In this document: piece by piece, positions 1 through 64,000 of the stretch
How positions within the stretch are numbered: the stretch's first letter is position 1
How the letters are laid out: every line of letters starts with the position of its first letter
Source: Calditrichota bacterium
GTDB lineage: Bacteria > CLD3
Assembly: GCA_008501735.1 (NCBI GenBank)
Contig: QQUF01000045.1
Location: 241,732 to 305,731 of the forward strand
Reading direction: 5' to 3'
Length of the DNA: 64,000 nt
Translations under genes and position numbers: made by a program
The notes under the pieces: model-generated
The model's database searches: none
Seen by the model: only the letters and a program-made list of their open reading frames with translations
Told to the model about the DNA's origin: nothing

Positions 1-114
1 CCTTCTATAAAAGGTTTAAGACATAATATTTTGGATACAACAATCGAATTTGAGAACATTGAGAATAAACCTCAGAGTTCACTTTCCAAAATATTAAGTT
101 TCATTAAAAAATAA
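1..114 (+). CDS. C-terminal fragment of an unidentified protein
   Basis: The first reading frame is open from the left edge to a TAA stop at 112-114, giving the last 37 residues of a protein that begins outside the window. The fragment is hydrophilic and lysine/serine-rich, ending in SKILSFIKK. No domain can be recognised from so short a tail. The next gene starts 87 bases later on the same strand. An open frame of this length could occur by chance in AT-rich DNA, so it is only moderately supported. Confidence 0.45.
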   Translation, partial: PSIKGLRHNILDTTIEFENIENKPQSSLSKILSFIKK

Positions 115-201
115 TTCAGTACTCAAAAAAATACTTTTATCGTTAGTCTTTACTTGATAAATTGCGAACAATCTTTAACTAATTTTTTGAACTTGAGAGT
201 T

Positions 202-1119
202 ATGAAAAAAATCATTTTACCAATTTTATTTACGATTTTACCAACTTTTGCTTTTTCGCAAGGAACTACTGTTTATGAAATTTTAAAGACACCTGGTTCT
301 CCACAAATTTCTGCTTTGGGAGGAGCTTTTTATTCGTATCAAGGAAATATCAGTAACATTTTTGCAAACCCTGCTGGTTTAGCACAGTTGCAAAGTTCTG
401 CTCTTATGGCGAATTATTCTAATGAAGTTTTGGATTTTACAGCTGGAAATATTGCATTTGCAAAACCATTTAATCACGGCGTTTTTGGAATTTCGATGCG
501 TTACAGAGACTACGGTGAATTTGACAGAAAAGATGAGAAGGGCAACTTAATCGGTGGGAATTTTGACGCTTATGAATACGTTTTTACAGGAGCTTTGGCT
601 CAAAAATTTTTAGACAATTTTACTTACGGACTTAATTCAAAAATTGTAATTGGAAAAGTTGCAGATGCTCGGTCTGCTGCTTTAGTTTTTGATTTAGGTG
701 GAACTTACACTTGGCGAAATCAAAATTTGACTTTCGGTGGTGGAATCTTTGATTTCGGAAGCCAAATTAACGAATACAGTAAAACTCGCGAAGACTTACC
801 TTCTAACGCTCAAATTGAAATCGGCAAAAAATTAGCTCACTTACCTCTCACAATTTCATACAACAACAGATATTATTTTTATGATAAAGAATATGAATTT
901 TCAGTTGGACTTCAATTCGACATTGGAAATTCTTTTGACTTTCGCTTAAGTTATGATTCAACTGGTTCAGATAAAGATTTGGGCTTTGGCTCAAGCAAAT
1001 TTGCAGGAATCTCATTTGGTTTTGGAATAACAAAAGCTGGTTTTACTTTCGATTATTCAGGAACTTCTTGGGGCGAAATTGGATTTCAAAACAGATTTGG
1101 AATCTCAAAAACTTTCTAA
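202..1119 (+). CDS. PorV/PorQ-family outer-membrane protein (PorQ-like)
   Basis: A 305-residue exported protein. I take the ATG at 202 as the start, not the upstream TTG at 154, because it places a standard signal peptide (MKKIILPILF..., cleaved near AFSQ) at the N-terminus. After it comes a segment typical of PorV/PorQ proteins (residues ~30-70: YEILKTPGSPQISALGGAF, then a NIFANPAGLA stretch). The rest alternates short beta strands and turns and ends in a C-terminal aromatic residue, as expected for an outer-membrane barrel. PorV and PorQ work with the type IX secretion machinery, PorV as the shuttle that hands cargo to the attachment complex. Many T9SS-tailed cargo proteins lie in this window, which fits. 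It could instead be a FadL/UPF0164-like barrel; the assignment to PorQ rather than PorV is tentative. Confidence 0.7.
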   Translation: MKKIILPILFTILPTFAFSQGTTVYEILKTPGSPQISALGGAFYSYQGNISNIFANPAGLAQLQSSALMANYSNEVLDFTAGNIAFAKPFNHGVFGISMRYRDYGEFDRKDEKGNLIGGNFDAYEYVFTGALAQKFLDNFTYGLNSKIVIGKVADARSAALVFDLGGTYTWRNQNLTFGGGIFDFGSQINEYSKTREDLPSNAQIEIGKKLAHLPLTISYNNRYYFYDKEYEFSVGLQFDIGNSFDFRLSYDSTGSDKDLGFGSSKFAGISFGFGITKAGFTFDYSGTSWGEIGFQNRFGISKTF

Positions 1120-1210
1120 AAATTGATTTGAATAATTTTATCAAAAATTGTAAATTTAAGATTCTCATAATGTTAAACCCTATCACTCAAAATTAATTAA
1201 GTAGAAAATT

Positions 1211-1987
1211 ATGTCACTTGCTCAAAGCAAAGTTTTTTATTTCGGTTACAAACTTGACGCTGCCACCGAAAACAAATACAAAGATGAAATTAAAGTCCTT
1301 AAAAAAGAAATTGACGAATTAAATATTGTTAAATTTCCTGACCATAAAGTTACATTGGCGGAAATAAATTGCAGAATCGGAGAAAGATTACTTGCCCTTC
1401 AAGACTTTGGATTAGCCAAAAAATTTATTGAAAAGACAAAAAAAGAACTTCCAACTTATGCTGATTCTCTCGAAAGCCTTTACACTGGAATCTTGTTTTT
1501 AAAAGAGAAAAAATATGAAGAAGCATTAGAGTTTATTATTAATGCCCAAATGAATTTTATTAGAATGAAAGATAGAACTGGGATTGGTTTCGCATCTTTC
1601 AACTTAGCTCTTTGCCATTTAGGGTTAGAACAATACGATTTAGCATTAGACAATCTTTTCATTTCTAATCGCTCACTTTCCACAAAAAGAAAAACAAATA
1701 TTTTGGTAGCAATCAAAATCAATTTGGGCAATTGTTACTACAAATTGAATTTGCCAAGTGAAGCAGAAAACGTTTATGTCGAAGCAATTCAACTTGCAAA
1801 GAAGATTGAGAACACTGAACAATCACAAGCATTTTTATTTTTCAACTTAGGTCTTGTTCAGAAACAAAGAGAAAATTTCGAAAAGTCAAAGAAAAGTTTC
1901 TCAACTGCTCGCGATATTTTTTACAAATTAGACCATTTAAAAGGCATTTCAGCGGTCGACACACAACTTAAAAACTTAGAGAACTAA
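1211..1987 (+). CDS. Tetratricopeptide-repeat protein
   Basis: A 258-residue soluble protein without a signal peptide. From about residue 45 to the end it is a row of helix-turn-helix units with TPR features (for example FLKEKKYEEALEFIINA near 90-110, LGLEQYDLALDNL near 135-150 and LNLPSEAENVYVEAI near 175-190). TPR arrays serve as protein-protein docking surfaces, and no enzymatic domain is attached. The stop codon is one base before the ATG of the rhodanese gene, so the two are very probably co-translated. The partner is unknown. The fold assignment is sure; the role is not. Confidence 0.75.
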   Translation: MSLAQSKVFYFGYKLDAATENKYKDEIKVLKKEIDELNIVKFPDHKVTLAEINCRIGERLLALQDFGLAKKFIEKTKKELPTYADSLESLYTGILFLKEKKYEEALEFIINAQMNFIRMKDRTGIGFASFNLALCHLGLEQYDLALDNLFISNRSLSTKRKTNILVAIKINLGNCYYKLNLPSEAENVYVEAIQLAKKIENTEQSQAFLFFNLGLVQKQRENFEKSKKSFSTARDIFYKLDHLKGISAVDTQLKNLEN

Positions 1988-1988
1988 A

Positions 1989-2321
1989 ATGAAATTACCA
2001 GCAGAATTTGAAATTACTTGTCAAGAGTTAAAATCTAAAATTGATAACGGCGACGACTTTTGCCTCGTTGACGTTCGTGAACCCCACGAATTTGAAATTT
2101 CTAAAATTGAAAATTCTATCAAAATCCCTCTTGGTGATTTACCTTCAAAATTAGAAGAAATACCAAAAGACAAAGAAGTAATTATTCATTGTCGTTCTGG
2201 AGTCAGAAGTGCAAATGCAGTAATGTTTATGTCTCAAGCAGGTTACACCAATATTAAAAATTTAGTTGGTGGAATTAATTACTGGGCTCAAACTATTGAC
2301 ACAAATTTACCTGTTTACTAA
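1989..2321 (+). CDS. Rhodanese-like sulfurtransferase domain protein
   Basis: A 110-residue single-domain rhodanese. Residues 25-50 hold the conserved LVDVREPHEFEISKI segment, and the active-site loop HCRSGVRS puts the catalytic cysteine at about residue 68. This is the six-residue loop typical of sulfurtransferases. Such proteins carry a persulfide on the cysteine and pass sulfur to acceptors, or detoxify thiols; the true acceptor cannot be read from sequence. No signal peptide is seen, so it is cytoplasmic. It starts one base after the TPR gene, and its stop is 9 bases before the TTG start of the HMG-CoA reductase gene in the same frame. Confidence 0.88.
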   Translation: MKLPAEFEITCQELKSKIDNGDDFCLVDVREPHEFEISKIENSIKIPLGDLPSKLEEIPKDKEVIIHCRSGVRSANAVMFMSQAGYTNIKNLVGGINYWAQTIDTNLPVY

Positions 2322-2330
2322 ACTCCAATT

Positions 2331-3500
2331 TTGACTTCAAATAAAATCCCACGAAATCCGCAAGACGATTATTCTGACGCAATTGTTAATAATCGTCTCA
2401 GTTTTCTAACTGAAAAAACAGGCACAAACTTTAGCTACCTCAAAGGGAAACTTGTCGAGAACTCTTTTGCAAAAGGAAACGTTGAAAATTTTATTGGTTA
2501 CGCTCAAGTTCCAATTGGAATTGCTGGACCTTTAAAAATTAATGGAGACTTTGCACAAGGTGATTTTTACGTTCCCTTAGCAACAAATGAAGGTGCAATG
2601 GTTGCATCTTTTTCAAGAGGAATGAAAATCGCAAGCCTGTCAGGTGGAATTACAACAAAAGTCCTTTTAGACCTTTACCGTGTAAACCCAATGTTAATTT
2701 TTGATTCACTTTCAAGTGCAACAAAAGCAAAAATTTGGATTGAAGAAAATTTCAACTCTTTACAAAAGGAAGTTGAAAAGACTTCAAACTTTTGCAGACT
2801 TGAAAAACAAAAGATTACAATTCTTGGTCGAAGATTAATACTTTCACTCGCTTTCAAAACTGGCGATGCTTTAGGTGCAAATATGGCAACCAAAGCAACT
2901 CAAGTAGTTTTAGATTTCTTAGTAAAAAATTTGGAAATAGAAAATTACTTGATTCACGGTCAGGATTTGGAAAAAAGACCAAGTGGAAGGAATTTGATTG
3001 AAGGAAGAGGAAAATTCGTTACAGCTGAAATCAAAATTAGCAAAGATACTTTAGAGGAAAAATTAAAAGTAACCGCTAAACAGCTTTCAGACGTTTGCGA
3101 ATCTTACTTCATTGGTTACTCTCACCTTCTAACAATGTCTAATCATTTACAAACTGCAAATTTACTCGCAGCAATTTTTATCGCTTGCGGGCAAGACGTT
3201 GCTTACGTAGCTGAAAGCATTGTCGGAACAATGTCATTCGAGGACTGTGAAGACGGAAGTTTAATCGCTTCGTTGACTTTGCCAGCTTTACTTGTTGCAA
3301 CTGTTGGAGGTGGAACAAACAAAGGAACTTCTGCCGAATGTCTTACAATTATGGATTGCTTGGGAAAAGGTAAAGCGAGGAAATTTGCTGAAATAGTTTG
3401 TGCTTCTGCACTTTGTGGCGAACTTTCATTGGCTGTTGCAATGATTAAAAAAGATTTGGTTGACGCTCACGAAAAGCTAAATCGAAATCGTCCAAGTTAA
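2331..3500 (+). CDS. Hydroxymethylglutaryl-CoA reductase (class I-like)
   Basis: A 389-residue soluble enzyme that reduces HMG-CoA to mevalonate with NAD(P)H. All four catalytic positions of the family are visible: Glu52 in VENFIGYAQVPIGIAGPL, the lysine in LEKRPSGRNLIEGRGK (about 212-224), Asp289 in GQDVAYVAES and His380 in the C-terminal HEKLNRNR motif. The nucleotide-binding GDALGANMATKATQ segment is also present. These motifs follow class I enzymes, but the sterol-sensing membrane part of animal HMGR is absent. The start is probably TTG at 2331: the frame is closed by the rhodanese stop just upstream and no ATG precedes the conserved core. The same window encodes IspE of the alternative MEP route. 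Confidence 0.9.
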   Translation: MTSNKIPRNPQDDYSDAIVNNRLSFLTEKTGTNFSYLKGKLVENSFAKGNVENFIGYAQVPIGIAGPLKINGDFAQGDFYVPLATNEGAMVASFSRGMKIASLSGGITTKVLLDLYRVNPMLIFDSLSSATKAKIWIEENFNSLQKEVEKTSNFCRLEKQKITILGRRLILSLAFKTGDALGANMATKATQVVLDFLVKNLEIENYLIHGQDLEKRPSGRNLIEGRGKFVTAEIKISKDTLEEKLKVTAKQLSDVCESYFIGYSHLLTMSNHLQTANLLAAIFIACGQDVAYVAESIVGTMSFEDCEDGSLIASLTLPALLVATVGGGTNKGTSAECLTIMDCLGKGKARKFAEIVCASALCGELSLAVAMIKKDLVDAHEKLNRNRPS

Positions 3501-3505
3501 TATTT

Positions 3506-3601
3506 TTAGTAAAGTTTAAATAAAATTGCAAATCCTAAAATCACCCCAAAAGTTACAGCAATTCCTTGAAGAACTAAATATTGATTTTTATTTAATTTCA
3601 C
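3506..3601 (-). CDS. Putative 31-residue single-helix membrane protein
   Basis: A short frame in the gap between the HMG-CoA reductase gene and the large secreted protein gene. It begins with GTG, preceded by an AGG motif 8 bases upstream, and encodes a polar, lysine/asparagine N-terminus (MKLNKNQYLVLQ) followed by one hydrophobic helix (about residues 13-29) and a KLY end. This N-polar, C-hydrophobic layout is typical of small membrane proteins. It lies antisense-convergent to the reductase gene, with only 5 bases between stops. No family is recognised. Chance is possible for a frame this short. Confidence 0.4.
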   Translation of the reverse strand: MKLNKNQYLVLQGIAVTFGVILGFAILFKLY

Positions 3602-3631
3602 TTTAACTACCTAAAAATTTTTACCCGACTT

Positions 3632-3668
3632 ATAAAAATTGAGGCTTACAAAATAGTAAACCTCAATT
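3632..3668 (-). terminator. Rho-independent terminator of the 2016-residue secreted protein gene
   Basis: Inverted arms AATTGAGG (3637-3644) and CCTCAATT (3661-3668) extend inward through a TTAC/GTAA pairing with one mismatch. On the minus strand the hairpin is followed by TTTTTAT. It starts 15 bases after the stop codon of the minus-strand gene at 3683. Confidence 0.75.
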
Positions 3669-3682
3669 AATTTCACAAAAAA

Positions 3683-6600
3683 TTATTTTAAAAACATCAA
3701 TTTTTTCACTTCTACAAAATCTTTTGCTTCAATTTTGTAAAAGTAAACTCCACTTGAAACTAAGTTTCCAGCAGAATTTCTTCCGTCCCAAACTACTTTG
3801 TAAAAAGCAGCAGGAAGGTTTTCATTCACTAAAGTTTTAACTTCTCTTCCGAGAATGTCATAAATGACAAGTTTAGTAAAACGAGATTCTTTTAAACCAA
3901 ACTCAATGTTTGTTTGTGGATTAAAAGGATTTGGGTAATTTTGGCTCAAACTAAACTCTTCAGGAATTATATTTGAAGTTGGTTCTATTGAAGCAGTAAA
4001 ACAATCTACTGTTAAATTCACATTAAAAGGAGTGTTTGGTGAGTTGTTACCAATTTCTAAAACGCCATTAAAAACTCCTATTAAATCAGAGTAAAATGCA
4101 ATCTCTACTGCTTGAGAATCACCAGCTGAAATGATAAACGGCGGAACAATACTACTTTGCGATAAAGTAAAAACTGTAGTTCCTGTAAAGGTTAAATCAG
4201 TAACATTCAAAGGAGCTGTTCCAGTATTGTGAATCATTAAATTTTTAATATCTAATGTTCCTGTTAATACATCTCCAAAATCTAAGTCATTTGCAGAAAT
4301 AATTGGAGCTCCAGTCGAAACTCCTGGGGTTCCAACTTGTAAATTTCCAGGTTCAGATTCAGTGTTTGTTCCATTCACATCGTAAACGGCAGTAACTGCG
4401 TAACTGTACTGATTTGGATTAATCACTGTAAAATCATCAAAGTTTTGAGCTGTTCCAGTATAAATTACACTTCCGTTTGTTACAACTTCATTTGAATTTT
4501 GAGCCGCTCCATTAGTTTTGTAAAGCTTGTATTCAACCAAGTTCCAAGTTGGAGTTAAGCTAATTTTAGCCGTTCCTTTTTTACTAACAATTTTTTTCGC
4601 TGATTTTTTAGCAAGAAACTTTGATTTTGAAAGAGCTGTTTTTTTCAAAATTGTTTTCGGTGCTACAACAATCGGCGAAACTGTAATCGGTTCAACAAAA
4701 CAACGAATCATTGGAATTACTTGACCATAAGAAGTCGCGAAAAATTCAACAGGTTCCCAAGCAGTCCCAACTCCTTGCAAAAAGTGAGTGTCGTTGTTGA
4801 AAGTGTAAGGTGGATTTAAGCTCGTGTCTCCACCAAGTGAAATTTTGTCGTTTGTAATCTGCTCTACTCCAACACAGAACTCTCCATTTCCAACGTTAAT
4901 TCCTAAACCAGTAACTGGGTCTGTGAAATCAAATTCAATGAAATCTCCAGTTGTTCCACTTTGGTCAAAAGGTCCAATTTCAGTGATTAAGTTTCCAGGA
5001 ATGTTGTTAGCCGAATCAAATTGATAAATCTTAACATTGTATTCACTTGTTGCGAGTGCATTGTTGGTGATGTAAATTTTTACAGAGGTGAGTTGTGCAT
5101 TTCCAGAAATTTGAGTTTGGTTTGCAATATCAAATTTGGTGGCAAAAGAAGCTGCTCCTGGACTGTTTAGTCCCGGAGGAGAATTTGGAAAAATAGAAAT
5201 AAATTCACTTGACCCATCGTCATACTTTAGTTGAATTCCATTTTCGCCAGGTTCTTCCCAACTTAGTGGAATGAAGTCTGGAATCAAAGATTCAGCTGTC
5301 AAAGTTCCAGGAGTTACTAACCTAACGTCAAAAGTAAAAGGAGAACCAGTTTGGTTCACTGGGTCGTAAGGAAAGTAAGCAATGTTTTGGCTGTAATCCT
5401 CAACACTTACAAAGTACTCATAAGCCAATCCAAACTGATTCGGTGCTGCAATTTGAGCAAAGAAGGTATCGTTAGAAGTAATAGTCATCGGAATAACGTT
5501 GTAAGTTGTGCCAGTAGAGAATTTCCAATTTAAAGTAACGTTATTTGGGTCAATCCCTGAAAGCCCGTCAGAAGCGTGAAGATAAATGTCAAATGATTGG
5601 TCGTGAACATCAGTGTCTCCGATTTCTGTTACAAAGTCAATAATTGGAGGATAAGTATCAACAGTCGTAATTCTCACACTTAAATTGCTATCCACAAAAG
5701 GCTCATTGTAAGCAATTTGCAAACCGTCACTTGCAGTTGCATCTTCAATTCCAACAGTTAATGGATTAGACAAATTCGTAGAATTCATATTTTCATAATT
5801 TATATCAATTCTACCGTCAGGATAAAGAATAACTTGGAAAGTATTCGATAAACTCTCACCTGAGCGTTCTACTTCATTCCATTGAATAATTACTCTACTA
5901 TTCAAAGAGTCATTAAACCAAAACATATTTGATAAACCACCGTCAACAGTCAAGTTTGTCCAAAATGGTGCTATGAAATCATTTGGGTCAATTGTGCTTG
6001 GAATTGGGTCATTTGAAAAATCTGTTCCGTCCGAGCCAAAAGTTATGTAACCATTGCTTGAGACAAGTGCAGTTGTGTAATTATTCCCATAAAATGGGAA
6101 ACTCCAAGGCAAAGTTAAAGTTCCAGCAACATTACTTCCTGTAACTCCGAAAGTAATTCCTGTTTGAGCAATATTTTCAAAAACTGCTGGAATAGAATTA
6201 TTTAAACTACTAATCCAACTGTGTCCAAAAGTATCTGGTCCTCCAGAAGACAAAACAACATCAGTGTTTATCGAACCGATTGCACTAACATTTGGGTCAC
6301 CGATTGAGGTAACTGTCAAAGTTGCATTATCAATAGGAATTGTAGCTCCGATTGGAACCATAATTTCAACATCAATTGTTGTAGAGTTTCCAGCAGTTAC
6401 AAGTGGTGTTTGTGCGATTGGACTACCATTTTGTAAAATCTGACCAGAGAAAGCGGTGTTCAAATTTAAAGTGTAAGTGTCGTCGTTAAGCCCAAGATTC
6501 TGAATTGTAATTGAGTAAGTTTCAGTTGCATCTTCTGGAGCAGAGCCATTTAAAGTACTTGGAACTAAGTTTACAAAATAATTTGGTGCATCACCGACAA

Positions 6601-9600
6601 AGAAATCATCGATTGCCATATCGCTTGTAAAAGAAATTCCTGTAATTGCACGTAAACGAACTCGAATTTGATTTCCAAAAGCTGATAAATCTACAACTTT
6701 CTGCAACCACGGATCATTACTTGCTGTTTGTTGTTGACCAACTAATGGAGCAGAAACATCAAGAGTCCAATTCCCAGTTGTAAAATCAAAAACATCAACG
6801 TGCAAAGATCCCATTGTAGCTCCGTACATATGATACCAAAACCTTGCTTGTGGAACCGTTAGTAAAGATAAGTCCAAACAAGGTGAAACTAAATGAGCAG
6901 TTTGATTGTTAAAACTTGAAGTTTCTGTATAAAGATAATTTCCTGTTCCAGTTGTGTGGTCGCCACTTGGTCCAGTGTCTTGTGAAGAAGTTCCATTTGC
7001 ATCAACAGTCCAATCCATTTGGTCATCAGTTGCATTTTCCCAACCTTGTGGAGTTAAAGTTAGTGGAGCTGTAAAAGCATCAAAGTTTTCATTTAAAGGA
7101 AAACTATTCACACAAGTCGCAAAGGCTGTTACATCTGCTGTAACTGTTTTAGTTGTTGTTGGATCTCCTACTGAAGTTATAAGAACACTAAAATTATCAA
7201 TTTGCCCAACTGTTGCTGTTCCGGGAATTGTTACCTCAACGTTAAAGAAAGTAGAATCACCAGGATTCACATTACCAGTGTTCGTAATTGGAGTTCCATT
7301 TTGTAAAATCGATGCAGTAAAAGTATTTCCGCTAACTTGCAAGTCATAGCTGTCAATTTGAGTTCCAAGATTTTCAACTTTGACTTGGAAATTTGCAATT
7401 CCTCCCAAAGGACCATTTGCACTTATGTTTAAAGGATTAATACTGTAAAAGAAATCAGGTGCTTCACCAAGAAAAATGTCGTCAATTGCAAAATTGTCAA
7501 ACATTGCTGTTGCTGAAACAGTTCCGTTTGTTCTAAATCTCAGCCTAAAAAAAGAGTGTAATCCATTTTGTGGAATACTAGTAATTACTTGGGTAAAGGA
7601 AGTTTCTTGAGTACTATTTCCTTCAATTGCAGCATTTGGAACTTGTTGCCAAACACCAGTGTTATCCAAATATTCTGCTCTCAAAAATTCATTTGCATCA
7701 GGTGCTTCTACTGATGCTCCTCTTTCATAAGAGAACCAAAGTTGAACATTTGTTAGAGCTGAAAGGTCAAAAACTCCTGTTACAATTGTATCACCACCTG
7801 TTGGAGTGCTGTTCAAGTGCAAAGCGTGAGTTCCTGAAGGTGGATTTGGAGCAATTGTATTTACATAACCATTTGGGTCAGTTTGTGAAGAGTCAATCCA
7901 AACTAATGGATTTAAACTGCCACTTTCAAAGTCATCAATTAAAGGTAAAAGTCCTGGATTTAAGACAAATGTTGTTAAATCTGTAGAAGCATCAACCGTT
8001 GGGTCAGTATCTGAAATTGCTGTCAAAGTCAAAAGGTTTAAATCACCACTGTTAGCAGTTGCCGGGATAATAACAGAAACTTCTACGTCAATTTGTTGAC
8101 CCGAATTTAGAATTGGAGTTTGCGTTGTAATTTGCCCATTTATCAAAAATGAGTTTGTGTAAGTTCCACCAGTCGTTGCAAGTGTATAAGAATCCGCTTG
8201 AGTTCCTGCATTTGTCAAAGTCAAATTGTAAGTTGTTGTACCTCCAGAAGCTCCGTAAAGAGTCTGATTCGGTGGATTAAGGCTAACATAATAAGCAGAA
8301 ACTGGTTTTATCGTTGGTCTCATCATCCAATCGCCAGTTTCATCAGGATTAAAATTATTAGCAAAATTTGTAGCTTGCCAAGCAACATTCGGCATACAAG
8401 AATTTGCACCTGCGACAGGAGCATTTCCGTCAATCCCAAGAGTAACACCTGTTTCAAACATATAAAAAACTGTGAAAGGTGAATTTACAATTATATCTGG
8501 AACGTCATAATTATTCCAACCAGTTACAGCATTCGCCAAAGTATCTGACCAAATCAAAGTGTTTGGTTCACCATTTGGTCCGTCATTCAAAAATAATCTT
8601 AAATCCGCTGTTCCGCTACCACCAAAGAAGTAGTGTAAACTATCCACTGAAACTGGAAAAGAACAAGGTGAGTATTGAAGTCCCCAACCACTTCCTACAG
8701 AAAATTGAAAGTTTGTTGTTGCAACTCCTCCGTCATAACTAAGTTGAGTTGGATTATTTATTGTTGTTACATATTGCTCCAAAGTAGAAATATTATTTCC
8801 AAAATTTTGATCATTTGGAGAAACAACAGTTGCAGTTACTGTATAACGACTGTCATTTGTTGGAATCCAAGAAGTTGAAGCAGTTGCTGTTATTTTTTGT
8901 CCAGACGCAATTGGTCCAAAGCTTTCTGTAATATTAAATACTGTACTTGAAGCAATGTCGTCAACAACTTGCCAACTTACTGTAAAAACTGAATCAGTAG
9001 CATTTCCTAAATTTTCAACTTCAACTGTAAAAGAAGGATTATCAGTAATGCAAAGATGAAATTTTCCAATGTCATTTCCTACACAATTTGTTTGTAAATC
9101 AACAAAATTACCTGTAAAAGCTCCTCCAGCGCGAATAAAAGCATCACCGCTTGCGACTGACCAAGGACCTCCTGTTAAATTTGTAGAAGTTCTTGTTCTT
9201 TGTGTAGAGGTCGAACCATCAAGTAAATTCCACCAACCTGTTCCACTTGGATAAGCTCCTCCAACTGTCGGACCATAAATTATGTGAAAATCTGAATTTG
9301 CAGTAATTGCCACGCCAGGAACAACTTCAACATCAAACCAAGGAAACCCACTTGGTAAAGGAGCAGGAACATTAAAAGGTCCAGCAATTGCAGTTCCAGG
9401 ACTTCCCAAAAGGTCATTGTAAACCCAGAAAGTCGCCCCTGCAGTTGTATTATTATTTTGGTTTAAAAGACGACAATAAATGGAATTTAAAGTGAAGTCT
9501 TGTGGTGCAGTAAACCTCGTTGAAGTCCAAAGTCCTGTTGTTGTATTCAATGAAGAAGGTTGGTCGTCATCATAAAAAAGAGTATCAGGTTGAGGAGAAA

Positions 9601-9733
9601 AAATCTGATTTACATTGCTTGATTTTGGACTAATACTTTCTAAAATTACTGTTTGAACTTCACCAGCAAGAGCAAAATTACTTAAGCAAAAGGTGCTTAA
9701 TAGGAGTGTTAAAAAAACATAACTTTTTTTCAT
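3683..9733 (-). CDS. Giant secreted multidomain protein with T9SS C-terminal sorting domain
   Basis: A 2016-residue protein with a clear signal peptide (MKKSYVFLTLLLSTFCLSNFALA). The body is a chain of beta-rich extracellular modules. CARDB/NEW3-like repeats (ENLGTQIDSYDLQVSG type) recur near 215-320, 485-590, 770-870 and 1060-1160. A jelly-roll segment lies near 595-760, and an MAM-like domain near 875-1050 has DWTVDANGTSSQDTGPSGDH. A NIDO-like segment at about 1165-1360 has SFPFYGNNYTTALVSSNGYI, and an ASH/HYDIN-like Ig domain follows near 1810-1910. The last ~90 residues are the T9SS tail ([17 protein letters not shown] to VSSGVYFYKI). A strikingly lysine-rich stretch near residue 1700 is odd for a surface protein. 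The start has a perfect GGAGG motif 9 bases upstream. Likely a surface-attached or released adhesin; no catalytic site is seen. Confidence 0.85.
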   Translation of the reverse strand: MKKSYVFLTLLLSTFCLSNFALAGEVQTVILESISPKSSNVNQIFSPQPDTLFYDDDQPSSLNTTTGLWTSTRFTAPQDFTLNSIYCRLLNQNNNTTAGATFWVYNDLLGSPGTAIAGPFNVPAPLPSGFPWFDVEVVPGVAITANSDFHIIYGPTVGGAYPSGTGWWNLLDGSTSTQRTRTSTNLTGGPWSVASGDAFIRAGGAFTGNFVDLQTNCVGNDIGKFHLCITDNPSFTVEVENLGNATDSVFTVSWQVVDDIASSTVFNITESFGPIASGQKITATASTSWIPTNDSRYTVTATVVSPNDQNFGNNISTLEQYVTTINNPTQLSYDGGVATTNFQFSVGSGWGLQYSPCSFPVSVDSLHYFFGGSGTADLRLFLNDGPNGEPNTLIWSDTLANAVTGWNNYDVPDIIVNSPFTVFYMFETGVTLGIDGNAPVAGANSCMPNVAWQATNFANNFNPDETGDWMMRPTIKPVSAYYVSLNPPNQTLYGASGGTTTYNLTLTNAGTQADSYTLATTGGTYTNSFLINGQITTQTPILNSGQQIDVEVSVIIPATANSGDLNLLTLTAISDTDPTVDASTDLTTFVLNPGLLPLIDDFESGSLNPLVWIDSSQTDPNGYVNTIAPNPPSGTHALHLNSTPTGGDTIVTGVFDLSALTNVQLWFSYERGASVEAPDANEFLRAEYLDNTGVWQQVPNAAIEGNSTQETSFTQVITSIPQNGLHSFFRLRFRTNGTVSATAMFDNFAIDDIFLGEAPDFFYSINPLNISANGPLGGIANFQVKVENLGTQIDSYDLQVSGNTFTASILQNGTPITNTGNVNPGDSTFFNVEVTIPGTATVGQIDNFSVLITSVGDPTTTKTVTADVTAFATCVNSFPLNENFDAFTAPLTLTPQGWENATDDQMDWTVDANGTSSQDTGPSGDHTTGTGNYLYTETSSFNNQTAHLVSPCLDLSLLTVPQARFWYHMYGATMGSLHVDVFDFTTGNWTLDVSAPLVGQQQTASNDPWLQKVVDLSAFGNQIRVRLRAITGISFTSDMAIDDFFVGDAPNYFVNLVPSTLNGSAPEDATETYSITIQNLGLNDDTYTLNLNTAFSGQILQNGSPIAQTPLVTAGNSTTIDVEIMVPIGATIPIDNATLTVTSIGDPNVSAIGSINTDVVLSSGGPDTFGHSWISSLNNSIPAVFENIAQTGITFGVTGSNVAGTLTLPWSFPFYGNNYTTALVSSNGYITFGSDGTDFSNDPIPSTIDPNDFIAPFWTNLTVDGGLSNMFWFNDSLNSRVIIQWNEVERSGESLSNTFQVILYPDGRIDINYENMNSTNLSNPLTVGIEDATASDGLQIAYNEPFVDSNLSVRITTVDTYPPIIDFVTEIGDTDVHDQSFDIYLHASDGLSGIDPNNVTLNWKFSTGTTYNVIPMTITSNDTFFAQIAAPNQFGLAYEYFVSVEDYSQNIAYFPYDPVNQTGSPFTFDVRLVTPGTLTAESLIPDFIPLSWEEPGENGIQLKYDDGSSEFISIFPNSPPGLNSPGAASFATKFDIANQTQISGNAQLTSVKIYITNNALATSEYNVKIYQFDSANNIPGNLITEIGPFDQSGTTGDFIEFDFTDPVTGLGINVGNGEFCVGVEQITNDKISLGGDTSLNPPYTFNNDTHFLQGVGTAWEPVEFFATSYGQVIPMIRCFVEPITVSPIVVAPKTILKKTALSKSKFLAKKSAKKIVSKKGTAKISLTPTWNLVEYKLYKTNGAAQNSNEVVTNGSVIYTGTAQNFDDFTVINPNQYSYAVTAVYDVNGTNTESEPGNLQVGTPGVSTGAPIISANDLDFGDVLTGTLDIKNLMIHNTGTAPLNVTDLTFTGTTVFTLSQSSIVPPFIISAGDSQAVEIAFYSDLIGVFNGVLEIGNNSPNTPFNVNLTVDCFTASIEPTSNIIPEEFSLSQNYPNPFNPQTNIEFGLKESRFTKLVIYDILGREVKTLVNENLPAAFYKVVWDGRNSAGNLVSSGVYFYKIEAKDFVEVKKLMFLK

Positions 9734-10048
9734 TTGAATTCCTCCGTGAAAATAAATGATAAATGCATTTTAAAACAAAATGTGTAAATGTGATTAAAAT
9801 CACTAAAAAAATAATTTACAAACAACCATGTCCCTTTGAAAGGGAATTTTTTCTTGGAAAATTATAAAAGTTTTTTAGTTTTATATGGGATTTTTATTTA
9901 TGGAAAAGCACTACCGGATTATTAGACATTTTCTGAACGTCGTAATTTTTTAGATAATAGAAAACTACTCTTACCAAAAAACCCAAACTTTAATGACTTA
10001 TTTTTACTTTTTTTAACGTTTAACTAATCTTTACAGGAGTAAAAAACA
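9734..10048. other. Divergent intergenic region between two large secreted-protein genes
   Basis: This 315-base gap separates the start codons of two divergently transcribed exported-protein genes. It contains both Shine-Dalgarno motifs (GGAGG for the minus gene, AGGAG for the plus gene), the CRP/FNR-like palindrome at 9786-9807, and a second inverted repeat, TCCCTTT-G-AAAGGGA, at 9831-9845 followed by a T-rich run. No coding frame with a credible start is seen. It must hold the promoters of both genes, but I could not place -10/-7 boxes with confidence. Confidence 0.6.
9786..9807. promoter_or_regulatory. Candidate CRP/FNR-family binding palindrome
   Basis: The sequence holds TGTGA (9789-9793), six bases, then TCACT (9800-9804) in an A/T-rich setting. 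The arms GTGATT and AATCAC are perfectly complementary. This is close to the CRP consensus TGTGA-N6-TCACA. It lies 53 bases upstream of the minus-strand start at 9733 and about 240 bases upstream of the start at 10049, so it is best placed to control the former. Binding by a CRP/FNR-family regulator is inferred; no such gene is in the window. Confidence 0.4.
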
Positions 10049-12676
10049 ATGAAAAAAAGTTTACTTTTCATTTTAGTAGGGGGAGTTGTAGCAAACTCTA
10101 ACGCTATAACACCCGATTTTTCAACTTATATTGGAGGAGCAGGTACAGAGTATTTTTACGGGATAGGAATAACTGATAACAATGAAGCTATTGTTGGAGG
10201 AAATTCAAATAATTTAAGTTACCCTACTACTTCCGGAGCTTATGACGTAACACATAATGGTCAGGAAGATGTTGTTGTTACAAAATTTGCAGAAGACGGA
10301 CAAAGTCTGATATTTTCTACTTTCATTGGTGGCTCAAGTGGAGAAGAAGTTTATGATTTGGCTATTGACCCTTCCGGAAATTCGTATATCGTAGGTTTCC
10401 CTCTTTCTTCGAGTGATTTTCCTTTCACTTCAAATGCTTATGAAACAAATGGTGGTGCAAATGATGGCTTTTTAATAAAATTGTCTGCAAACGGAGATTC
10501 ACTCATTTATGCAACGGCAACATCAGGTTCTGGAACGGACAGTGAAGCACGTGAAGTTACAGCAGATTCTAATGGTAACGCTTATGTTACGGGAAGAACT
10601 TTTAACCAATTCCCTGTAACAACAAATGCTTTTCAAACTACCAAAGACGCAGGATATGATTGTTTTGTAATGAAATTTTCAGCTATTGGCGATTCAGTTG
10701 AGTATTCAAGTTATCTTGGAGGAAATGACCATGACGTTCCTTACTCCATAACAGTTGATTCAAGTGGAAGTGCTTATGTTGTAGGACTGACTGAGGCGAA
10801 TATTTTTAACACAACTCCAAATGCATTTCAACCAACACCACCAGGAAATGCAAGACACGGTTTTATTTCAAAAGTTTCACCTACGGGTGATTCATTAATT
10901 TATTCTACTTATTTGGGAGGAACTACTAATCAAACTACATCAATTAGCGATATAGTTTTAAATTCTGCCGGAAATGCTTTTGTAGTTGGTACTACTTTAA
11001 ATTCCGGTTTTCCAACAACTCAAAATGCTTATGGACAAACATATTCAGGTCAGAGAGACATTTTTGTAACTAAAATGTCTGTGAACGGTGATTCTTTAGT
11101 TTATTCTACCTTAATTGGCGATACTGGCAATGACTTTGGTTATTCAATTGGTGTGGATGAAAGTAATGGTGAAGTTGTAATTACAGGCTTAAGTACTAAC
11201 TTTCCAGTAACTTCTAATGCTATTGACTCAGTTTATTCCGGTAGCAACGAAGCTATTATTTCTCTTTTTGATAGCACATTATCAAACTTAATTTATTCTT
11301 CATACTTTGGAGGAAGTAGTCTTGATAGATTAGAAGCTTGTGAAATTAAAAATGATAATCTTTATTTTACAGGTTACACAGGAAGTATAGATATTCCAAT
11401 TTTAAATGCTTACCAAAATACTATAGCAGGCAATTATGATGGTGTTCTGTTAAGATTTTCAAAACCTGACCTAACTCCTCCGGCTCAAATCTCAGATTTC
11501 ACTTTAACATACCACAATGGAACAAATGTAACATTAACTTGGACTGCAACAGGTGATGACAACTTAGAAGGACAAGCAACTTCTTACGAAATCCGTAAAA
11601 GTACAAGCGAAATTACAGAAGCAAACTTCGCCAATGCAACTTTTGTTTCAAACATTCCAACTCCTTCAGCAAGTGGAGTAATTGATACAGTTGTTGTTGA
11701 CAGTTTGACTTCCGGAGTTCAGTACTACTTTGCAATAAAAGTTATAGATGATGCAGGAAATGAAAGTCCAATTGCTACACAAACAAGTTTTGGAAGAGCT
11801 TGGATTACTTCAATTGTTGACGTTGGAAATGATAACGGAAAACAGGTTCGAGTTCATTTTAACGCAAGTTTAAATGACATAAATGTCAGCACAGGTTTGA
11901 ACGTAAACCAATATTTAGTTTACAGAAAAGTAACTACACTCTTCTCTCCAAATGGAAAAAATTCAAACAAAGTTTTTGAAAGCTTACCGAGTGGAACTTG
12001 GGAACAAGTTGGTAATGTTTGGGCGACAGCAGACCAGAATTATACAATTGTAGTTCCAACTCTGGCAGACTCTAATGCAACCGGAAGCAATGATTTCGAA
12101 TTTCTTATTAGGGCAAAAGCTTATGGAATGCCTTGGATAACTTCAATTTCAAACACCGTTTCAGCTCATTCAATTGACAATTTAGCTCCAACTGTTCCAC
12201 CAAACCAAAACTTCGTAAACAATGGAAATGGAACAATAACAGCTTCTTGGACAGGAGTTACTGATTCAGATTTAGCAAACTACAAAATTTGGGCAGAAAC
12301 TTCTCAAAACAACTTCTCACTTGTGACAACTATTATTCCAACAGGTGCTTCAACTCAGAGTGAAACTTTCAATGATGTTTCAGGAGCTATTTCTTACACA
12401 GTCGGAAGTATTGATTTTAATGGAAATGAAGTTCTTCCAACATCAAATAGAATTTCAAGTTTGGAAATTGAGACTATCGGAAATAACTTACTTTTAACTT
12501 GGTTAGAAATTCCAAGTGCAACCCTTTACAAAGTTTATAGAAGTACAAATCCGAATTTTTCAAACGCAACTCAAATTGGAACTTTTACTCCAAATGGTAA
12601 TTCTCCAACTTTTACTGACGTTGGCTCTGCACAAAATACAGACAAGTATTTTTACTTCGTTACTTTTGAAGATTAG
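10049..12676 (+). CDS. Secreted SBBP beta-propeller protein with fibronectin-like C-terminal domains
   Basis: An 875-residue protein with a short signal peptide (MKKSLLFILVGGVVANSNA). Residues ~23-470 are tandem SBBP repeats. Each ends in the pattern L-x-YSTYLGG followed by AVDSSGNAYVVG-like and FPTTxNAY strands, with spacing near 50-60 residues, which folds as a beta-propeller. Residues ~475-870 hold fibronectin type III-like modules (ANYKIWAETSQNN and ATLYKVYRSTNPNF types). The protein ends in YFYFVTFED without any T9SS sorting domain, unlike most exported proteins around it. The start has AGGAG 9 bases upstream. No catalytic motif is visible; a binding or structural extracellular role is likely. 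Confidence 0.82.
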   Translation: MKKSLLFILVGGVVANSNAITPDFSTYIGGAGTEYFYGIGITDNNEAIVGGNSNNLSYPTTSGAYDVTHNGQEDVVVTKFAEDGQSLIFSTFIGGSSGEEVYDLAIDPSGNSYIVGFPLSSSDFPFTSNAYETNGGANDGFLIKLSANGDSLIYATATSGSGTDSEAREVTADSNGNAYVTGRTFNQFPVTTNAFQTTKDAGYDCFVMKFSAIGDSVEYSSYLGGNDHDVPYSITVDSSGSAYVVGLTEANIFNTTPNAFQPTPPGNARHGFISKVSPTGDSLIYSTYLGGTTNQTTSISDIVLNSAGNAFVVGTTLNSGFPTTQNAYGQTYSGQRDIFVTKMSVNGDSLVYSTLIGDTGNDFGYSIGVDESNGEVVITGLSTNFPVTSNAIDSVYSGSNEAIISLFDSTLSNLIYSSYFGGSSLDRLEACEIKNDNLYFTGYTGSIDIPILNAYQNTIAGNYDGVLLRFSKPDLTPPAQISDFTLTYHNGTNVTLTWTATGDDNLEGQATSYEIRKSTSEITEANFANATFVSNIPTPSASGVIDTVVVDSLTSGVQYYFAIKVIDDAGNESPIATQTSFGRAWITSIVDVGNDNGKQVRVHFNASLNDINVSTGLNVNQYLVYRKVTTLFSPNGKNSNKVFESLPSGTWEQVGNVWATADQNYTIVVPTLADSNATGSNDFEFLIRAKAYGMPWITSISNTVSAHSIDNLAPTVPPNQNFVNNGNGTITASWTGVTDSDLANYKIWAETSQNNFSLVTTIIPTGASTQSETFNDVSGAISYTVGSIDFNGNEVLPTSNRISSLEIETIGNNLLLTWLEIPSATLYKVYRSTNPNFSNATQIGTFTPNGNSPTFTDVGSAQNTDKYFYFVTFED

Positions 12677-12690
12677 CAAAACAAATTGCC

Positions 12691-12728
12691 CCCCAAAAGC
12701 CTTAGTTTTTAGACTAAGGCTTTTGGGG
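12691..12728. terminator. Strong bidirectional terminator between convergent genes
   Basis: A perfect 15-base-pair stem: CCCCAAAAGCCTTAG (12691-12705) pairs with its complement at 12714-12728 around an 8-base loop. It sits between the stop of the SBBP protein gene and the stop of the minus-strand prenyltransferase gene, so it can serve both. Confidence 0.85.
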
Positions 12729-12729
12729 T

Positions 12730-13587
12730 TTACAACAATTTCAAATCTGCAAAAACAATCACAAAGAACAGTACAGAAATAATTCCGTTCATATCGAAGA
12801 AGGCTTTGTCAACTTTAGAAAGGTCATTTGGTTTTACAAGGCTTTGTTCGTAGAAAAGAATTCCGCCAATTACAATTGCACCGCTAAAATAAATCCATTG
12901 TAAACTTGCCTCAACTCCAACCCAAACTAACAATCCAAAAGTTATTAGATGAAAAACTCTCGAAATCATTAGAGCTTTTGAGATTCCAAATTTTGCAGGA
13001 ATTGAGTGAAGTTTATTTTGTATGTCAAACTCAAAATCTTGACAAGCATAAATTATATCAAAACCTGCAATCCAAAATAAAATGACGGCTGAAATTAGAA
13101 TTGGTAAAAGTTCAACTTCTCCTGCAACTGCAATCCAAGCAGCAGTAGGAGAAAGCGAAATTGCAAGTCCAAGAAAAATATGAGCTAACCAAGTAAAGCG
13201 TTTTGTGAGTGAGTAAAAACAAAGAATTGCTAAAACGAAAGGGCTAAGAATTAGACACAAATTAGAAAGCATTTTTGCACTGAAAGCAAAAATTATTGCA
13301 TTCAGCAAAACGAAAAACCAACCTTCTGACGAACTGATTTTTCCTGATGCAATTTCACGCTGAATTGTTCTTGGATTTTTCGCATCTATTTTTCTGTCAA
13401 CTAAACGATTAAACCCCATCGCAACATTTCTAGCCGTAACCATACAAAGTGCAATCCAAAGAACTTTTTCCCAAGAAAACCCGCCTCGCTCAAATGCCAA
13501 AAATGCCCCTGTAAAAGCAAAAGGCAAAGCAAAAATCGAATGGGAAAACTTTACCATCCTTCCAAAGTCTAAAATTTTTGAAATCAT
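12730..13587 (-). CDS. UbiA-family prenyltransferase (MqnP/UbiA-like)
   Basis: A 285-residue polytopic membrane enzyme of the UbiA superfamily, which moves a polyprenyl chain onto an aromatic ring using Mg-bound diphosphate. The first aspartate-rich motif is NRLVDRKID (about residues 61-69) and the second is YACQDFEFD (about 179-187). Seven to eight hydrophobic helices surround them. The sequence resembles the UbiA-like enzymes of menaquinone biosynthesis by the futalosine route (MqnP) more than MenA, but that choice is by general resemblance only. The start overlaps the end of the upstream CNNM gene by 4 bases, so translation is coupled. Its terminator is shared with the convergent SBBP gene. 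Confidence 0.82.
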   Translation of the reverse strand: MISKILDFGRMVKFSHSIFALPFAFTGAFLAFERGGFSWEKVLWIALCMVTARNVAMGFNRLVDRKIDAKNPRTIQREIASGKISSSEGWFFVLLNAIIFAFSAKMLSNLCLILSPFVLAILCFYSLTKRFTWLAHIFLGLAISLSPTAAWIAVAGEVELLPILISAVILFWIAGFDIIYACQDFEFDIQNKLHSIPAKFGISKALMISRVFHLITFGLLVWVGVEASLQWIYFSGAIVIGGILFYEQSLVKPNDLSKVDKAFFDMNGIISVLFFVIVFADLKLL

Positions 13588-14630
13588 TCTGGGTTAAGAA
13601 TTATTTTGCGTTTGCGTTTTTCGTAAAGCTCTAAAGCAAATTTTCTCATATCTTCAACAGAATCAAACTCATCAACAATCTCAACTCCGAGTAAAGTTTC
13701 AATTGCATCTTCTAACGTAACAATTCCAGCAGTTCCGCCGTGCTCATCTACGACTAAAAAAATATGCTCTTGCCTTTTAATAAATTCATCTAAAGCATTT
13801 GCAATTGTTTTGTTTTTGGGGACAGCGTGAATAGGACTAACAAGTTTTTCTAATGGCAAATCTTCTCGATCTTTTGAAAATTCTGTTAAGACATTAAAGC
13901 GGTAAACAATTCCAATTATGTGGTCAACTGTTTCGTCATAAATTGGAATTCTTGAAAAAGGAATTGGTGAATATTTCTTTACAAATTGTCCAACAGTTAT
14001 TTTTTTGTCCGTAGCAAGCATTACTAAACGAGGTGTCATAATATCTTCGACAGGAATCTTATCAAGTCTTAGTAAGTTCCGAATCATACGTAATTCTTTT
14101 TTTTGAATTTCTCCTGAAAAGGCTCCAAGCTCAGCTGCAATCAAAAGTTCTTCACGAGAAACTGCAATTACATCGCCTTTTTTTGAGAAAATTTTAGAAA
14201 CAACTTCCAAAATTAATACCAAAGGATATGTTATGTAAATTAAAGTTAAAATTGCATAAGAGGCAAAAGGTGCTAATTTTTTCCAATAGCTTGCACCTAT
14301 AGTTTTTGGAATAATTTCAGAAAAGACTAAAATTGCCAAAGTCAAAACTCCTGATGCAATTGCTACTGCATCGTTTCCAAAAACTACCTGAGCTTGAGCC
14401 CCAACTCCAGCTGCTCCAACAGTGTTTGCAATTGTATTTAGAGAAAGAATTGCAGAAAGTGGTCTGTTTACTTTCTTTTTTAAGTTCTCTAAAATCTTGC
14501 CACTTTTATTACCTTTTTTGTTAAGAATTGCAATGTGAGAATGCGTTAGTGAAAGCAAAACTACTTCTAAAAGTGAGCATAAGAATGAGACAAATAGTGA
14601 AATGCCAAAGTAAATTAGCAGAAGTGTCAT
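13584..14630 (-). CDS. CNNM/HlyC-CorC family transporter with CBS pair
   Basis: A 348-residue membrane protein. Residues 1-~190 form a DUF21/CNNM transmembrane domain with hydrophobic helices at the N-terminus (LLIYFGISLFVSFLCSLLEVV) and around 60-150. A linker with the family motif RLDKIPVEDIMTPR precedes a tandem CBS domain (about 200-325), including the second-CBS segment VVDEHGGTAGIVTLEDAIE. The large C-terminal CorC/HlyC domain seen in longer relatives is missing. Homologues move Mg2+ or Na+/Mg2+, and CBS pairs usually bind ATP. The old label hemolysin is misleading. The start lies about 130 bases after rplI, beyond a terminator, and the end overlaps the prenyltransferase start by 4 bases. 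Confidence 0.85.
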   Translation of the reverse strand: MTLLLIYFGISLFVSFLCSLLEVVLLSLTHSHIAILNKKGNKSGKILENLKKKVNRPLSAILSLNTIANTVGAAGVGAQAQVVFGNDAVAIASGVLTLAILVFSEIIPKTIGASYWKKLAPFASYAILTLIYITYPLVLILEVVSKIFSKKGDVIAVSREELLIAAELGAFSGEIQKKELRMIRNLLRLDKIPVEDIMTPRLVMLATDKKITVGQFVKKYSPIPFSRIPIYDETVDHIIGIVYRFNVLTEFSKDREDLPLEKLVSPIHAVPKNKTIANALDEFIKRQEHIFLVVDEHGGTAGIVTLEDAIETLLGVEIVDEFDSVEDMRKFALELYEKRKRKIILNPE

Positions 14631-14716
14631 CGCACTAAACCTCTAAAAAGTTTAGCGGAATTTCTAATTTGGAAAGAGAGTAAGATAGGAAATTCGGAAT
14701 CTTCGTCCATTTTTTG

Positions 14717-14756
14717 TTCCAAAAATCTCTCGTAAGAAAAAATCTCACGAGAGATT
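14717..14756 (-). terminator. Terminator of the rpsF-rpsR-rplI operon
   Basis: Perfect 10-base-pair arms AATCTCTCGT (14724-14733) and ACGAGAGATT (14747-14756). On the minus strand the hairpin is followed by a TTTTTGG run. It lies 6 bases after the rplI stop codon. Confidence 0.85.
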
Positions 14757-14762
14757 AAATTT

Positions 14763-15275
14763 TTATTCTTCAGTAGATTCCTCTGAAGTTGTTTCTTCTG
14801 AAACTTCTTCTTCAATTTCTTCTGATTCGATTTGGTCTTTAACTACCCAAACCTTAATTGTTCCGATAACTTCAGGGTGAAGTTTAATTTGAACATCATA
14901 AGTTCCGAGTGATTTAATTGGAGCATCAAGAACGATTTTTCTTTTATCAATTTCGATTCCTTGCTCGATAATTAAATCTGCAATTTGTTGACTTGTAACA
15001 GAACCAAACATTCTGTCTTCATCACCAACTGTTACAGGAATTGTAACATCAACTTTTTCAAGTTTCCCTGCCAATTCTTGAGCAGCAGCTTTTACAGCAT
15101 CTTCACGTTTTTGAATTGCTTTTTTCTCAAATTCCCAAGATTTTAAAGCTCCACGAGTTGCTTCACTTGCAAAGTTGTTAGGAATAAGATAGTTTCGTGC
15201 AAATCCATTTTTTACGTTTACAATATCACCTGCAACACCAAGTTTTTCGATAGTTGCTTTGAGAATAATTTTCAT
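14763..15275 (-). CDS. rplI: 50S ribosomal protein bL9
   Basis: A 170-residue bL9, which bridges the L1 stalk base to the outer face of the 50S subunit. The N-terminal domain carries the highly conserved KATIEKLGVAGDIVNVKNG and GFARNYLIPNNFA segments (residues 6-38). A long helix follows (EFEKKAIQKREDAVKAAAQE), then the C-terminal domain with MFGSVTSQQIADLI. The last ~20 residues are an acidic, serine/threonine-rich tail (SEEIEEEVSEETTSEES) beyond the usual ~148-150-residue length. It is the last gene of the rpsF-rpsR-rplI group, 24 bases after rpsR, and a hairpin terminator follows its stop. Confidence 0.97.
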   Translation of the reverse strand: MKIILKATIEKLGVAGDIVNVKNGFARNYLIPNNFASEATRGALKSWEFEKKAIQKREDAVKAAAQELAGKLEKVDVTIPVTVGDEDRMFGSVTSQQIADLIIEQGIEIDKRKIVLDAPIKSLGTYDVQIKLHPEVIGTIKVWVVKDQIESEEIEEEVSEETTSEESTEE

Positions 15276-15299
15276 TTTTAACTCCGAATTTTCAGTTGG

Positions 15300-15527
15300 T
15301 TATCGAGCAACTTCGTTTACGTAAGGAAGAATTGCTAAGTGTCTGTTTATTTTAACTGCTGTAACCAATTGACGTTGGTGTTTTGCACAAGTACCAGAAA
15401 TCCTTCTTGGGATAATTTTTCCTTGGTCAGTTGTAAATTTACCGATTCTTTTTGAATCTTTCCAATCTACACTTACGGTTCTGTCTTCACAGAAACGACA
15501 AATTTTTCTTTTTTGTTTGATATTCAT
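15300..15527 (-). CDS. rpsR: 30S ribosomal protein bS18 (zinc-binding form)
   Basis: A 75-residue bS18, which binds 16S rRNA on the platform as a pair with bS6. The core GKIIPRRISGTCAKHQRQL and the C-terminal IKINRHLAILPYV region are typical. An N-terminal CRFC pair and CAKH supply four potential zinc ligands, marking the zinc-binding (C+) form. The start is 3 bases after the rpsF stop, so the two are likely co-translated. No ssb gene lies between rpsF and rpsR, unlike the common rpsF-ssb-rpsR order. Confidence 0.97.
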   Translation of the reverse strand: MNIKQKRKICRFCEDRTVSVDWKDSKRIGKFTTDQGKIIPRRISGTCAKHQRQLVTAVKINRHLAILPYVNEVAR

Positions 15528-15530
15528 CGG

Positions 15531-15914
15531 TTAAGCTCCTTCAGTTTCTGTTTCAGTTGCAGTTTCTTCTTGAGCTTTTTTCAATGCTTTTGCTGCTCTA
15601 GCAAGACGTGCATTTGTCATAATTTTAGTTTCAACAATTGTCAAATAACGTAAAATCATTTCGTCTAAACGATAGATTCTTTCGAGCTCAGCAATTACAG
15701 TTCCTTCTGCTTCAAACTCAACTGAAGTGTAAAAACCATACTGTTTTTTGTTAATCAAATAGGCTAATCTTTTTTTACCCCATTTGTCAATGTTAAGAAT
15801 GTTAACTTCTTGACTTTTCAAGAAATCAACAATTTTATCGACTGTATCATCGATTTTTTTGTCGTCATTCAAAGTTGAATCAACTACGAAGACTGTTTCA
15901 TAACGTCTAATCAT
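15531..15914 (-). CDS. rpsF: 30S ribosomal protein bS6
   Basis: A 127-residue bS6 with the ferredoxin-like core: RRYETVFVVDSTLN at the N-terminus, then WGKKRLAYLINKKQYGFYTSVEF near residues 65-87 and LRYLTIVET near 104-112. The C-terminal extension is alanine/glutamate-rich (KKAQEETATETETEGA), as is common. It is the first gene of the rpsF-rpsR-rplI group. A short GAA-loop hairpin that includes a CCG triplet lies 8 bases before the start codon and may take part in control by the S6:S18 pair. Confidence 0.97.
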   Translation of the reverse strand: MIRRYETVFVVDSTLNDDKKIDDTVDKIVDFLKSQEVNILNIDKWGKKRLAYLINKKQYGFYTSVEFEAEGTVIAELERIYRLDEMILRYLTIVETKIMTNARLARAAKALKKAQEETATETETEGA

Positions 15915-15921
15915 TTTTAAT

Positions 15922-15938
15922 TTTACCCTTCGGATAAA
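15922..15938 (-). promoter_or_regulatory. rpsF: Possible rpsF leader hairpin (S6:S18-type)
   Basis: On the minus strand, TTTATCC-GAA-GGGTAAA forms a 7-base-pair stem with a GAA loop (one G-U pair), ending 8 bases before the rpsF ATG. It holds a CCG triplet and an extra G-rich side close to the position of a ribosome-binding site. Known rpsF leaders recognised by the S6:S18 complex carry a conserved CCG element in a structured RNA. The match here is by eye and partial, so autoregulation is only a possibility. Confidence 0.3.
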
Positions 15939-15949
15939 TTAAAGGTTAT

Positions 15950-15978
15950 TTAATTAAGTCTCTAAATTTTTTAGAGAC
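15950..15978 (-). terminator. Probable terminator after the pyrophosphatase gene
   Basis: Arms GTCTCTAA (15958-15965) and TTAGAGAC (15971-15978) form an 8-base-pair hairpin on the minus strand, followed by a T/A-rich but not T-only tail. It lies 20 bases after the hppA stop and upstream of rpsF. It is weaker than the other terminators in the window and could allow read-through into rpsF. Confidence 0.5.
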
Positions 15979-15998
15979 AGGGATTCTATCTTAATTTT

Positions 15999-18170
15999 CT
16001 AACTAATCGCAATAAGTGGTGCAATTACTAAAGCAACTACACTCATAAGTTTCAATAAAATATTCAAAGATGGTCCAGAAGTATCTTTGAAAGGGTCACC
16101 AACAGTGTCACCAACAACAGCAGCTTTGTGAGGTTCTGAACCTTTTTGGTATTTTACTCCGTCAATCTCAACACCTTCCTCAAAAGATTTTTTTGCATTA
16201 TCCCAAGCTCCACCAGCATTTGATTGGAAAATCGCCATCAAGACACCACAAACTGTAACACCTGCCAAAAGTCCACCAAGAGTTTCGGGTCCAAAAACAA
16301 ACCCAACAATAACAGGTGAAGCAATTGCTAAAAGTCCTGGCATTACCATTTCTTTAATCGCAGCTTTTGTTGAGATTGCAACACATTTTGCGTATTCAGC
16401 TTTTCCATCAGCAGCATCATAAATCTTTTTCTCAGCAGCAGAAAATTTGGAAACATCACTATCGTGTTTTCTCATCACTTCTAAAGCTGCTTTAAGTTCA
16501 GGGATATTTTTAAATTGTCTTCTTACTTCATCAATCATTGCCATTGCAGCACGACCAACTGCTCCCATTGCCATTGCAGAGAAAACGAAAGGAAGCATTC
16601 CACCAACAAAAAGCCCAGCCATTACAGTTGGATTTGAAATGTCTATTTTAGAAATATTTGCCTGTTGCATAAAAGCTGAGAAAAGTGCCAAAGCTGTAAG
16701 AGCCGCAGAACCGATTGCAAACCCTTTTCCGATTGCAGCAGTTGTGTTTCCAACAGCATCGAGTTTGTCTGTTCTTTGTCTAACTTCTTTTGGGAGTTCA
16801 GCCATTTCAGCAATTCCACCAGCATTGTCAGAAATTGGTCCGTAAGCATCAACAGCTAATTGGATTCCTGTATTTGCAAGCATTCCAACAGCCGCAATTC
16901 CGATTCCATAAAGTCCAGCTACTGAATAGGCTCCAATAATTGCCGCAGCAATCAATAAAATTGGAATTGCTGTGGAAACCATTCCGACTCCCAAACCAGC
17001 AATAATGTTAGTTGCTGCTCCAGTTTTTGATTGAGCAATAATTGAATTAACAGGACCTTTTCCCATAGCACAATAATGCTCGGTAACAAGTCCAATTAAA
17101 ACTCCTGCAACAAGTCCGATTACTGTCGCTCCGAAAACACCAAGTGCAGTGTAATCAGTGCCACCGAAAGTCCAAGTTTCAGGGAGAATCATTGAAATTA
17201 AACCATAAATCACTGCAATCATAATTGCAGAAGAGCCAAATTCACCTTTGTTCAATGCCACTTGTGGATCGCCACCTTCTTTCACTGAAACCATAAAAGT
17301 TCCAATAATTGAAATGATAATTCCAGCTCCAGCAATAACCATTGGGAGAATTACAGCAGAAAGTCCACCAAATCCGTCGTTTTGTAATGCTGGAATAAAT
17401 GCAGCTCCAAGAACCATCGAACCAACAATTGAACCAACATATGATTCAAAAAGGTCAGCTCCCATTCCGGCAACATCACCAACGTTGTCTCCAACGTTGT
17501 CAGCGATTGTAGCAGGATTCAAAGGATGATCTTCAGGAATTCCGGCTTCAACTTTTCCTACAAGGTCAGCACCAACGTCAGCAGCTTTTGTATAAATTCC
17601 GCCACCAACACGTGCAAAAAGTGCAATCGAAGAAGCACCAAGTGAGAATCCAGAAAGAACATTTAGTACTTTTATTGTGCTCCACTCAGCACCAAACATA
17701 CTTGAATAAACTAAAAATAAAGTTCCGAGTCCAATAACTCCAAGCCCAACAACAGAAAGTCCCATTACAGAACCGCCTGTAAAAGCGATATTTAAAGCAG
17801 GTGCTAAACCTGTTCTTGCAGCGTGAGTTGTTCGGTTGTTACTTTTTGTAGCAACTTGCATTCCCAAAAATCCAGCTAAACCAGAACAAAATGCTCCAAC
17901 TACAAATGAAAGAGCAACTAAAGGACTTGAGTCTGTACTACCTGCATTTGCGAATCCAAGCAAAACTGCAACTGCAATAACAAAAATTGCAAGCACTTTG
18001 TATTCAGCTTGTAAGAAAGCCATTGCACCTTCGGCAATTGCTTTTCCGATTTTCTTCATTGAGTCTGTACCTTCATCTTGCTTAGAAATCCAAGCAGATT
18101 TGGTAAAGGCGTAAAGCAAAGCGATAACTCCTGCAACTATCACAGAAATATTGTAGCTCATTATGTCCAT
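15999..18170 (-). CDS. hppA: Membrane-bound ion-pumping pyrophosphatase, K+-dependent type
   Basis: A 723-residue integral membrane enzyme (~16 hydrophobic helices) that couples pyrophosphate hydrolysis to H+ and/or Na+ export. Diagnostic pieces are the substrate-binding [19 protein letters not shown] (about 200-218), [20 protein letters not shown] (about 226-245) and a C-terminal [19 protein letters not shown] segment with metal-binding aspartates. The [10 protein letters not shown] motif near residue 475 has Ala where K+-independent enzymes have Lys, so it should need K+. Whether it pumps H+ or Na+ cannot be settled by eye. It lies between pth (16 bases upstream on the minus strand) and rpsF. 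It would pull pyrophosphate from biosynthesis, such as the Prs, tRNA and isoprenoid pathways, into an ion gradient. Confidence 0.96.
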
Positions 18171-18186
18171 AAAATTTTCTCCGAGT

Positions 18187-18765
18187 TTAAGCTAAATCAA
18201 ATGAGTTAAACTTAGTCATTAAAATGTTAATATCTTCTTTACAAAAATCTAAAACGGCTTTAGAAGCCGTTTTTTTTATCTTTTCTAAATTTTCAGTTTC
18301 TTCTTCAGAAAATTTGCCTAAAACAAAATTTGCTAAAGAAGCAGGGTTATTTTCAACTCCAACACCAATTCTAAGTCTTGAAAATTCATTAGTATGTAAG
18401 TGTTGAATAATTGATTTTAGCCCATTATTTCCGCCTGCTGAACCTTTTGTTCGGATTCTTAACTTACCGAAAGAAATATTTACGTCATCACAGACAACTA
18501 ATAAATCTTCAACTTCAATTTTATAAAAATCCAATAATTGTCTAACAGCAAAACCACTCAAATTCATAAAAGTCAAAGGTTTTGCCAAAATAAGCTTTTG
18601 AGTTCCTAAAAAAAAACTTACCTCGTTATATTTACCTTTACCCTTTGAGAACTTCAAGTTTTCGTCAGATGCAATTAAGTCTAAAACCTCGAACCCAATA
18701 TTGTGCCGAGTTTTTTTATAAGTTGCACCAGGGTTACCGAGTCCGACAATTAGTTTTGAACTCAT
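18187..18765 (-). CDS. pth: Peptidyl-tRNA hydrolase
   Basis: A 192-residue Pth that releases peptides from prematurely dissociated peptidyl-tRNA. The catalytic histidine is His21 in [47 protein letters not shown] and [13 protein letters not shown] follow in the standard order, with the catalytic-triad aspartate in VCDDVN. Length is normal for the family. It starts 12 bases after rplY and ends 16 bases before hppA, continuing the prs-rplY-pth order that is conserved in many bacteria. Confidence 0.96.
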
Positions 18766-18777
18766 AAATTTTTAAAA

Positions 18778-19395
18778 TTACTCAGTTACTTCTTCTTCTT
18801 CAACTGCAACAGCTGCTACTGGTTCGTCTGATGTTTCATCAACTTCTTCAGCATTTTTACCTTCAACTCTAATAGCAGTGATAGAACCTGGAGTTAAAAT
18901 ATTGATGTTTTCAAAATTCAAATCACTTACGTGAATGGTATCGCCAATTATCAACTCAGTAACATCGAAGTTAAGCATATCAGGAATATTTTGAGGTAAA
19001 CAAGAAACTTTTAAGTCTCTTAACGGGTGGTATAAATTACCTCCCATTTTTTGCCCTGCAGAAACTCCAGAGATATGAAGAGGAACTTTAATAGTTACTT
19101 CTTTATCCAGTTTAACAACTTGGAAATCAATGTGAATTGGTAAATCTTTTACACCATCATATTGAATATGACGAATAATTGTATGAATTTCTCTACCGTC
19201 ATTTGTTTCAAGTTTAACCATTGTATGGCTTCTGTTCATTAATGCATCAAATTCTCTAGCGTTAACATAGAATGATTCAGGTTCTGTATGATTGCTATAA
19301 CAGACAACAGGAATTTTTCCTTCTCTACGTGCTTGTCGAGCAGCACCTTTACCTACAACATTTTTTACATCAGCTTTTAAAAGAGCTTCAGACAT
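18778..19395 (-). CDS. rplY: 50S ribosomal protein bL25, long CTC form
   Basis: A 205-residue bL25/CTC protein, which binds 5S rRNA. The N-terminal domain has the KGAARQARREGKIPVVCY motif (about 17-34) and HTIIRHIQYDGVKDLPIHIDF (about 70-90). The C-terminal TL5-like domain runs to about 185, with PLRDLKVSCLPQNIPD and DTIHVSDLNF. An acidic tail (VAVEEEEVTE) closes the protein. It lies between prs (26 bases upstream) and pth (12 bases downstream), the conserved order. Confidence 0.95.
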   Translation of the reverse strand: MSEALLKADVKNVVGKGAARQARREGKIPVVCYSNHTEPESFYVNAREFDALMNRSHTMVKLETNDGREIHTIIRHIQYDGVKDLPIHIDFQVVKLDKEVTIKVPLHISGVSAGQKMGGNLYHPLRDLKVSCLPQNIPDMLNFDVTELIIGDTIHVSDLNFENINILTPGSITAIRVEGKNAEEVDETSDEPVAAVAVEEEEVTE

Positions 19396-19421
19396 TTTAT
19401 ATCTCCTAAATTTTTAATTTT

Positions 19422-20369
19422 TTATTTATCATCTTCTGTGAACAAAGAACTAACTGATTCGCCTGTTGCAATATTCTTCACTGCATTAGCAAAAAGTTTA
19501 GTTGTTGTTGTTACTTCTATTTTATTTCCAGATCGAGCAATTTTATCACCCAATGGAATTGTATCACTTACAAAGATTTTTTCGATTACAGAGTCTCTTA
19601 ATTTTTCAACGGCATCTGCGGAAAAAAGTGGGTGTGAACAAGCAGCAAAAATATTTTTAGCACCATTCTTCTTAAGTGCTTCTGCAGCTTTAACAACTGT
19701 TCCACCAGTGTCAATTATGTCGTCAACAAGAATTACATTTTTGCCTTCGATGTTTCCGATAATATTCATAATGTCAACTTTGTTCTTATCTGGGCGTCTT
19801 TTATCAATAATTGCTAAATCCGCTTTAAGTTTTTTGGAATACGCTCTTGCCATCTTTACACCACCAACATCAGGCGAAACAACAACCAAATCAGTAATTC
19901 CAATATCTCTAATTTTATCAGCTAAAATCATTGAATAGTAAATGTGGTCAACTGGAATATTAAAAAAACCTTGAATCTGTGAAACGTGTAAATCCATAGT
20001 GAGAACTCTACTCGCTCCAGCCGACTCTAACATATCAGCAATTAATCTTGCCGTAATGGCAACTCTTGGTTCATCTTTTCTATCTTGTCTTGCATACCCA
20101 TAATAAGGAATGACAACAGTAATTTTCCAAGCCGAAGCTCGTTTAGCTGCATCAATCATTATAAGTAATTCGAGTAAATTTTCTGCAGGAGGAAATGTTG
20201 GCTGGATCAAAAAGACATGTTTCAGTCTAACATTATCTACAAATTTGACCCAAATTTCACCATCTTTAAAGCGGTTTATTTCTGTTCTTCCTAAAGGAAT
20301 GTTTGAATGCTCAGAAACTTTTCTTGCAAATTCTGGGTGAGCAGTACCTGAAAAGATTATTGATTCCAT
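19422..20369 (-). CDS. prs: Ribose-phosphate pyrophosphokinase
   Basis: A 315-residue PRPP synthase that converts ribose 5-phosphate and ATP into PRPP and AMP for nucleotide, histidine and tryptophan synthesis. Hallmarks are NRFKDGEIWVKFVDNVR (about 32-48), IPYYGYARQDRKDEPR with the catalytic loop residues (about 94-109), MDLHVSQIQGFF and the PRPP-binding VILVDDIIDTGGT (about 216-228). Length is normal for class I enzymes. It leads the prs-rplY-pth cluster, 102 bases downstream of the tRNA-Gln gene. Confidence 0.97.
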   Translation of the reverse strand: MESIIFSGTAHPEFARKVSEHSNIPLGRTEINRFKDGEIWVKFVDNVRLKHVFLIQPTFPPAENLLELLIMIDAAKRASAWKITVVIPYYGYARQDRKDEPRVAITARLIADMLESAGASRVLTMDLHVSQIQGFFNIPVDHIYYSMILADKIRDIGITDLVVVSPDVGGVKMARAYSKKLKADLAIIDKRRPDKNKVDIMNIIGNIEGKNVILVDDIIDTGGTVVKAAEALKKNGAKNIFAACSHPLFSADAVEKLRDSVIEKIFVSDTIPLGDKIARSGNKIEVTTTTKLFANAVKNIATGESVSSLFTEDDK

Positions 20370-20429
20370 CGTTAAATATTCAAATCGATTTTAAATTTAG
20401 AATAATTTCTATACCAAGTATTTGTAAAT

Positions 20430-20465
20430 AAAGAAAAACCTTCACCATAAGCGGTGAAGGTTTTA
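20430..20465 (-). terminator. Terminator downstream of tRNA-Gln
   Basis: Arms AAAACCTTCACC (20435-20446) and GGTGAAGGTTTT (20453-20464) form a perfect 12-base-pair stem with a 6-base loop. On the minus strand a T-rich tail follows. It lies 7 bases after the end of the tRNA gene and before prs, so tRNA-Gln is probably its own transcription unit or ends one. Confidence 0.85.
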
Positions 20466-20471
20466 AAAAAA

Positions 20472-20542
20472 CTAGCCGGCAAGGATTCGAACCTTGATTC
20501 CTGAGACCAAAACCCAGTGTCCTGCCATTGGACGACCAGCTA
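20472..20542 (-). tRNA. tRNA-Gln (anticodon UUG)
   Basis: Read on the minus strand, the 71 bases fold as a complete cloverleaf: acceptor stem TAGCTGG/CCGGCTA with one T-G pair, D stem GTCC/GGAC, anticodon stem CTGGG/CTCAG with loop TTTTGGT (anticodon TTG), a 4-base variable loop, and T stem CAAGG/CCTTG around TTCGAAT. The discriminator base is G, as usual for glutamine tRNA. CCA is not encoded. It sits between ispE and prs. Confidence 0.95.
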
Positions 20543-20556
20543 AGAAAACTTAATGC

Positions 20557-21390
20557 TCAAATTGGTTTCGCAAAAAAAACCAAATTTTTTTGCTCAAACA
20601 TTTTTTTCAGTTTAATTTCATCTAATTCTTTAAAAATTCCGAAAACACAAGAACCACTTCCAGACATTAAAGACTTAATTGAACCAGACTGATTTAATTT
20701 GTCTTTCACCTCTCGGATTTGACCGTATTTCTTGAAGACAACGTCCTCAAAGTCATTTTTGAGATTTGGAATTAACTCATTCCAAAAACTGCTTTCCGAT
20801 TGAAGAGTGCCAAATTTATTAAAGGAAGATTTGATTGTCAAGTTAATTTTTAAATTAGAATAAGCCCACGCAGAAGAGACCAAAATTTTGGGAAAAACAA
20901 GACAGATTTTATAGTCTTTTGGCAATTCAATTTTCTCTAATTTATCCCCAATGCCGTAAGCAAATGCACTTTTTCCTTTTAAAAAGAATGGAACATCTGC
21001 ACCTAATCCAGAAGCAATATTCAAAATATCCTTATCAGAAATTTCTAATTTATAAATTTCACAAACTGCTTTTAGTATTGTAGCAGCATTGCTACTTCCA
21101 CCACCAAGTCCAGCTCCAATTGGTATTTTCTTTTCAAGTCTGATTTTAACAGGAAAGTTTGTACCAAAAAAGTTCTCAAGTTTCCTCAAAGCCTTAATGC
21201 ATAAATTTGTTTCATTATTCTTTAGCTCTAGAATATTTGATTCGAATTCAACTTCCTCAGATTTTTCAACCCAAATTGAATCTGAAAGCGAAACCTCTTG
21301 AAATATAGTTTCTAAATTGTGATAACCATCAGGCCTCTTTCCAACAATTTTAAGACCAAGATTTATTTTTGCATTTGAAGTGTAAAGCAA
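20557..21390 (-). CDS. ispE: 4-diphosphocytidyl-2-C-methyl-D-erythritol kinase (start corrected to TTG)
   Basis: A GHMP kinase of the MEP isoprenoid pathway that phosphorylates CDP-methylerythritol. Visible motifs are SNAKINLGLKIVGKRPDGYH near the N-terminus, the ATP-binding PIGAGLGGGSSNAA (about 85-98) and the C-terminal SLMSGSGSCVFG. I place the start at the TTG at 21388-21390: AAGGA lies 8 bases upstream, it gives the normal family length (277 residues), and the longer frame from the GTG at 21423 begins inside a rho-independent terminator. The gene lies just downstream of HU and the small ribosomal protein gene, separated by that terminator, and upstream of tRNA-Gln. Confidence 0.93.
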   Translation of the reverse strand: MLYTSNAKINLGLKIVGKRPDGYHNLETIFQEVSLSDSIWVEKSEEVEFESNILELKNNETNLCIKALRKLENFFGTNFPVKIRLEKKIPIGAGLGGGSSNAATILKAVCEIYKLEISDKDILNIASGLGADVPFFLKGKSAFAYGIGDKLEKIELPKDYKICLVFPKILVSSAWAYSNLKINLTIKSSFNKFGTLQSESSFWNELIPNLKNDFEDVVFKKYGQIREVKDKLNQSGSIKSLMSGSGSCVFGIFKELDEIKLKKMFEQKNLVFFAKPI

Positions 21391-21411
21391 GTCTAATTCC
21401 TTTTTAAAACG

Positions 21412-21439
21412 AAAAAAGTCCACTTGTAAACAAGTGAAC
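21412..21439 (-). terminator. Terminator after the small ribosomal protein gene
   Basis: On the minus strand, GTTCACTTG and CAAGTGGAC pair (one G-T pair) around TTTA and are followed by six T bases. It lies 14 bases after the stop of the small basic protein gene. It spans the GTG at 21421-21423 that would otherwise be read as an early ispE start. Confidence 0.8.
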
Positions 21440-21453
21440 TTTTCTGTGAAAAA

Positions 21454-21546
21454 TTATTTTTTCTTTTTATGACGATTTTTGCGTAGTCTTTTTTTGCGTT
21501 TGTGAGTCGCAATTTTATGACGTTTTCTTTTTTTACCGCAAGGCAT
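21454..21546 (-). CDS. Small basic AURKAIP1/COX24-domain (mS38-like) ribosomal protein
   Basis: A 30-residue protein, almost all lysine, arginine and histidine: MPCGKKRKRHKIATHKRKKR followed by LRKNRHKKKK. The KRKRHKxATHKRKKRLRKNRHKKK pattern is the COX24/AURKAIP1 domain, known from mitochondrial small-subunit protein mS38 and from tiny bacterial proteins common in Bacteroidota. A binding role on the small ribosomal subunit is inferred from that family. The ATG is preceded by GGAGG 4 bases upstream. The gene lies 29 bases after HU and is followed by a rho-independent terminator, so it is probably the last gene of an SppA-HU operon. It is too short for most gene finders. Confidence 0.85.
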   Translation of the reverse strand: MPCGKKRKRHKIATHKRKKRLRKNRHKKKK

Positions 21547-21575
21547 CTTGCCTCCATTAATTTAGAAATTATACT

Positions 21576-21857
21576 TTAAACTAACTTATTTATGTATTCT
21601 TCAATTCTTGGTGAAAATCTAAGTTTTGGAACTTTTTTTGATGTTTGATGTATCCTCTCACCCGTTTTTGGATTTCTTACAATTCTTGCTTCCTGCTTTT
21701 TGAGGTAAAAAGTGCCAAAACCTCTAAGTTCTAATTTTTCTTCTTCAATCAAACAATCCACAATTTTATCCAAGAAACCGTCAATCACAAGCTCAGTTTC
21801 TTTGTGAGTCATTCCGAGTTGGTTAGCAATTTCTTTTGCAATTTCTGCTCTTGTCAT
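21576..21857 (-). CDS. HU/IHF-family DNA-binding protein
   Basis: A 93-residue histone-like protein. The N-terminal helices (RAEIAKEIANQLGMTHKETELVIDGF) are followed by the beta-arm region with ELRGFGTFYLKK and the minor-groove-inserting RNPKTGERI. The tail ends FSPRIEEYINKL. Such dimers bend DNA and organise the nucleoid; HU versus IHF cannot be separated by eye. The start is 1 base after the sppA stop, so it is coupled to that gene, and the small basic protein follows. Confidence 0.94.
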   Translation of the reverse strand: MTRAEIAKEIANQLGMTHKETELVIDGFLDKIVDCLIEEEKLELRGFGTFYLKKQEARIVRNPKTGERIHQTSKKVPKLRFSPRIEEYINKLV

Positions 21858-21858
21858 C

Positions 21859-22755
21859 TTAAAAGCTCATTTTGTATTGTAAAACAGGGTAAGTTGTTGC
21901 TTTTACTAAAAATTTGTCAACCAAAACAGAGACATCTTCTGTCAAAAAATCCCAAATTGAAATTTTTTCAGGGTCTTTGTATTCGTATAAATTTGGTTCA
22001 CCAATAATACCAGAAATTTCTGCTGCGTAACTAATTGCATCTTCAAAGTTTCCGAGTTCGTCAACAAAGCCGATTTCTTTTGCTTGTCTTCCAGTAAAAA
22101 CTCCACCGTCTGCGTAAATCTTAACTTGTTCGATTGACATTTCACGCCCGTCTGCAATTGCTTGAACAAATTGGTCATAAGAATCCATAATTAAATTTTG
22201 GATTTGCAAACTATCTTGTCTTGTCATTTTTCTAACTGGGGAACCTGAATCTTTAAATTTTCCACTTTTCAAAATATTAAATTTTATGCCTAACTTTTCG
22301 TCCCAAAATTTTTCAGTATAAGGAAATTCGGCTATTACTCCAATACTTCCTGTAATTGTTCCAGGGTTTGCAAAAATTTTATTTGAAGCAGCGGCAACGT
22401 AGTAACCTCCAGAAGCTGCAACACTTCCCATTGAGACAATAATTGGTTTGCCTTCTCTGGCTTTCAAAACTTCGGAATAAATTTCTTGAGAAGCTCCAAC
22501 TCCTCCACCAGGGCTATCAATCCGCAAAACAATTGCTTTGATTGAGTTGTCTCTTCTAAGTTTAGAAATTTGCTTGTTAATTGGAGCAGAATTAAAGATT
22601 CCACCGAAAATTTTTATAACGCCTATCTTATCGCCAACAGAGAAAGAAGTTATTCCTGAACTTGTCTCATCGGTTGAAATTAGTAGCGAAGAGAAGAACA
22701 AAAGTCCAACTGAAACCAATGTAATTCCGATTATCCAATCAGATTTTTTTGCCAT
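21859..22755 (-). CDS. sppA: Signal peptide peptidase SppA, short (36 kDa) type
   Basis: A 298-residue S49 peptidase that degrades cleaved signal peptides in the membrane. An N-terminal helix (IIGITLVSVGLLFFSSLL, about 8-25) anchors it with the catalytic domain outside. Conserved parts are LRIDSPGGGVGASQEIY (about 77-93), the nucleophile serine in GSVAASGGYYVAA (about 109-121), the ITGSIGVI strand and the catalytic lysine in FTGRQAKEIGFVDELG (about 217-232). Length matches single-domain enzymes, not the E. coli double-length form. It begins the group with HU and the small basic protein. Confidence 0.93.
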   Translation of the reverse strand: MAKKSDWIIGITLVSVGLLFFSSLLISTDETSSGITSFSVGDKIGVIKIFGGIFNSAPINKQISKLRRDNSIKAIVLRIDSPGGGVGASQEIYSEVLKAREGKPIIVSMGSVAASGGYYVAAASNKIFANPGTITGSIGVIAEFPYTEKFWDEKLGIKFNILKSGKFKDSGSPVRKMTRQDSLQIQNLIMDSYDQFVQAIADGREMSIEQVKIYADGGVFTGRQAKEIGFVDELGNFEDAISYAAEISGIIGEPNLYEYKDPEKISIWDFLTEDVSVLVDKFLVKATTYPVLQYKMSF

Positions 22756-22824
22756 TTTACCTCAATAGTTAAAAGCCTAAAAAGATAATTCTTTCGGTGT
22801 TTAAAGTCAAATTAATTAAATGCT

Positions 22825-24132
22825 TTAGAACTCAATTTCATTTAAGGCTTCACGAAGTTTAGGCATTACTTCATTAATGTCTTTTATAGAAACAGAACCA
22901 ACAGAAAATCTGAACCAACCAATTTTATCACTACCGAAAGCATAAAAAGGTATCGCAGCCAAACCAGTTCTTTCTAATAAGTACTTTCTTGCCTCTTCAT
23001 TGTCTGTCAGAACTCTACCACTTTTGGTAGTTTTTCCAACAATCCCGAAATAGACCGAAAGATAAATTGCTCCCATTGGTTCAATAGCATCAATTGGAAA
23101 TCCTTCATCTTTCATACCATTCAAGTGTTTATAAATAAGTTCTAACCTTGCGTGAACCCCATTATTAAACTCTTTTTGGTGTTTCACGACTTCGGTTTCG
23201 TTATTTAAGAATTCAGCAACTCCAACTTGTTCTGCTCTTGGAGCCCAGCAACCAGAATGACCAAAAGAAGAAACCATTTTGGCAGCAATATCAGGAGGTG
23301 CAGCAGCCCAACCAACTCTTAATCCAGTTCCTGCGTAAGACTTTGAAACTCCGTCAATTAAAACTGTAAAAGGAGCTAATTCTGGTCTCAAGTCAACAGG
23401 TGAATAATGTTCAAAATCTCCGAAAGTTATCTGCCAATAAATTTGGTCATAAGCTATGTAAAGCGGTTTTTGTTCAGGTGAACGCCTTTGGTTTTCTTCC
23501 AAAACCATATCGCAAATCCCTTCTAAAGCCTCTTTGGAAAATACTGTTCCAGAAGGATTTAGAGGCGAGTTTAGGACAATCAAAGTTGCATCTTTAATAT
23601 GTGGTTGAATTGCTTCTTTGGTTGGCAAAAATCTTGTTTCTCTATCTGCCTGAATCGCAATTCCGTTAGCACTAAAAAGGTGAACGTAGTAATGATTGTT
23701 CCACGAAGGAACTGCGTAAATCACTTTATCTCCAGGGTCAACGACTGCACGGTAAAGTGAATAAAGTAAAGGTCTTGCACCACTTGCAATAACAAAAGAA
23801 TCTAACGGAAAATCCATTCCAAACTTCCTGCTGTACATACTTTGAACAGCTTTACGAAGTGAAAGAACTCCTTTCCCTGGAGGATAATGAGTTTCACCGT
23901 CATCAATTGCTTTTTTAATTTTCTCTTGTAAAAATTTTGGAATTCTGAATTGAGCAGGCATAAAATCGCCAACTGTAAAATCATAAACAGTTTCACCTTG
24001 AGCTTTCAATTCTTGTACTTCCGTTGCGATTCGTAAAATTTGAGGTCCAAATTCTGCTTGAGCAATTACAGCATAACGATTCTTGTTAATCTCATAATTG
24101 TAAAATTTTTGAATATCAATATTTGAAGACAT
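22825..24132 (-). CDS. PLP-dependent aminotransferase, class I/II (aspartate aminotransferase-like)
   Basis: A 435-residue fold-type I aminotransferase. The N-terminal substrate region has VYDFTVGDFMP and THYPPGKGVLSLRKAV (about 80-95). Cofactor-binding residues occur in ASGARPLLYSLYRAV, NSPLNPSGTVF (Asn that contacts PLP, about 190-200), and the Schiff-base lysine is in DGVSKSYAGTGLRVGW (about 265-280). It ends with an RFSVGSVSIKDINEVM segment containing the carboxylate-binding arginine. The substrate (aspartate, tyrosine or another amino acid) is not fixed by sequence. It is the upstream neighbour of sppA and is separated from dcd by 39 bases. Confidence 0.9.
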   Translation of the reverse strand: MSSNIDIQKFYNYEINKNRYAVIAQAEFGPQILRIATEVQELKAQGETVYDFTVGDFMPAQFRIPKFLQEKIKKAIDDGETHYPPGKGVLSLRKAVQSMYSRKFGMDFPLDSFVIASGARPLLYSLYRAVVDPGDKVIYAVPSWNNHYYVHLFSANGIAIQADRETRFLPTKEAIQPHIKDATLIVLNSPLNPSGTVFSKEALEGICDMVLEENQRRSPEQKPLYIAYDQIYWQITFGDFEHYSPVDLRPELAPFTVLIDGVSKSYAGTGLRVGWAAAPPDIAAKMVSSFGHSGCWAPRAEQVGVAEFLNNETEVVKHQKEFNNGVHARLELIYKHLNGMKDEGFPIDAIEPMGAIYLSVYFGIVGKTTKSGRVLTDNEEARKYLLERTGLAAIPFYAFGSDKIGWFRFSVGSVSIKDINEVMPKLREALNEIEF

Positions 24133-24171
24133 TTAACACCTAAAAAGTTTTATTCATTTTTGAGCAAAAAA

Positions 24172-24702
24172 TTAATCTACATCTTTGTAAACTTGGCTTC
24201 CAACTGCTTTGTTCTGACCTTGATATTTTCCTCGATAAGGATTGTCAGCTTTTTCGTCCATAAATGCAAAAACCAATTGACAAATTCGCTTTCCAGCTTT
24301 TAGCCTAATCGGTAAAATATTTGCGTTGTAAAGTTCAAGAGTTATTTTTCCTTCAAAACCTGGGTCAACCCAACCTGCATTCTGTATAAAAAGTCCGATT
24401 CGACCTATCGAAGAACGACCTTCTACAAAAGCAGTAACGTTGTCAGGGATTTTAATGTATTCTTGAGTTGTTGCTAACATAAAAGAATGTGCAGGAATTA
24501 CAATCTCATCTGCATCTATTTCGTTGTAATGGATTTCGCTATCCAAAGTAATTGCATCCATAAAATGCTCATCAATTTTCAAAAAATGACTTCCTAATCG
24601 AACGTCAATTGAAGCTGGTTGAATTTGGTTTTCGGTCAATGGAGTAACTTGAATTTCTCCTGTTCCAATCATTTTTTTTAGAGTTTTATCAGAAATTATC
24701 AT
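24172..24702 (-). CDS. dcd: dCTP deaminase (start corrected)
   Basis: A 176-residue enzyme that deaminates dCTP to dUTP for dTTP synthesis. The catalytic glutamate lies in the LELYNANILPIRLKAG segment, and NAGWVDPGFEGKIT, EGRSSIGRIGLF and the N-terminal MIISDKTLKKMI are diagnostic. I place the start at the ATG at 24702, 12 codons inside the longest frame, because the family normally begins exactly here and AGGTGA lies 5 bases upstream. A bifunctional dCTP deaminase/dUTPase cannot be excluded by eye. Confidence 0.94.
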   Translation of the reverse strand: MIISDKTLKKMIGTGEIQVTPLTENQIQPASIDVRLGSHFLKIDEHFMDAITLDSEIHYNEIDADEIVIPAHSFMLATTQEYIKIPDNVTAFVEGRSSIGRIGLFIQNAGWVDPGFEGKITLELYNANILPIRLKAGKRICQLVFAFMDEKADNPYRGKYQGQNKAVGSQVYKDVD

Positions 24703-24801
24703 TTTATCACCTGAAAGAATTTTATTTTCGCTACACATTGTTTAAATTTGAGCCTCTAAATTTAGTTACCTAATCGAAAAAATAAAACGAAAGAATTAAA
24801 A

Positions 24802-25053
24802 ATGGAAGAATTCAACATTGAACATTTGCTCGAAGAACCGATTTTAAGAGAAAAACAATTCCGCGAAATTCTCAGAAATATTGACTGGGAACAGTACAGA
24901 AACCAGAAAGTAGTCATAAAAGGTTGTTCTCAAATCGAGATTCCAACTTGGGCTTACTTACTCGCAATGTCTTATTTAATGAAAGTTGCAAAGTCAATTT
25001 CTTACGGTGAACCTTGTGCTGCGATTCCTGTTTTCATTAGGAAAGAAAGCTAA
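24802..25053 (+). CDS. DUF2480 family protein, N-terminally short
   Basis: An 83-residue protein matching the C-terminal half of DUF2480, a Bacteroidota family with no known function. The recognisable line is EEPILREKQFREILRNIDWE (about 15-35), then YRNQKVVIKGCSQIEIPTWAYLLAMSY. Relatives I recall are about twice as long, with an extra N-terminal segment that is missing here. The stop codon overlaps the start of hscB by one base, so the two genes are co-translated; with obgE they form a three-gene group. A link to iron-sulfur or GTPase function is only suggested by that context. Confidence 0.8.
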   Translation: MEEFNIEHLLEEPILREKQFREILRNIDWEQYRNQKVVIKGCSQIEIPTWAYLLAMSYLMKVAKSISYGEPCAAIPVFIRKES

Positions 25054-25694
25054 TGTCTATCAAAAATTGCTGGAATTGCGAGGAAAAGGTTTTTGCACGA
25101 GACCATTTTTGTTTGAATTGCAAAAAAATTCAACCTTTGAATAAAGATATAAACTTCTTTGAATTCTTAGGTTTTAGAAATGTAAAAATTGATTTGAGTG
25201 AATTAAGGAAAAAATTCATAACTTTGAACAGAGAATTTCACCCTGACTTTTTTTACAATTCTACTGAACTTGAGCAAGAAGCAAGTCTTGAACGTTCGAC
25301 TTTTCTCAACAAAGCAAACCAAGTTTTGAAAGACGAATTCAAAAGAGCAAAATATTTAGTAAATATTTTCGCACCCGAAATCTTAGAGAAAAAAGTTCAA
25401 CAATCCCAAGCAAGTTTGACGGAATTGATGGAACTTAAAGAAGACTTGATGGATTACAATTTTGCAGAAGGCGAAGAGAAAACACAAATGAAAGTAAAAT
25501 TAAATTCTGACTTAGCTGAACTTTCAGAAAAGATGTCAGAGTTTTCACAAAAAATAGATTCACTTTTTGAAGAATTTGACAACACTTCAAAAGAACAAAA
25601 AAATGAAGTTTTAGAAAAATTGAACGCAACACTCAATGAGAGCAGTTACGTCAAAAGATTAGCAAAAGATTTTGAAGAAGCTTTGGAAAGTTAG
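25053..25694 (+). CDS. hscB: HscB co-chaperone with N-terminal zinc finger
   Basis: A 213-residue J-domain protein that delivers the Fe-S scaffold IscU to its Hsp70 partner (HscA in bacteria). Residues 5-26 form a zinc ribbon (CWNCEEKVFARDHFCLNCKK, with Cys pairs at 6/9 and 20/23). The J domain follows (about 34-105), with HPDFF carrying the obligate HPD motif, and a C-terminal three-helix domain binds IscU. Most bacterial HscB lack the zinc part, while human HSCB starts with a very similar CWNC...FCPQC segment. The gene overlaps DUF2480 by one base and precedes obgE by 8 bases. No hscA, iscU or fdx is nearby. Confidence 0.88.
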   Translation: MSIKNCWNCEEKVFARDHFCLNCKKIQPLNKDINFFEFLGFRNVKIDLSELRKKFITLNREFHPDFFYNSTELEQEASLERSTFLNKANQVLKDEFKRAKYLVNIFAPEILEKKVQQSQASLTELMELKEDLMDYNFAEGEEKTQMKVKLNSDLAELSEKMSEFSQKIDSLFEEFDNTSKEQKNEVLEKLNATLNESSYVKRLAKDFEEALES

Positions 25695-25699
25695 AGTAA

Positions 25700-26701
<1,002 letters not shown>

Positions 26702-26800
26702 AAACGAAAATAGAACGTGAGAAAAAATAATTTTTATTTTTTAGAGTTTATTTTTTTAGAGAATTATTTTTGTAAAAAATTTTAAAAAAGGCAGAGAAGT

Positions 26801-28990
26801 ATGAAAGTAATTTTACTTTTACTCGTGATTTTAGTAGGGAATGTTTTCGGTTTACCAAGAAATTATTTTGAATTAGAAGAAGCTAAGAAAGACAAAGAAA
26901 ATCCAATCATTGAATACAAAACTAAAAGTAGTGAAGTATTTATAATTCTCGGATTGAAAGAATCCGTTAACGGAAGTTCAACACTTTACAGAAGTGTGAA
27001 AAGTTTTAGTCCTCAAGTTGAATGGACAGCTTTAAATTTATCTCAAAACACTAACTTCGACTTTCCTGTTGAAGAAATTCTAATTAGTAGAAATAATAAT
27101 ATTTTTGTAAAAACAAGTGAAGGTATCTTTTACTCACCAAACAACGGAATGTCTTTTGGACTTTCTTCTTTGAGTGAACTTTCACAGCAAAACATAAACA
27201 ACTTTGAAGTTTCATCAGAATTTGAAACTCCTTTCCCTACTCTACCTTCAAAATATTCAAATAAAATAAATGACCTTCCACCTTACGAACCAACTGTTTG
27301 GGACACGATTCTTTGGGATACTACTCAAAGTTTCTTCACTTTTGAAGTAACAGGTTTTGCTTGGATGCACGGAAAAGTTGCTGTTGATGATTCCGGGACA
27401 GTTCATCTTGCAGCAGTTGGACAAGACAAGTCTTTCAGATATTACAGAAGTGATGACTACGGAGTTAATTTTAACTTGACTGTAATGGATACTTTGATTG
27501 GTGGAATCTATGAGATTATGACAACAGAGAACTATGTTTACATTTACACAATTGTAACACTTGACAATCCGAGTCAAGTAATCAAACTTTACTCAAGTTC
27601 AGACAGAGGTTTGACTTGGAATCCGCCAACAAGTTTTCCTTATTTTACACAATCGGGTTTTACAGCCAGAAGAGACACCGTTTTCGATTACCAAGAGACA
27701 GGTGGTTCAAGTGGAAATATCTTACAAGCAAGGTCATTTGATGGAGGACTAACTTTTACACCTTATACTACAATTGCAGATTCTTTATTTGGTGCAATTC
27801 AGACACCAAGTCCTGCTGTTGGCGGCAACTCGATTGTTTATACAAGAGCTGGAAATACTGTTACTTTAAGTAAAACTTCTGCTTACAGGTCTTTTAATCT
27901 TGGTGATTCTTTTCTACCTGAATATGATATTAATACTGCAAATGACGATTTACAATGGCCTGAGATATATTTTCACAATGGAACCTTTCATTTATCTCAA
28001 GGATTTACTGCAATTGTTTATAACAAAAGTGAAGATTATGGAAATAATTTTATTCCTCACGTTACTCTGTGTCAAACAAACCTTTTTTGCACCTCAGAGA
28101 TAAAGCAACAAATATCAACTTACAATGACTATGTTTTCCCTGTTTGGAAAGATAAATTATTTTGGAATGGACATAGGCTCATAACAAGATTCTCAAGAGA
28201 TAACGGAGAAACCTTCTCACAACATATTCAAGTCTCTGAATATGACCCAAATTACTTTGGAGTTCTTGTAAATTACGGAGTTGCTGTTGATGATTCTCTT
28301 GTTTATGCTACTTATGTTGACTCAAAAATGATTATGACTGATTTATGGGAACTTAATTATAGATTCATTAGAGGTTTCCACAAAATGCCTTTCTTTAAAT
28401 CTGATGTGTTGAATCTTGGTGTTATTGATTCTTCTTCTACTACTTCAGTTGACACAAGTATTGTAATTAGAAATATTGGTAATCTTCCACTAACCATTTC
28501 TCAAGTTGACTTTCCAAACAACATCGCTTCACTAACGGCTCTTCCAATTACTATTCTTCCTGATTCTTCTACTACTTTTAACTTCTCTTTCTTTATTCCA
28601 AGTTCAGGCTCTTATTCCCAAAGCATTCAGTTTCACACTAATCAGCAAGTTAAGTCAATTCAATCTGTTCTTGTAAATGCTGAAATTGTTACAGATTCGG
28701 AAGAAAATTCAAACGAAATTAAAGACTTTCATTTAAGTCAAAATTATCCTAACCCTTTTAATCCTTCAACAGTTATCAATTATAAATTAGCATTTAACAA
28801 TAAAGGTAAACTTACAATTTTTAACATTCTCGGAGAGGAGGTGAAATCGTGGAAACTAAGTTCCAATTCAGGTGAAATTGTTTGGAACGGCGTTGACAAG
28901 TTTGGTAAGCCTGTTAGTTCAGGAATCTATTTTTACAAACTTGTAAGTGATAAAAACAGCATTACAAAAAAAATGTTGCTTTTAAGATAA
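26801..28990 (+). CDS. Secreted Asp-box (BNR-like) propeller protein with T9SS tail
   Basis: A 729-residue exported protein with signal peptide MKVILLLLVILVGNVFG. From about residue 100 to 520 it has repeated Asp-box motifs (S-x-D-x-G-x-T/N-W/F) in YRSDDYGVNF, SSDRGLTW, SFDGGLTF, KSEDYGNNF and FSRDNGETF. Such motifs mark sialidase-like beta-propellers, though no catalytic arginine triad of true sialidases was recognised. A CARDB/ASH-like Ig domain at about 530-640 (NLGVIDSSSTTSVDTSIVIRN) precedes the T9SS domain (about 650-729), with the [15 protein letters not shown] motif and [10 protein letters not shown]. The tail belongs to the short subtype with GKLTIFNILG. Binding or glycan-related function is possible but not shown. 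Confidence 0.83.
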   Translation: MKVILLLLVILVGNVFGLPRNYFELEEAKKDKENPIIEYKTKSSEVFIILGLKESVNGSSTLYRSVKSFSPQVEWTALNLSQNTNFDFPVEEILISRNNNIFVKTSEGIFYSPNNGMSFGLSSLSELSQQNINNFEVSSEFETPFPTLPSKYSNKINDLPPYEPTVWDTILWDTTQSFFTFEVTGFAWMHGKVAVDDSGTVHLAAVGQDKSFRYYRSDDYGVNFNLTVMDTLIGGIYEIMTTENYVYIYTIVTLDNPSQVIKLYSSSDRGLTWNPPTSFPYFTQSGFTARRDTVFDYQETGGSSGNILQARSFDGGLTFTPYTTIADSLFGAIQTPSPAVGGNSIVYTRAGNTVTLSKTSAYRSFNLGDSFLPEYDINTANDDLQWPEIYFHNGTFHLSQGFTAIVYNKSEDYGNNFIPHVTLCQTNLFCTSEIKQQISTYNDYVFPVWKDKLFWNGHRLITRFSRDNGETFSQHIQVSEYDPNYFGVLVNYGVAVDDSLVYATYVDSKMIMTDLWELNYRFIRGFHKMPFFKSDVLNLGVIDSSSTTSVDTSIVIRNIGNLPLTISQVDFPNNIASLTALPITILPDSSTTFNFSFFIPSSGSYSQSIQFHTNQQVKSIQSVLVNAEIVTDSEENSNEIKDFHLSQNYPNPFNPSTVINYKLAFNNKGKLTIFNILGEEVKSWKLSSNSGEIVWNGVDKFGKPVSSGIYFYKLVSDKNSITKKMLLLR

Positions 28991-29031
28991 TTAATATCAT
29001 TCTTGTGAATTGAGTATTTTAAATTTTAAAA

Positions 29032-30369
29032 TCACTTTTCAGAAATTATAAAACTTGGAACGCTTCCGCCACCAGAAGTAACATTTGCTAAAGAAGAACC
29101 TGAAAGTCTTGTCAAAAATCCAACAACGTCTCCGCAGAAAATGTAAGGGTCTAAATCAACAACCATATTATCATACTTGATTTCTCCATCAACAAGTGTT
29201 GGAAATCTCTCTCTTGGTATTTCAACTCTTTCTTGGATTAAATAATCACCATTTTTAAGAGCGTCTTCTAAGTGTTTTTCCCAATTTTCGTCTTCCCAAC
29301 CAAGATAAATTCCTCTTCCACCGTAGTCATCATTAGGTTTCAGAACTAATTTATTTCTGTTTTCAAGAATGAATTTACAAAGGTCAATTTCTTTTCCTTC
29401 ATAAGTGGATTTTCCTTCAACAACTTTGCGTGTCCAAGGCAAATGTCTGTGCAAAACTTCAATCTCTTCATCTGAAAACCCAAAGTCGTAAGAAGGGTCA
29501 GTAAGTAAAACAAAAATTGCTTTTTTATGAAAAAGTTTAGTTCTGAATGAATTTACACAACAAACTTTCCCGTCTTTGTAAGCATTCCACATTGGTTGCA
29601 CTTCATCAAATTTTTGTAAAAATTCGTGTGAAACAACCCTTTTATAAATTATGTCAATTTCAAAATCACCAGCCCAAAGTTTGCCGTCTTTGTATTCCAA
29701 ATTTCTCGGGTCTTCAATGATTGTTGGATAGCCTTTTGACTCACAAAATTCTTGGAAAAGTTCAAATTCAAAATAGGTTGAAACTCCGTCCCAATCAATA
29801 ATTGCAATGTTCGGAACTTCTTTTGTAAATTTTTGTCTGTAAGCTCTTAGGAGTTCGTCAAGCATTCTTTGACGGAAGCTAAAATAAGTCAGGTCGTATT
29901 TTTCTACAAATTTTTGAAGAGCTGGAAGTTTTAGGAAGTTTTCAGTCATTACATCTGTATAGGCAATTCCAGCAGGAACTTCGACATTGAATTCTACAAA
30001 TTTGAAAGAATCGGCTGTCAGAAAAGAGTCAAACCTTGTTGTAACTCCAATTGGAGAATAACCAGGATCAGGTTCTAACGCAATTTTCTCTAATTCCGTA
30101 ATTCCAAGAACCGCTTGTAACTCTTGACTGTTTAGCAAAGTGTCAGTCATTTTGACCAAACAATCAGAAATAATTTTTGAAGCTGTTTTAATTTTCTCGT
30201 AATCTTCTTCAGTTACAAATTGCGGTCTAAGATGTTTACAAAGAGGTCTTCCACCGTAACCAACCTTTTGTTCAAACAGACTTGGTAGGAATTTTTCGTA
30301 TAAATCTTTATTAGATTCAATTTCTTTTTCTAAAATTTCGTGATAAAATTTATTTACGTTACTGTCCAT
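29032..30369 (-). CDS. Circularly permuted ATP-grasp-like protein, function unknown
   Basis: A 445-residue cytoplasmic protein. The C-terminal half has ATP-grasp features: KLVLKPNDDYGGRGIYLGWE (about 335-355, nucleotide-binding loop), YLIQERVEIP and the metal-ligand region VVDLDPYIFCG. The N-terminal part begins with a segment seen in circularly permuted type 2 ATP-grasp proteins of unknown substrate, and a GGRPLCKHLRPQF motif occurs near 40. Such enzymes form carboxylate-amine ligations; the substrate is unknown. It is the last gene of the minus-strand group that starts at hflK, 18 bases downstream of the VapC-like toxin gene. Confidence 0.68.
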   Translation of the reverse strand: MDSNVNKFYHEILEKEIESNKDLYEKFLPSLFEQKVGYGGRPLCKHLRPQFVTEEDYEKIKTASKIISDCLVKMTDTLLNSQELQAVLGITELEKIALEPDPGYSPIGVTTRFDSFLTADSFKFVEFNVEVPAGIAYTDVMTENFLKLPALQKFVEKYDLTYFSFRQRMLDELLRAYRQKFTKEVPNIAIIDWDGVSTYFEFELFQEFCESKGYPTIIEDPRNLEYKDGKLWAGDFEIDIIYKRVVSHEFLQKFDEVQPMWNAYKDGKVCCVNSFRTKLFHKKAIFVLLTDPSYDFGFSDEEIEVLHRHLPWTRKVVEGKSTYEGKEIDLCKFILENRNKLVLKPNDDYGGRGIYLGWEDENWEKHLEDALKNGDYLIQERVEIPRERFPTLVDGEIKYDNMVVDLDPYIFCGDVVGFLTRLSGSSLANVTSGGGSVPSFIISEK

Positions 30370-30387
30370 ATTTTTTGCTCCAAAATT

Positions 30388-30780
30388 CTATTGCCAAGTT
30401 GTTGTTTTTAAATTAGTTATTTTTTCAAAATGTTTATCTCTTGAAATTAACTGTAATTTATTCTGAATCGCTGTTGCAGAAATCAAGATGTCATTTTCGG
30501 GAATTGGATTTCCTTTTTGCTTCAATTCATTTTTAACTTTCCCATAAACTTTAGACGTACTTAAATTACAAGGAAGAACAACAATATTTTGAATAAATTT
30601 TTCAATTTTATTAATCTTTTCTTCTTTACGAAAAGATTTTTCGGCTCCAAAGAATAATTCACCAATTGTAATATTTGACACAAAAACCTCAGACACTTTC
30701 TTCAAAGAACTAATGACATTTTCATCGTTCTTAAACAAAGCAATAATAATATTTGTGTCTAATAATACTTTACCACTCAT
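30388..30780 (-). CDS. PIN-domain toxin, VapC family
   Basis: A 130-residue PIN-domain ribonuclease. Four acidic positions of the family are visible: Asp8 in LLDTNIII, Glu in TIGELFFGA (about residue 41), Asp in IPENDILISATA (about 95) and Asp in LISRDKHF (about 113). Such toxins cleave tRNA or rRNA when freed from their antitoxin. The gene overlaps the preceding small antitoxin-like gene by 11 bases. The module lies inside a minus-strand operon between a DUF512 gene and an ATP-grasp gene, so read-through from hflKC is possible. Confidence 0.88.
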   Translation of the reverse strand: MSGKVLLDTNIIIALFKNDENVISSLKKVSEVFVSNITIGELFFGAEKSFRKEEKINKIEKFIQNIVVLPCNLSTSKVYGKVKNELKQKGNPIPENDILISATAIQNKLQLISRDKHFEKITNLKTTTWQ

Positions 30781-31000
30781 TTAAATCAATTCCTGAACAA
30801 TTTTCATTAATTGCCACTTCAATTTCTTGCAAATCTTCTTTTTCAAAAAGTCCTGTAAAGTTCAGTAAACTTTTACCTGAAACTCCTTTAATATTTTGCA
30901 CATTTAATGAAGTCATAAAATTGAAAAGTTTTTTTTGTTGTTCTGTGTTCATTCTCTCTAAAAGGAAAAGAATTTCATTTTTAAGTTTAGATTCTGTCAT
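30770..31000 (-). CDS. Probable VapB-type antitoxin
   Basis: A 76-residue protein just upstream of the PIN toxin gene, overlapping it by 11 bases. N-terminal helices (KLKNEILFLLERMNTEQQKK) are followed by the segment LLNFTGLFEKEDLQ and AINENCSGIDLNEW. This LxFxGxxxxEDxxxIexAI...CxxIDxNEW pattern is common in VapB-like antitoxins beside PIN toxins. A classical DNA-binding ribbon-helix-helix start is not obvious. The assignment rests mainly on position plus this tail motif. Confidence 0.72.
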   Translation of the reverse strand: MTESKLKNEILFLLERMNTEQQKKLFNFMTSLNVQNIKGVSGKSLLNFTGLFEKEDLQEIEVAINENCSGIDLNEW

Positions 31001-31014
31001 TTTTAGCCCCTAAA

Positions 31015-32313
31015 TTAAGTGGTAAATTCTAATTTATGGTTTTTAAAAATTATGTCCCGAAATGAGCCTTGAAATCTTTGAACTTTCGTTCCAAGTTTTT
31101 CTTCGAGTTGTGGTAAAGTCCAATCATCAAGAAATAATCCTTCGAAGCTCAAGCAATCAGGAGAAAGGATTACTGAATCACCTAAATCTTTACCTTTGAG
31201 TCCTTCGTAATAATCGCTTCCTGTTAGCAAACCTGCAACCGTTACTTCTTTTCCCCAAAATTTACTTTCAACAACTTCAACTTTAACATTTAAGTTTTCG
31301 ATTGAATTGAGCTTGTTTGCCACTCTTCTGATGTATTTTTGGGGAAGTGTGTTTGTTGCAAAAGTTAATTGCTTTGGAGTTTCGAGACTTGTTGGGAAAG
31401 TTTCAAATTCAGCTTCAAACTTGTTCAAAAAATCTCTGACTAAACCAACACCATTTTCAACTTGTTCAAAATTTCCGTAATGTTCGCTTTGAGGAACTTC
31501 CAAACCTGCAAGAATGAACCACTCATCAGAAAGAAAAATGAAATTTTCTTCAAAGTTCTTCTGACAATCTTCTTGCCACTTTGCAACAGTTTTAATCATT
31601 TGTAAAGCATAATTTCTGTCAACAGTTCTCACATCAATCAGACCTTTTCTGAACTGAGTCAAGCCAACAGGAACAACAGCCAAAGTTCTAACACTCGGAT
31701 AAAGCTCAACTAATTCTGTATAAGTCTTCTCCAAAATCTTTGCATCATTTAAATCTGGACAAAGAACTATTTGTGTATGAACGTCAATTCCATTTGAAGT
31801 TAAGTATTTTATCTTACCAAGAATGTTATCTTCACCGTTTCTCCCACGTAAAAGTTGACTTCTAACGTCAATATCTGTCGCGTGAACCGAAACGTAAACA
31901 GGAGACATTCCCTTTTCTACAATTCTGTCAAGTTCTGAATAAATTGTATTCGTAAGAGTTACAAAATTCCCGTATAAAAACGAAAGTCTGTAATCTCCGT
32001 CCATAAAATAAAGTGCTTTACGAAGTCCTGACGGGTTTTGGTGGACAAAACAGAACACACAAGAATTGTTGCAAGTTCTGTACTGTGGTTCTTCGAGAAC
32101 AATCCCTAAATCGTTGTAATCAGGGTTTTCGATTGAAACCGAAACTCTTTGGCTTTCACGCAAAAGGTCAATTTCAAAAAAATCGTCGTTTCTTAAGTAT
32201 TCCCAATCAACAAAATCATTGACTTCTTGACCGTTTATTGAAAGAATTTTATCACCGATTTTTATTCCTGCAATCTCAGAAATACTTTTCTCGGCTATCG
32301 TTTGAATTTTCAA
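31015..32313 (-). CDS. DUF512 protein with PDZ and radical SAM core
   Basis: A 432-residue cytoplasmic protein of the DUF512 family. Residues 1-65 form a PDZ-like domain (AGIKIGDKILSINGQEVNDF). Then comes a cysteine cluster CNNSCVFC at 81-88 (C-x3-C-x2-C), the radical SAM Fe-S signature, followed by FLYGNFVTLTNT and VVPVGLTQFRKGL. The C-terminal DUF512 part has AGLLTGSDYYEGLKGKDLGD. The reaction and substrate are not known. It is followed by the VapBC module 14 bases downstream and preceded by hflC (29 bases). Confidence 0.88.
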   Translation of the reverse strand: MKIQTIAEKSISEIAGIKIGDKILSINGQEVNDFVDWEYLRNDDFFEIDLLRESQRVSVSIENPDYNDLGIVLEEPQYRTCNNSCVFCFVHQNPSGLRKALYFMDGDYRLSFLYGNFVTLTNTIYSELDRIVEKGMSPVYVSVHATDIDVRSQLLRGRNGEDNILGKIKYLTSNGIDVHTQIVLCPDLNDAKILEKTYTELVELYPSVRTLAVVPVGLTQFRKGLIDVRTVDRNYALQMIKTVAKWQEDCQKNFEENFIFLSDEWFILAGLEVPQSEHYGNFEQVENGVGLVRDFLNKFEAEFETFPTSLETPKQLTFATNTLPQKYIRRVANKLNSIENLNVKVEVVESKFWGKEVTVAGLLTGSDYYEGLKGKDLGDSVILSPDCLSFEGLFLDDWTLPQLEEKLGTKVQRFQGSFRDIIFKNHKLEFTT

Positions 32314-32342
32314 ATTTTATGCTTTCTTTGTTAGCTAAAGTC

Positions 32343-33206
32343 TTACTGAGGACCTTTTTTCATAAACTTCAGGAAGTCTGAATCTGAGCTAAGGACAACG
32401 TCTGTTTCACCTTTATCAAAAGTCGTTTCGTAGGCTTCGAGAGTTCTGACGAATTCATAGAACGAAGGTGATTTTTCGTAAGACTTTGCGTAAATGTTAA
32501 TCGCATCTCCATCGCCTTCTCCTCGTAAAATTTCAGCTTTTTTATAGGCTTCGGCAAGAATAATTTTTCTTTCTTTGTCAGTCAAAGCTCGAATTTTCAA
32601 TGCTTCTTCTTCACCTTCAGAACGATACTGTTTAGCTTTTCTGTTTCTTTCAGCTCGCATTCTATCGAAAACAGCTTTTTCGTTTTCTTCTGGTAAATCA
32701 GCCCTTTTGATTCTTACATCTTTAACATCAATTCCGTATTCTTTAAGTTGAATTGCACTTTTTTCAGTAACTGTTGCCATAATTTCAGAGCGATTGTAGT
32801 TAACAATTTCAATCAAATCGTGCTTACCAAGTTCTTCACGCAAAATCGAATAAATTATGTCATCGATTCTTGAAACGGCAATTCCTGTGTTACGTACAGA
32901 TTTGAAAAATTGCAAAGGATTATCAATTTTCCATCTTGCAAAATTATCAACAATAAGAGTCTTTTTGTCTTGAGTAACAATAGGTTTTGGAGCTGCATCG
33001 TATTCCAAAATTCTTGAGTCAAAATAATTAACGTTTTGAATTAAAGGAATTTTGAAATACAAACCAGGTTCAGTAATTATTTTTTGAGATTTCCCAAATT
33101 GGAAAACTATCGCATACTGAATTTCATTAACTGTGAAAAACATTGAAGTTGCAAAAAACAACAATGCAAAAAGGATTATCGGAATACTTAGTGCTTTCTT
33201 GTTCAT
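32343..33206 (-). CDS. hflC: HflC, SPFH/Band 7 membrane protein
   Basis: A 287-residue inner-membrane protein with one N-terminal helix (about 8-25: PIILFALLFFATSMFFTV) and an SPFH domain in the periplasm. Recognisable parts are AIVFQFGKSQKII, GLYFKIPLIQNVNYFDSRI, the conserved DVRIKRADLPEENEKAVFDR and the long helix ending RGEGDGDAINIYAKSY. HflC and HflK build a cage around the FtsH protease; ftsH itself is not in this window. The start overlaps the hflK stop by 4 bases, so the subunits are co-translated. Confidence 0.95.
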   Translation of the reverse strand: MNKKALSIPIILFALLFFATSMFFTVNEIQYAIVFQFGKSQKIITEPGLYFKIPLIQNVNYFDSRILEYDAAPKPIVTQDKKTLIVDNFARWKIDNPLQFFKSVRNTGIAVSRIDDIIYSILREELGKHDLIEIVNYNRSEIMATVTEKSAIQLKEYGIDVKDVRIKRADLPEENEKAVFDRMRAERNRKAKQYRSEGEEEALKIRALTDKERKIILAEAYKKAEILRGEGDGDAINIYAKSYEKSPSFYEFVRTLEAYETTFDKGETDVVLSSDSDFLKFMKKGPQ

Positions 33207-34186
33207 TTTGTAAGTCCTTTCATATCTTTAAGCGGTAGAATATTTAGAACATTCGCATCAGGGTCAATAATATTTTTATTCATTTTAGGCAAGATTTTTT
33301 CCATTGTTTCAAGGTAGAGGCGTTTTTTCGTTACATCTTTTGACTTAACGTACTGGCTATAAATTGAAATAAATTTTGCTGCCTCACCTTCGGCTTTTGC
33401 AATTCTTTCTGCTTTATAACCTTCGGCTTGCACAACTTCTTGTTCTGCTTTCCCTCTTGCCTTAGGAATTATGTCATTTCTGTAACCTTGTGCTTCGTTG
33501 ATAAGCCTTTGCTTTTCTTCCCTTGCACTTGCAACATCTTTGAAAGCATTAATTACTTCATCAGGTGGATTTACATCTTGAAGCTGAACCGCTTCAATAA
33601 AAATTCCTGCCTCATAAGAATCCAAAATTTCTTGAATAATTGCCTTTGTTTCTTCTTGAATTACAAATTTACCAGAAGTCAACGCTTCGTCAATTACGTG
33701 TGAACCGATTACTTGTCTAAGAGCAGACTCAGCGACATCGCTTAAAGTTTCAGTAACATCGTAAACATTAAATAAGTATTGAGAAGGGTCGGAAATTTTG
33801 TATTGAACAATTACTTCTGCATTGATAATATTTTCATCTCCAGTAAGCATTCTTGCTTCACTTGGAACTGAACGGAAACGCGACGGAGGACCTTGCGAAA
33901 TTGTTCTAAAACCAACTTCGATTCTTTTAATCTCAGTAACTTTTGGAGTAATTACAGACTCAAATGGAAATGGTAAGTGATAGTTAATTCCAGGAGTTGT
34001 GATTTCACTTAGTTTGCCGAAACGGAGAACTACTCCTTGTTCCGATTCGTCAACTTTGTAAATACCGCTGATTAGCCAAATAATAACAATTACAACGCCC
34101 AGAATCTTCAAAATTCTAGCGTCAAGAGGGTTTTTAAATTCTGGCATTTTCGGATTCTCAGGGTCGAAATTATACGTCTGAGGCAT
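33203..34186 (-). CDS. hflK: HflK, SPFH/Band 7 membrane protein
   Basis: A 327-residue partner of HflC. It has a cytoplasmic N-terminus (MPQTYNFDPENPKMPEF), one membrane helix (about 28-44, ILGVVIVIIWLISGIYKV), then the SPFH domain with DESEQGVVLRFGKLSEI, GINYHLPFPFESV and the HflK-type LQDVNPPDEVINAFKDV segment. The glycine-rich N-terminal stretch of E. coli HflK is absent. It overlaps hflC by 4 bases. The upstream region holds a short heptad repeat array, and the gene may drive the whole hflKC-DUF512-vapBC-ATP-grasp group. Confidence 0.95.
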   Translation of the reverse strand: MPQTYNFDPENPKMPEFKNPLDARILKILGVVIVIIWLISGIYKVDESEQGVVLRFGKLSEITTPGINYHLPFPFESVITPKVTEIKRIEVGFRTISQGPPSRFRSVPSEARMLTGDENIINAEVIVQYKISDPSQYLFNVYDVTETLSDVAESALRQVIGSHVIDEALTSGKFVIQEETKAIIQEILDSYEAGIFIEAVQLQDVNPPDEVINAFKDVASAREEKQRLINEAQGYRNDIIPKARGKAEQEVVQAEGYKAERIAKAEGEAAKFISIYSQYVKSKDVTKKRLYLETMEKILPKMNKNIIDPDANVLNILPLKDMKGLTK

Positions 34187-34233
34187 TTTATTTTACTTTC
34201 GTTTTTATTAAAATTTTTTGAAATATAACTAAT

Positions 34234-34266
34234 GAATTAAGAATTAAGAATTAAGAATTAAGAATT
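34234..34266. repeat. Tandem heptad repeat GAATTAA
   Basis: Four perfect copies of GAATTAA (34234-34261) followed by a partial GAATT. The array lies in the 106-base gap between hflK and pyrD. It is too short and uniform for CRISPR. Similar GAATTAC/GAATTGG-like heptads occur inside the T9SS domain of the CotH gene near 46180-46210. Confidence 0.9.
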
Positions 34267-34292
34267 CGGATTGGTTTAAAATTTTTGAAAAC

Positions 34293-35207
34293 TTATACCT
34301 CTAAACTTCCAACCAATTCTGATAAATTCTCAATTTTATTTTTTGACAGGTAGTTTTCAATTCCTTCAAGGATTTCGAGAGGTGCGTTTGGATTTACAAA
34401 ATTTGCGGTTCCAACTTGAATTGCGGTTGCTCCAGCTATAAAAAACTCAATTGCATCTTCCCAAGTCATTATTCCTCCAATTCCGACAATTGGAATTTTC
34501 ACGGATTTACGGACTTCCCAAACTTTTGCGATAGCAACAGGTCTGATAGCAGGTCCTGAAAGTCCGCCTGTTACATTTTTGATTTTTGGTTTTCGTGTTT
34601 TAATGTCAATCACAATTCCAATTAGAGTGTTAATCAACGAAACTGAGTCAGCTCCAGCATCTTCACAAGCCTTAGCAATTTCGGCAACAGAAGTAACATT
34701 TGGAGTAAGTTTTGCGATTACAGGTCTATCAGATTTGACTACATTTTTTATTGCTTGAATCATTTGAAAAGCTAATTTGGGGTCTGAAGAAAATGCCGTT
34801 CCGTGTTTTACATTTGGGCAAGAAAGGTTAATTTCATAACCTGCAATTCCGTCTTGGGCTTCAAGCATTTCAGTAACTTCGACATATTCTTGCAAACTCG
34901 AGCCAACTACATTTGAAATCACGGAAGTTTCTAATTTTTGTAAAAACTCTAACTTTTCAGAAATGAATCTTTCTACGCCAACATTCGCCAAACCAATTGC
35001 GTTTAGCATTCCCGAAGGGGTTTCGACAATTCTTTGTGGCTTGTTACCTTTTCTTTCGTAACGGGAAACAGACTTTGTAACAACTCCGCCAAGTTTTGAA
35101 ACATCATAAATTCGGTTGTATTCATTTCCGTAACCAAAAGTTCCACTTGCTGTTAGGACTGGATTTTTGAGAGTTAATTTTCCAATTTTTGCAGAAATAT
35201 TAGGCAT
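34293..35207 (-). CDS. pyrD: Dihydroorotate dehydrogenase, class 1B catalytic subunit
   Basis: A 304-residue FMN enzyme that oxidises dihydroorotate to orotate in pyrimidine synthesis. It begins with the class 1 segment KLTLKNPVLTASGTFGYGNE, and the catalytic Cys is in EINLSCPNVKHG (about 124-135), as expected for class 1 (class 2 uses Ser). The FMN-binding parts GGLSGPAIRPVAI and PIVGIGGIMTWEDA (about 226-260) are present. Class 1B enzymes pair with an Fe-S/FAD subunit (PyrK), which is not in this window. The start overlaps the end of the DUF262 nuclease gene by 8 bases. Confidence 0.95.
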   Translation of the reverse strand: MPNISAKIGKLTLKNPVLTASGTFGYGNEYNRIYDVSKLGGVVTKSVSRYERKGNKPQRIVETPSGMLNAIGLANVGVERFISEKLEFLQKLETSVISNVVGSSLQEYVEVTEMLEAQDGIAGYEINLSCPNVKHGTAFSSDPKLAFQMIQAIKNVVKSDRPVIAKLTPNVTSVAEIAKACEDAGADSVSLINTLIGIVIDIKTRKPKIKNVTGGLSGPAIRPVAIAKVWEVRKSVKIPIVGIGGIMTWEDAIEFFIAGATAIQVGTANFVNPNAPLEILEGIENYLSKNKIENLSELVGSLEV

Positions 35208-36894
35208 AATTTATTTTCCAAACTGTAGTAGCAATTTTTGCCATTTGATTTTGTCTTTCTCTAAGAGTATCAGGATTCCATTCGGCGAAATCAGTTTTCT
35301 TCGAGCTTAAATGGAATTTACTGGTTTCATAAATTTTGGATTTTTCTTCAAAATTTTTAGTTGCACAAAGATTATTCTTTTTTGATTCCAACAAAGTGTA
35401 GTTTCCAATTCGATAAATGTAATTTTCCTGTTCTTCAATCGAAAAAGTTTCTTCCCAATTCTCAAGAGGGTTTTCAGGTAAAATGTGTTCAATTGTAATG
35501 TTATTACTAAGAGTTAGAAAGTCAAAATTGCTTTCACCTATTTGGTTCTCAATTCCAATTAAAATGTATTGGACTAATTTTTTACTTCGTTTTGTACTAA
35601 TTATTTTGGTCGAAAAATTATTTCTAAAAGTTTCGTCATCAACGTAAAGTGCTTTTGTCTCCGTGAAAATATCTGTTGAAGTTTTAAACTGTTCTTGAAA
35701 GACTTTGATTGCAGTTTTATTGTAAACATCTTCCATTGAATTTGGATTTAGCCCACTAACAATGTTGTAGCGAAATGAAATTGTAACACAATCTTTAAGA
35801 AGATTTGTGATTTGATTTTTTTCTAACTTTTGGAAAGCGGAAATTAGTAAAGGGTAACATTGAACGATTCTAAAGAGCTTTAGAGTTTGCAAATGTTTAG
35901 TTTGCTCTTTATTCCAAGAACTATCTGTTGGATTAGAGAAAGATACGTAAATTGGTGCTAAATCCTCTAATTCATTTAATAATGCAAAAACTTGTTCTGC
36001 CGATTGAACTTGTTTTTTTATCTCTTTAAAAAGACTTTGTTTCCTTACGAGCTTATTTCGGGAATTCCAAAAATGCCTAAGGTATGTAGGGAAATCAGTA
36101 TTTCCCAAATCTGTATTAATACTTGTCCATTGTCTCTCAGCTTGGTCTAATTCGGTTGAACTTCGTTTAGCAACAATTGAAAAAAGGTAATTTTTGAGAA
36201 GGTCAGTTGTAGAAAGTTTTACTCCACGAGCATTTAGAGTCTCAAAAACTTTGTAAGCATTTAGTTCATTCTCAACATTAATGACTGTAAAAACTAAGTT
36301 TCGAGCAACTTTTTTGTTTAAATAATTTGCAAGTTCAAGACCACTCATCTTGGTTTTGAACTCTTCCTTTATTCTTTTATAAAAATACTCAAAAGCACCC
36401 CAAATTAATTTCTCAGACTTTTTTAGGATTCTGATATTTTTTGGAGTCCGAATGCATAAAGGATAACTTTGATAAAAGTCGTTATTGTTTTTATTTAAAA
36501 AAAGTTTGCTTGTGGGAATGAGTGAAGCTGGGTCAGTGTAACCGAGAAATTGATTTCTTAAAGCCGTAATTCTTTTTTTATTATTTTCACTATCAATATT
36601 TTCATCAATTAAATCTTGAATATTTTTAATTAGAGCAAGTGAAAAAAGGCTAAGAGTAGTAAGCCTTTGTTGTCCATCAATAATTTCAAATTCTTCGTTG
36701 TCTTTTGTCTGAAAAACCAAATAACCCATGTAATGGACAGGTTCTTCTTCTAAACTCAAAATGTCAAACCATAAATCTTCCCAATACTCTTCGCTCCAAG
36801 AATAATCTCTTTGAAAACGAGGAACTTTATAGATTTTTCCATTTCCAATTAGGTCATTGTAAGTTTGAGTTTTTGAATCTAAAAAATTTGCCAT
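35200..36894 (-). CDS. DUF262/DUF1524 nuclease-like protein (GmrSD-type)
   Basis: A 564-residue protein. The N-terminal DUF262 domain has the hallmark YKVPRFQRDYSWSEEYWEDL (about 18-37) and EIIDGQQRLTTLSLF (about 70-84), where DGQQR is the ParB-like nucleotidase motif. The C-terminal DUF1524 segment has the HNH-type signature IEHILPENPLENWEE (about 470-484), followed by RIGNYTLLESKKNNLC. This is the GmrS-GmrD layout fused in one chain, typical of type IV-like systems that cut modified phage DNA. The host here is an unusual place: it is in a minus-strand group with YbjN, gmhB and pyrD, 5 bases after gmhB and overlapping pyrD by 8 bases. Activity is not shown. Confidence 0.87.
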   Translation of the reverse strand: MANFLDSKTQTYNDLIGNGKIYKVPRFQRDYSWSEEYWEDLWFDILSLEEEPVHYMGYLVFQTKDNEEFEIIDGQQRLTTLSLFSLALIKNIQDLIDENIDSENNKKRITALRNQFLGYTDPASLIPTSKLFLNKNNNDFYQSYPLCIRTPKNIRILKKSEKLIWGAFEYFYKRIKEEFKTKMSGLELANYLNKKVARNLVFTVINVENELNAYKVFETLNARGVKLSTTDLLKNYLFSIVAKRSSTELDQAERQWTSINTDLGNTDFPTYLRHFWNSRNKLVRKQSLFKEIKKQVQSAEQVFALLNELEDLAPIYVSFSNPTDSSWNKEQTKHLQTLKLFRIVQCYPLLISAFQKLEKNQITNLLKDCVTISFRYNIVSGLNPNSMEDVYNKTAIKVFQEQFKTSTDIFTETKALYVDDETFRNNFSTKIISTKRSKKLVQYILIGIENQIGESNFDFLTLSNNITIEHILPENPLENWEETFSIEEQENYIYRIGNYTLLESKKNNLCATKNFEEKSKIYETSKFHLSSKKTDFAEWNPDTLRERQNQMAKIATTVWKINYA

Positions 36895-36899
36895 TTAGT

Positions 36900-37445
36900 T
36901 TAAAACTCCATAATTTTGTTTACTGCTGACCACAAATCTTTTTCAATAAAATCAGGATTACAATTTGGCAAATGTTTTTTGCCGTAACCTGTTTCTACTA
37001 AAAAAGTCGTAAGTCCCATTTTGTTTCCTGCCTCGATGTCGCTTTTGCTGTCTCCAACAAGAAAAGAATCTTGAACAGAAATTCCAAATTTCTCAATCGC
37101 TTGTTCAAACATTAAAGTTCCAGGTTTTCGGCAAGGGCTTTCGGCGAGATATTTTCCAATTCCAGCAGTTGGGTGAAATGGGCTAAAGTAAAAAGCATCT
37201 ACAAAAGCACCATTTTCTTTCAAAATTTCTTGAATATGTTCGTGAAGTTTTTCAACGTCTTTTTCTGAGTAATAACCTCTTGCAACTCCAGCTTGATTCG
37301 TAACAATTATTACTTTAAAGCCATTTTCATTCAGTTTTCGGATTGCTTCAATGCTTTTGGGAATGAAAACCAAATCTTCAATTTTGTGCAAGTAGTTTAC
37401 TTCTACGTTGATTGTTCCATCTCGGTCTAAAAAAGCAGCTTTCAG
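36900..37445 (-). CDS. gmhB: D-glycero-beta-D-manno-heptose 1,7-bisphosphate 7-phosphatase, non-AUG start
   Basis: A HAD-IIIA phosphatase of LPS heptose synthesis. The longest frame with an ATG starts at 37391 and would lack the catalytic HAD motif I. The same frame upstream encodes KAAFLDRDGTIN, which supplies nucleophile Asp7 and general acid Asp9. The only possible starts are CTG at 37443-37445 or ATT at 37446-37448, with GGAG 8 or 5 bases upstream. Later motifs are VTNQAGVARGYYS (motif II), PCRKPGTLMFEQA (Lys of motif III) and LVGDSKSDIEAGNKMG (motif IV); a CxH zinc cluster is partly visible as SPFHPTAG and ESPCRKPG. With CTG the protein has 181 residues. The start sits 2 bases beyond the stop of the YbjN gene. 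Confidence 0.87.
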   Translation of the reverse strand: MKAAFLDRDGTINVEVNYLHKIEDLVFIPKSIEAIRKLNENGFKVIIVTNQAGVARGYYSEKDVEKLHEHIQEILKENGAFVDAFYFSPFHPTAGIGKYLAESPCRKPGTLMFEQAIEKFGISVQDSFLVGDSKSDIEAGNKMGLTTFLVETGYGKKHLPNCNPDFIEKDLWSAVNKIMEF

Positions 37446-37447
37446 AA

Positions 37448-37900
37448 TTACATCTCCAAACCTTTAGTTTCCAAAGCCTGTTGAGCTGTCATTCCACCGA
37501 AATTTTTGATAATCATATCATCATAATAATCTGAAATTTTGGAAACAGTTTCTACAGTTATTTTTAATTCATTTTCGTCAAGATTAGAACCTGCTATCGA
37601 ATGGCTGTAAACAACTGTGTCGTCAAAGGAAAGTGAGAATCCACCAAAGTGCATTTTAGAATTTTCACGTAGTAAAAAAGTTAACAACTCCTCGTTTACT
37701 TTCGGTGAATAAACAACGTAACAAAGACATTCAACAACTGTTTCATCTTCCCCCCAAGGTCTAACAATTAATTGAACGACTGTTGAACCCTCATAACCAA
37801 TAAATCTTTCACCGTTGTCAAATTCTTCAAACTTTTCTCCATACATAGATTCAAGGTAAGATTTTACTTTATTACGAGTTGCTTCGAGTTGCTTTTGCAT
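37448..37900 (-). CDS. YbjN-domain protein
   Basis: A 150-residue protein resembling YbjN/Tir-chaperone-like proteins: an N-terminal helix (QLEATRNKVKSYLESMYG), a beta-rich core with TVVQLIVRPWGEDETVVECLCYVV, a helix with EELLTFLLRENSKMHFGGFSLS, and a C-terminal helix ISDYYDDMIIKNFGG. Function is unknown; relatives act as type III secretion chaperone-like folds or stress-related regulators. It leads the minus-strand group containing gmhB, the DUF262 nuclease and pyrD. Its stop codon overlaps the possible ATT start of gmhB. Confidence 0.78.
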   Translation of the reverse strand: MQKQLEATRNKVKSYLESMYGEKFEEFDNGERFIGYEGSTVVQLIVRPWGEDETVVECLCYVVYSPKVNEELLTFLLRENSKMHFGGFSLSFDDTVVYSHSIAGSNLDENELKITVETVSKISDYYDDMIIKNFGGMTAQQALETKGLEM

Positions 37901-38087
37901 ATTTTTAAATCTCCAAAATGTTACGCTATTATTTTTTTATTTACAGCTTTTTAATTCGATTTTAAGTATGAAAAGTTACAAAATAAATATCGTATTGCAT
38001 AATTCTAAAACCACAATCCAATTAAATTTAAAAGATTTTATTCAGCTAACTTCGTGATTATATTTAACTAAACAAATTCTAAAGTTT

Positions 38088-38110
38088 ACTCCAAATATTT
38101 TTAATGGAGT
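38088..38110 (+). promoter_or_regulatory. Possible hairpin occluding the ribosome-binding site
   Basis: ACTCCA (38088-38093) is complementary to TGGAGT (38105-38110) around an 11-base A/T loop. The 3' arm contains the GGAG Shine-Dalgarno motif, 8 bases before the ATG at 38117. The 6-base-pair stem is short, so control by structure is only a possibility. Confidence 0.25.
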
Positions 38111-38116
38111 TTTTCA

Positions 38117-39565
38117 ATGAAAATTCTTCTTACAGGTGCAAATGGTTACATTGGTAAACGAATTTTACCTGACCTCCTTTCTCAAGGTCATAAAGTAGTT
38201 TGTATGGTAAGAGACAGAAGAAGATTTAATTTTCCAGTTGAGAAATTCAAAGATAATTTAGAGCTTATTCGAGTAGATTTACTCAAAAAAGAAACACTCA
38301 AAAACATACCAAAAGACATTGACGCAGCTTACTACTTGGTTCATTCAATGCAGACTTCAAGTATTGCCTTCGGCTCACTTGAGGAAGAATCTGCGAAAAA
38401 TTTTGTAGAATCTATTAATAAGACAAGTACTAAACAAATTATTTATTTAAGCGGAATTGCAAATGACGAAAATCTATCTAAACACCTTTCTTCAAGATTT
38501 AATGTTGAAAAAATACTTGGTTCAGGAAAAACGCCACTTACAGTTTTAAGAGCTGCAATAATTATTGGTTCGGGAAGTGCTTCTTTTGAAATTGTTAGAG
38601 ATTTAGTTGAAAAACTTCCTGTAATGGTTACGCCCAAATGGCTCAACACGAAATGCCAACCAATTTCCATTAGAAATGTTAAAGAGTACCTCGTGGGAGT
38701 TTTACTTAACGAAAAAACTTACAACAAAATTTTTGACATCGGAGGTCCTGACATTCTTAGTTACAAAGAAATGCTAACGATTTATGCAAAAGTCAGAAAA
38801 TTGAAAAGATTTATTTTAGTCTTGCCAAGACTTCCTTTTGAACTTCAAGGCTCAATTTATTGGATTTACCTTTTTTCTTCGGCAAATATTTTTCTTACAA
38901 AAAGTTTAGTTGAAAGTATGAAGAATGAAGTTATTTGTAAAAATATGGGAATTTGTGAAATTGTAAAGATTACTCTTTTGTCATACGAAGTAGCAATCGA
39001 GAATGCCTTTGAAAAAATTACGCAAAATGATGTTGCTTCAAGCTGGAAAGACGCTTTAAGTTCAGGAACTTTAGAGCAAAACTTTTTAGAAAACTTAAGA
39101 GTTCCGGTTCACGGTTGCCTAACCGACGTTAGGAAAGTTGAAATTAAAACAGATGTTAGCAAAGTGAAACAAAATATTTGGAGGATTGGTGGCAAAAATG
39201 GTTGGTATTACTGGAATTGGGCTTGGAAAGTTCGAGGAGTTTTTGACAAAATAAGTGGTGGAGTTGGACTGCGTCGAGGTCGAAAAAACCCGACTGAACT
39301 CAAAGCTGGTGATGCTTTGGATTTTTGGCGAGTTCTTTTGGCTGACGAACCCAAAAGTCGTTTAGTTTTGTTTGCAGAGATGAAAGTTCCAGGAGAAGCT
39401 TGGCTTGAACTAAAAATCGTAACTTCAAGAGACGACAAAGTTTATTACAAGCAAACGGCAACTTTTAGACCGAGTGGACTTTTAGGAAGATTGTATTGGT
39501 ATTTTTTAATTCCATCACACGCGATTATTTTTAGAGGAATGGCAAAACGAATCGCAGGTTACTAA
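38117..39565 (+). CDS. NAD(P)-binding SDR/NmrA-like protein with DUF2867 domain
   Basis: A 482-residue two-domain protein. The N-terminal Rossmann domain starts MKILLTGANGYIGKRIL (glycine-rich TGANGYIG loop) and runs to about residue 300, with a YLVHSM motif and IIYLSGIANDENLS. Active-site residues are atypical of classical SDR enzymes. The C-terminal DUF2867 domain (about 330-480) has NGWYYWNWAWKVRGVFDK and the end segment FRPSGLLGRLYWYFLIP, a domain of unknown function that often follows NAD(P)-binding folds. The gene is alone, with about 215 bases upstream and its Shine-Dalgarno possibly in a hairpin. Confidence 0.82.
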   Translation: MKILLTGANGYIGKRILPDLLSQGHKVVCMVRDRRRFNFPVEKFKDNLELIRVDLLKKETLKNIPKDIDAAYYLVHSMQTSSIAFGSLEEESAKNFVESINKTSTKQIIYLSGIANDENLSKHLSSRFNVEKILGSGKTPLTVLRAAIIIGSGSASFEIVRDLVEKLPVMVTPKWLNTKCQPISIRNVKEYLVGVLLNEKTYNKIFDIGGPDILSYKEMLTIYAKVRKLKRFILVLPRLPFELQGSIYWIYLFSSANIFLTKSLVESMKNEVICKNMGICEIVKITLLSYEVAIENAFEKITQNDVASSWKDALSSGTLEQNFLENLRVPVHGCLTDVRKVEIKTDVSKVKQNIWRIGGKNGWYYWNWAWKVRGVFDKISGGVGLRRGRKNPTELKAGDALDFWRVLLADEPKSRLVLFAEMKVPGEAWLELKIVTSRDDKVYYKQTATFRPSGLLGRLYWYFLIPSHAIIFRGMAKRIAGY

Positions 39566-39664
39566 AACACAAAAGTTTAAAAAATTATTTGGATTTTTTG
39601 AGTTTTTGCCGTTTCTTTGGAAGTTTTATTAGGAAAATAGTTAAGTAAAATATAGATACAATAA

Positions 39665-41086
<1,422 letters not shown>

Positions 41087-41089
41087 AAA

Positions 41090-41494
41090 ATGAGTGGATT
41101 TGGTGTTGAAATTGTAACTCCAAACAAGTCTTTCAAATTTTCAGATGTAAGCTACTTACGTTTTACTGGTTTAGACGGAAAAGTTGGAGTGATGAAAAAT
41201 CACGCTCCAGCAATTATGGCTGTTGATGTTGGTGAATTGAAAATTGAAGACTCAAGTGGAAAAATTAAATATTTTGCAACAACTGGTGGATTCACAGAAG
41301 TTATTGACAACAAATCAATGATTCTTGTAGAAGCTGCTGAATCTTCTGATAGAATTGACCTTGATAGAGCCAAAGCTGCCAAAGAACGAGCTGAGGACAG
41401 AATTAAAAGCAAAAATGAAGACCTTGATTTACAAAGAGCTGAATTTGCTCTTTATCGAGCAATCAACCGAATTCAAGTTGCAAAAAATTCCTAA
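41090..41494 (+). CDS. atpC: F1Fo ATP synthase subunit epsilon
   Basis: A 134-residue epsilon subunit that couples rotation and inhibits hydrolysis. The N-terminal beta-sandwich has SYLRFTGLDGKVGVMKNHAP and GFTEVIDNKSMILVEAAE (about 66-83), and the C-terminal helical region has RAKAAKERAEDRI. It starts 3 bases after atpD and is followed by a strong terminator. Length is normal. Confidence 0.94.
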   Translation: MSGFGVEIVTPNKSFKFSDVSYLRFTGLDGKVGVMKNHAPAIMAVDVGELKIEDSSGKIKYFATTGGFTEVIDNKSMILVEAAESSDRIDLDRAKAAKERAEDRIKSKNEDLDLQRAEFALYRAINRIQVAKNS

Positions 41495-41500
41495 TATTTT

Positions 41501-41537
41501 AAACCCTCTGATTTGCTTTTAAGTCAGAGGGTTTTTT
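41501..41537 (+). terminator. Rho-independent terminator of atpDC
   Basis: Arms AAACCCTCTGA (41501-41511) and TCAGAGGGTTT (41524-41534) pair perfectly over 11 bases and are followed by a run of T. It starts 7 bases after the atpC stop. Confidence 0.9.
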
Positions 41538-41752
41538 ATTCCTATTTCCTATAAAAAATAATACAAAACCCTAAACATCTTATTTTTAAGAGTTTTCTAA
41601 ATTTAAAAAGTTTATCTTCTTTTTGAAAATATTCCAACTAAGGTATCTTTCAAACTTTACAAATTATAAAAACTTTTGGCTTAATATTTGGTAAAGAGGA
41701 ACAAAGTTTTCAAGTAATTTCCAACTTTTGAATTTAGAAAGCATTCAAATAT

Positions 41753-43036
41753 ATGATTAGACAAGCTAAAATTGTTTCTGCTCAAGAAGCTCTATCTCAA
41801 GTAAAATCAGAAGATAATATTTACATTCACGCAGGAGCAGCAAACCCAGAAATTCTCGTTGACGCTTTGGTAGAAAGAGCTGAAGAACTAAGGAATGTTA
41901 AGATTTATCACTTAATGACTTTAGGAAAAGCATCTTACACAAAACCTGAATTTGCGAAAAGTTTCAAACACATCTCACTTTTCGCAGGTGGAAATGTTCG
42001 AGAAGCAATAAACAGTGGTAGAGCCGAACACATTCCTATTTTCCTTTCAGACATTCCTTACCTTTTCAAAAACAGAATCATTGAATTAGACGTTGCATTA
42101 ATTCAAGTTTCTCCTCCTGACAAACACGGTTGGTGTAGTATGGGAGTTGGTGTTGAGTGTTCAAAAACTGCTGCTGAAAAAGCTAAATTGGTAATTGCTC
42201 AAGTAAATAAAAAAATGCCAAGAGTTCACGGCGACACTTTTTTACACAAAACCCAGTTTGATTTTATGGTCGAAAGCGATGAAGAGTTACCAGAACTTCC
42301 TCGACTTAGAATGACTGAGCTAGACCAAAAAATAGCTGAAAACATTGCCCCATTAATTTCTGACGGTGCGACTTTGCAACTTGGAATCGGAAAAATTCCT
42401 GACGCAGTTTTACACTTTTTGGAAGACAAAAGAGATTTAGGGGTTCATACTGAAATGTTTTCCGACGGAGTTATGGAGCTGATTCAAAAAGGTGTGATAA
42501 ACTGCCAGAAAAAGACACTGCATAGAGGAAAAGTAGTTTCAAGTTTTGTCATTGGTTCAAAAGAACTTTATAAATTTATTCACGACAATCCATTCTGTGA
42601 ATTTCGTCCAAGTCATTACGTGAATGACCCTTTTGTGATTCGCCAAAATGAAAATATGATTTCCATAAATTGTGCAATTTCGATTTCATTAAGCGGACAA
42701 GTAAATTCTGATAGTTTCGGTTACAATATTTTTAGTGGAATTGGCGGACAAGTTGACTTTGTTCGTGGAGCTTCGAGAGCAAAAAATGGTAAAGCAATTA
42801 TCGCCCTTCCCTCAACAGCAAAAAAAGGCACAATTTCAAGAATTGTTATGCAACTTACAGAAGGTGCTGGAGTTGTAACAAGTCGTGGGGATGTTCATTA
42901 CATAGCAACTGAATATGGAATTGTTAATTTGTTTGGAAAAAGTATTCGTGAGAGGGCAAAATTGCTAATCAGCATTGCTCATCCTGATTTCAGAGACAAG
43001 TTAATTTGGGAAGCTAAAAAATTAAATTTTATTTAA
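41753..43036 (+). CDS. Acetyl-CoA hydrolase/transferase-family CoA transferase
   Basis: A 427-residue class I CoA-transferase. The putative catalytic glutamate is Glu234 in HTEMFSDGVMELI, and the C-terminal CoA-binding region GGQVDFVRGASRAKNGKAI (about 337-355) plus GAGVVTSRGDVHYIATEYG (about 370-388) fit 4-hydroxybutyrate/acetate CoA-transferases and acetyl-CoA hydrolases. Substrate is not fixed by sequence. No clear Shine-Dalgarno is seen. The next gene, a PAS histidine kinase, starts 19 bases later and a sigma-54 regulator follows, so the three probably form one operon. Such enzymes serve acetate, butyrate or succinate metabolism. Confidence 0.88.
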   Translation: MIRQAKIVSAQEALSQVKSEDNIYIHAGAANPEILVDALVERAEELRNVKIYHLMTLGKASYTKPEFAKSFKHISLFAGGNVREAINSGRAEHIPIFLSDIPYLFKNRIIELDVALIQVSPPDKHGWCSMGVGVECSKTAAEKAKLVIAQVNKKMPRVHGDTFLHKTQFDFMVESDEELPELPRLRMTELDQKIAENIAPLISDGATLQLGIGKIPDAVLHFLEDKRDLGVHTEMFSDGVMELIQKGVINCQKKTLHRGKVVSSFVIGSKELYKFIHDNPFCEFRPSHYVNDPFVIRQNENMISINCAISISLSGQVNSDSFGYNIFSGIGGQVDFVRGASRAKNGKAIIALPSTAKKGTISRIVMQLTEGAGVVTSRGDVHYIATEYGIVNLFGKSIRERAKLLISIAHPDFRDKLIWEAKKLNFI

Positions 43037-43055
43037 ATCCACTGTAAAGACTTTT

Positions 43056-44561
43056 ATGCCACAAAACAGTAAAAAAACTAGAACTCTTACTTTCGTGTTT
43101 GAAACAGCAGTTCGTTATTCCTTCGACGCAGTTCAAATTACGGATTTACAAGGCAAAATTATTTACGTAAACCCTTCTTTTGCAGCACTTACAGGTTATT
43201 CAGAAGACGAGTTGATTGGAAAAAATGCAAGTATTTTGAAAAGTGAGGTTACTTCGGTTGATACTTTCAAAAATATGTGGAATACTGTTTTGAACAAAAA
43301 GCCTTGGCGAGGTGAAATTGTTAATCAGAAGAAAAATGGAGAATTGTTTTTGTCAGAACTTACTGTTGCACCAATTTCTGACGAAAAAAGCGGTGAAATA
43401 ATTAATCTGCTCGGAACACAAAGAGACATTACTGATAAACGAAAACTTGAAGAGGAACTTAAAAAACACAACGAGAAGTTAGAAAAAAGTATCCTCAGCA
43501 GAACTCAAGAACTTCAAGAATCTGAAAAAAATTATCGCGACTTGTTAGACAATTCTCCTGAAATGATAAATATTATTGACGAAGACGGGTTTTTTCAAAG
43601 CGTCAACTCTACTCAACTTAAAAAATTAGAAACAGATGCGGATTCACTCGCTAAAAAAATTTTTACAGACATTTGTCTTGAATCTGAAAGTTCAAAGCTT
43701 AAAAAATTTTTCAAAGATGTTAAAAGTAACGGCTCAGGGTTTACGGAAACAAAACTTATCACCTCTTCGAAAAAGAAACTCACTGTCCAAATTTTTGCTA
43801 AAGCAATTTACGATGCCAAAGGAAATTATTTAAAAACACGAAATTATATGAGTGATATTACTGAAAGAAAGTCTCTTGAACAGTCGCTTTTACAAACCGA
43901 AAAACTTTCTGCAATCGGTCAACTTGCTGTTGGAATAGCTCACGAAGTTGGGAACCCTTTAGCAGCAATTTCTTCGATTGTTCAGATTCTTGAAATGGAA
44001 TCAAACCAAGAATTTTTCACTCAAAAACTTTCTTCAATCAGACAAGAGATAAACAGAATTTCCTCAATTTTGAAAAACTTGGTTGATTTCTCACGCCCCA
44101 AAAAAGCCACAACAACAAGAATAGACGTAAATTCAATAATTACTGAAACTGCAAAAATCATTACTTATGACAAAAGGGCAAAACACATCGAATTTGAAGT
44201 TTCCTTAAATGAAAAAATTCCAAATACTCACTTAGTTCCTGACGAAATTATGCAAGTTTTGATAAATTTACTTTTGAATGCCGTTGATGCGATTGGTGAT
44301 AAAAATGGAAAAATTATTGTCAGTTCTGACTTAGATGAAAAATATATCCAAATTGGCATTAGAGACAATGGACACGGAATTATTCAAAATGATTTGAATA
44401 AAATTTTCGACCCGTTTTTTACAACTAAAGAGGTCGGAAAAGGAACTGGACTTGGACTTTGGATTAGTCACGGAATTATCGAAAGCCTAAAAGGCAAAAT
44501 TTTAGTAGAAAGCAAAATTGGCGTAGGAACTGAGTTTAAAATCTTACTTCCAATTTTATAA
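43056..44561 (+). CDS. PAS-domain sensor histidine kinase
   Basis: A 501-residue kinase with no transmembrane segment, so probably a cytoplasmic sensor. Two PAS domains occur at about 16-130 (NPSFAALTGYSEDELIGKNA) and 165-270 (EMINIIDEDGFFQ...NYMSDITERK), separated by a coiled coil. A HisKA dimerisation domain has the phospho-accepting His296 in GIAHEVGNPLAAI. The HATPase_c domain (about 380-501) has NLLLNAVDAIGDKNG (N box), GIRDNGHGI (G1) and GKGTGLGLWISHGI (G2). It lies in the operon with the CoA-transferase and the NtrC-type regulator 35 bases downstream, its likely partner. Confidence 0.93.
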   Translation: MPQNSKKTRTLTFVFETAVRYSFDAVQITDLQGKIIYVNPSFAALTGYSEDELIGKNASILKSEVTSVDTFKNMWNTVLNKKPWRGEIVNQKKNGELFLSELTVAPISDEKSGEIINLLGTQRDITDKRKLEEELKKHNEKLEKSILSRTQELQESEKNYRDLLDNSPEMINIIDEDGFFQSVNSTQLKKLETDADSLAKKIFTDICLESESSKLKKFFKDVKSNGSGFTETKLITSSKKKLTVQIFAKAIYDAKGNYLKTRNYMSDITERKSLEQSLLQTEKLSAIGQLAVGIAHEVGNPLAAISSIVQILEMESNQEFFTQKLSSIRQEINRISSILKNLVDFSRPKKATTTRIDVNSIITETAKIITYDKRAKHIEFEVSLNEKIPNTHLVPDEIMQVLINLLLNAVDAIGDKNGKIIVSSDLDEKYIQIGIRDNGHGIIQNDLNKIFDPFFTTKEVGKGTGLGLWISHGIIESLKGKILVESKIGVGTEFKILLPIL

Positions 44562-44596
44562 ATGTAACGAATACCTTTTTAGCAGAGGAAACCAAA

Positions 44597-45949
44597 ATGG
44601 CGGAAAAAATATTAGTCGTTGACGACGAAATTCACATTCGAGAATCAATTTCATACATTTTACAAAAGAATGATTTTGACGTTTCGATGGCACAGAATGG
44701 TGAAGAAGCTCTAGAATTCATTCAACAAAATGATGTTGACATTGTAATCTCCGATATTAGTATGCCAAAATTAGATGGAATTTCTCTGCTAAAAAAAATT
44801 ACGGAAGTAAGCCCAAAAACTTTCGTAATAATTATTACCGCTTATGCTTCAATTGAAACAGCTGTAAAATCGTTAAGACTTGGTGCTTTCGATTACTTAA
44901 TGAAACCGCTTAATTTGAACGAAATTCTTTACCGAATAAATAGGCTAATTGACCACAAAAATCTTTCTTTGGAAAATAAATTTTTACGAGAAGAGATTAA
45001 CAAAAAATACGATTTTAGTAACATTATCGGTGAAAGTCCAAACATTACGAAAGTTTTCAGTTCAATAAAAAAAGTTGCTAGAACAGATGCAACTGTTCTG
45101 ATTCAAGGTCGAAGTGGAACAGGAAAAGAATTGGTTGCAAAAGCGATTCACTACCACAGCAAAAGAGATAACAAAAAAATCGTAACTGTAAACTGTGGTG
45201 CTTTAACAGAGTCTATAATCGAAAGTGAACTTTTTGGACATAAAAAAGGTTCATTTACAGGAGCTTCATTTGACAAAGAAGGTCTTTTCAAGGTTGCCGA
45301 TAAAGGAACGATTTTTTTAGATGAAATTTCTGAAATGCCTTTGCCAATGCAAGTAAAACTTCTTCGAGTTTTGGAAGAAGGAGAAATCACTCCAGTTGGT
45401 AGTACAGAACAAATCAAAATTGACGTTAGAGTAATCGCCGCCACAAACAAGATTTTAGCGGAGGAAGTTGAAAAGAACAAATTCAGAGAAGATTTGTTCT
45501 TTAGGCTCAATGTTGTTGAATTAAACTTGCCCGTTTTGGAAGAACGTAGAGAAGACATTCCACTTTTAGTAGATTTTTTCCTTCACAAATTCAACCAAGA
45601 AATGGGCTTGAATGTCAAGGGTGTCGAAAATGATGTTATGAGAATATTGATGCACAGAAGTTGGAAAGGACAAATTCGCGAGTTGGAAAATGTCATTGAA
45701 AGAGCAATGATTTTTACCGAAAATGATTACATCGGAATTGTTGACTTACCTTCATCCTTAGTTCCAAATCAAGACCAAGTAATTGAGAAATATGAAGAGT
45801 TTCCATTGGACTTAAAATCTGCAACCAAAATTTTTGAACACAACCACATTTTAAAAGTTCTTGAACAATTCAACAATCACAGAGAAAAAACAGCTCAAGC
45901 TCTTGGAATTAATGTTTCTTCACTTTACAGAAAATTGAGTGAGCAATAA
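44597..45949 (+). CDS. Sigma-54-dependent response regulator, NtrC family
   Basis: A 450-residue regulator. The receiver domain (1-120) has Asp9/Asp10, phospho-acceptor Asp53 in IVISDISMPK and the Lys in LMKPLNLNEI. The AAA+ domain (about 140-375) has Walker A GRSGTGKELVAKAIHYHS (from about 171), the sigma-54 contact loop KGSFTGA (Ser replacing the usual Ala of GAFTGA), Walker B GTIFLDEISEMP, and sensor motifs DVRVIAATN and FREDLFFRLNV. A Fis-type helix-turn-helix ends the protein (EKTAQALGINVSSLYRKL). A good AGAGGAAAC motif precedes the start. It is the partner of the upstream kinase and may control sigma-54 promoters. Confidence 0.95.
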   Translation: MAEKILVVDDEIHIRESISYILQKNDFDVSMAQNGEEALEFIQQNDVDIVISDISMPKLDGISLLKKITEVSPKTFVIIITAYASIETAVKSLRLGAFDYLMKPLNLNEILYRINRLIDHKNLSLENKFLREEINKKYDFSNIIGESPNITKVFSSIKKVARTDATVLIQGRSGTGKELVAKAIHYHSKRDNKKIVTVNCGALTESIIESELFGHKKGSFTGASFDKEGLFKVADKGTIFLDEISEMPLPMQVKLLRVLEEGEITPVGSTEQIKIDVRVIAATNKILAEEVEKNKFREDLFFRLNVVELNLPVLEERREDIPLLVDFFLHKFNQEMGLNVKGVENDVMRILMHRSWKGQIRELENVIERAMIFTENDYIGIVDLPSSLVPNQDQVIEKYEEFPLDLKSATKIFEHNHILKVLEQFNNHREKTAQALGINVSSLYRKLSEQ

Positions 45950-45958
45950 ATTCATAAA

Positions 45959-45978
45959 AGACGCACAAATGTGCGTCT
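45959..45978. repeat. Short perfect palindrome, REP-like or terminator
   Basis: AGACGCACA-AA-TGTGCGTCT, a 9-base-pair stem with a 2-base loop, followed by CTACG. It lies between the convergent stops of the regulator and CotH genes, where a bidirectional terminator or a REP-type dispersed repeat would fit. No clear T run follows on the plus strand, which argues for a repeat unit rather than a terminator. Confidence 0.5.
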
Positions 45979-45988
45979 CTACGTCAAA

Positions 45989-48322
45989 TTATTTTAGTAA
46001 TAAAATCTTAGCTGTTTTTGAATATTTTCCTGATTCGAGACGAACAAAGTAAACGCCGGAGCTTACATTTCTTCCAAAATTATTTGTTCCATTCCAAACG
46101 ACAGAGCCTTTTGAATTCTCAAGAACAAATTCTTTTACCTTTTGCCCAAGTACATTAAAAATTAACAACTTACCCAATTCGTAATTCGTAATTTCCAATT
46201 CGTAATTAATTGTGGTTTTTGGATTAAATGGGTTTGGGAAAACTTTGAGATTGAAGTTTTGCGGAACAACTTTCTCTTCTTCAATAGAACTAAAAGGTGT
46301 ATTAAAGTCATTTGGAGTCGGATTTAAGAAATCAAGTTTTTCACTCGCATCAGGAATTCTTCCAAAAGAAACGTCTGTATTTTGATTTCCAAAGTCAATT
46401 GAATCAATTATTGAAATCCCATCACTTTCCGTTAAAATGATTTTTTCACCATTTTTGCTAAGTTTAAAATTCGTGTGAATTCCGTTTTGGTTAGAATCGT
46501 TGTCGCACCAAACGAGCAAAAACTCACCCGAGTTCAAAATCAAATTCGGCTCTGAAAATTGCCATTTTGTAAGGTCATTTTTGGAATCACTTAAAAACAT
46601 TCCTGTTAGCAAAATGTTCTGTGAAGTTGGGTTGTAAAGTTCAATCCAATCATCAAATTCGCCACTTGGGTCAGAAATTGTAGTTTCATTGTCAGCCATA
46701 AATTCATTAATTTTTATTTTTGTTGTGTCAACTTCTGGAGTTGAGATTTCTAAAACTTTAGATTTTGGGTAGCTTACCAAATTTCCACTTGAGTCAGAAA
46801 TATTAATTTTGAAAGTTGCTTTTCCGCTAATCACAAAAGGTGGAATTTTCCCAACCCAAAGGTCTGCTTCCTCTACTCTTTTCGTTTGTGAAATCGGCGA
46901 AAAACTAAGTGGAAAAACTATCGGAGGTGAAATTTCAGGAGTAATTTCAACTTCAACTGAAGAAATCCCCAAATGACTAAAAGCCGAAACTTCAATTGTA
47001 ATCGAGTCAGAAGAAAGTGGAACTTTTGGAAACCAATCAATTTCATAAACTAAAGGCAAAGCAAATTCCCAAGTCAGTTGGTTTTCTAAGTAAGCATTGC
47101 GAAGATTTGTATAATTTTTAATACTGCGTTTTACGTGTTGATTTGAATAACCTCCTAAATCATAGGAATTTACAAAATCATTTGCATTAAAACCGTAGTC
47201 CAAAGTTCTGTAATTATCAGGCATTGCGTAAGGTGTCAAATCTGCTTTGAAGTCGATTAATCTTTGCTCCCAAATCTGGAGTTCAAAAACATTGTTTTTA
47301 TAAAATGCTAAAAAGTGTGTGTAAAGATTTTTGTATTTCGCATTTCCCAAAAGTCTTGTCGCAAGCGGTCTTGGCTCAGAAGAATTTCCAAATTGGTAAG
47401 GGTTTCGACTTGCCCAATTCGTACCGAACCAATCAATTCCAAAAGTATTATCGTAGTCGTAAGGAATCATTTGAATTAAGTCAGTTGAAGGGTTGTGGTA
47501 GAGGTAATAATTATTTTTCAAATACCAATAATCGTCCCAACTTGCAGTTAAAACATTCATTGCAAAATATTTAAGAACACTCGGAACGTCCAAAATATTT
47601 TCTAATGAATCTTCTAAAGATGAATTTGAAGTGTTCTCTAAATTCTTGATTAAACGTGCTAATTTTGTGTAATCGTCTGCACTTTTATTTGTTCTCAAAT
47701 CGTAAGTCCTTCGGTCTCCTTGAGTAAATTTGTAGGAATTTGGATTGCTGTTTATGTAATCTAAATCTGCGGGCCAAAGACATTTCCAAAGATTTCCACT
47801 TGGGTCTTCAAAATTCTTTTTCAAAAATTCATCATCAACGTGTTCAACTGAAACATAAAGCCCATAATAATTTCCATTAATGTAAAGTGCAATGTGATTC
47901 GCTCTACTCGCAGGAACTCCTATTTCTTGAAAAAAATCCCAACAGAGCTTACTTCTGACAATCGAAGGGTCGTTGTGTTCACCATTCAAATTCATTTTGT
48001 CAACGTCAAAGAATTTTCTGCCTGAGACAAAGTCATTGAACGAAAGTTTGAATGATTTTTTTTCTGCATCTCTCGAAGTGTTCCCTCTTAATCGAAATCC
48101 AACTGAATCAATAGTTGTGTCAATCCACGAATTTTGGAAATGAACAGAAGCCAAATGCAATGAATCGCTATAAACGTGATTGTAAATCCAATCTAAACCA
48201 GATGGATCAACAGTAATTGAAACAGTTCCAACTTGTGAATCGTCGTAGAGTTTCCAACTTTCGTCGGCTTTGGAAATTGAGTTAAAGAATAGAATTGTAA
48301 GGATTAAGGTAATTATTTTCAA
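45989..48322 (-). CDS. CotH-kinase/lamin-tail secreted protein with T9SS tail
   Basis: A 777-residue exported protein with signal peptide MKIITLILTILFFNSISKA. Residues ~40-440 form a CotH-type kinase domain: the SFKLSFNDFV lysine region, GNYYGLYVSVEHVDDEFLKK, and the catalytic-metal motif MIPYDYDNTFGIDWFG (about 285-300). Then beta domains (about 445-530), and a lamin-tail domain (about 540-660; INEFMADNETT, DDWIELYNPTS). The T9SS domain ends the protein (about 688-777: FNLKVFPNPFNPKTTINYEL). The tail has an in-frame duplicated peptide, NYELEITNYEL, seen as an insertion relative to the other tails. It is on the minus strand, convergent with the regulator gene and divergent from the SGNH hydrolase. 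Confidence 0.88.
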   Translation of the reverse strand: MKIITLILTILFFNSISKADESWKLYDDSQVGTVSITVDPSGLDWIYNHVYSDSLHLASVHFQNSWIDTTIDSVGFRLRGNTSRDAEKKSFKLSFNDFVSGRKFFDVDKMNLNGEHNDPSIVRSKLCWDFFQEIGVPASRANHIALYINGNYYGLYVSVEHVDDEFLKKNFEDPSGNLWKCLWPADLDYINSNPNSYKFTQGDRRTYDLRTNKSADDYTKLARLIKNLENTSNSSLEDSLENILDVPSVLKYFAMNVLTASWDDYWYLKNNYYLYHNPSTDLIQMIPYDYDNTFGIDWFGTNWASRNPYQFGNSSEPRPLATRLLGNAKYKNLYTHFLAFYKNNVFELQIWEQRLIDFKADLTPYAMPDNYRTLDYGFNANDFVNSYDLGGYSNQHVKRSIKNYTNLRNAYLENQLTWEFALPLVYEIDWFPKVPLSSDSITIEVSAFSHLGISSVEVEITPEISPPIVFPLSFSPISQTKRVEEADLWVGKIPPFVISGKATFKINISDSSGNLVSYPKSKVLEISTPEVDTTKIKINEFMADNETTISDPSGEFDDWIELYNPTSQNILLTGMFLSDSKNDLTKWQFSEPNLILNSGEFLLVWCDNDSNQNGIHTNFKLSKNGEKIILTESDGISIIDSIDFGNQNTDVSFGRIPDASEKLDFLNPTPNDFNTPFSSIEEEKVVPQNFNLKVFPNPFNPKTTINYELEITNYELGKLLIFNVLGQKVKEFVLENSKGSVVWNGTNNFGRNVSSGVYFVRLESGKYSKTAKILLLK

Positions 48323-48450
48323 GAGTTAGACTTTCGGTTTTTGGATATTTTCAATAAGTCAGAATTAGCAAAGATTTAGTTTCAATTCAAATGAAAAAAT
48401 TACTTTCTTAATCTTTAGAAATGGAATTTTAAAATAGGTTAAGAAATTTT

Positions 48451-49626
48451 ATGACTTCAAAATCCAAGAATATTATTTTAGCAATCTTTACAACTTTTTT
48501 ATTCTTTTCTTTCTTAGAGTTTTTAAGTCAAGTCGCTCTAATAAATTTCTTTTCCGAAAAGAAATTCAATGCTTACGCTTCTCACTCACAACTCAAAGAA
48601 CGCTACGGAAATTCAAGACTTGTTGCTCACAGGCATTTAGGTTACGTAACTTCTCCAAATTTTCAGTTTCAAGCAAACAGGCATAATTCTTTGGGCTTCC
48701 GAGGAGAAGAATTTTCAATTCAAAAACCAGATTCTGTTTTTAGAATTGTGTGTCTTGGAGGTTCAACAACTTACTCTGACGGAGTTAAAGATTACAAAAA
48801 ATCATTTCCTTACTTGCTTGAAAAAAATTTACAAAAAAATTTAGAAAAAAAGATTGAAGTAATTAATGGAGGCATTCCGGGTTACACAACACTTGAGACT
48901 TTAATAAATTTTCAAACTCGAATTCTTGATTTAAAGCCTGATTTGGTTATTGTTTACCATTGCATTAACGACGCTCTTGCAAGATTGGTTTATCCACTTG
49001 AATTTTACAAAGGAGATTACTCTGGCTTTTTAGAAGCCAAATCACCTTTTGAAAAAGATTCAGTTTTTGAGGAAAGCACAATTTTAAGAATTTTAATGAT
49101 TAGGTTAGGATTAATTGATTCACACAACTCAATAACTAGAATTTTGAAAATTCCTAAAACATCTTTAGCAAATGAATTTATAACTCAAAATAAGAATGGT
49201 AATTACCCAAGTGGAGTTTTCACTAAAAAATCAGCAAAAGAGATTTTAGAGGAGAACCAGTCAATCTTTTTTGAAAGGAATTTGGAAAACCTGATTTTAC
49301 TTGCAAAAGCAAATGGAATTGAAATTGTATTTTCAACTTTTGCATTTTCACCGTTTTTTGAAAACAAAGTTACTTTTTATGAAGAATTTCAAATAGCAAT
49401 TCAAGAAGGCAATAACATCATTAAGGAAATTGCAGAAAATTCTGAAATTAGTTTTTTTGATTTTGCCTCACAGATGCCACAAGACACGAGCTTTTTTACT
49501 GACGGGATTCATTTCACAGAAAAGGGAAATCAATTAAAAGCTAATTTGTTTGAAAAATTTTTAGAAAATAAAAATTTGATACAAAACAAAAAAGCCTCCA
49601 AGTCAAAAGAACTTGAAGGCTTTTAA
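48451..49626 (+). CDS. Membrane-anchored SGNH/GDSL-type hydrolase
   Basis: A 391-residue protein with an N-terminal membrane helix (about 8-32, IILAIFTTFLFFSFLEFLSQVAL) and an extracytoplasmic SGNH hydrolase domain. The blocks are visible in order: block I GGSTTYSDG (about 110-118, nucleophile Ser), block II GGIPGYTTLETL, block III YHCINDALAR (Asn about 170) and block V DGIHFTEKG (Asp/His, near the C-terminus). Such enzymes remove acetyl or acyl groups from polysaccharides or lipids; the substrate is unknown. The last 12 codons form a hairpin that probably serves the convergent subtilase gene as a terminator. The C-terminal tail is lysine-rich. Confidence 0.87.
   Translation: MTSKSKNIILAIFTTFLFFSFLEFLSQVALINFFSEKKFNAYASHSQLKERYGNSRLVAHRHLGYVTSPNFQFQANRHNSLGFRGEEFSIQKPDSVFRIVCLGGSTTYSDGVKDYKKSFPYLLEKNLQKNLEKKIEVINGGIPGYTTLETLINFQTRILDLKPDLVIVYHCINDALARLVYPLEFYKGDYSGFLEAKSPFEKDSVFEESTILRILMIRLGLIDSHNSITRILKIPKTSLANEFITQNKNGNYPSGVFTKKSAKEILEENQSIFFERNLENLILLAKANGIEIVFSTFAFSPFFENKVTFYEEFQIAIQEGNNIIKEIAENSEISFFDFASQMPQDTSFFTDGIHFTEKGNQLKANLFEKFLENKNLIQNKKASKSKELEGF
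49590..49624. terminator. Bidirectional terminator embedded in the SGNH gene 3' end
   Basis: AAAGCCT and CAAGT (49591-49603, one bulged C) pair with ACTTG and AGGCTTT (49611-49623, with one unpaired A), followed by TTTTTTG on the minus strand. It lies 22 bases beyond the stop of the minus-strand subtilase gene. It overlaps the last codons and the stop of the plus-strand hydrolase gene, so both convergent genes may use it. Confidence 0.78.
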
Positions 49627-49645
49627 AAATTAAACTAAGCGAGTT

Positions 49646-52636
49646 TTATTTGATAAAAACTGCTTTTTTAGTTTGTTTGAAATCAGGTGTTTCGATTTGG
49701 TAGAAATAAGTTCCACTTGAAACTAAGTTACCTCTTGAATCTTTTGCGTCCCAAACAACACTGTTGCTTCCGCCGTCAAACTTACCATTTACTAATGTTT
49801 TTACAAGTTGACCTTTAACATTAAAAACAGAGACTTTTACGTCTGTAGTTTTTGGTAAAGTAAAACGAATTGTTGTAGTTGGATTAAAAGGATTCGGGTA
49901 ATTTTGCTCTAAAGTGTAATTTCCAACGATTGGAGTGTTAGAATTTTCACTAACATCAGTTGCAATTCCCATTCCCTTAAGGAGGCTTTTAACTACAGTT
50001 TCAGAAGAAGTTAAAGAAGGAGAAGTTGCAATTATTGCTGCAATGTCAAATCCAACTAAAATAGCTTTAAAGTTAGCACCAACAGTATAAGAAGCAGAAA
50101 CTCCATCTCCGCCACTTGGACCATAACCAGCCAATTTTGTAGCATTTGCTCCAAGAGTAATTATGTCTCGTGAGTTTTGAAGATTTTCGGCATTTGCTCC
50201 AGCAGCTCTCATCAAGAATCCTAAAGCAGCACCAGAATTTGAAAGAAATCCTCCAGCTTCACCTCGAACAAAATCAGAACCACCAGTATAATCACCTGCA
50301 TAATTTACATCTAACATTCCCATTAAAGTTCCACCATCTTCTGTTGCAAGAACATTTTGTCCAGAGAGGATTAAGTTTCCGCCAGCGTTTAAGTAATCGA
50401 CTAAAGCTTGTTCTTCATTTACATCTAAAACATCTCCACCGTCTTTATTATCAGTAAACCAAATCACTGCTGATGGTTGAGAAAGTTGTGCAAATTCAGT
50501 TTGAGTTGGATTCATTAATTGTTCGTCCATATCCCAATAATAGTAATCACTTTCAACTACATTGTCAGCAATCTCTTGATAGATTGTGTCAACAGCAGCT
50601 GAGTTATCTGCACCAACAATTACAACTGTTGCAGGAGAATCAGTGTAATCAAAAGTCTCGTTGTTTCCACCTGTTACTGTAAACGGTGCAACAAAGCCTT
50701 CTGGATAAGGAAAGTCTGGAATAAATTGAATCGCATATTCTTCTTCAGGAAGAGTAATTGAGTAATTTCCATTTGCATCAGTAATTTCAACTGCATACTC
50801 AAACTCTTCGTCAGGAGTAATTCCCCAAACAATAATTTCTCCTTGAATTCCGTTACCTTGAGTGTTTGTCAAAGTTCCGCTAATGTCAGCAGTAGCATTC
50901 AAGTTTAATGCTATATCTTGGTCGTGAGCAATTCCTTCTTGAAGTTGTGGAAGGTTTGTAACATTTGTAGTATTGTACCCAAAAGCATTTACTGTTAAAG
51001 TTACAGTGTCAAAAAGTGGTCTTACTGTAAAACTTCCATCAAGTGCTGTTTCAAATGTTTGTCCTGTTTCATTAACTAAAATCTCAGCAAAAGAAACTGG
51101 ATTGCTTGTTGCGTTGTCAAACAAAGTTCCTTGAACAAGGTAAGGAGCAATCTCACTTGCAGCAGCTAATGCGTTGATTCTTCCCATTCCATAATCATTG
51201 TCATCTCCTGGGTCTCCTAAATCAGTTGCTGTAACGAGAAGAGCTGTTTTAGCTTGTTCAGGTGTTACATTTTCATTGATTTGTCTAAGAAGAGCGATTG
51301 TTCCTGCAACAATTGGACCTGAAAATGAAGTTCCTTGTGTCAAAGAGGTTCCACCAGGATTTGTTCCTGTTCCTGTTGCATTTGAACCGTCAGCAGCTTT
51401 AATTTGAGCTCCTTGAGCAACAATCTCAGGTTTAATTTTATGTTCGAGATTGTGTGGAGGAGCAACAATCACTCCAGCAGCACAACCCGAAGGTCCTCTT
51501 GAACTAAAACCAGAAATTGAAGTTTGGTTTTGGTCAACTGAGCCTACTGAAAAAGTATGAACAGGAGAAATTGCACCTGCTGCAACATCACCTTGAGTTT
51601 GTGGTCCAGGTCCTTCATTTCCTGCTGACCAAACAGTTGCAACGCCTATTAATTCCATATTTTCAAAAGATAGAAACTCTGAAGTACTTGCACAACCACC
51701 AGTATTTCCACCATAAGAATTGTTGATTACATCAAGATAATCTAAAGTAGAAGCAGGAAGCTGAACAGCCCAATTAAAGCCTGATGATGCATTTGAAATT
51801 CCAGCTCCCATTGTGCCTGAGTTATGTTTTGAAGCAATCCACCAAGCACCAGGGCAAGTTCCAATTGTATCCGTTGCAGTATGTCCAACCATATTTGACA
51901 TTGTTCCTGTTCCGTGAGTAGAACCAGCTAAATCTTCTGGAAACTGTGAATTTCCACCTGGGATTGCATCATACCAAGCATCATACCAATTTACACCTGC
52001 TTCATTTCCGTACCAACTTGATTGTAAATAAGAGTGAACACCTTCAACACCTGTATCAATATTCATTACAATTCTTCCACTACCGTCAAAACCTAAATCC
52101 CAAAGTTTATCTGCATTTACACCTGTAACGGCTACAGAAATGGAATTAATTTGATTACCGCCTTTGTTGTCAACAGGAGTATTAACACCAACTTTTTTAG
52201 GAGTTGTTGGCAAATGGTACATACTAATTGTTTCAACTTCTTCGAATCGTAATAAGTCGAAAATCAAATCTGTAGTTGCATTTTCAACCAAAATCATATT
52301 TGAAAGAAAGTAAGGGTAAAAGTTATCTACTCTTTCGTTGTTTTGGTTTAAGTAATCAATGACAGGAGCTTGTGTTCTATCAGCAACTTTTTTAAGCTCA
52401 GGAACAAGAATGTCTCTTCTTTGTGAGTTAGTCATAACTCTGTCTTTAAACATTCTTTTGTAAGGTGTTGTGTCAAGCTGTTCAGCAAAATTCAGATAAA
52501 CTGATACTTTTTCGCCTTCTCTCGCTTCGTTCAAAACATCTTCTAAATCATTAGTAAGAGTCGCCGCAGACGAAAAAGCAGGATAAATGCTCATCGAAGC
52601 GAAAACGCTTAATGCTAGAATTTTGTTTAATTTCAT
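49646..52636 (-). CDS. Secreted subtilase (S8) with T9SS tail
   Basis: A 996-residue exported protease with signal peptide MKLNKILALSVFASMSIYPAFSSA. A propeptide-like region (about 25-150) precedes the S8 domain. The catalytic triad is Asp194 in IVMNIDTGVEG, His241 in GSTHGTGTMSNMVGH and Ser437 in GTSFSGPIVAGTIALLR; the oxyanion Asn is in VWSAGNEGPG. Carboxypeptidase regulatory-like domains follow (about 500-660; DISGTLTNTQGNGIQGEI), then a ThuA/glutamine-amidotransferase-like segment with LDVNEEQALVDYLNAGGNL (about 740-760), then the T9SS tail (about 905-996; [25 protein letters not shown]). GGGAG precedes the start by 7 bases. Its terminator is shared with the convergent SGNH gene. Confidence 0.92.
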   Translation of the reverse strand: MKLNKILALSVFASMSIYPAFSSAATLTNDLEDVLNEAREGEKVSVYLNFAEQLDTTPYKRMFKDRVMTNSQRRDILVPELKKVADRTQAPVIDYLNQNNERVDNFYPYFLSNMILVENATTDLIFDLLRFEEVETISMYHLPTTPKKVGVNTPVDNKGGNQINSISVAVTGVNADKLWDLGFDGSGRIVMNIDTGVEGVHSYLQSSWYGNEAGVNWYDAWYDAIPGGNSQFPEDLAGSTHGTGTMSNMVGHTATDTIGTCPGAWWIASKHNSGTMGAGISNASSGFNWAVQLPASTLDYLDVINNSYGGNTGGCASTSEFLSFENMELIGVATVWSAGNEGPGPQTQGDVAAGAISPVHTFSVGSVDQNQTSISGFSSRGPSGCAAGVIVAPPHNLEHKIKPEIVAQGAQIKAADGSNATGTGTNPGGTSLTQGTSFSGPIVAGTIALLRQINENVTPEQAKTALLVTATDLGDPGDDNDYGMGRINALAAASEIAPYLVQGTLFDNATSNPVSFAEILVNETGQTFETALDGSFTVRPLFDTVTLTVNAFGYNTTNVTNLPQLQEGIAHDQDIALNLNATADISGTLTNTQGNGIQGEIIVWGITPDEEFEYAVEITDANGNYSITLPEEEYAIQFIPDFPYPEGFVAPFTVTGGNNETFDYTDSPATVVIVGADNSAAVDTIYQEIADNVVESDYYYWDMDEQLMNPTQTEFAQLSQPSAVIWFTDNKDGGDVLDVNEEQALVDYLNAGGNLILSGQNVLATEDGGTLMGMLDVNYAGDYTGGSDFVRGEAGGFLSNSGAALGFLMRAAGANAENLQNSRDIITLGANATKLAGYGPSGGDGVSASYTVGANFKAILVGFDIAAIIATSPSLTSSETVVKSLLKGMGIATDVSENSNTPIVGNYTLEQNYPNPFNPTTTIRFTLPKTTDVKVSVFNVKGQLVKTLVNGKFDGGSNSVVWDAKDSRGNLVSSGTYFYQIETPDFKQTKKAVFIK

Positions 52637-52750
52637 TTTGTTCTCCCAAAAAGGTTAGTGAGATTAAGATTTATTTTGATTTTAAGTTTATACATCTTTA
52701 GTTTTTCAATGTTTTTTAACGGCTTAAGTTCAAGAAAATTTCATTTGTGA

Positions 52751-54025
52751 TTAATTTAACTCACCAATTAGTTTTTCATTTTTATAGTCTATTAATCTAA
52801 CTGAAAATATTTGATTTTTCAAATTAGAGTTAGATTTGACAAAAACTCTTAAATATTCATCTGAATAACCTGTCCAAAAACCATCTTGTGTATCTTCAAA
52901 AAGCACTTTTGTAATTTGTCCAATTTTTGATTTGGCAAATTCATTTAGCTTTTTGTTTCCAAGTTCACGTAAAATTTTGACTCGTTTGCTTTTAACAACT
53001 GTTTGGAGTTGTTCTTTGTTTAGTGCAGCTGTTGTCCCTTTCCGTTTTGAAAATGGAAAAACGTGAAAGTGAGTAATCGGGTTTTCTTCTAAAAATTTCA
53101 CAGTGTTCAAGAATTGTTCCTCTGTTTCTCCCGGATAGCCAACAATTACATCTGCTCCAATTCCTGCATTCGGAAAAAATGATTTAATGTTTGCAATTGT
53201 TTTTGAATAAAACTCAGAATCATATTTCCTACGCATTTCTTTAAGAATTCCGTTATCGCCACTTTGCAAAGGAATGTGAAAATGCTCGCAAGTTTTTGGT
53301 GAACTTGCCAAAACTTCAAGAAGTTCATTTGTAATTGTGTTTGGCTCAACAGATGAAAGCCTTAACCTTTCCAAACCTTCGATTTCTAAAATCTCTTTTA
53401 CCAAATCAGCAAGTTTTTCACCACTTGTACTTTCGTATTCACCAATATTTACGCCTGTTAAAACAATTTCTTTAAATCCATTTGCCACAATTTCTTTGGC
53501 TTTATAAACTGCTTCTGCAATCGAAATTGTTTTTGAACGACCTCTTGCAAAAGGAATTATGCAAAAAGAACAAATGTAATTACAACCGTCTTGAATTTTT
53601 AAAAATGCTCTTGTGTGTGAGTCAGAAGGAGTTGTTGAAGCTCCCCAAAATTCATCTGTTTGGTCAATTTTAATTTGTAATTCATCTTCGGATTCCAAAT
53701 AGTCCAAGACATTGTATTTTTCAGAATTTCCTAAAATTAAATCAACACCTTTTATTTGTGAAATCGCTTCAGATTCCATTTGAGCGTAACAACCTGTAAC
53801 AATAATTTTTCCTTCTGGAGAAACCCTTTGGGCTTTTCGGATTAGGTTTCGACATTTTGAGTCTGCGTTGTCTGTAACAGTGCAAGTGTTTAAAAAACTC
53901 ACGTCAGCAGGTTCACCAAATTCTACAACTTCGTAACCTTGTTCAGTAAATTTTTGAGTAATTTCGCCCGTTTCAGCTAAATTCAAACGACAACCTAAAG
54001 TATTAAATGCTACAGTTTTGGTCAT
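52751..54025 (-). CDS. mtaB: tRNA t6A37 methylthiotransferase, MtaB type
   Basis: A 424-residue radical SAM enzyme that adds a methylthio group to t6A37 of ANN-reading tRNAs. The N-terminal UPF0004 domain has three cluster cysteines (TLGCRLN, Cys12; FLNTCTVTD; TGCYAQMES). The radical SAM core follows with CNYICSFCIIPFARG (about 147-161), IVLTGVNIGEY, SSVEPNTITNELLEV and HIPLQSGDNGILKEMRR. A C-terminal TRAM domain starts near residue 370. These motifs fit the MtaB branch rather than MiaB or RimO, by the sequence around CxxxCxxC and length. It lies alone on the minus strand between the subtilase and aldehyde dehydrogenase genes. Confidence 0.92.
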   Translation of the reverse strand: MTKTVAFNTLGCRLNLAETGEITQKFTEQGYEVVEFGEPADVSFLNTCTVTDNADSKCRNLIRKAQRVSPEGKIIVTGCYAQMESEAISQIKGVDLILGNSEKYNVLDYLESEDELQIKIDQTDEFWGASTTPSDSHTRAFLKIQDGCNYICSFCIIPFARGRSKTISIAEAVYKAKEIVANGFKEIVLTGVNIGEYESTSGEKLADLVKEILEIEGLERLRLSSVEPNTITNELLEVLASSPKTCEHFHIPLQSGDNGILKEMRRKYDSEFYSKTIANIKSFFPNAGIGADVIVGYPGETEEQFLNTVKFLEENPITHFHVFPFSKRKGTTAALNKEQLQTVVKSKRVKILRELGNKKLNEFAKSKIGQITKVLFEDTQDGFWTGYSDEYLRVFVKSNSNLKNQIFSVRLIDYKNEKLIGELN

Positions 54026-54344
54026 TAATCAACCTTTGTCTACTTTTTTTGTAATGAAAAGAAAAGATAATTTTACACAAATTCAATTCTTTGATTCTAA
54101 ATTGCAACTAATTCTTATGAAATTCAAAAAACTCACGAAGTTAAGCATAAATCTAAATAAGGTCAAATCCATTTTACTCACCAAAGATTTGAAAAAATTT
54201 CTTAACTTTCGCACTTTCTTAAAAGATAAGCGTGAATTCCACTTGAAGCCTAAAATTTGTAATAGCAAATTGTGGAATTCACGCTTTCAGTAGGTTTTAC
54301 ACTAAAGCAATCTGAAAAATCAAATTTAAAAAATAGGAGATAAA
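54026..54344. other. 319-base intergenic region with a large imperfect palindrome
   Basis: This gap between mtaB and the aldehyde dehydrogenase gene contains no credible coding frame. It is A/T-rich and holds, near its right end, inverted arms AGCGTGAATTCCAC (54229-54242) and GTGGAATTCACGCTT (54272-54286), about 13 bp, around a ~29-base loop with a nested ATTTG/CAAAT pairing. The arms are perfect apart from the ends. An AGGAG motif lies 5 bases before the ATG at 54345. Confidence 0.75.
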
Positions 54345-55805
54345 ATGTCCGAATTACTAAAAAAACAAATGATAATTGATGGTAAGCAAATTGGCTCTTT
54401 AAGTGGAGAAACTTCACTTTCGATAAATCCTGCAACTGAAGAAGGTTTTGCAGAAATCCCTATGGGAACAAAAGAAGATGCAGAAAATGCAATTCTTGCC
54501 GCAAAAAAGTCTTTTGATTTAGGAAAATGGAGAAACACTCCTCCGAGCAAAAAAGGTAAAATCCTTTGGAAACTTGCCGATTTAATTATGGCAAACAGAC
54601 AAGAACTTGCCGAACTCGAAACAAAAGACACTGGAAAGCCAATCCGCGAAACAATGTCAATTGACGTTCCAATGACAGCAGATGTTTTTAGATTTTTCGC
54701 AGGTGCAACGACAAAAATTCACGGTGAAACAATTCCTGTAAACGGAAATTTCTTCCACTACACTTTGCGTGAACCAGTTGGAGTTATGGGATTGATTGTT
54801 CCTTGGAACTTCCCGATGTTAATTGCCGCAAGAAAAATCGCTCCCGCTCTTGCTTGTGGAAACAGCATTATTTTAAAACCTGCTGAAATTTCTTCACTTA
54901 CTGCAATCAGAATGGCAGAATTAGCTCTTGAAGCTGGACTTCCTGAAGGTGTTTTTAATGTTTTAACTGGGAAAGGGAGCGTTGTCGGACAGGCTTTGGT
55001 TGACTCTCCAATTGTTGATGCAATTACTTTCACAGGTTCAACAGGAGTTGGACAAGGTTTAATGAAAAGTGGTTCTGTAAACGTCAAAAAACTTTCTCTC
55101 GAACTTGGTGGAAAATCTCCAAACATTGTTTTCGACGATGCAAACGTTGACTTGGCAATCAAAATGGCTGCTGCTGCGATTTTCTACAATAAAGGTGAAG
55201 TTTGTACTGCTGGTTCAAGGCTTTTCGTTCAAGAGTCAATTTACGATGAAGTAACTGAAAAACTTTCTGCAAGAGCTAACAAAATGGTTCCTGGCGACCC
55301 AATGAATGAAGGAACAAGACTTGGTCCTGTTGTTTCAAAAGCTCAATTTGATTCGGTTTCAGAATACATTAGACTTGGAAAAGAAGGTGGAGCAAAACTT
55401 TCAGCAGGTGGAGAAAAATTCGACATCGGAAATGGAGGAAAAGGTTACTTCTTAAAGCCAACCGTTTTCACAGACGTTGACAATAAAATGCAAATTGCTC
55501 AAGAAGAAATCTTTGGACCTGTTCTTTCAGTAATTAAATTTACGGACACAGATGACGTAATTCGTCAAGCAAACGATACTGCTTTTGGACTCGCTTCAGG
55601 AATTTGGACAAACGACTTGAAAAAAGCTCACCAAGTTGCAAACAGAATCAATGCTGGCACTGTTTGGATTAACACTTACAATATGTACGATGCAGCTTCT
55701 CCTTACGGTGGATTTAAAATGTCTGGCTTCGGAAAAGAATCTGGAATGGAATCGATTTACGAGTTTTACACAAAATCCAAAACAGTTTGGGTTGACCTTA
55801 ATTAG
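54345..55805 (+). CDS. NAD(P)-dependent aldehyde dehydrogenase
   Basis: A 486-residue class I/II-like aldehyde dehydrogenase. The general-base glutamate lies in SLELGGKSPNIVFDDA (about 250-265) and the catalytic cysteine is Cys287 in NKGEVCTAGSRLF. VPWNFPMLIAARKIAPALA (about 152-170), EIFGPVLSVIKF (about 390-400) and the C-terminal PYGGFKMSGFGKESG segment complete the fold. It resembles betaine-aldehyde or retinal-type enzymes; the substrate is not fixed by sequence. AGGAG precedes the start 5 bases upstream. A palindromic repeat unit lies just beyond the stop. Confidence 0.92.
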   Translation: MSELLKKQMIIDGKQIGSLSGETSLSINPATEEGFAEIPMGTKEDAENAILAAKKSFDLGKWRNTPPSKKGKILWKLADLIMANRQELAELETKDTGKPIRETMSIDVPMTADVFRFFAGATTKIHGETIPVNGNFFHYTLREPVGVMGLIVPWNFPMLIAARKIAPALACGNSIILKPAEISSLTAIRMAELALEAGLPEGVFNVLTGKGSVVGQALVDSPIVDAITFTGSTGVGQGLMKSGSVNVKKLSLELGGKSPNIVFDDANVDLAIKMAAAAIFYNKGEVCTAGSRLFVQESIYDEVTEKLSARANKMVPGDPMNEGTRLGPVVSKAQFDSVSEYIRLGKEGGAKLSAGGEKFDIGNGGKGYFLKPTVFTDVDNKMQIAQEEIFGPVLSVIKFTDTDDVIRQANDTAFGLASGIWTNDLKKAHQVANRINAGTVWINTYNMYDAASPYGGFKMSGFGKESGMESIYEFYTKSKTVWVDLN

Positions 55806-55820
55806 ATTTTTCGATTTTTG

Positions 55821-55869
55821 GGATTGCTGACTTTAGACAGTTTTTTTAACCAACTAAAGTTGGCAATCC
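55821..55869. repeat. Imperfect inverted repeat with nested hairpins
   Basis: GGATTGCTGACTTTAG (55821-55836) and CTAAAGTTGGCAATCC (55854-55869) are inverted copies with two mismatches. The right copy holds CCAAC-TAAA-GTTGG and the left a CTG...CAG pair, so two small hairpins nest inside one long one, as in REP/BIME-like elements. It is 15 bases after the aldehyde dehydrogenase stop. A role as terminator is also possible because a T-run TTTTTTT is in the loop. Confidence 0.6.
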
Positions 55870-55956
55870 AATTTTTTCCTTTCAAAATAACTTTCCCTAA
55901 TTCAATTTCTCTAAAAAAAACTTGTAAAAATATTTTTGATACTATAAAATGAGACT

Positions 55957-56223
55957 ATGAAGAACCTCAACAAAAAACATAAAAAGATTTTAGCGGAAAT
56001 TTTCTTTGAACCAATGAAATCGAACGTTTTGTGGAGCGACATTGAAAAGTTGTTCATCGCCTTAGGTGCTGAAATTAGCGAAGGAAGAGGTTCAAGAGTC
56101 AGATGTTTCCTAAACGGAGTTCGGGCAGTTTTTCATAGACCACATCCGCAGAAAGAAACTGATAAAGGTGCATTAAAATCTGTAAGAAAATTTTTAAATC
56201 AAGCAGGAGTTAAAAATGCTTAA
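55957..56223 (+). CDS. hicA: HicA-family mRNA interferase toxin
   Basis: An 88-residue toxin with the dsRBD-like HicA fold. The sequence KHKKILAEIFFEPMKSNVLW leads to the core LGAEISEGRGSRVRCFLNG and RAVFHRPHPQKETDKGAL (about 62-79), containing the catalytic histidine of the family, and VRKFLNQAGV at the end. HicA cleaves mRNA independent of the ribosome. The stop region overlaps hicB by 8 bases, the usual toxin-first order. No Shine-Dalgarno is obvious. Confidence 0.92.
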   Translation: MKNLNKKHKKILAEIFFEPMKSNVLWSDIEKLFIALGAEISEGRGSRVRCFLNGVRAVFHRPHPQKETDKGALKSVRKFLNQAGVKNA

Positions 56224-56536
56224 TTACAAAGGCTATCAGGGAAAAGTAATTTTCGATGACGAAGCAAAAATTTTTCACGGAGAAATAATTAACACACGAG
56301 ATGTGATTACTTTTCAAGGAAAAAGCGTTGATGAAATTGAAATTGCTTTCCGCGAGTCAATTGACGATTACTTAGAATTTTGTAAGGAAAGAGGCGAACA
56401 ACCTGAAAAACCTTTTTCGGGAAAGTTTGTTTTGAGAATGTCTCCAAACCTTCACCAAAAAATTTTTGTAAGAGCTTCGAAAGCTGGAAAAAGCCTTAAC
56501 AAATGGGTTGTTGAAAAATTAGAATCCGTTACCTAA
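56216..56536 (+). CDS. hicB: HicB-family antitoxin
   Basis: A 106-residue antitoxin. The N-terminal partial RNase H-like fold is present (YKGYQGKVIFDDEAKIFHG, ISFRES-type segment EIEIAFRESIDDYLEFC). The C-terminal ribbon-helix-helix DNA-binding domain has GKFVLRMSPNLHQKI and RASKAGKSLNKWVVEKLE. The protein neutralises HicA and represses its own operon. It starts 8 bases before the hicA stop. Confidence 0.93.
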   Translation: MLNYKGYQGKVIFDDEAKIFHGEIINTRDVITFQGKSVDEIEIAFRESIDDYLEFCKERGEQPEKPFSGKFVLRMSPNLHQKIFVRASKAGKSLNKWVVEKLESVT

Positions 56537-56636
56537 ATGTATAATTTTCCCGAATTCAACTTTTCTTAAAAATTTTTTGCAACCATTTTGAACTTTGTGC
56601 ATTGTGATAACAAATGCTTAACAAAATACGGTTCTG

Positions 56637-57245
56637 ATGGAAAGTTTAAAATTACATAGCTTCAAACGACAACAACAATTTGAGACAGAAAATTTGCTCG
56701 ATGAACAAGAAATTGTAAAAAATGCAAAGAATGATCCAAGTTTTTTTGGAATTCTTTACGATAGAAATTACGACAGAATTTTCAATTACATCCTTAAAAG
56801 AGTCTCAAATGTGAGTTTGGCTGAAGACTTAACTTCCAACACATTTTTTAAAGCATTAGAGAAAATCAGCACTTTTAATTGGGAAGGAATTCCCTTTAGT
56901 GCTTGGCTTTACAGAATTGCAACGAATGAAATCAGAATGCATTTTCGTAAAAGAAAACTTCTGAAGTTCTTTGCAATTGATGACTACAAAGAAAAAATTA
57001 AAGATGACAAAAACTGTGAAAATGAATTGATTAAGGCAGAAGAAGAATGGGCGAAAAACCAAAAATTTCTTCAAGTTACTGCTGAGATTCAAAAACTTTC
57101 AATCAAGTACCAAGAAGTAATTGCACTAAGGTATTTTGAAGAAAAATCAATTCGCGAAATTTCAGGAATCCTTAACAAAAGTGAAGGAACTGTAAAATCA
57201 CTAATTCACAGAGGTTTGCAAAAATTGGAAAAAGAAATTAATTAA
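56637..57245 (+). CDS. RNA polymerase sigma factor, ECF/sigma-70-like
   Basis: A 202-residue sigma factor. Region 2 lies at about 35-110, with ILYDRNYDRIFNYILKRVSN, LAEDLTSNTFFKAL (region 2.2-2.3) and SAWLYRIATNEIRMHFRKRK (region 2.4). Region 4 lies at about 145-200, with LSIKYQEVIALRYFEEKS, REISGILNKSEGTVKSLIHRGLQKL. An extra ~35-residue polar N-terminal extension and a charged linker are present. There is no clear Shine-Dalgarno. The next gene, 66 bases downstream, encodes a membrane protein with a cytosolic N-terminus and a T9SS-type tail, its probable regulator. Confidence 0.88.
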   Translation: MESLKLHSFKRQQQFETENLLDEQEIVKNAKNDPSFFGILYDRNYDRIFNYILKRVSNVSLAEDLTSNTFFKALEKISTFNWEGIPFSAWLYRIATNEIRMHFRKRKLLKFFAIDDYKEKIKDDKNCENELIKAEEEWAKNQKFLQVTAEIQKLSIKYQEVIALRYFEEKSIREISGILNKSEGTVKSLIHRGLQKLEKEIN

Positions 57246-57311
57246 CAAAACTTCTAAAATTTAGCAAGTCTTGGAGCTCCGACTTGGAAAGTTTTAGATG
57301 AGGTAATCAAA

Positions 57312-58757
57312 ATGAAAACTAAAAAAAATATCAAAGAATCTCTTCCCGAAGATGTTAATCTTCATTTCAATAAAATGAAACTTAGAAGAGAGCTTTTGAA
57401 TTCGGAAAATTTTAACACAACAATCGAAAGGTCTAAAATTATGAACAGCCAAAAACTTGGTTTAGTATTTGGAGCGTTTTTACTCTTTTTACTCGTCGGT
57501 GGATTTCTCTTAAATGACAAATTCAACACAGAATTAACAGCAAAAGAAGTGCTTACCAAAGCAGAGAATTTTTACAATACAGTTGAAAATGCAATCGGAA
57601 AAATTCATTACCAAAAGATGGTCATTTCTAATAATTATGCCAAAGAAGCAGAAAAAATTACGATTGAAAGATGGACTGATAAGAAAAATGACAGAATGAA
57701 AATTGTAACTACTTTAGATGGTGTTGAACCTGTAACGAACGTTCAAATTGGTGACCAAAATTTTGCAAGTGTTGCTTCTGAAAACGGACCAATTGTTAAA
57801 ATAATCTCTTCAGGTAAAACTCAAGAGAAACATCACGGAAAAGAAGGTGTTGCTGTGAAAATGATGAAAATCGAACTTGATGACGAAGACGGTGAAATCA
57901 CTGAAGAAAGATTGCAGGAAATTAAAGCACAACTCAAACAAAAATGGGTTAGCAAAAACGGAGAAGAAATCAAATTAGACGAAATGAAAAATGGCGAAAA
58001 CGTTTTTGTAAACATTGACGAAGACATTGAACTTAGCGAAAATGGTGAAGAAAAAAGAATCGTCAAAAAAACAATGGTTATGGAAAGCTCTCCTTACGAT
58101 AATACAAAATCTCCAAAACAACTTTTGGAAGAAGCAAAATCTAACCCAAATATGAAATACATTGGCAAAACAAGAGATGCTATTTTGGAAAGAGACTTTG
58201 AAGTCATTGAAACTTTCGGAAAAATCGTAACAGTCGAAAACGGAGTTAGAACAGAAGGTAAAGTTAAAGTTACTTTGGAATTTGATTCACACGACTTCAA
58301 ACTCTACAGAAGCACAACTGAAAATGAACTCGATGGAACAAAAGAAGTCATTACTTTTGAAGTTGACAGGCTTTCTGAAATGAACGATTCAATTTTCTCA
58401 ACTGAAGGTTTGAACGAGCAAAAAGTTGTTACTAAAAGAATTGGTGGTTTGACAAAAGAAAACTTGAAAGCAGTTCCAAGTCATTTTGAATTGAAACAAA
58501 ATTTCCCAAATCCATTCAACCCAACAACAAACATTCCTTACGAATTAAAAGAAAACGGAAATGTTGCTCTTAAAGTTTACAACACTAAAGGACAACTTGT
58601 AAAAACTTTGGTTGATAAAGCTCAAAACGCAGGTTCACATTCTATAAAATGGAATGGAACTGACGAAAACGGAAGCCAAGTTTCTTCTGGAGTTTACCTT
58701 TACGAATTGAATGTTGACGGAAATGTTGAAGCTAAAAAAATGAATTTCATTAAATAA
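57312..58757 (+). CDS. Membrane protein with RseB-like domain and T9SS-type tail; putative sigma regulator
   Basis: A 481-residue protein. The first ~48 residues are cytoplasmic, charged and helical (MKTKKNIKESLPEDV, KMKLRRELLN). One membrane helix follows (about 49-67, GLVFGAFLLFLLVGGFLL), and there is no ordinary signal peptide. The periplasmic part starts with TAKEVLTKAENFYNTVENAI and KITIERWTDKKNDRMKIVTT (about 75-135), resembling RseB/LolA-like sensors. A charged, lysine/glutamate-rich middle follows. The last ~90 residues are a standard T9SS domain ([27 protein letters not shown]). GAGG lies 7 bases before the ATG. Position behind a sigma factor and topology suggest an anti-sigma-like role; that is inference. 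A plain T9SS cargo with an unusual N-terminus is the alternative. Confidence 0.7.
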   Translation: MKTKKNIKESLPEDVNLHFNKMKLRRELLNSENFNTTIERSKIMNSQKLGLVFGAFLLFLLVGGFLLNDKFNTELTAKEVLTKAENFYNTVENAIGKIHYQKMVISNNYAKEAEKITIERWTDKKNDRMKIVTTLDGVEPVTNVQIGDQNFASVASENGPIVKIISSGKTQEKHHGKEGVAVKMMKIELDDEDGEITEERLQEIKAQLKQKWVSKNGEEIKLDEMKNGENVFVNIDEDIELSENGEEKRIVKKTMVMESSPYDNTKSPKQLLEEAKSNPNMKYIGKTRDAILERDFEVIETFGKIVTVENGVRTEGKVKVTLEFDSHDFKLYRSTTENELDGTKEVITFEVDRLSEMNDSIFSTEGLNEQKVVTKRIGGLTKENLKAVPSHFELKQNFPNPFNPTTNIPYELKENGNVALKVYNTKGQLVKTLVDKAQNAGSHSIKWNGTDENGSQVSSGVYLYELNVDGNVEAKKMNFIK

Positions 58758-58790
58758 TTTTCCCTCCTCCAATCCCATCACAATTAGTTA

Positions 58791-58828
58791 AAAACGGTAG
58801 CAGTTATTGGTTCTGCTACCGTTTTTTT
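58791..58828 (+). terminator. Rho-independent terminator of the sigma/regulator operon
   Basis: AAAACGGTAGCAG (58791-58803) pairs with CTGCTACCGTTTT (58813-58825) around a 9-base loop and is followed by more T. It lies 34 bases after the stop of the regulator-like gene. Confidence 0.92.
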
Positions 58829-58902
58829 GTTTATGAATTTGAATATTTTATGTTAAAGTCTTATTTTATCAACTTATTTGAGCAAAATAATTTTGGTATC
58901 CT

Positions 58903-60132
58903 ATGATTCACTTTAAGAATTTACATCCTTTTGCACTTATCATTTCTCTCATATCTACTTCATTTGCACAAGTCAATGAATTTAAATTAGTTGCAAGTGA
59001 TGGTGCTAAAAATCACTATTTTGGAAAATCTGTAGCCATTGATAACGAATATGCTGTAATAGGAGCTTCTTGGACTGAAGACAGAAAAGGTTCAGTATAT
59101 ATTTTTTCTAAGGATGAAAATATGTGGATTGAAGAAACTAAATTAGTTGCAAGTGATGGAGAAACCGAAGATTATTTTGGTGAAGAAGTTGATGTAAGTG
59201 GAGATTTTGTTATTGTAGGCTCACCTTATGACGATGGTTTATACAAAGATTCAGGCTCAGCATTTATTTTCCACAGAACTGGTGGTAAATGGACTCTACA
59301 GGAAAAACTAAATTCTGATGCCTATTTTTCAAGAAATAATTTTGGTCAATCTGTATCAATTGATGGTAATTATGCAATAATAGGTGCTAGTGGAGATAAC
59401 GATGTACCTGAGGGTTCTGGTTCAGCTTACATTTTTGTAAGAAGTGGAACTTCTTGGAACCAACAAGCAAAACTTACTGCAAAAATTCCTCAAAAAAATG
59501 CACATTTTGGTACATCTGTTTCAATTAGTAATAATTATGCAATAATAGGTGCTCCATTTGAAAATTATTCAAATAAAGAAAATGAGTCTGTTGGAGCTGT
59601 TTATGTTTTTAAAAGAATTGGTAAAAAATGGTTACAAACCACAAAGTTGTCTGCAAAAGGGACAAGAAGTTCAAGTTTTGGGAAAGAAGTTTCAATTAGT
59701 GGAGATAACATTATTGTTTCAGCAAAAACTACGTTTAAAGAAAATTCAATTGGTGCTGTTTATATTTTTCACAAAAATCAAAATAAATGGTTGTTAGAAT
59801 CAAAACTAATATCTGAACAATTAAAAGAGACCAATGCTAAAATAAATAGAGTTTTTTTTGGTAGTTCCGTTACTATAAATGAAAATTATGCAATTGTTGG
59901 AGCCATGTACAGTGGATTTAAGGAAAAAACAACAGGATCAGCATCTGTTTATCATCGAGTAAATAAAAAATGGTTGCTTTTATCAATTATTCGTTCATCA
60001 GACATAGCTCCATTGGACTATTTTGGTTGTGCAGCTTCAATAAGTAAAAATTACTATATCATTGGAGCTGCTTGGAAAGAAAGTAAGGAGTTTGGTACTG
60101 GCTCAGCATATATTTATCCAGTTAGAGAATAA
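58903..60132 (+). CDS. Secreted FG-GAP seven-bladed propeller protein
   Basis: A 409-residue exported protein with signal peptide ending SLISTSFAQ. It consists of seven FG-GAP-like repeats, each with a YFGxSVxIxxxYAIIGA strand pair: YFGKSVAIDNEYAVIGAS, YFGEEVDVSGDFVIVGSP, NFGQSVSIDGNYAIIGAS, HFGTSVSISNNYAIIGAP, SFGKEVSISGDNIIVSAK, FFGSSVTINENYAIVGAM and YFGCAASISKNYYIIGAA. Each repeat continues with a GSAYIF-type strand. The fold is a beta-propeller as in integrin alpha chains, but the calcium DxDxDG loops are weak or missing. No T9SS tail is present. Its partner or ligand is unknown. Confidence 0.85.
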   Translation: MIHFKNLHPFALIISLISTSFAQVNEFKLVASDGAKNHYFGKSVAIDNEYAVIGASWTEDRKGSVYIFSKDENMWIEETKLVASDGETEDYFGEEVDVSGDFVIVGSPYDDGLYKDSGSAFIFHRTGGKWTLQEKLNSDAYFSRNNFGQSVSIDGNYAIIGASGDNDVPEGSGSAYIFVRSGTSWNQQAKLTAKIPQKNAHFGTSVSISNNYAIIGAPFENYSNKENESVGAVYVFKRIGKKWLQTTKLSAKGTRSSSFGKEVSISGDNIIVSAKTTFKENSIGAVYIFHKNQNKWLLESKLISEQLKETNAKINRVFFGSSVTINENYAIVGAMYSGFKEKTTGSASVYHRVNKKWLLLSIIRSSDIAPLDYFGCAASISKNYYIIGAAWKESKEFGTGSAYIYPVRE

Positions 60133-60153
60133 ATAGTATTTTTTCTATTTATT

Positions 60154-61713
60154 CTACAAAACTTCTCTTACACAATCAATTACAGTTCCGTCAACCCATT
60201 TTATTGCGGCGATTACTTTTTCGCCGAGTTTTGGCTTTGCAGGTTTTCCACCACAGATTTCTTCTGCTTCGGCTTGTAGTTCTTGGATTGTTTTAATTGG
60301 TAATTTTGAGTCTTTTGTTGCTTCAATCAAATCTTTTCTTAGCGGATTAATTGCGATTCCTCTTTCTGTAACAATCACGTCGATCAATTCTCCGGGTCCA
60401 CAAAGAGTCGTAACTTCGTCAACAATTACAGGAATTCTGTTCCTGAAAAGTGGAATCGGTAAAATTGTGCATTTTGAAAAAAGGCAATTCTGCCAACCAC
60501 CAATTCCGTGCAAAAGTCTTCCGTCAGAATGCGTAACAACGTTTCCGTTAAAATTCAAATCAACTTCTGTCGCTCCAAGAATTACCATATCAACCATTGA
60601 AGCAACATTTCCTTTTGAATGGTAATTGTAGCTTACAAAAGGATTTGTGTTGATGTGGTTCGGATTTTCTCGCATCGAACGAACTCCTTCGAGGTCAAAA
60701 GTTTGTCCGTCAAGAATGTAATTTGTAAGCCCTTCTTCAAGCATTTCAACTAAATATTTATTACTTCCACCACGCACAAAACTTGCTTTAATTTGGTTTT
60801 CAACCATATAATCTTTGAGATAAATTCCAAATGAAAGTGCTGTTCCTCCTGCTCCTGCTTGGAAAGAAAACCCGTCTTTTACTAAACCTGCGTCAACAAC
60901 AAATTGAGTCGTCATTTCGGCAATCAAAAGTCTGTCTGGACTTTTTGTAATTTGTGTTGTTCCTGAAACTATTTTTGAAGGGTCGCCAACTTGGTCAACT
61001 TTTACAACAAAGTCAACGTTTTGCCCTTGAATTTGCCAAGGGTAACAAGGGAAAGGAACTAAGTTGTCAGTTACAACAATTACTTTATCGGCAAACTCAG
61101 AATCTGCCAAAGCAAAGCCTAAAAGTCCGCAAGCACTTTCGCCTCTGTCTCCTGTGCAATTTCCAAAAGAGTCTGCTGTTGGAGCTGCAATTACTGCGAT
61201 GTCAATGTGAACTTCTCCGTCTTGAACTGCTTGGTAACGTCCTCCGTGAGAACGCAAAACTGCCATTCCTTTCATTTTCCCTTTTGAAGCGTAATCTCCA
61301 AGAGGTCCGTTCATACTTCCTTCAATGTGGTGAATTGTTCCATCTTCCAAATATTCTAAGATTGGCGAATGACAAGGAAAAGAAGCCGAAGGAAACCAAC
61401 GTAAATTTTTGATTCCGAGCTCAGAAGCGATTTTGAAAATTTGGTTTGCTACCAAATCACCATTGCGGAAATGATGATGAGTGGAAATTGTCATTCCGTC
61501 TTTCAAACCTGCTTTGAGTAACGCAGTTTTTAAATCTTCAACTTGTTTATTTCCGTCATCGGGAAAATCGGCATTAGTTGAAATTTGGCGAGAATACTTT
61601 TTACCTTTTGGCTGGAATTTTCCGACTCCCATAAAAGGAGTAGCTTTTTCACCATTAATTGAATCGGGAACGAGTCTTCCGACTGCATTTTTTACTAATT
61701 TATAATTTGACAT
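60154..61713 (-). CDS. citF: Citrate lyase subunit alpha (CitF), orphan
   Basis: A 519-residue class I CoA-transferase, the alpha subunit of citrate lyase that exchanges the acyl group onto the ACP subunit. Typical segments are SRQISTNADFPDDGNKQVE, GMTISTHHHFRNGDLVANQI, ISGPLGDYASKG-like SMNGPLGDYASKGKM and PTADSFGNCTGDRGESACGLLGFALADS. The catalytic-region SFQAGAGGTALSFGIYL (about 285-301) is present, as is GIGGWQNCLFSKCTI. Citrate lyase also needs the beta (CitE), ACP (CitD) and prosthetic-group (CitX/CitG) functions, and none is in the window, so the enzyme may act alone as a CoA-transferase or with genes elsewhere. It is in the minus strand with no operon partner. Confidence 0.92.
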   Translation of the reverse strand: MSNYKLVKNAVGRLVPDSINGEKATPFMGVGKFQPKGKKYSRQISTNADFPDDGNKQVEDLKTALLKAGLKDGMTISTHHHFRNGDLVANQIFKIASELGIKNLRWFPSASFPCHSPILEYLEDGTIHHIEGSMNGPLGDYASKGKMKGMAVLRSHGGRYQAVQDGEVHIDIAVIAAPTADSFGNCTGDRGESACGLLGFALADSEFADKVIVVTDNLVPFPCYPWQIQGQNVDFVVKVDQVGDPSKIVSGTTQITKSPDRLLIAEMTTQFVVDAGLVKDGFSFQAGAGGTALSFGIYLKDYMVENQIKASFVRGGSNKYLVEMLEEGLTNYILDGQTFDLEGVRSMRENPNHINTNPFVSYNYHSKGNVASMVDMVILGATEVDLNFNGNVVTHSDGRLLHGIGGWQNCLFSKCTILPIPLFRNRIPVIVDEVTTLCGPGELIDVIVTERGIAINPLRKDLIEATKDSKLPIKTIQELQAEAEEICGGKPAKPKLGEKVIAAIKWVDGTVIDCVREVL

Positions 61714-61819
61714 TGAGTTTCACCTATTTTTAAAGTTTCCCAAATATAAAATTTTGGTGAATAAAATTCTCTTGAAAAATCAAAATTCTAACAGCCTCAC
61801 TTCCTCAAATTCTTTTAAA

Positions 61820-61852
61820 ACTTATCCGATAGTTCAAATCTATCGGATAAGT
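61820..61852. terminator. Perfect 13-bp hairpin after the SDR gene
   Basis: ACTTATCCGATAG (61820-61832) pairs with CTATCGGATAAGT (61840-61852) around TTCAAAT. It lies 8 bases after the stop of the minus-strand SDR gene. On that strand it is followed by TTTTAAAAG, so it may act as a terminator, although the stem sequence also suits a dispersed REP-like repeat. Confidence 0.6.
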
Positions 61853-61860
61853 GTAAATGT

Positions 61861-62838
61861 TTATAATTTTTCTAAAAGTTCTTTTTCTCTTTTCGGTGTT
61901 AAACCTGCACGCAGTGGGTTTTGTCTTTTAAGTTGGTTGTTCCATTCAAAAGTATCTTTTACAGTTTCAGAAATTGGTCTAAAAGTCAATCCATTTGAAA
62001 TTGCTTTTGAACAATCGACTCTATCCCAACCACCTTGTCCAGGAATCCATAAAGGTAATTCGATGTAAGGTGCAACTTCATTTTCTTCCAAAAACTTCTC
62101 GCTTGCTAAAACAAGTTCAGCATTACTTTTAGTTACTTCTTTGCAAGTTTCAAGAACTTTTCCAAACTTCAGACTGTAGTCAGGTCCTGTTGCATTAAAA
62201 ATACCTGTTACTTTTTCCTCAACCATTTTAATGTTCCAATCTGCCAAATCTCTAACATCAATGAATTGAACATTTTTGTCTAAAGCATCAGGAGTAAGAA
62301 CTTTTCCACCTTGAGCAATTCTGTGAACCCAATAAGTAAATCTGTCAGAAGGGTCAAAAGGTCCAACTATCAAACCGGGTCGAATGTTCAAAGTTTTTTT
62401 AGGCATAATCTTTTCTGCCATTTCTTCACAAAGAGCTTTTAAAGGTCCATAACTTTGTGCCGTAATTTCTTCAGTTTCTTTGTCTTTGATTTTTGCAACA
62501 GGAGTTAATTCATCGGCATTTGGTTTGTCAAGATTTTCATAGACTGAAATTGAGGAAATGAAAGTGTAGTGTTCAACTGAATCTTTCAAAAGTTCAGCCG
62601 ATTCTTTGACAACTCTTGGAAAGTAACCACAAGTGTCAATCACTGCGTCCCAAGTTTTGCCTTTAAGTGAATTCAAATCGCTTTTTACTCTGTCTCCAAT
62701 TAAATTTTCAACTTCAGGGAAAAGATTTGGGTTACTCTTTCCACGAGTAAAATGTGTGACTTTATGCCCTCTTTTCAATGCACTTTTAGTTAAGAACCTG
62801 CCAAGGAAAACAGTTCCGCCAAGAATTAAGATTTTCAT
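61861..62838 (-). CDS. NAD-dependent epimerase/dehydratase-family (extended SDR) protein
   Basis: A 325-residue extended-SDR protein. The N-terminal Rossmann motif is ILGGTVFLGRFLTKSALKRGHKV (TGxxGxxG replaced by GGTVFLG), then VTHFTRGKSNPNL, DTCGYFPRV, TFISSISVYENLD (about 95-107) and a second half with NIRPGLIVGPFDPSDRFTYW and NATGPDYSLKFGKVLE. The usual YxxxK active site is not obvious, with YGPLK nearest, so its activity is uncertain. It resembles NAD-binding epimerase-like proteins of the CSP41/nucleoside-diphosphate-sugar type. It lies on the minus strand between citF and the divergent nitroreductase gene. Confidence 0.8.
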   Translation of the reverse strand: MKILILGGTVFLGRFLTKSALKRGHKVTHFTRGKSNPNLFPEVENLIGDRVKSDLNSLKGKTWDAVIDTCGYFPRVVKESAELLKDSVEHYTFISSISVYENLDKPNADELTPVAKIKDKETEEITAQSYGPLKALCEEMAEKIMPKKTLNIRPGLIVGPFDPSDRFTYWVHRIAQGGKVLTPDALDKNVQFIDVRDLADWNIKMVEEKVTGIFNATGPDYSLKFGKVLETCKEVTKSNAELVLASEKFLEENEVAPYIELPLWIPGQGGWDRVDCSKAISNGLTFRPISETVKDTFEWNNQLKRQNPLRAGLTPKREKELLEKL

Positions 62839-62941
62839 TTTGATTTCTCCGATTTTATTAAGGTTTAGGTTTAAAATTCACTGTTTGATTACTAAATTTA
62901 TTGGTCAAAGTTTCCGTCTTAATTTTAACAATGGAGTTTAA

Positions 62942-63610
62942 ATGTCAAAGCCAAATTTTTTACCACTTAGTTCTCACGTAGAATATTCTCTTGAAGAAAT
63001 GCAAAATCGTGCAAAAGATTTTTATCAAGATTTAAACAAAAGAAGAACTGTTCGAGATTTTTCGGACAAAAAAGTTCCGCTTGAAATTATCAAAAATTGC
63101 ATTTTAACAGCAGGAACTGCTCCAAGTGGTGCAAACATTCAACCTTGGCATTTTGTTATTGTTTCGGATTCAGAAGTAAAAAGACGGATTCGTGTAGCAG
63201 CAGAAATCGAAGAAAAAGAATTTTATGAAAGACGTGCAACGAAAGAATGGCTTGAAGCTCTTGAGCCTTTAGGAACTGATTCTGACAAACCATTTTTAGA
63301 AACTGCTCCATTTCTCATTGGAATTTTTGCAAGGAATTACGGAATTAATTCTGACGGCACAAAAGCAAAACACTACTACGTTAGCGAATCAGTTGGACTC
63401 GCAACAGGAATGTTAATTTCTGCGATTCACAACGCTGGTTTGGTTTCTTTGACTCACACTCCAAGCCCGATGAATTTTTTGAATGAGATTTTGGAAAGAC
63501 CTAAAAATGAAAAACCATTTTTACTTTTGGTAGTTGGCTACCCTTCAAAAGGTGCAAAAGTTCCTGACATTCATCGGAAATCTTTGGAAGAAATTGCGAC
63601 TTTTATTTGA
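62942..63610 (+). CDS. Nitroreductase-family protein, iodotyrosine deiodinase-like
   Basis: A 222-residue FMN flavoprotein of the nitroreductase fold. The sequence follows iodotyrosine deiodinase (IYD) closely: [19 protein letters not shown], then [19 protein letters not shown], the active-site lid region [17 protein letters not shown] (about 80-100), [20 protein letters not shown] and a C-terminal [16 protein letters not shown]. The lid carries a Glu in the position of the substrate-binding Glu of IYD, with Phe-Tyr near the Tyr position. IYD enzymes reductively dehalogenate halotyrosines and occur in some bacteria. Substrate is not proven. GGAG lies 6 bases before the ATG. The gene ends 8 bases inside the convergent T9SS-tailed gene. 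Confidence 0.88.
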
Positions 63611-64000
63611 GTAAGAGCATTTTTTTAGTTTCGGAAAAACCTTCTGTTTCTAATTTGTAAAAGTAAATTCCTGAACTAACATTTCTTTCAAAATTATCAG
63701 TTCCATTCCAAGTTATTGAACCTTGAGAATTTTTTAAACTAAACTCTCTAACTTTTTCACCTAAAATATTAAAAATTATCAATTTCCCTTCACTGTTCAT
63801 TGCTAATTGGTAATTGATAATTGTCGTAGGGTTAAAAGGGTTCGGATAATTTTGTGAAAGTGAAAATTCATTTGGAATTTCGTTACTCTTCTCTTCTCCA
63901 CTCAAAGCAATAAGTTCAACATTAATTGGAATTACTAAGTTATTGTTTTCAGAAGCATTTGAATTAACAATTAAATCTGTTGTGAAAGTCCCTAAGTTTT
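63603..64000 (-). CDS. C-terminal end of a T9SS cargo protein (5' end outside window)
   Basis: The minus-strand frame is open from the right edge through 64000 and continues left to a stop at 63603. About 33 residues of an upstream Ig-like domain ([21 protein letters not shown]) precede a T9SS domain with [21 protein letters not shown] and [24 protein letters not shown] within the frame at 63903-63905 is not a true start: the frame stays open upstream. The tail is the short subtype ([16 protein letters not shown]). Its last 8 bases overlap the convergent deiodinase-like gene. Confidence 0.88.

Follow-up and report, generated by a model that had tools for sequence, protein, structure and literature searches.

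A probable membrane anti-sigma factor bearing a T9SS C-terminal sorting domain, paired with an ECF sigma factor in a Calditrichota bacterium

Sigma factors held at the membrane: known systems

Class II anti-sigma domains are shorter than 50 amino acids, and in CnrY the domain is made up of two helices that wrap around the sigma factor (PMC7406223). The CnrH/CnrY system resembles the locus described here, as it also consists of an ECF sigma factor and a one-helix partner with fewer than 50 cytoplasmic residues, and CnrH (4cxf) is among the PDB matches of our sigma factor (E=8e-6). CnrY differs in that our partner protein carries a large ectodomain and a T9SS C-terminal sorting domain (CTD) after the helix. 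RsiV and RsiP are likewise single-helix anti-sigma factors with an extracytoplasmic sensor, and signal peptidase acts as their site-1 protease, using a signal-peptidase-type site after the helix (PMC8844934). However, both come from Bacillus and have different ectodomains, and neither carries a T9SS tag. The closest precedent for a CTD-bearing protein linked to an ECF sigma factor is PorA of P. gingivalis, which acts upstream of SigP via unknown intermediates, with sigP being autoregulated (PMC7712824). Unlike our partner protein, PorA has a signal peptide, is found at the cell surface, and acts upstream of PorY/PorX, and it is neither an anti-sigma factor nor anchored in the inner membrane. 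We found no paper on CTD-bearing anti-sigma factors.

The locus lies in a 64,000-nucleotide stretch of DNA (the window), and it brings together a sorting domain and a probable anti-sigma domain in one polypeptide. Taken as a whole, it is probably best explained as an autoregulated ECF sigma/membrane anti-sigma pair whose sensor has been given a T9SS CTD, although this full reading is held with less confidence than some of its parts. To our knowledge, the feedback from T9SS activity to gene expression is poorly understood. If the reading is true, the protein would draw a direct line, through one molecule, from the T9SS to transcription, and it would rank among the rare proteins that bear a T9SS tag while anchored in the inner membrane. 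The ECF sigma factor would then possibly be wired to the cell's own secretion machine via the secretion tag of its inhibitor.

The sigma factor gene and its transcription unit

The initial annotation placed an ECF-like sigma factor ahead of a membrane protein, and both open reading frames are found on the forward strand, with a 202-amino acid ECF sigma factor encoded at 56637-57245 and a 481-amino acid protein at 57312-58757. The sigma factor scores above the cut-offs of PF04542 (E=1.7e-16; 60 bits, cut-off 24), PF08281 (E=5.9e-16; 58 bits, cut-off 25.7), and TIGR02937 (87 bits, cut-off 42.9). Regions 2 and 4 are both present in this sigma protein of about 200 residues, which places it among the ECF factors, in agreement with its clade in the sigma tree. 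Immediately upstream of the gene, a HicA/HicB toxin-antitoxin pair is encoded at 55957-56536 (PF07927, PF05534).

The sigma and partner genes share one reading frame, and the only stop codons between them are TAA. The gap separating them is 66 nt long, versus only about 18-20 nt in relatives, and it contains a forward-strand hairpin at 57253-57298 with no T run after it (RNA fold of 57240-57325, -17.9 kcal/mol, z -2.7). This hairpin could adjust the ratio of sigma to anti-sigma protein. The unit is closed by an intrinsic terminator at 58790-58826, also on the forward strand, whose hairpin has a 14-bp stem and a T tail (-19.9 kcal/mol, z -6.2). A terminator after both genes had indeed been proposed at 58791-58828, and the consensus terminator scanner missed it because the loop is 9 nt long. 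Further downstream and on the same strand as the pair, 58903-60132 encodes a protein with seven FG-GAP_2 repeats.

Conservation of the pair and of its promoter

Nine genomes of the phylum were compared, with the sigma factor as the query. The same pair is present in G004, G006, and G008, which come from another family in the same class and phylum. The sigma factors of these genomes are 42-43% identical to the focal one, far above nearly all other ECF matches, and each is immediately followed by a one-helix protein of about 350 amino acids, with the G008 copy cut by the contig end. The closest genome, G001, which belongs to the same family as the focal genome, has no sigma match of this kind. 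The ortholog partners align with the N-terminus and helix of the focal partner and on to about residue 105 (BLASTP of residues 1-105 against an ortholog partner, E=2e-5; hhalign, E=4.7e-6), and past this point hhalign detects no homology. The motifs LPE-V, KLRR-LLN, and RS-I are invariant in the N-termini. When the single N-terminal sequence was searched against the whole genome collection there were no matches, an alignment query returned G008 again and nothing else, and the anti-sigma profile found no further members in sets of 386 and 132 genomes. A weak match to this profile in G084 was rejected, as it has a stop codon and a frame of 37 amino acids.

A promoter-like block, TTTTGCAACC-N14-GCATT, lies on the forward strand at 56575-56603 and is presumed to be an autoregulated ECF promoter. 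The block is identical in sequence and spacing before all four sigma genes (focal, G004, G006, and G008), and its flanks have diverged. The exact block occurs once in each of the four pair-bearing genomes, at the pair's own operon, and it is absent from G001. Since it is unchanged and found only there, the sigma factor probably transcribes its own operon, and going by these sequence comparisons we consider autoregulation to be very likely. With up to 2 mismatches, the block is about as frequent as the reversed pattern, and the matches inspected are intragenic. The regulon search with this block gave no target besides the operon itself and no T9SS gene, although a looser promoter could escape detection. 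The initial annotation had named a lack of the pair in relatives as an argument against its reading; the pair is in fact conserved in three other genomes, promoter block included.

A short N-terminal domain ahead of a single helix

The first 48 residues of the partner (57312-57455, forward strand), which include LPEDVNLHFNKMKLRRELLN, form a polar, short, putative cytoplasmic anti-sigma domain, and they are the best conserved part among relatives. A single transmembrane helix follows at residues 49-67 (57456-57512, forward strand), aligned in the relatives and located just where it had been predicted; by hydropathy, the hydrophobic segment spans residues 48-69 and peaks at 3.1. The charges suggest an N-in orientation. 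With 48 residues before the helix and no Cys, hence no zinc motif, the domain is of class II size. In a PDB search, the N-terminal profile matched no anti-sigma chain, CnrY included, which for so short a peptide says little.

Among 386 genomes sampled across the domain, G342 and G071 each encode two sigma factors that are 38-48% identical to the focal one, and G198 and G248 encode one each. In the sigma tree, these rows from distant phyla group with the focal sigma factor (support 93/87). The proteins encoded beside them are likewise membrane proteins that begin with a short polar stretch before the helix: in the G342 and G071 partners, a single helix leads into a large ectodomain of a different type, the G198 partner has several helices, and the G248 partner has a short ectodomain. 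When a profile made from these distant N-termini, excluding the focal protein and its orthologs, was run against 706 N-termini, the orthologs and the G248 protein ranked highest; the focal protein is not among the matches listed for this profile and connects to it through its orthologs. Because the pair and the N-terminus recur in three genomes and in the sigma clade of distant phyla, residues 1 to about 48 are very probably an anti-sigma domain and not the artefact of a wrong start, and we are highly confident that the two proteins are a cognate sigma/anti-sigma pair. The N-in, one-helix anti-sigma layout first suggested for the partner is thus in line with the N-terminal motif, pair, and promoter block conserved in three genomes, and with the similar partners in distant phyla.

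The sigma clade also takes in a second pair from the focal genome, L067 (G000:C8:68900-75000), in which the ECF sigma factor has a 349-amino acid one-helix partner without a CTD, as well as its G001 counterpart (L074, G001:C184). Elsewhere in the focal genome, an ECF sigma match (G000:C48:177472-178056) has an in-frame TAA within the aligned stretch. At the distant loci L197 and L199 (G342 and G071), the partner's ectodomain resembles the secreted protein encoded by the following gene, which in L197 is CIA30-like, and this resemblance hints at a carbohydrate-like ligand.

The partner might also start at M44, in which case it would not be an anti-sigma factor but an ordinary T9SS cargo with a signal peptide, found downstream of an ECF gene by chance. 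M44 does lie 5 residues ahead of the hydrophobic stretch, with AAAGG about 10 nt upstream. However, the 43 preceding residues hold the part that is best conserved in three other genomes, and the pair has a conserved promoter block. The late start was rejected because of the conservation of the residues before it, and a chance neighbour of this kind is highly improbable.

A sorting domain without a signal peptide

After the helix, the partner has a presumed periplasmic ectodomain (residues 68-395; 57513-58496, forward strand), for which homology to relatives can be demonstrated only up to about residue 105, and then a T9SS type A C-terminal sorting domain (residues 396-481; 58497-58754, forward strand). 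Like T9SS type A cargo, the protein has a complete sorting domain, as the initial annotation had held, with scores above the cut-offs for TIGR04183 (E=1.3e-8; 34.7 bits, cut-off 23) and for Por_Secre_tail PF18962 (29 bits, cut-off 27), and it also matches FlgD_ig (PF13860, E=1.1e-11). As the whole-protein search matched only CTDs, the CTD was removed from the query. Ahead of residue 396, Pfam and TIGRFAM-type model searches found no family match. The ectodomain had been described as RseB/LolA-like, a likeness for which we found no support: it has no Pfam, PDB, or LolA match, and its hhalign scores against the LolA proteins of the phylum resemble those of the reversed control. Using two-row alignments, AlphaFold gave a mean pLDDT of 32 for the ectodomain, and 31-40 across the anti-sigma N-terminus in a single-chain co-fold of sigma and anti-sigma, values too low for either model to be usable.

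For comparison, 40 CTD proteins from the focal genome were sampled (35 fetched, four others in the window, and the focal protein), and their N-termini were read from the most upstream start. A signal-peptide-like N-terminus, meaning a hydrophobic stretch that starts in roughly the first 30 residues, or a short one that narrowly misses the threshold, was found in 39 of the 40, and the focal protein is the sole exception. The partner therefore differs from T9SS type A cargo: it has the sorting domain, and its genome has a T9SS, but a cleavable N-terminal signal peptide is missing. This absence had been noted from the outset, and it fits with the sole hydrophobic stretch being at 48-69 and with the conservation of the residues before it.

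The helix could nonetheless belong to a signal peptide whose N-region is long. In that case signal peptidase would cut near A77, the ectodomain and CTD would become T9SS cargo, and the N-terminal stub would be the regulator, with cleavage, whether constitutive or induced, freeing the sigma factor. This would reconcile the T9SS tag with an anchored precursor, all four relatives share the post-helix A77 (within SSA in the orthologs and LTA in the focal protein), and both RsiP and RsiV are cut at site 1 by signal peptidase (PMC8844934). The focal site, however, is about 10 residues beyond the helix, which is long, and its -3 position is Leu, and A77 may merely begin the first helix of the ectodomain. 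A Leu at -3, well past a long helix, makes for a poor signal peptidase site. We consider such a signal peptide to be rather unlikely, and it is a special form of the anchored-sensor reading preferred here, with signal peptidase as the site-1 protease.

Origin of the sorting domain

None of the other partners across the sigma clade has a CTD, and this includes the orthologs, of which the two complete ones end without it. At 80 other ECF loci, the CTD profile found no CTD in the gene directly after the sigma gene, and in a few loci there is a CTD gene further off. Since the CTD is missing from all relatives and from the gene after the sigma gene at these 80 loci, the best reading of the sequences is that it was a late addition in the focal lineage, known from one assembly. 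At one locus in the focal genome, L063 (G000:C17), a 370-amino acid CTD protein encoded at 1955-3065 comes third after another ECF sigma factor, behind that factor's short partner and a small protein that is exported.

The CTD could be a neutral hitch-hiker on an ordinary sigma/anti-sigma pair, fused from the abundant CTD genes (241 first-look candidates in the focal genome) and either serving as a stable Ig-like cap or idle. All of the relatives lack it and are presumably functional, and the fusion is seen in one genome only. Yet there is no visible decay: the motifs are kept, curated cut-offs are exceeded, and the domain aligns well with the CTDs of neighbouring cargo proteins. A working but useless tag on an anchored protein would moreover be expected to disturb the translocon. 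Neutrality seems improbable, if by no means far-fetched.

A possible link to the T9SS

In the mechanism we favour, the first 48 or so residues of the anti-sigma factor would keep the sigma factor at the inner membrane, with one helix spanning the membrane and the periplasmic part acting as the sensor. By comparison with known systems, regulated proteolysis at site 1 and then at site 2 would release the sigma factor, which would then start transcription of the operon at the TTTTGCAACC-N14-GCATT promoter. Once the T9SS CTD was appended to the sensor's C-terminus in the focal lineage, the periplasmic part would have become recognisable by the T9SS. Either the anchored sensor would dock at the T9SS, protease access then depending on whether the T9SS is busy or blocked, or the ectodomain would be exported following site-1 cleavage. 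To pass through the T9SS translocon, a membrane-anchored protein needs to be cut, which weighs against the mechanism.

That the CTD truly engages the T9SS is plausible, although judging from the sequences we would stop just short of calling it probable. It is more doubtful that the pair senses the state of the T9SS. Equally tentative is the idea that the CTD serves as bait in an inner-membrane anti-sigma factor, in which a free, busy, or blocked T9SS would decide on cleavage and the ectodomain might be exported as cargo. The T9SS-blockage sensor initially put forward is a reasonable hypothesis, and a T9SS-linked input is possible. SprA is present in the focal genome and in all nine genomes of the phylum, hence also where the orthologs without a CTD occur. 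Because those orthologs lack the CTD despite SprA, and because the promoter block is found only at the pair's own operon, a T9SS-stress regulon is so far unsupported. Within the window itself, 154-1119 encodes a T9SS protein of the PorV/PorQ family, which matches the PorQ model with E=2e-45, below that model's cut-off, and scores above the cut-off for PorV_fam.
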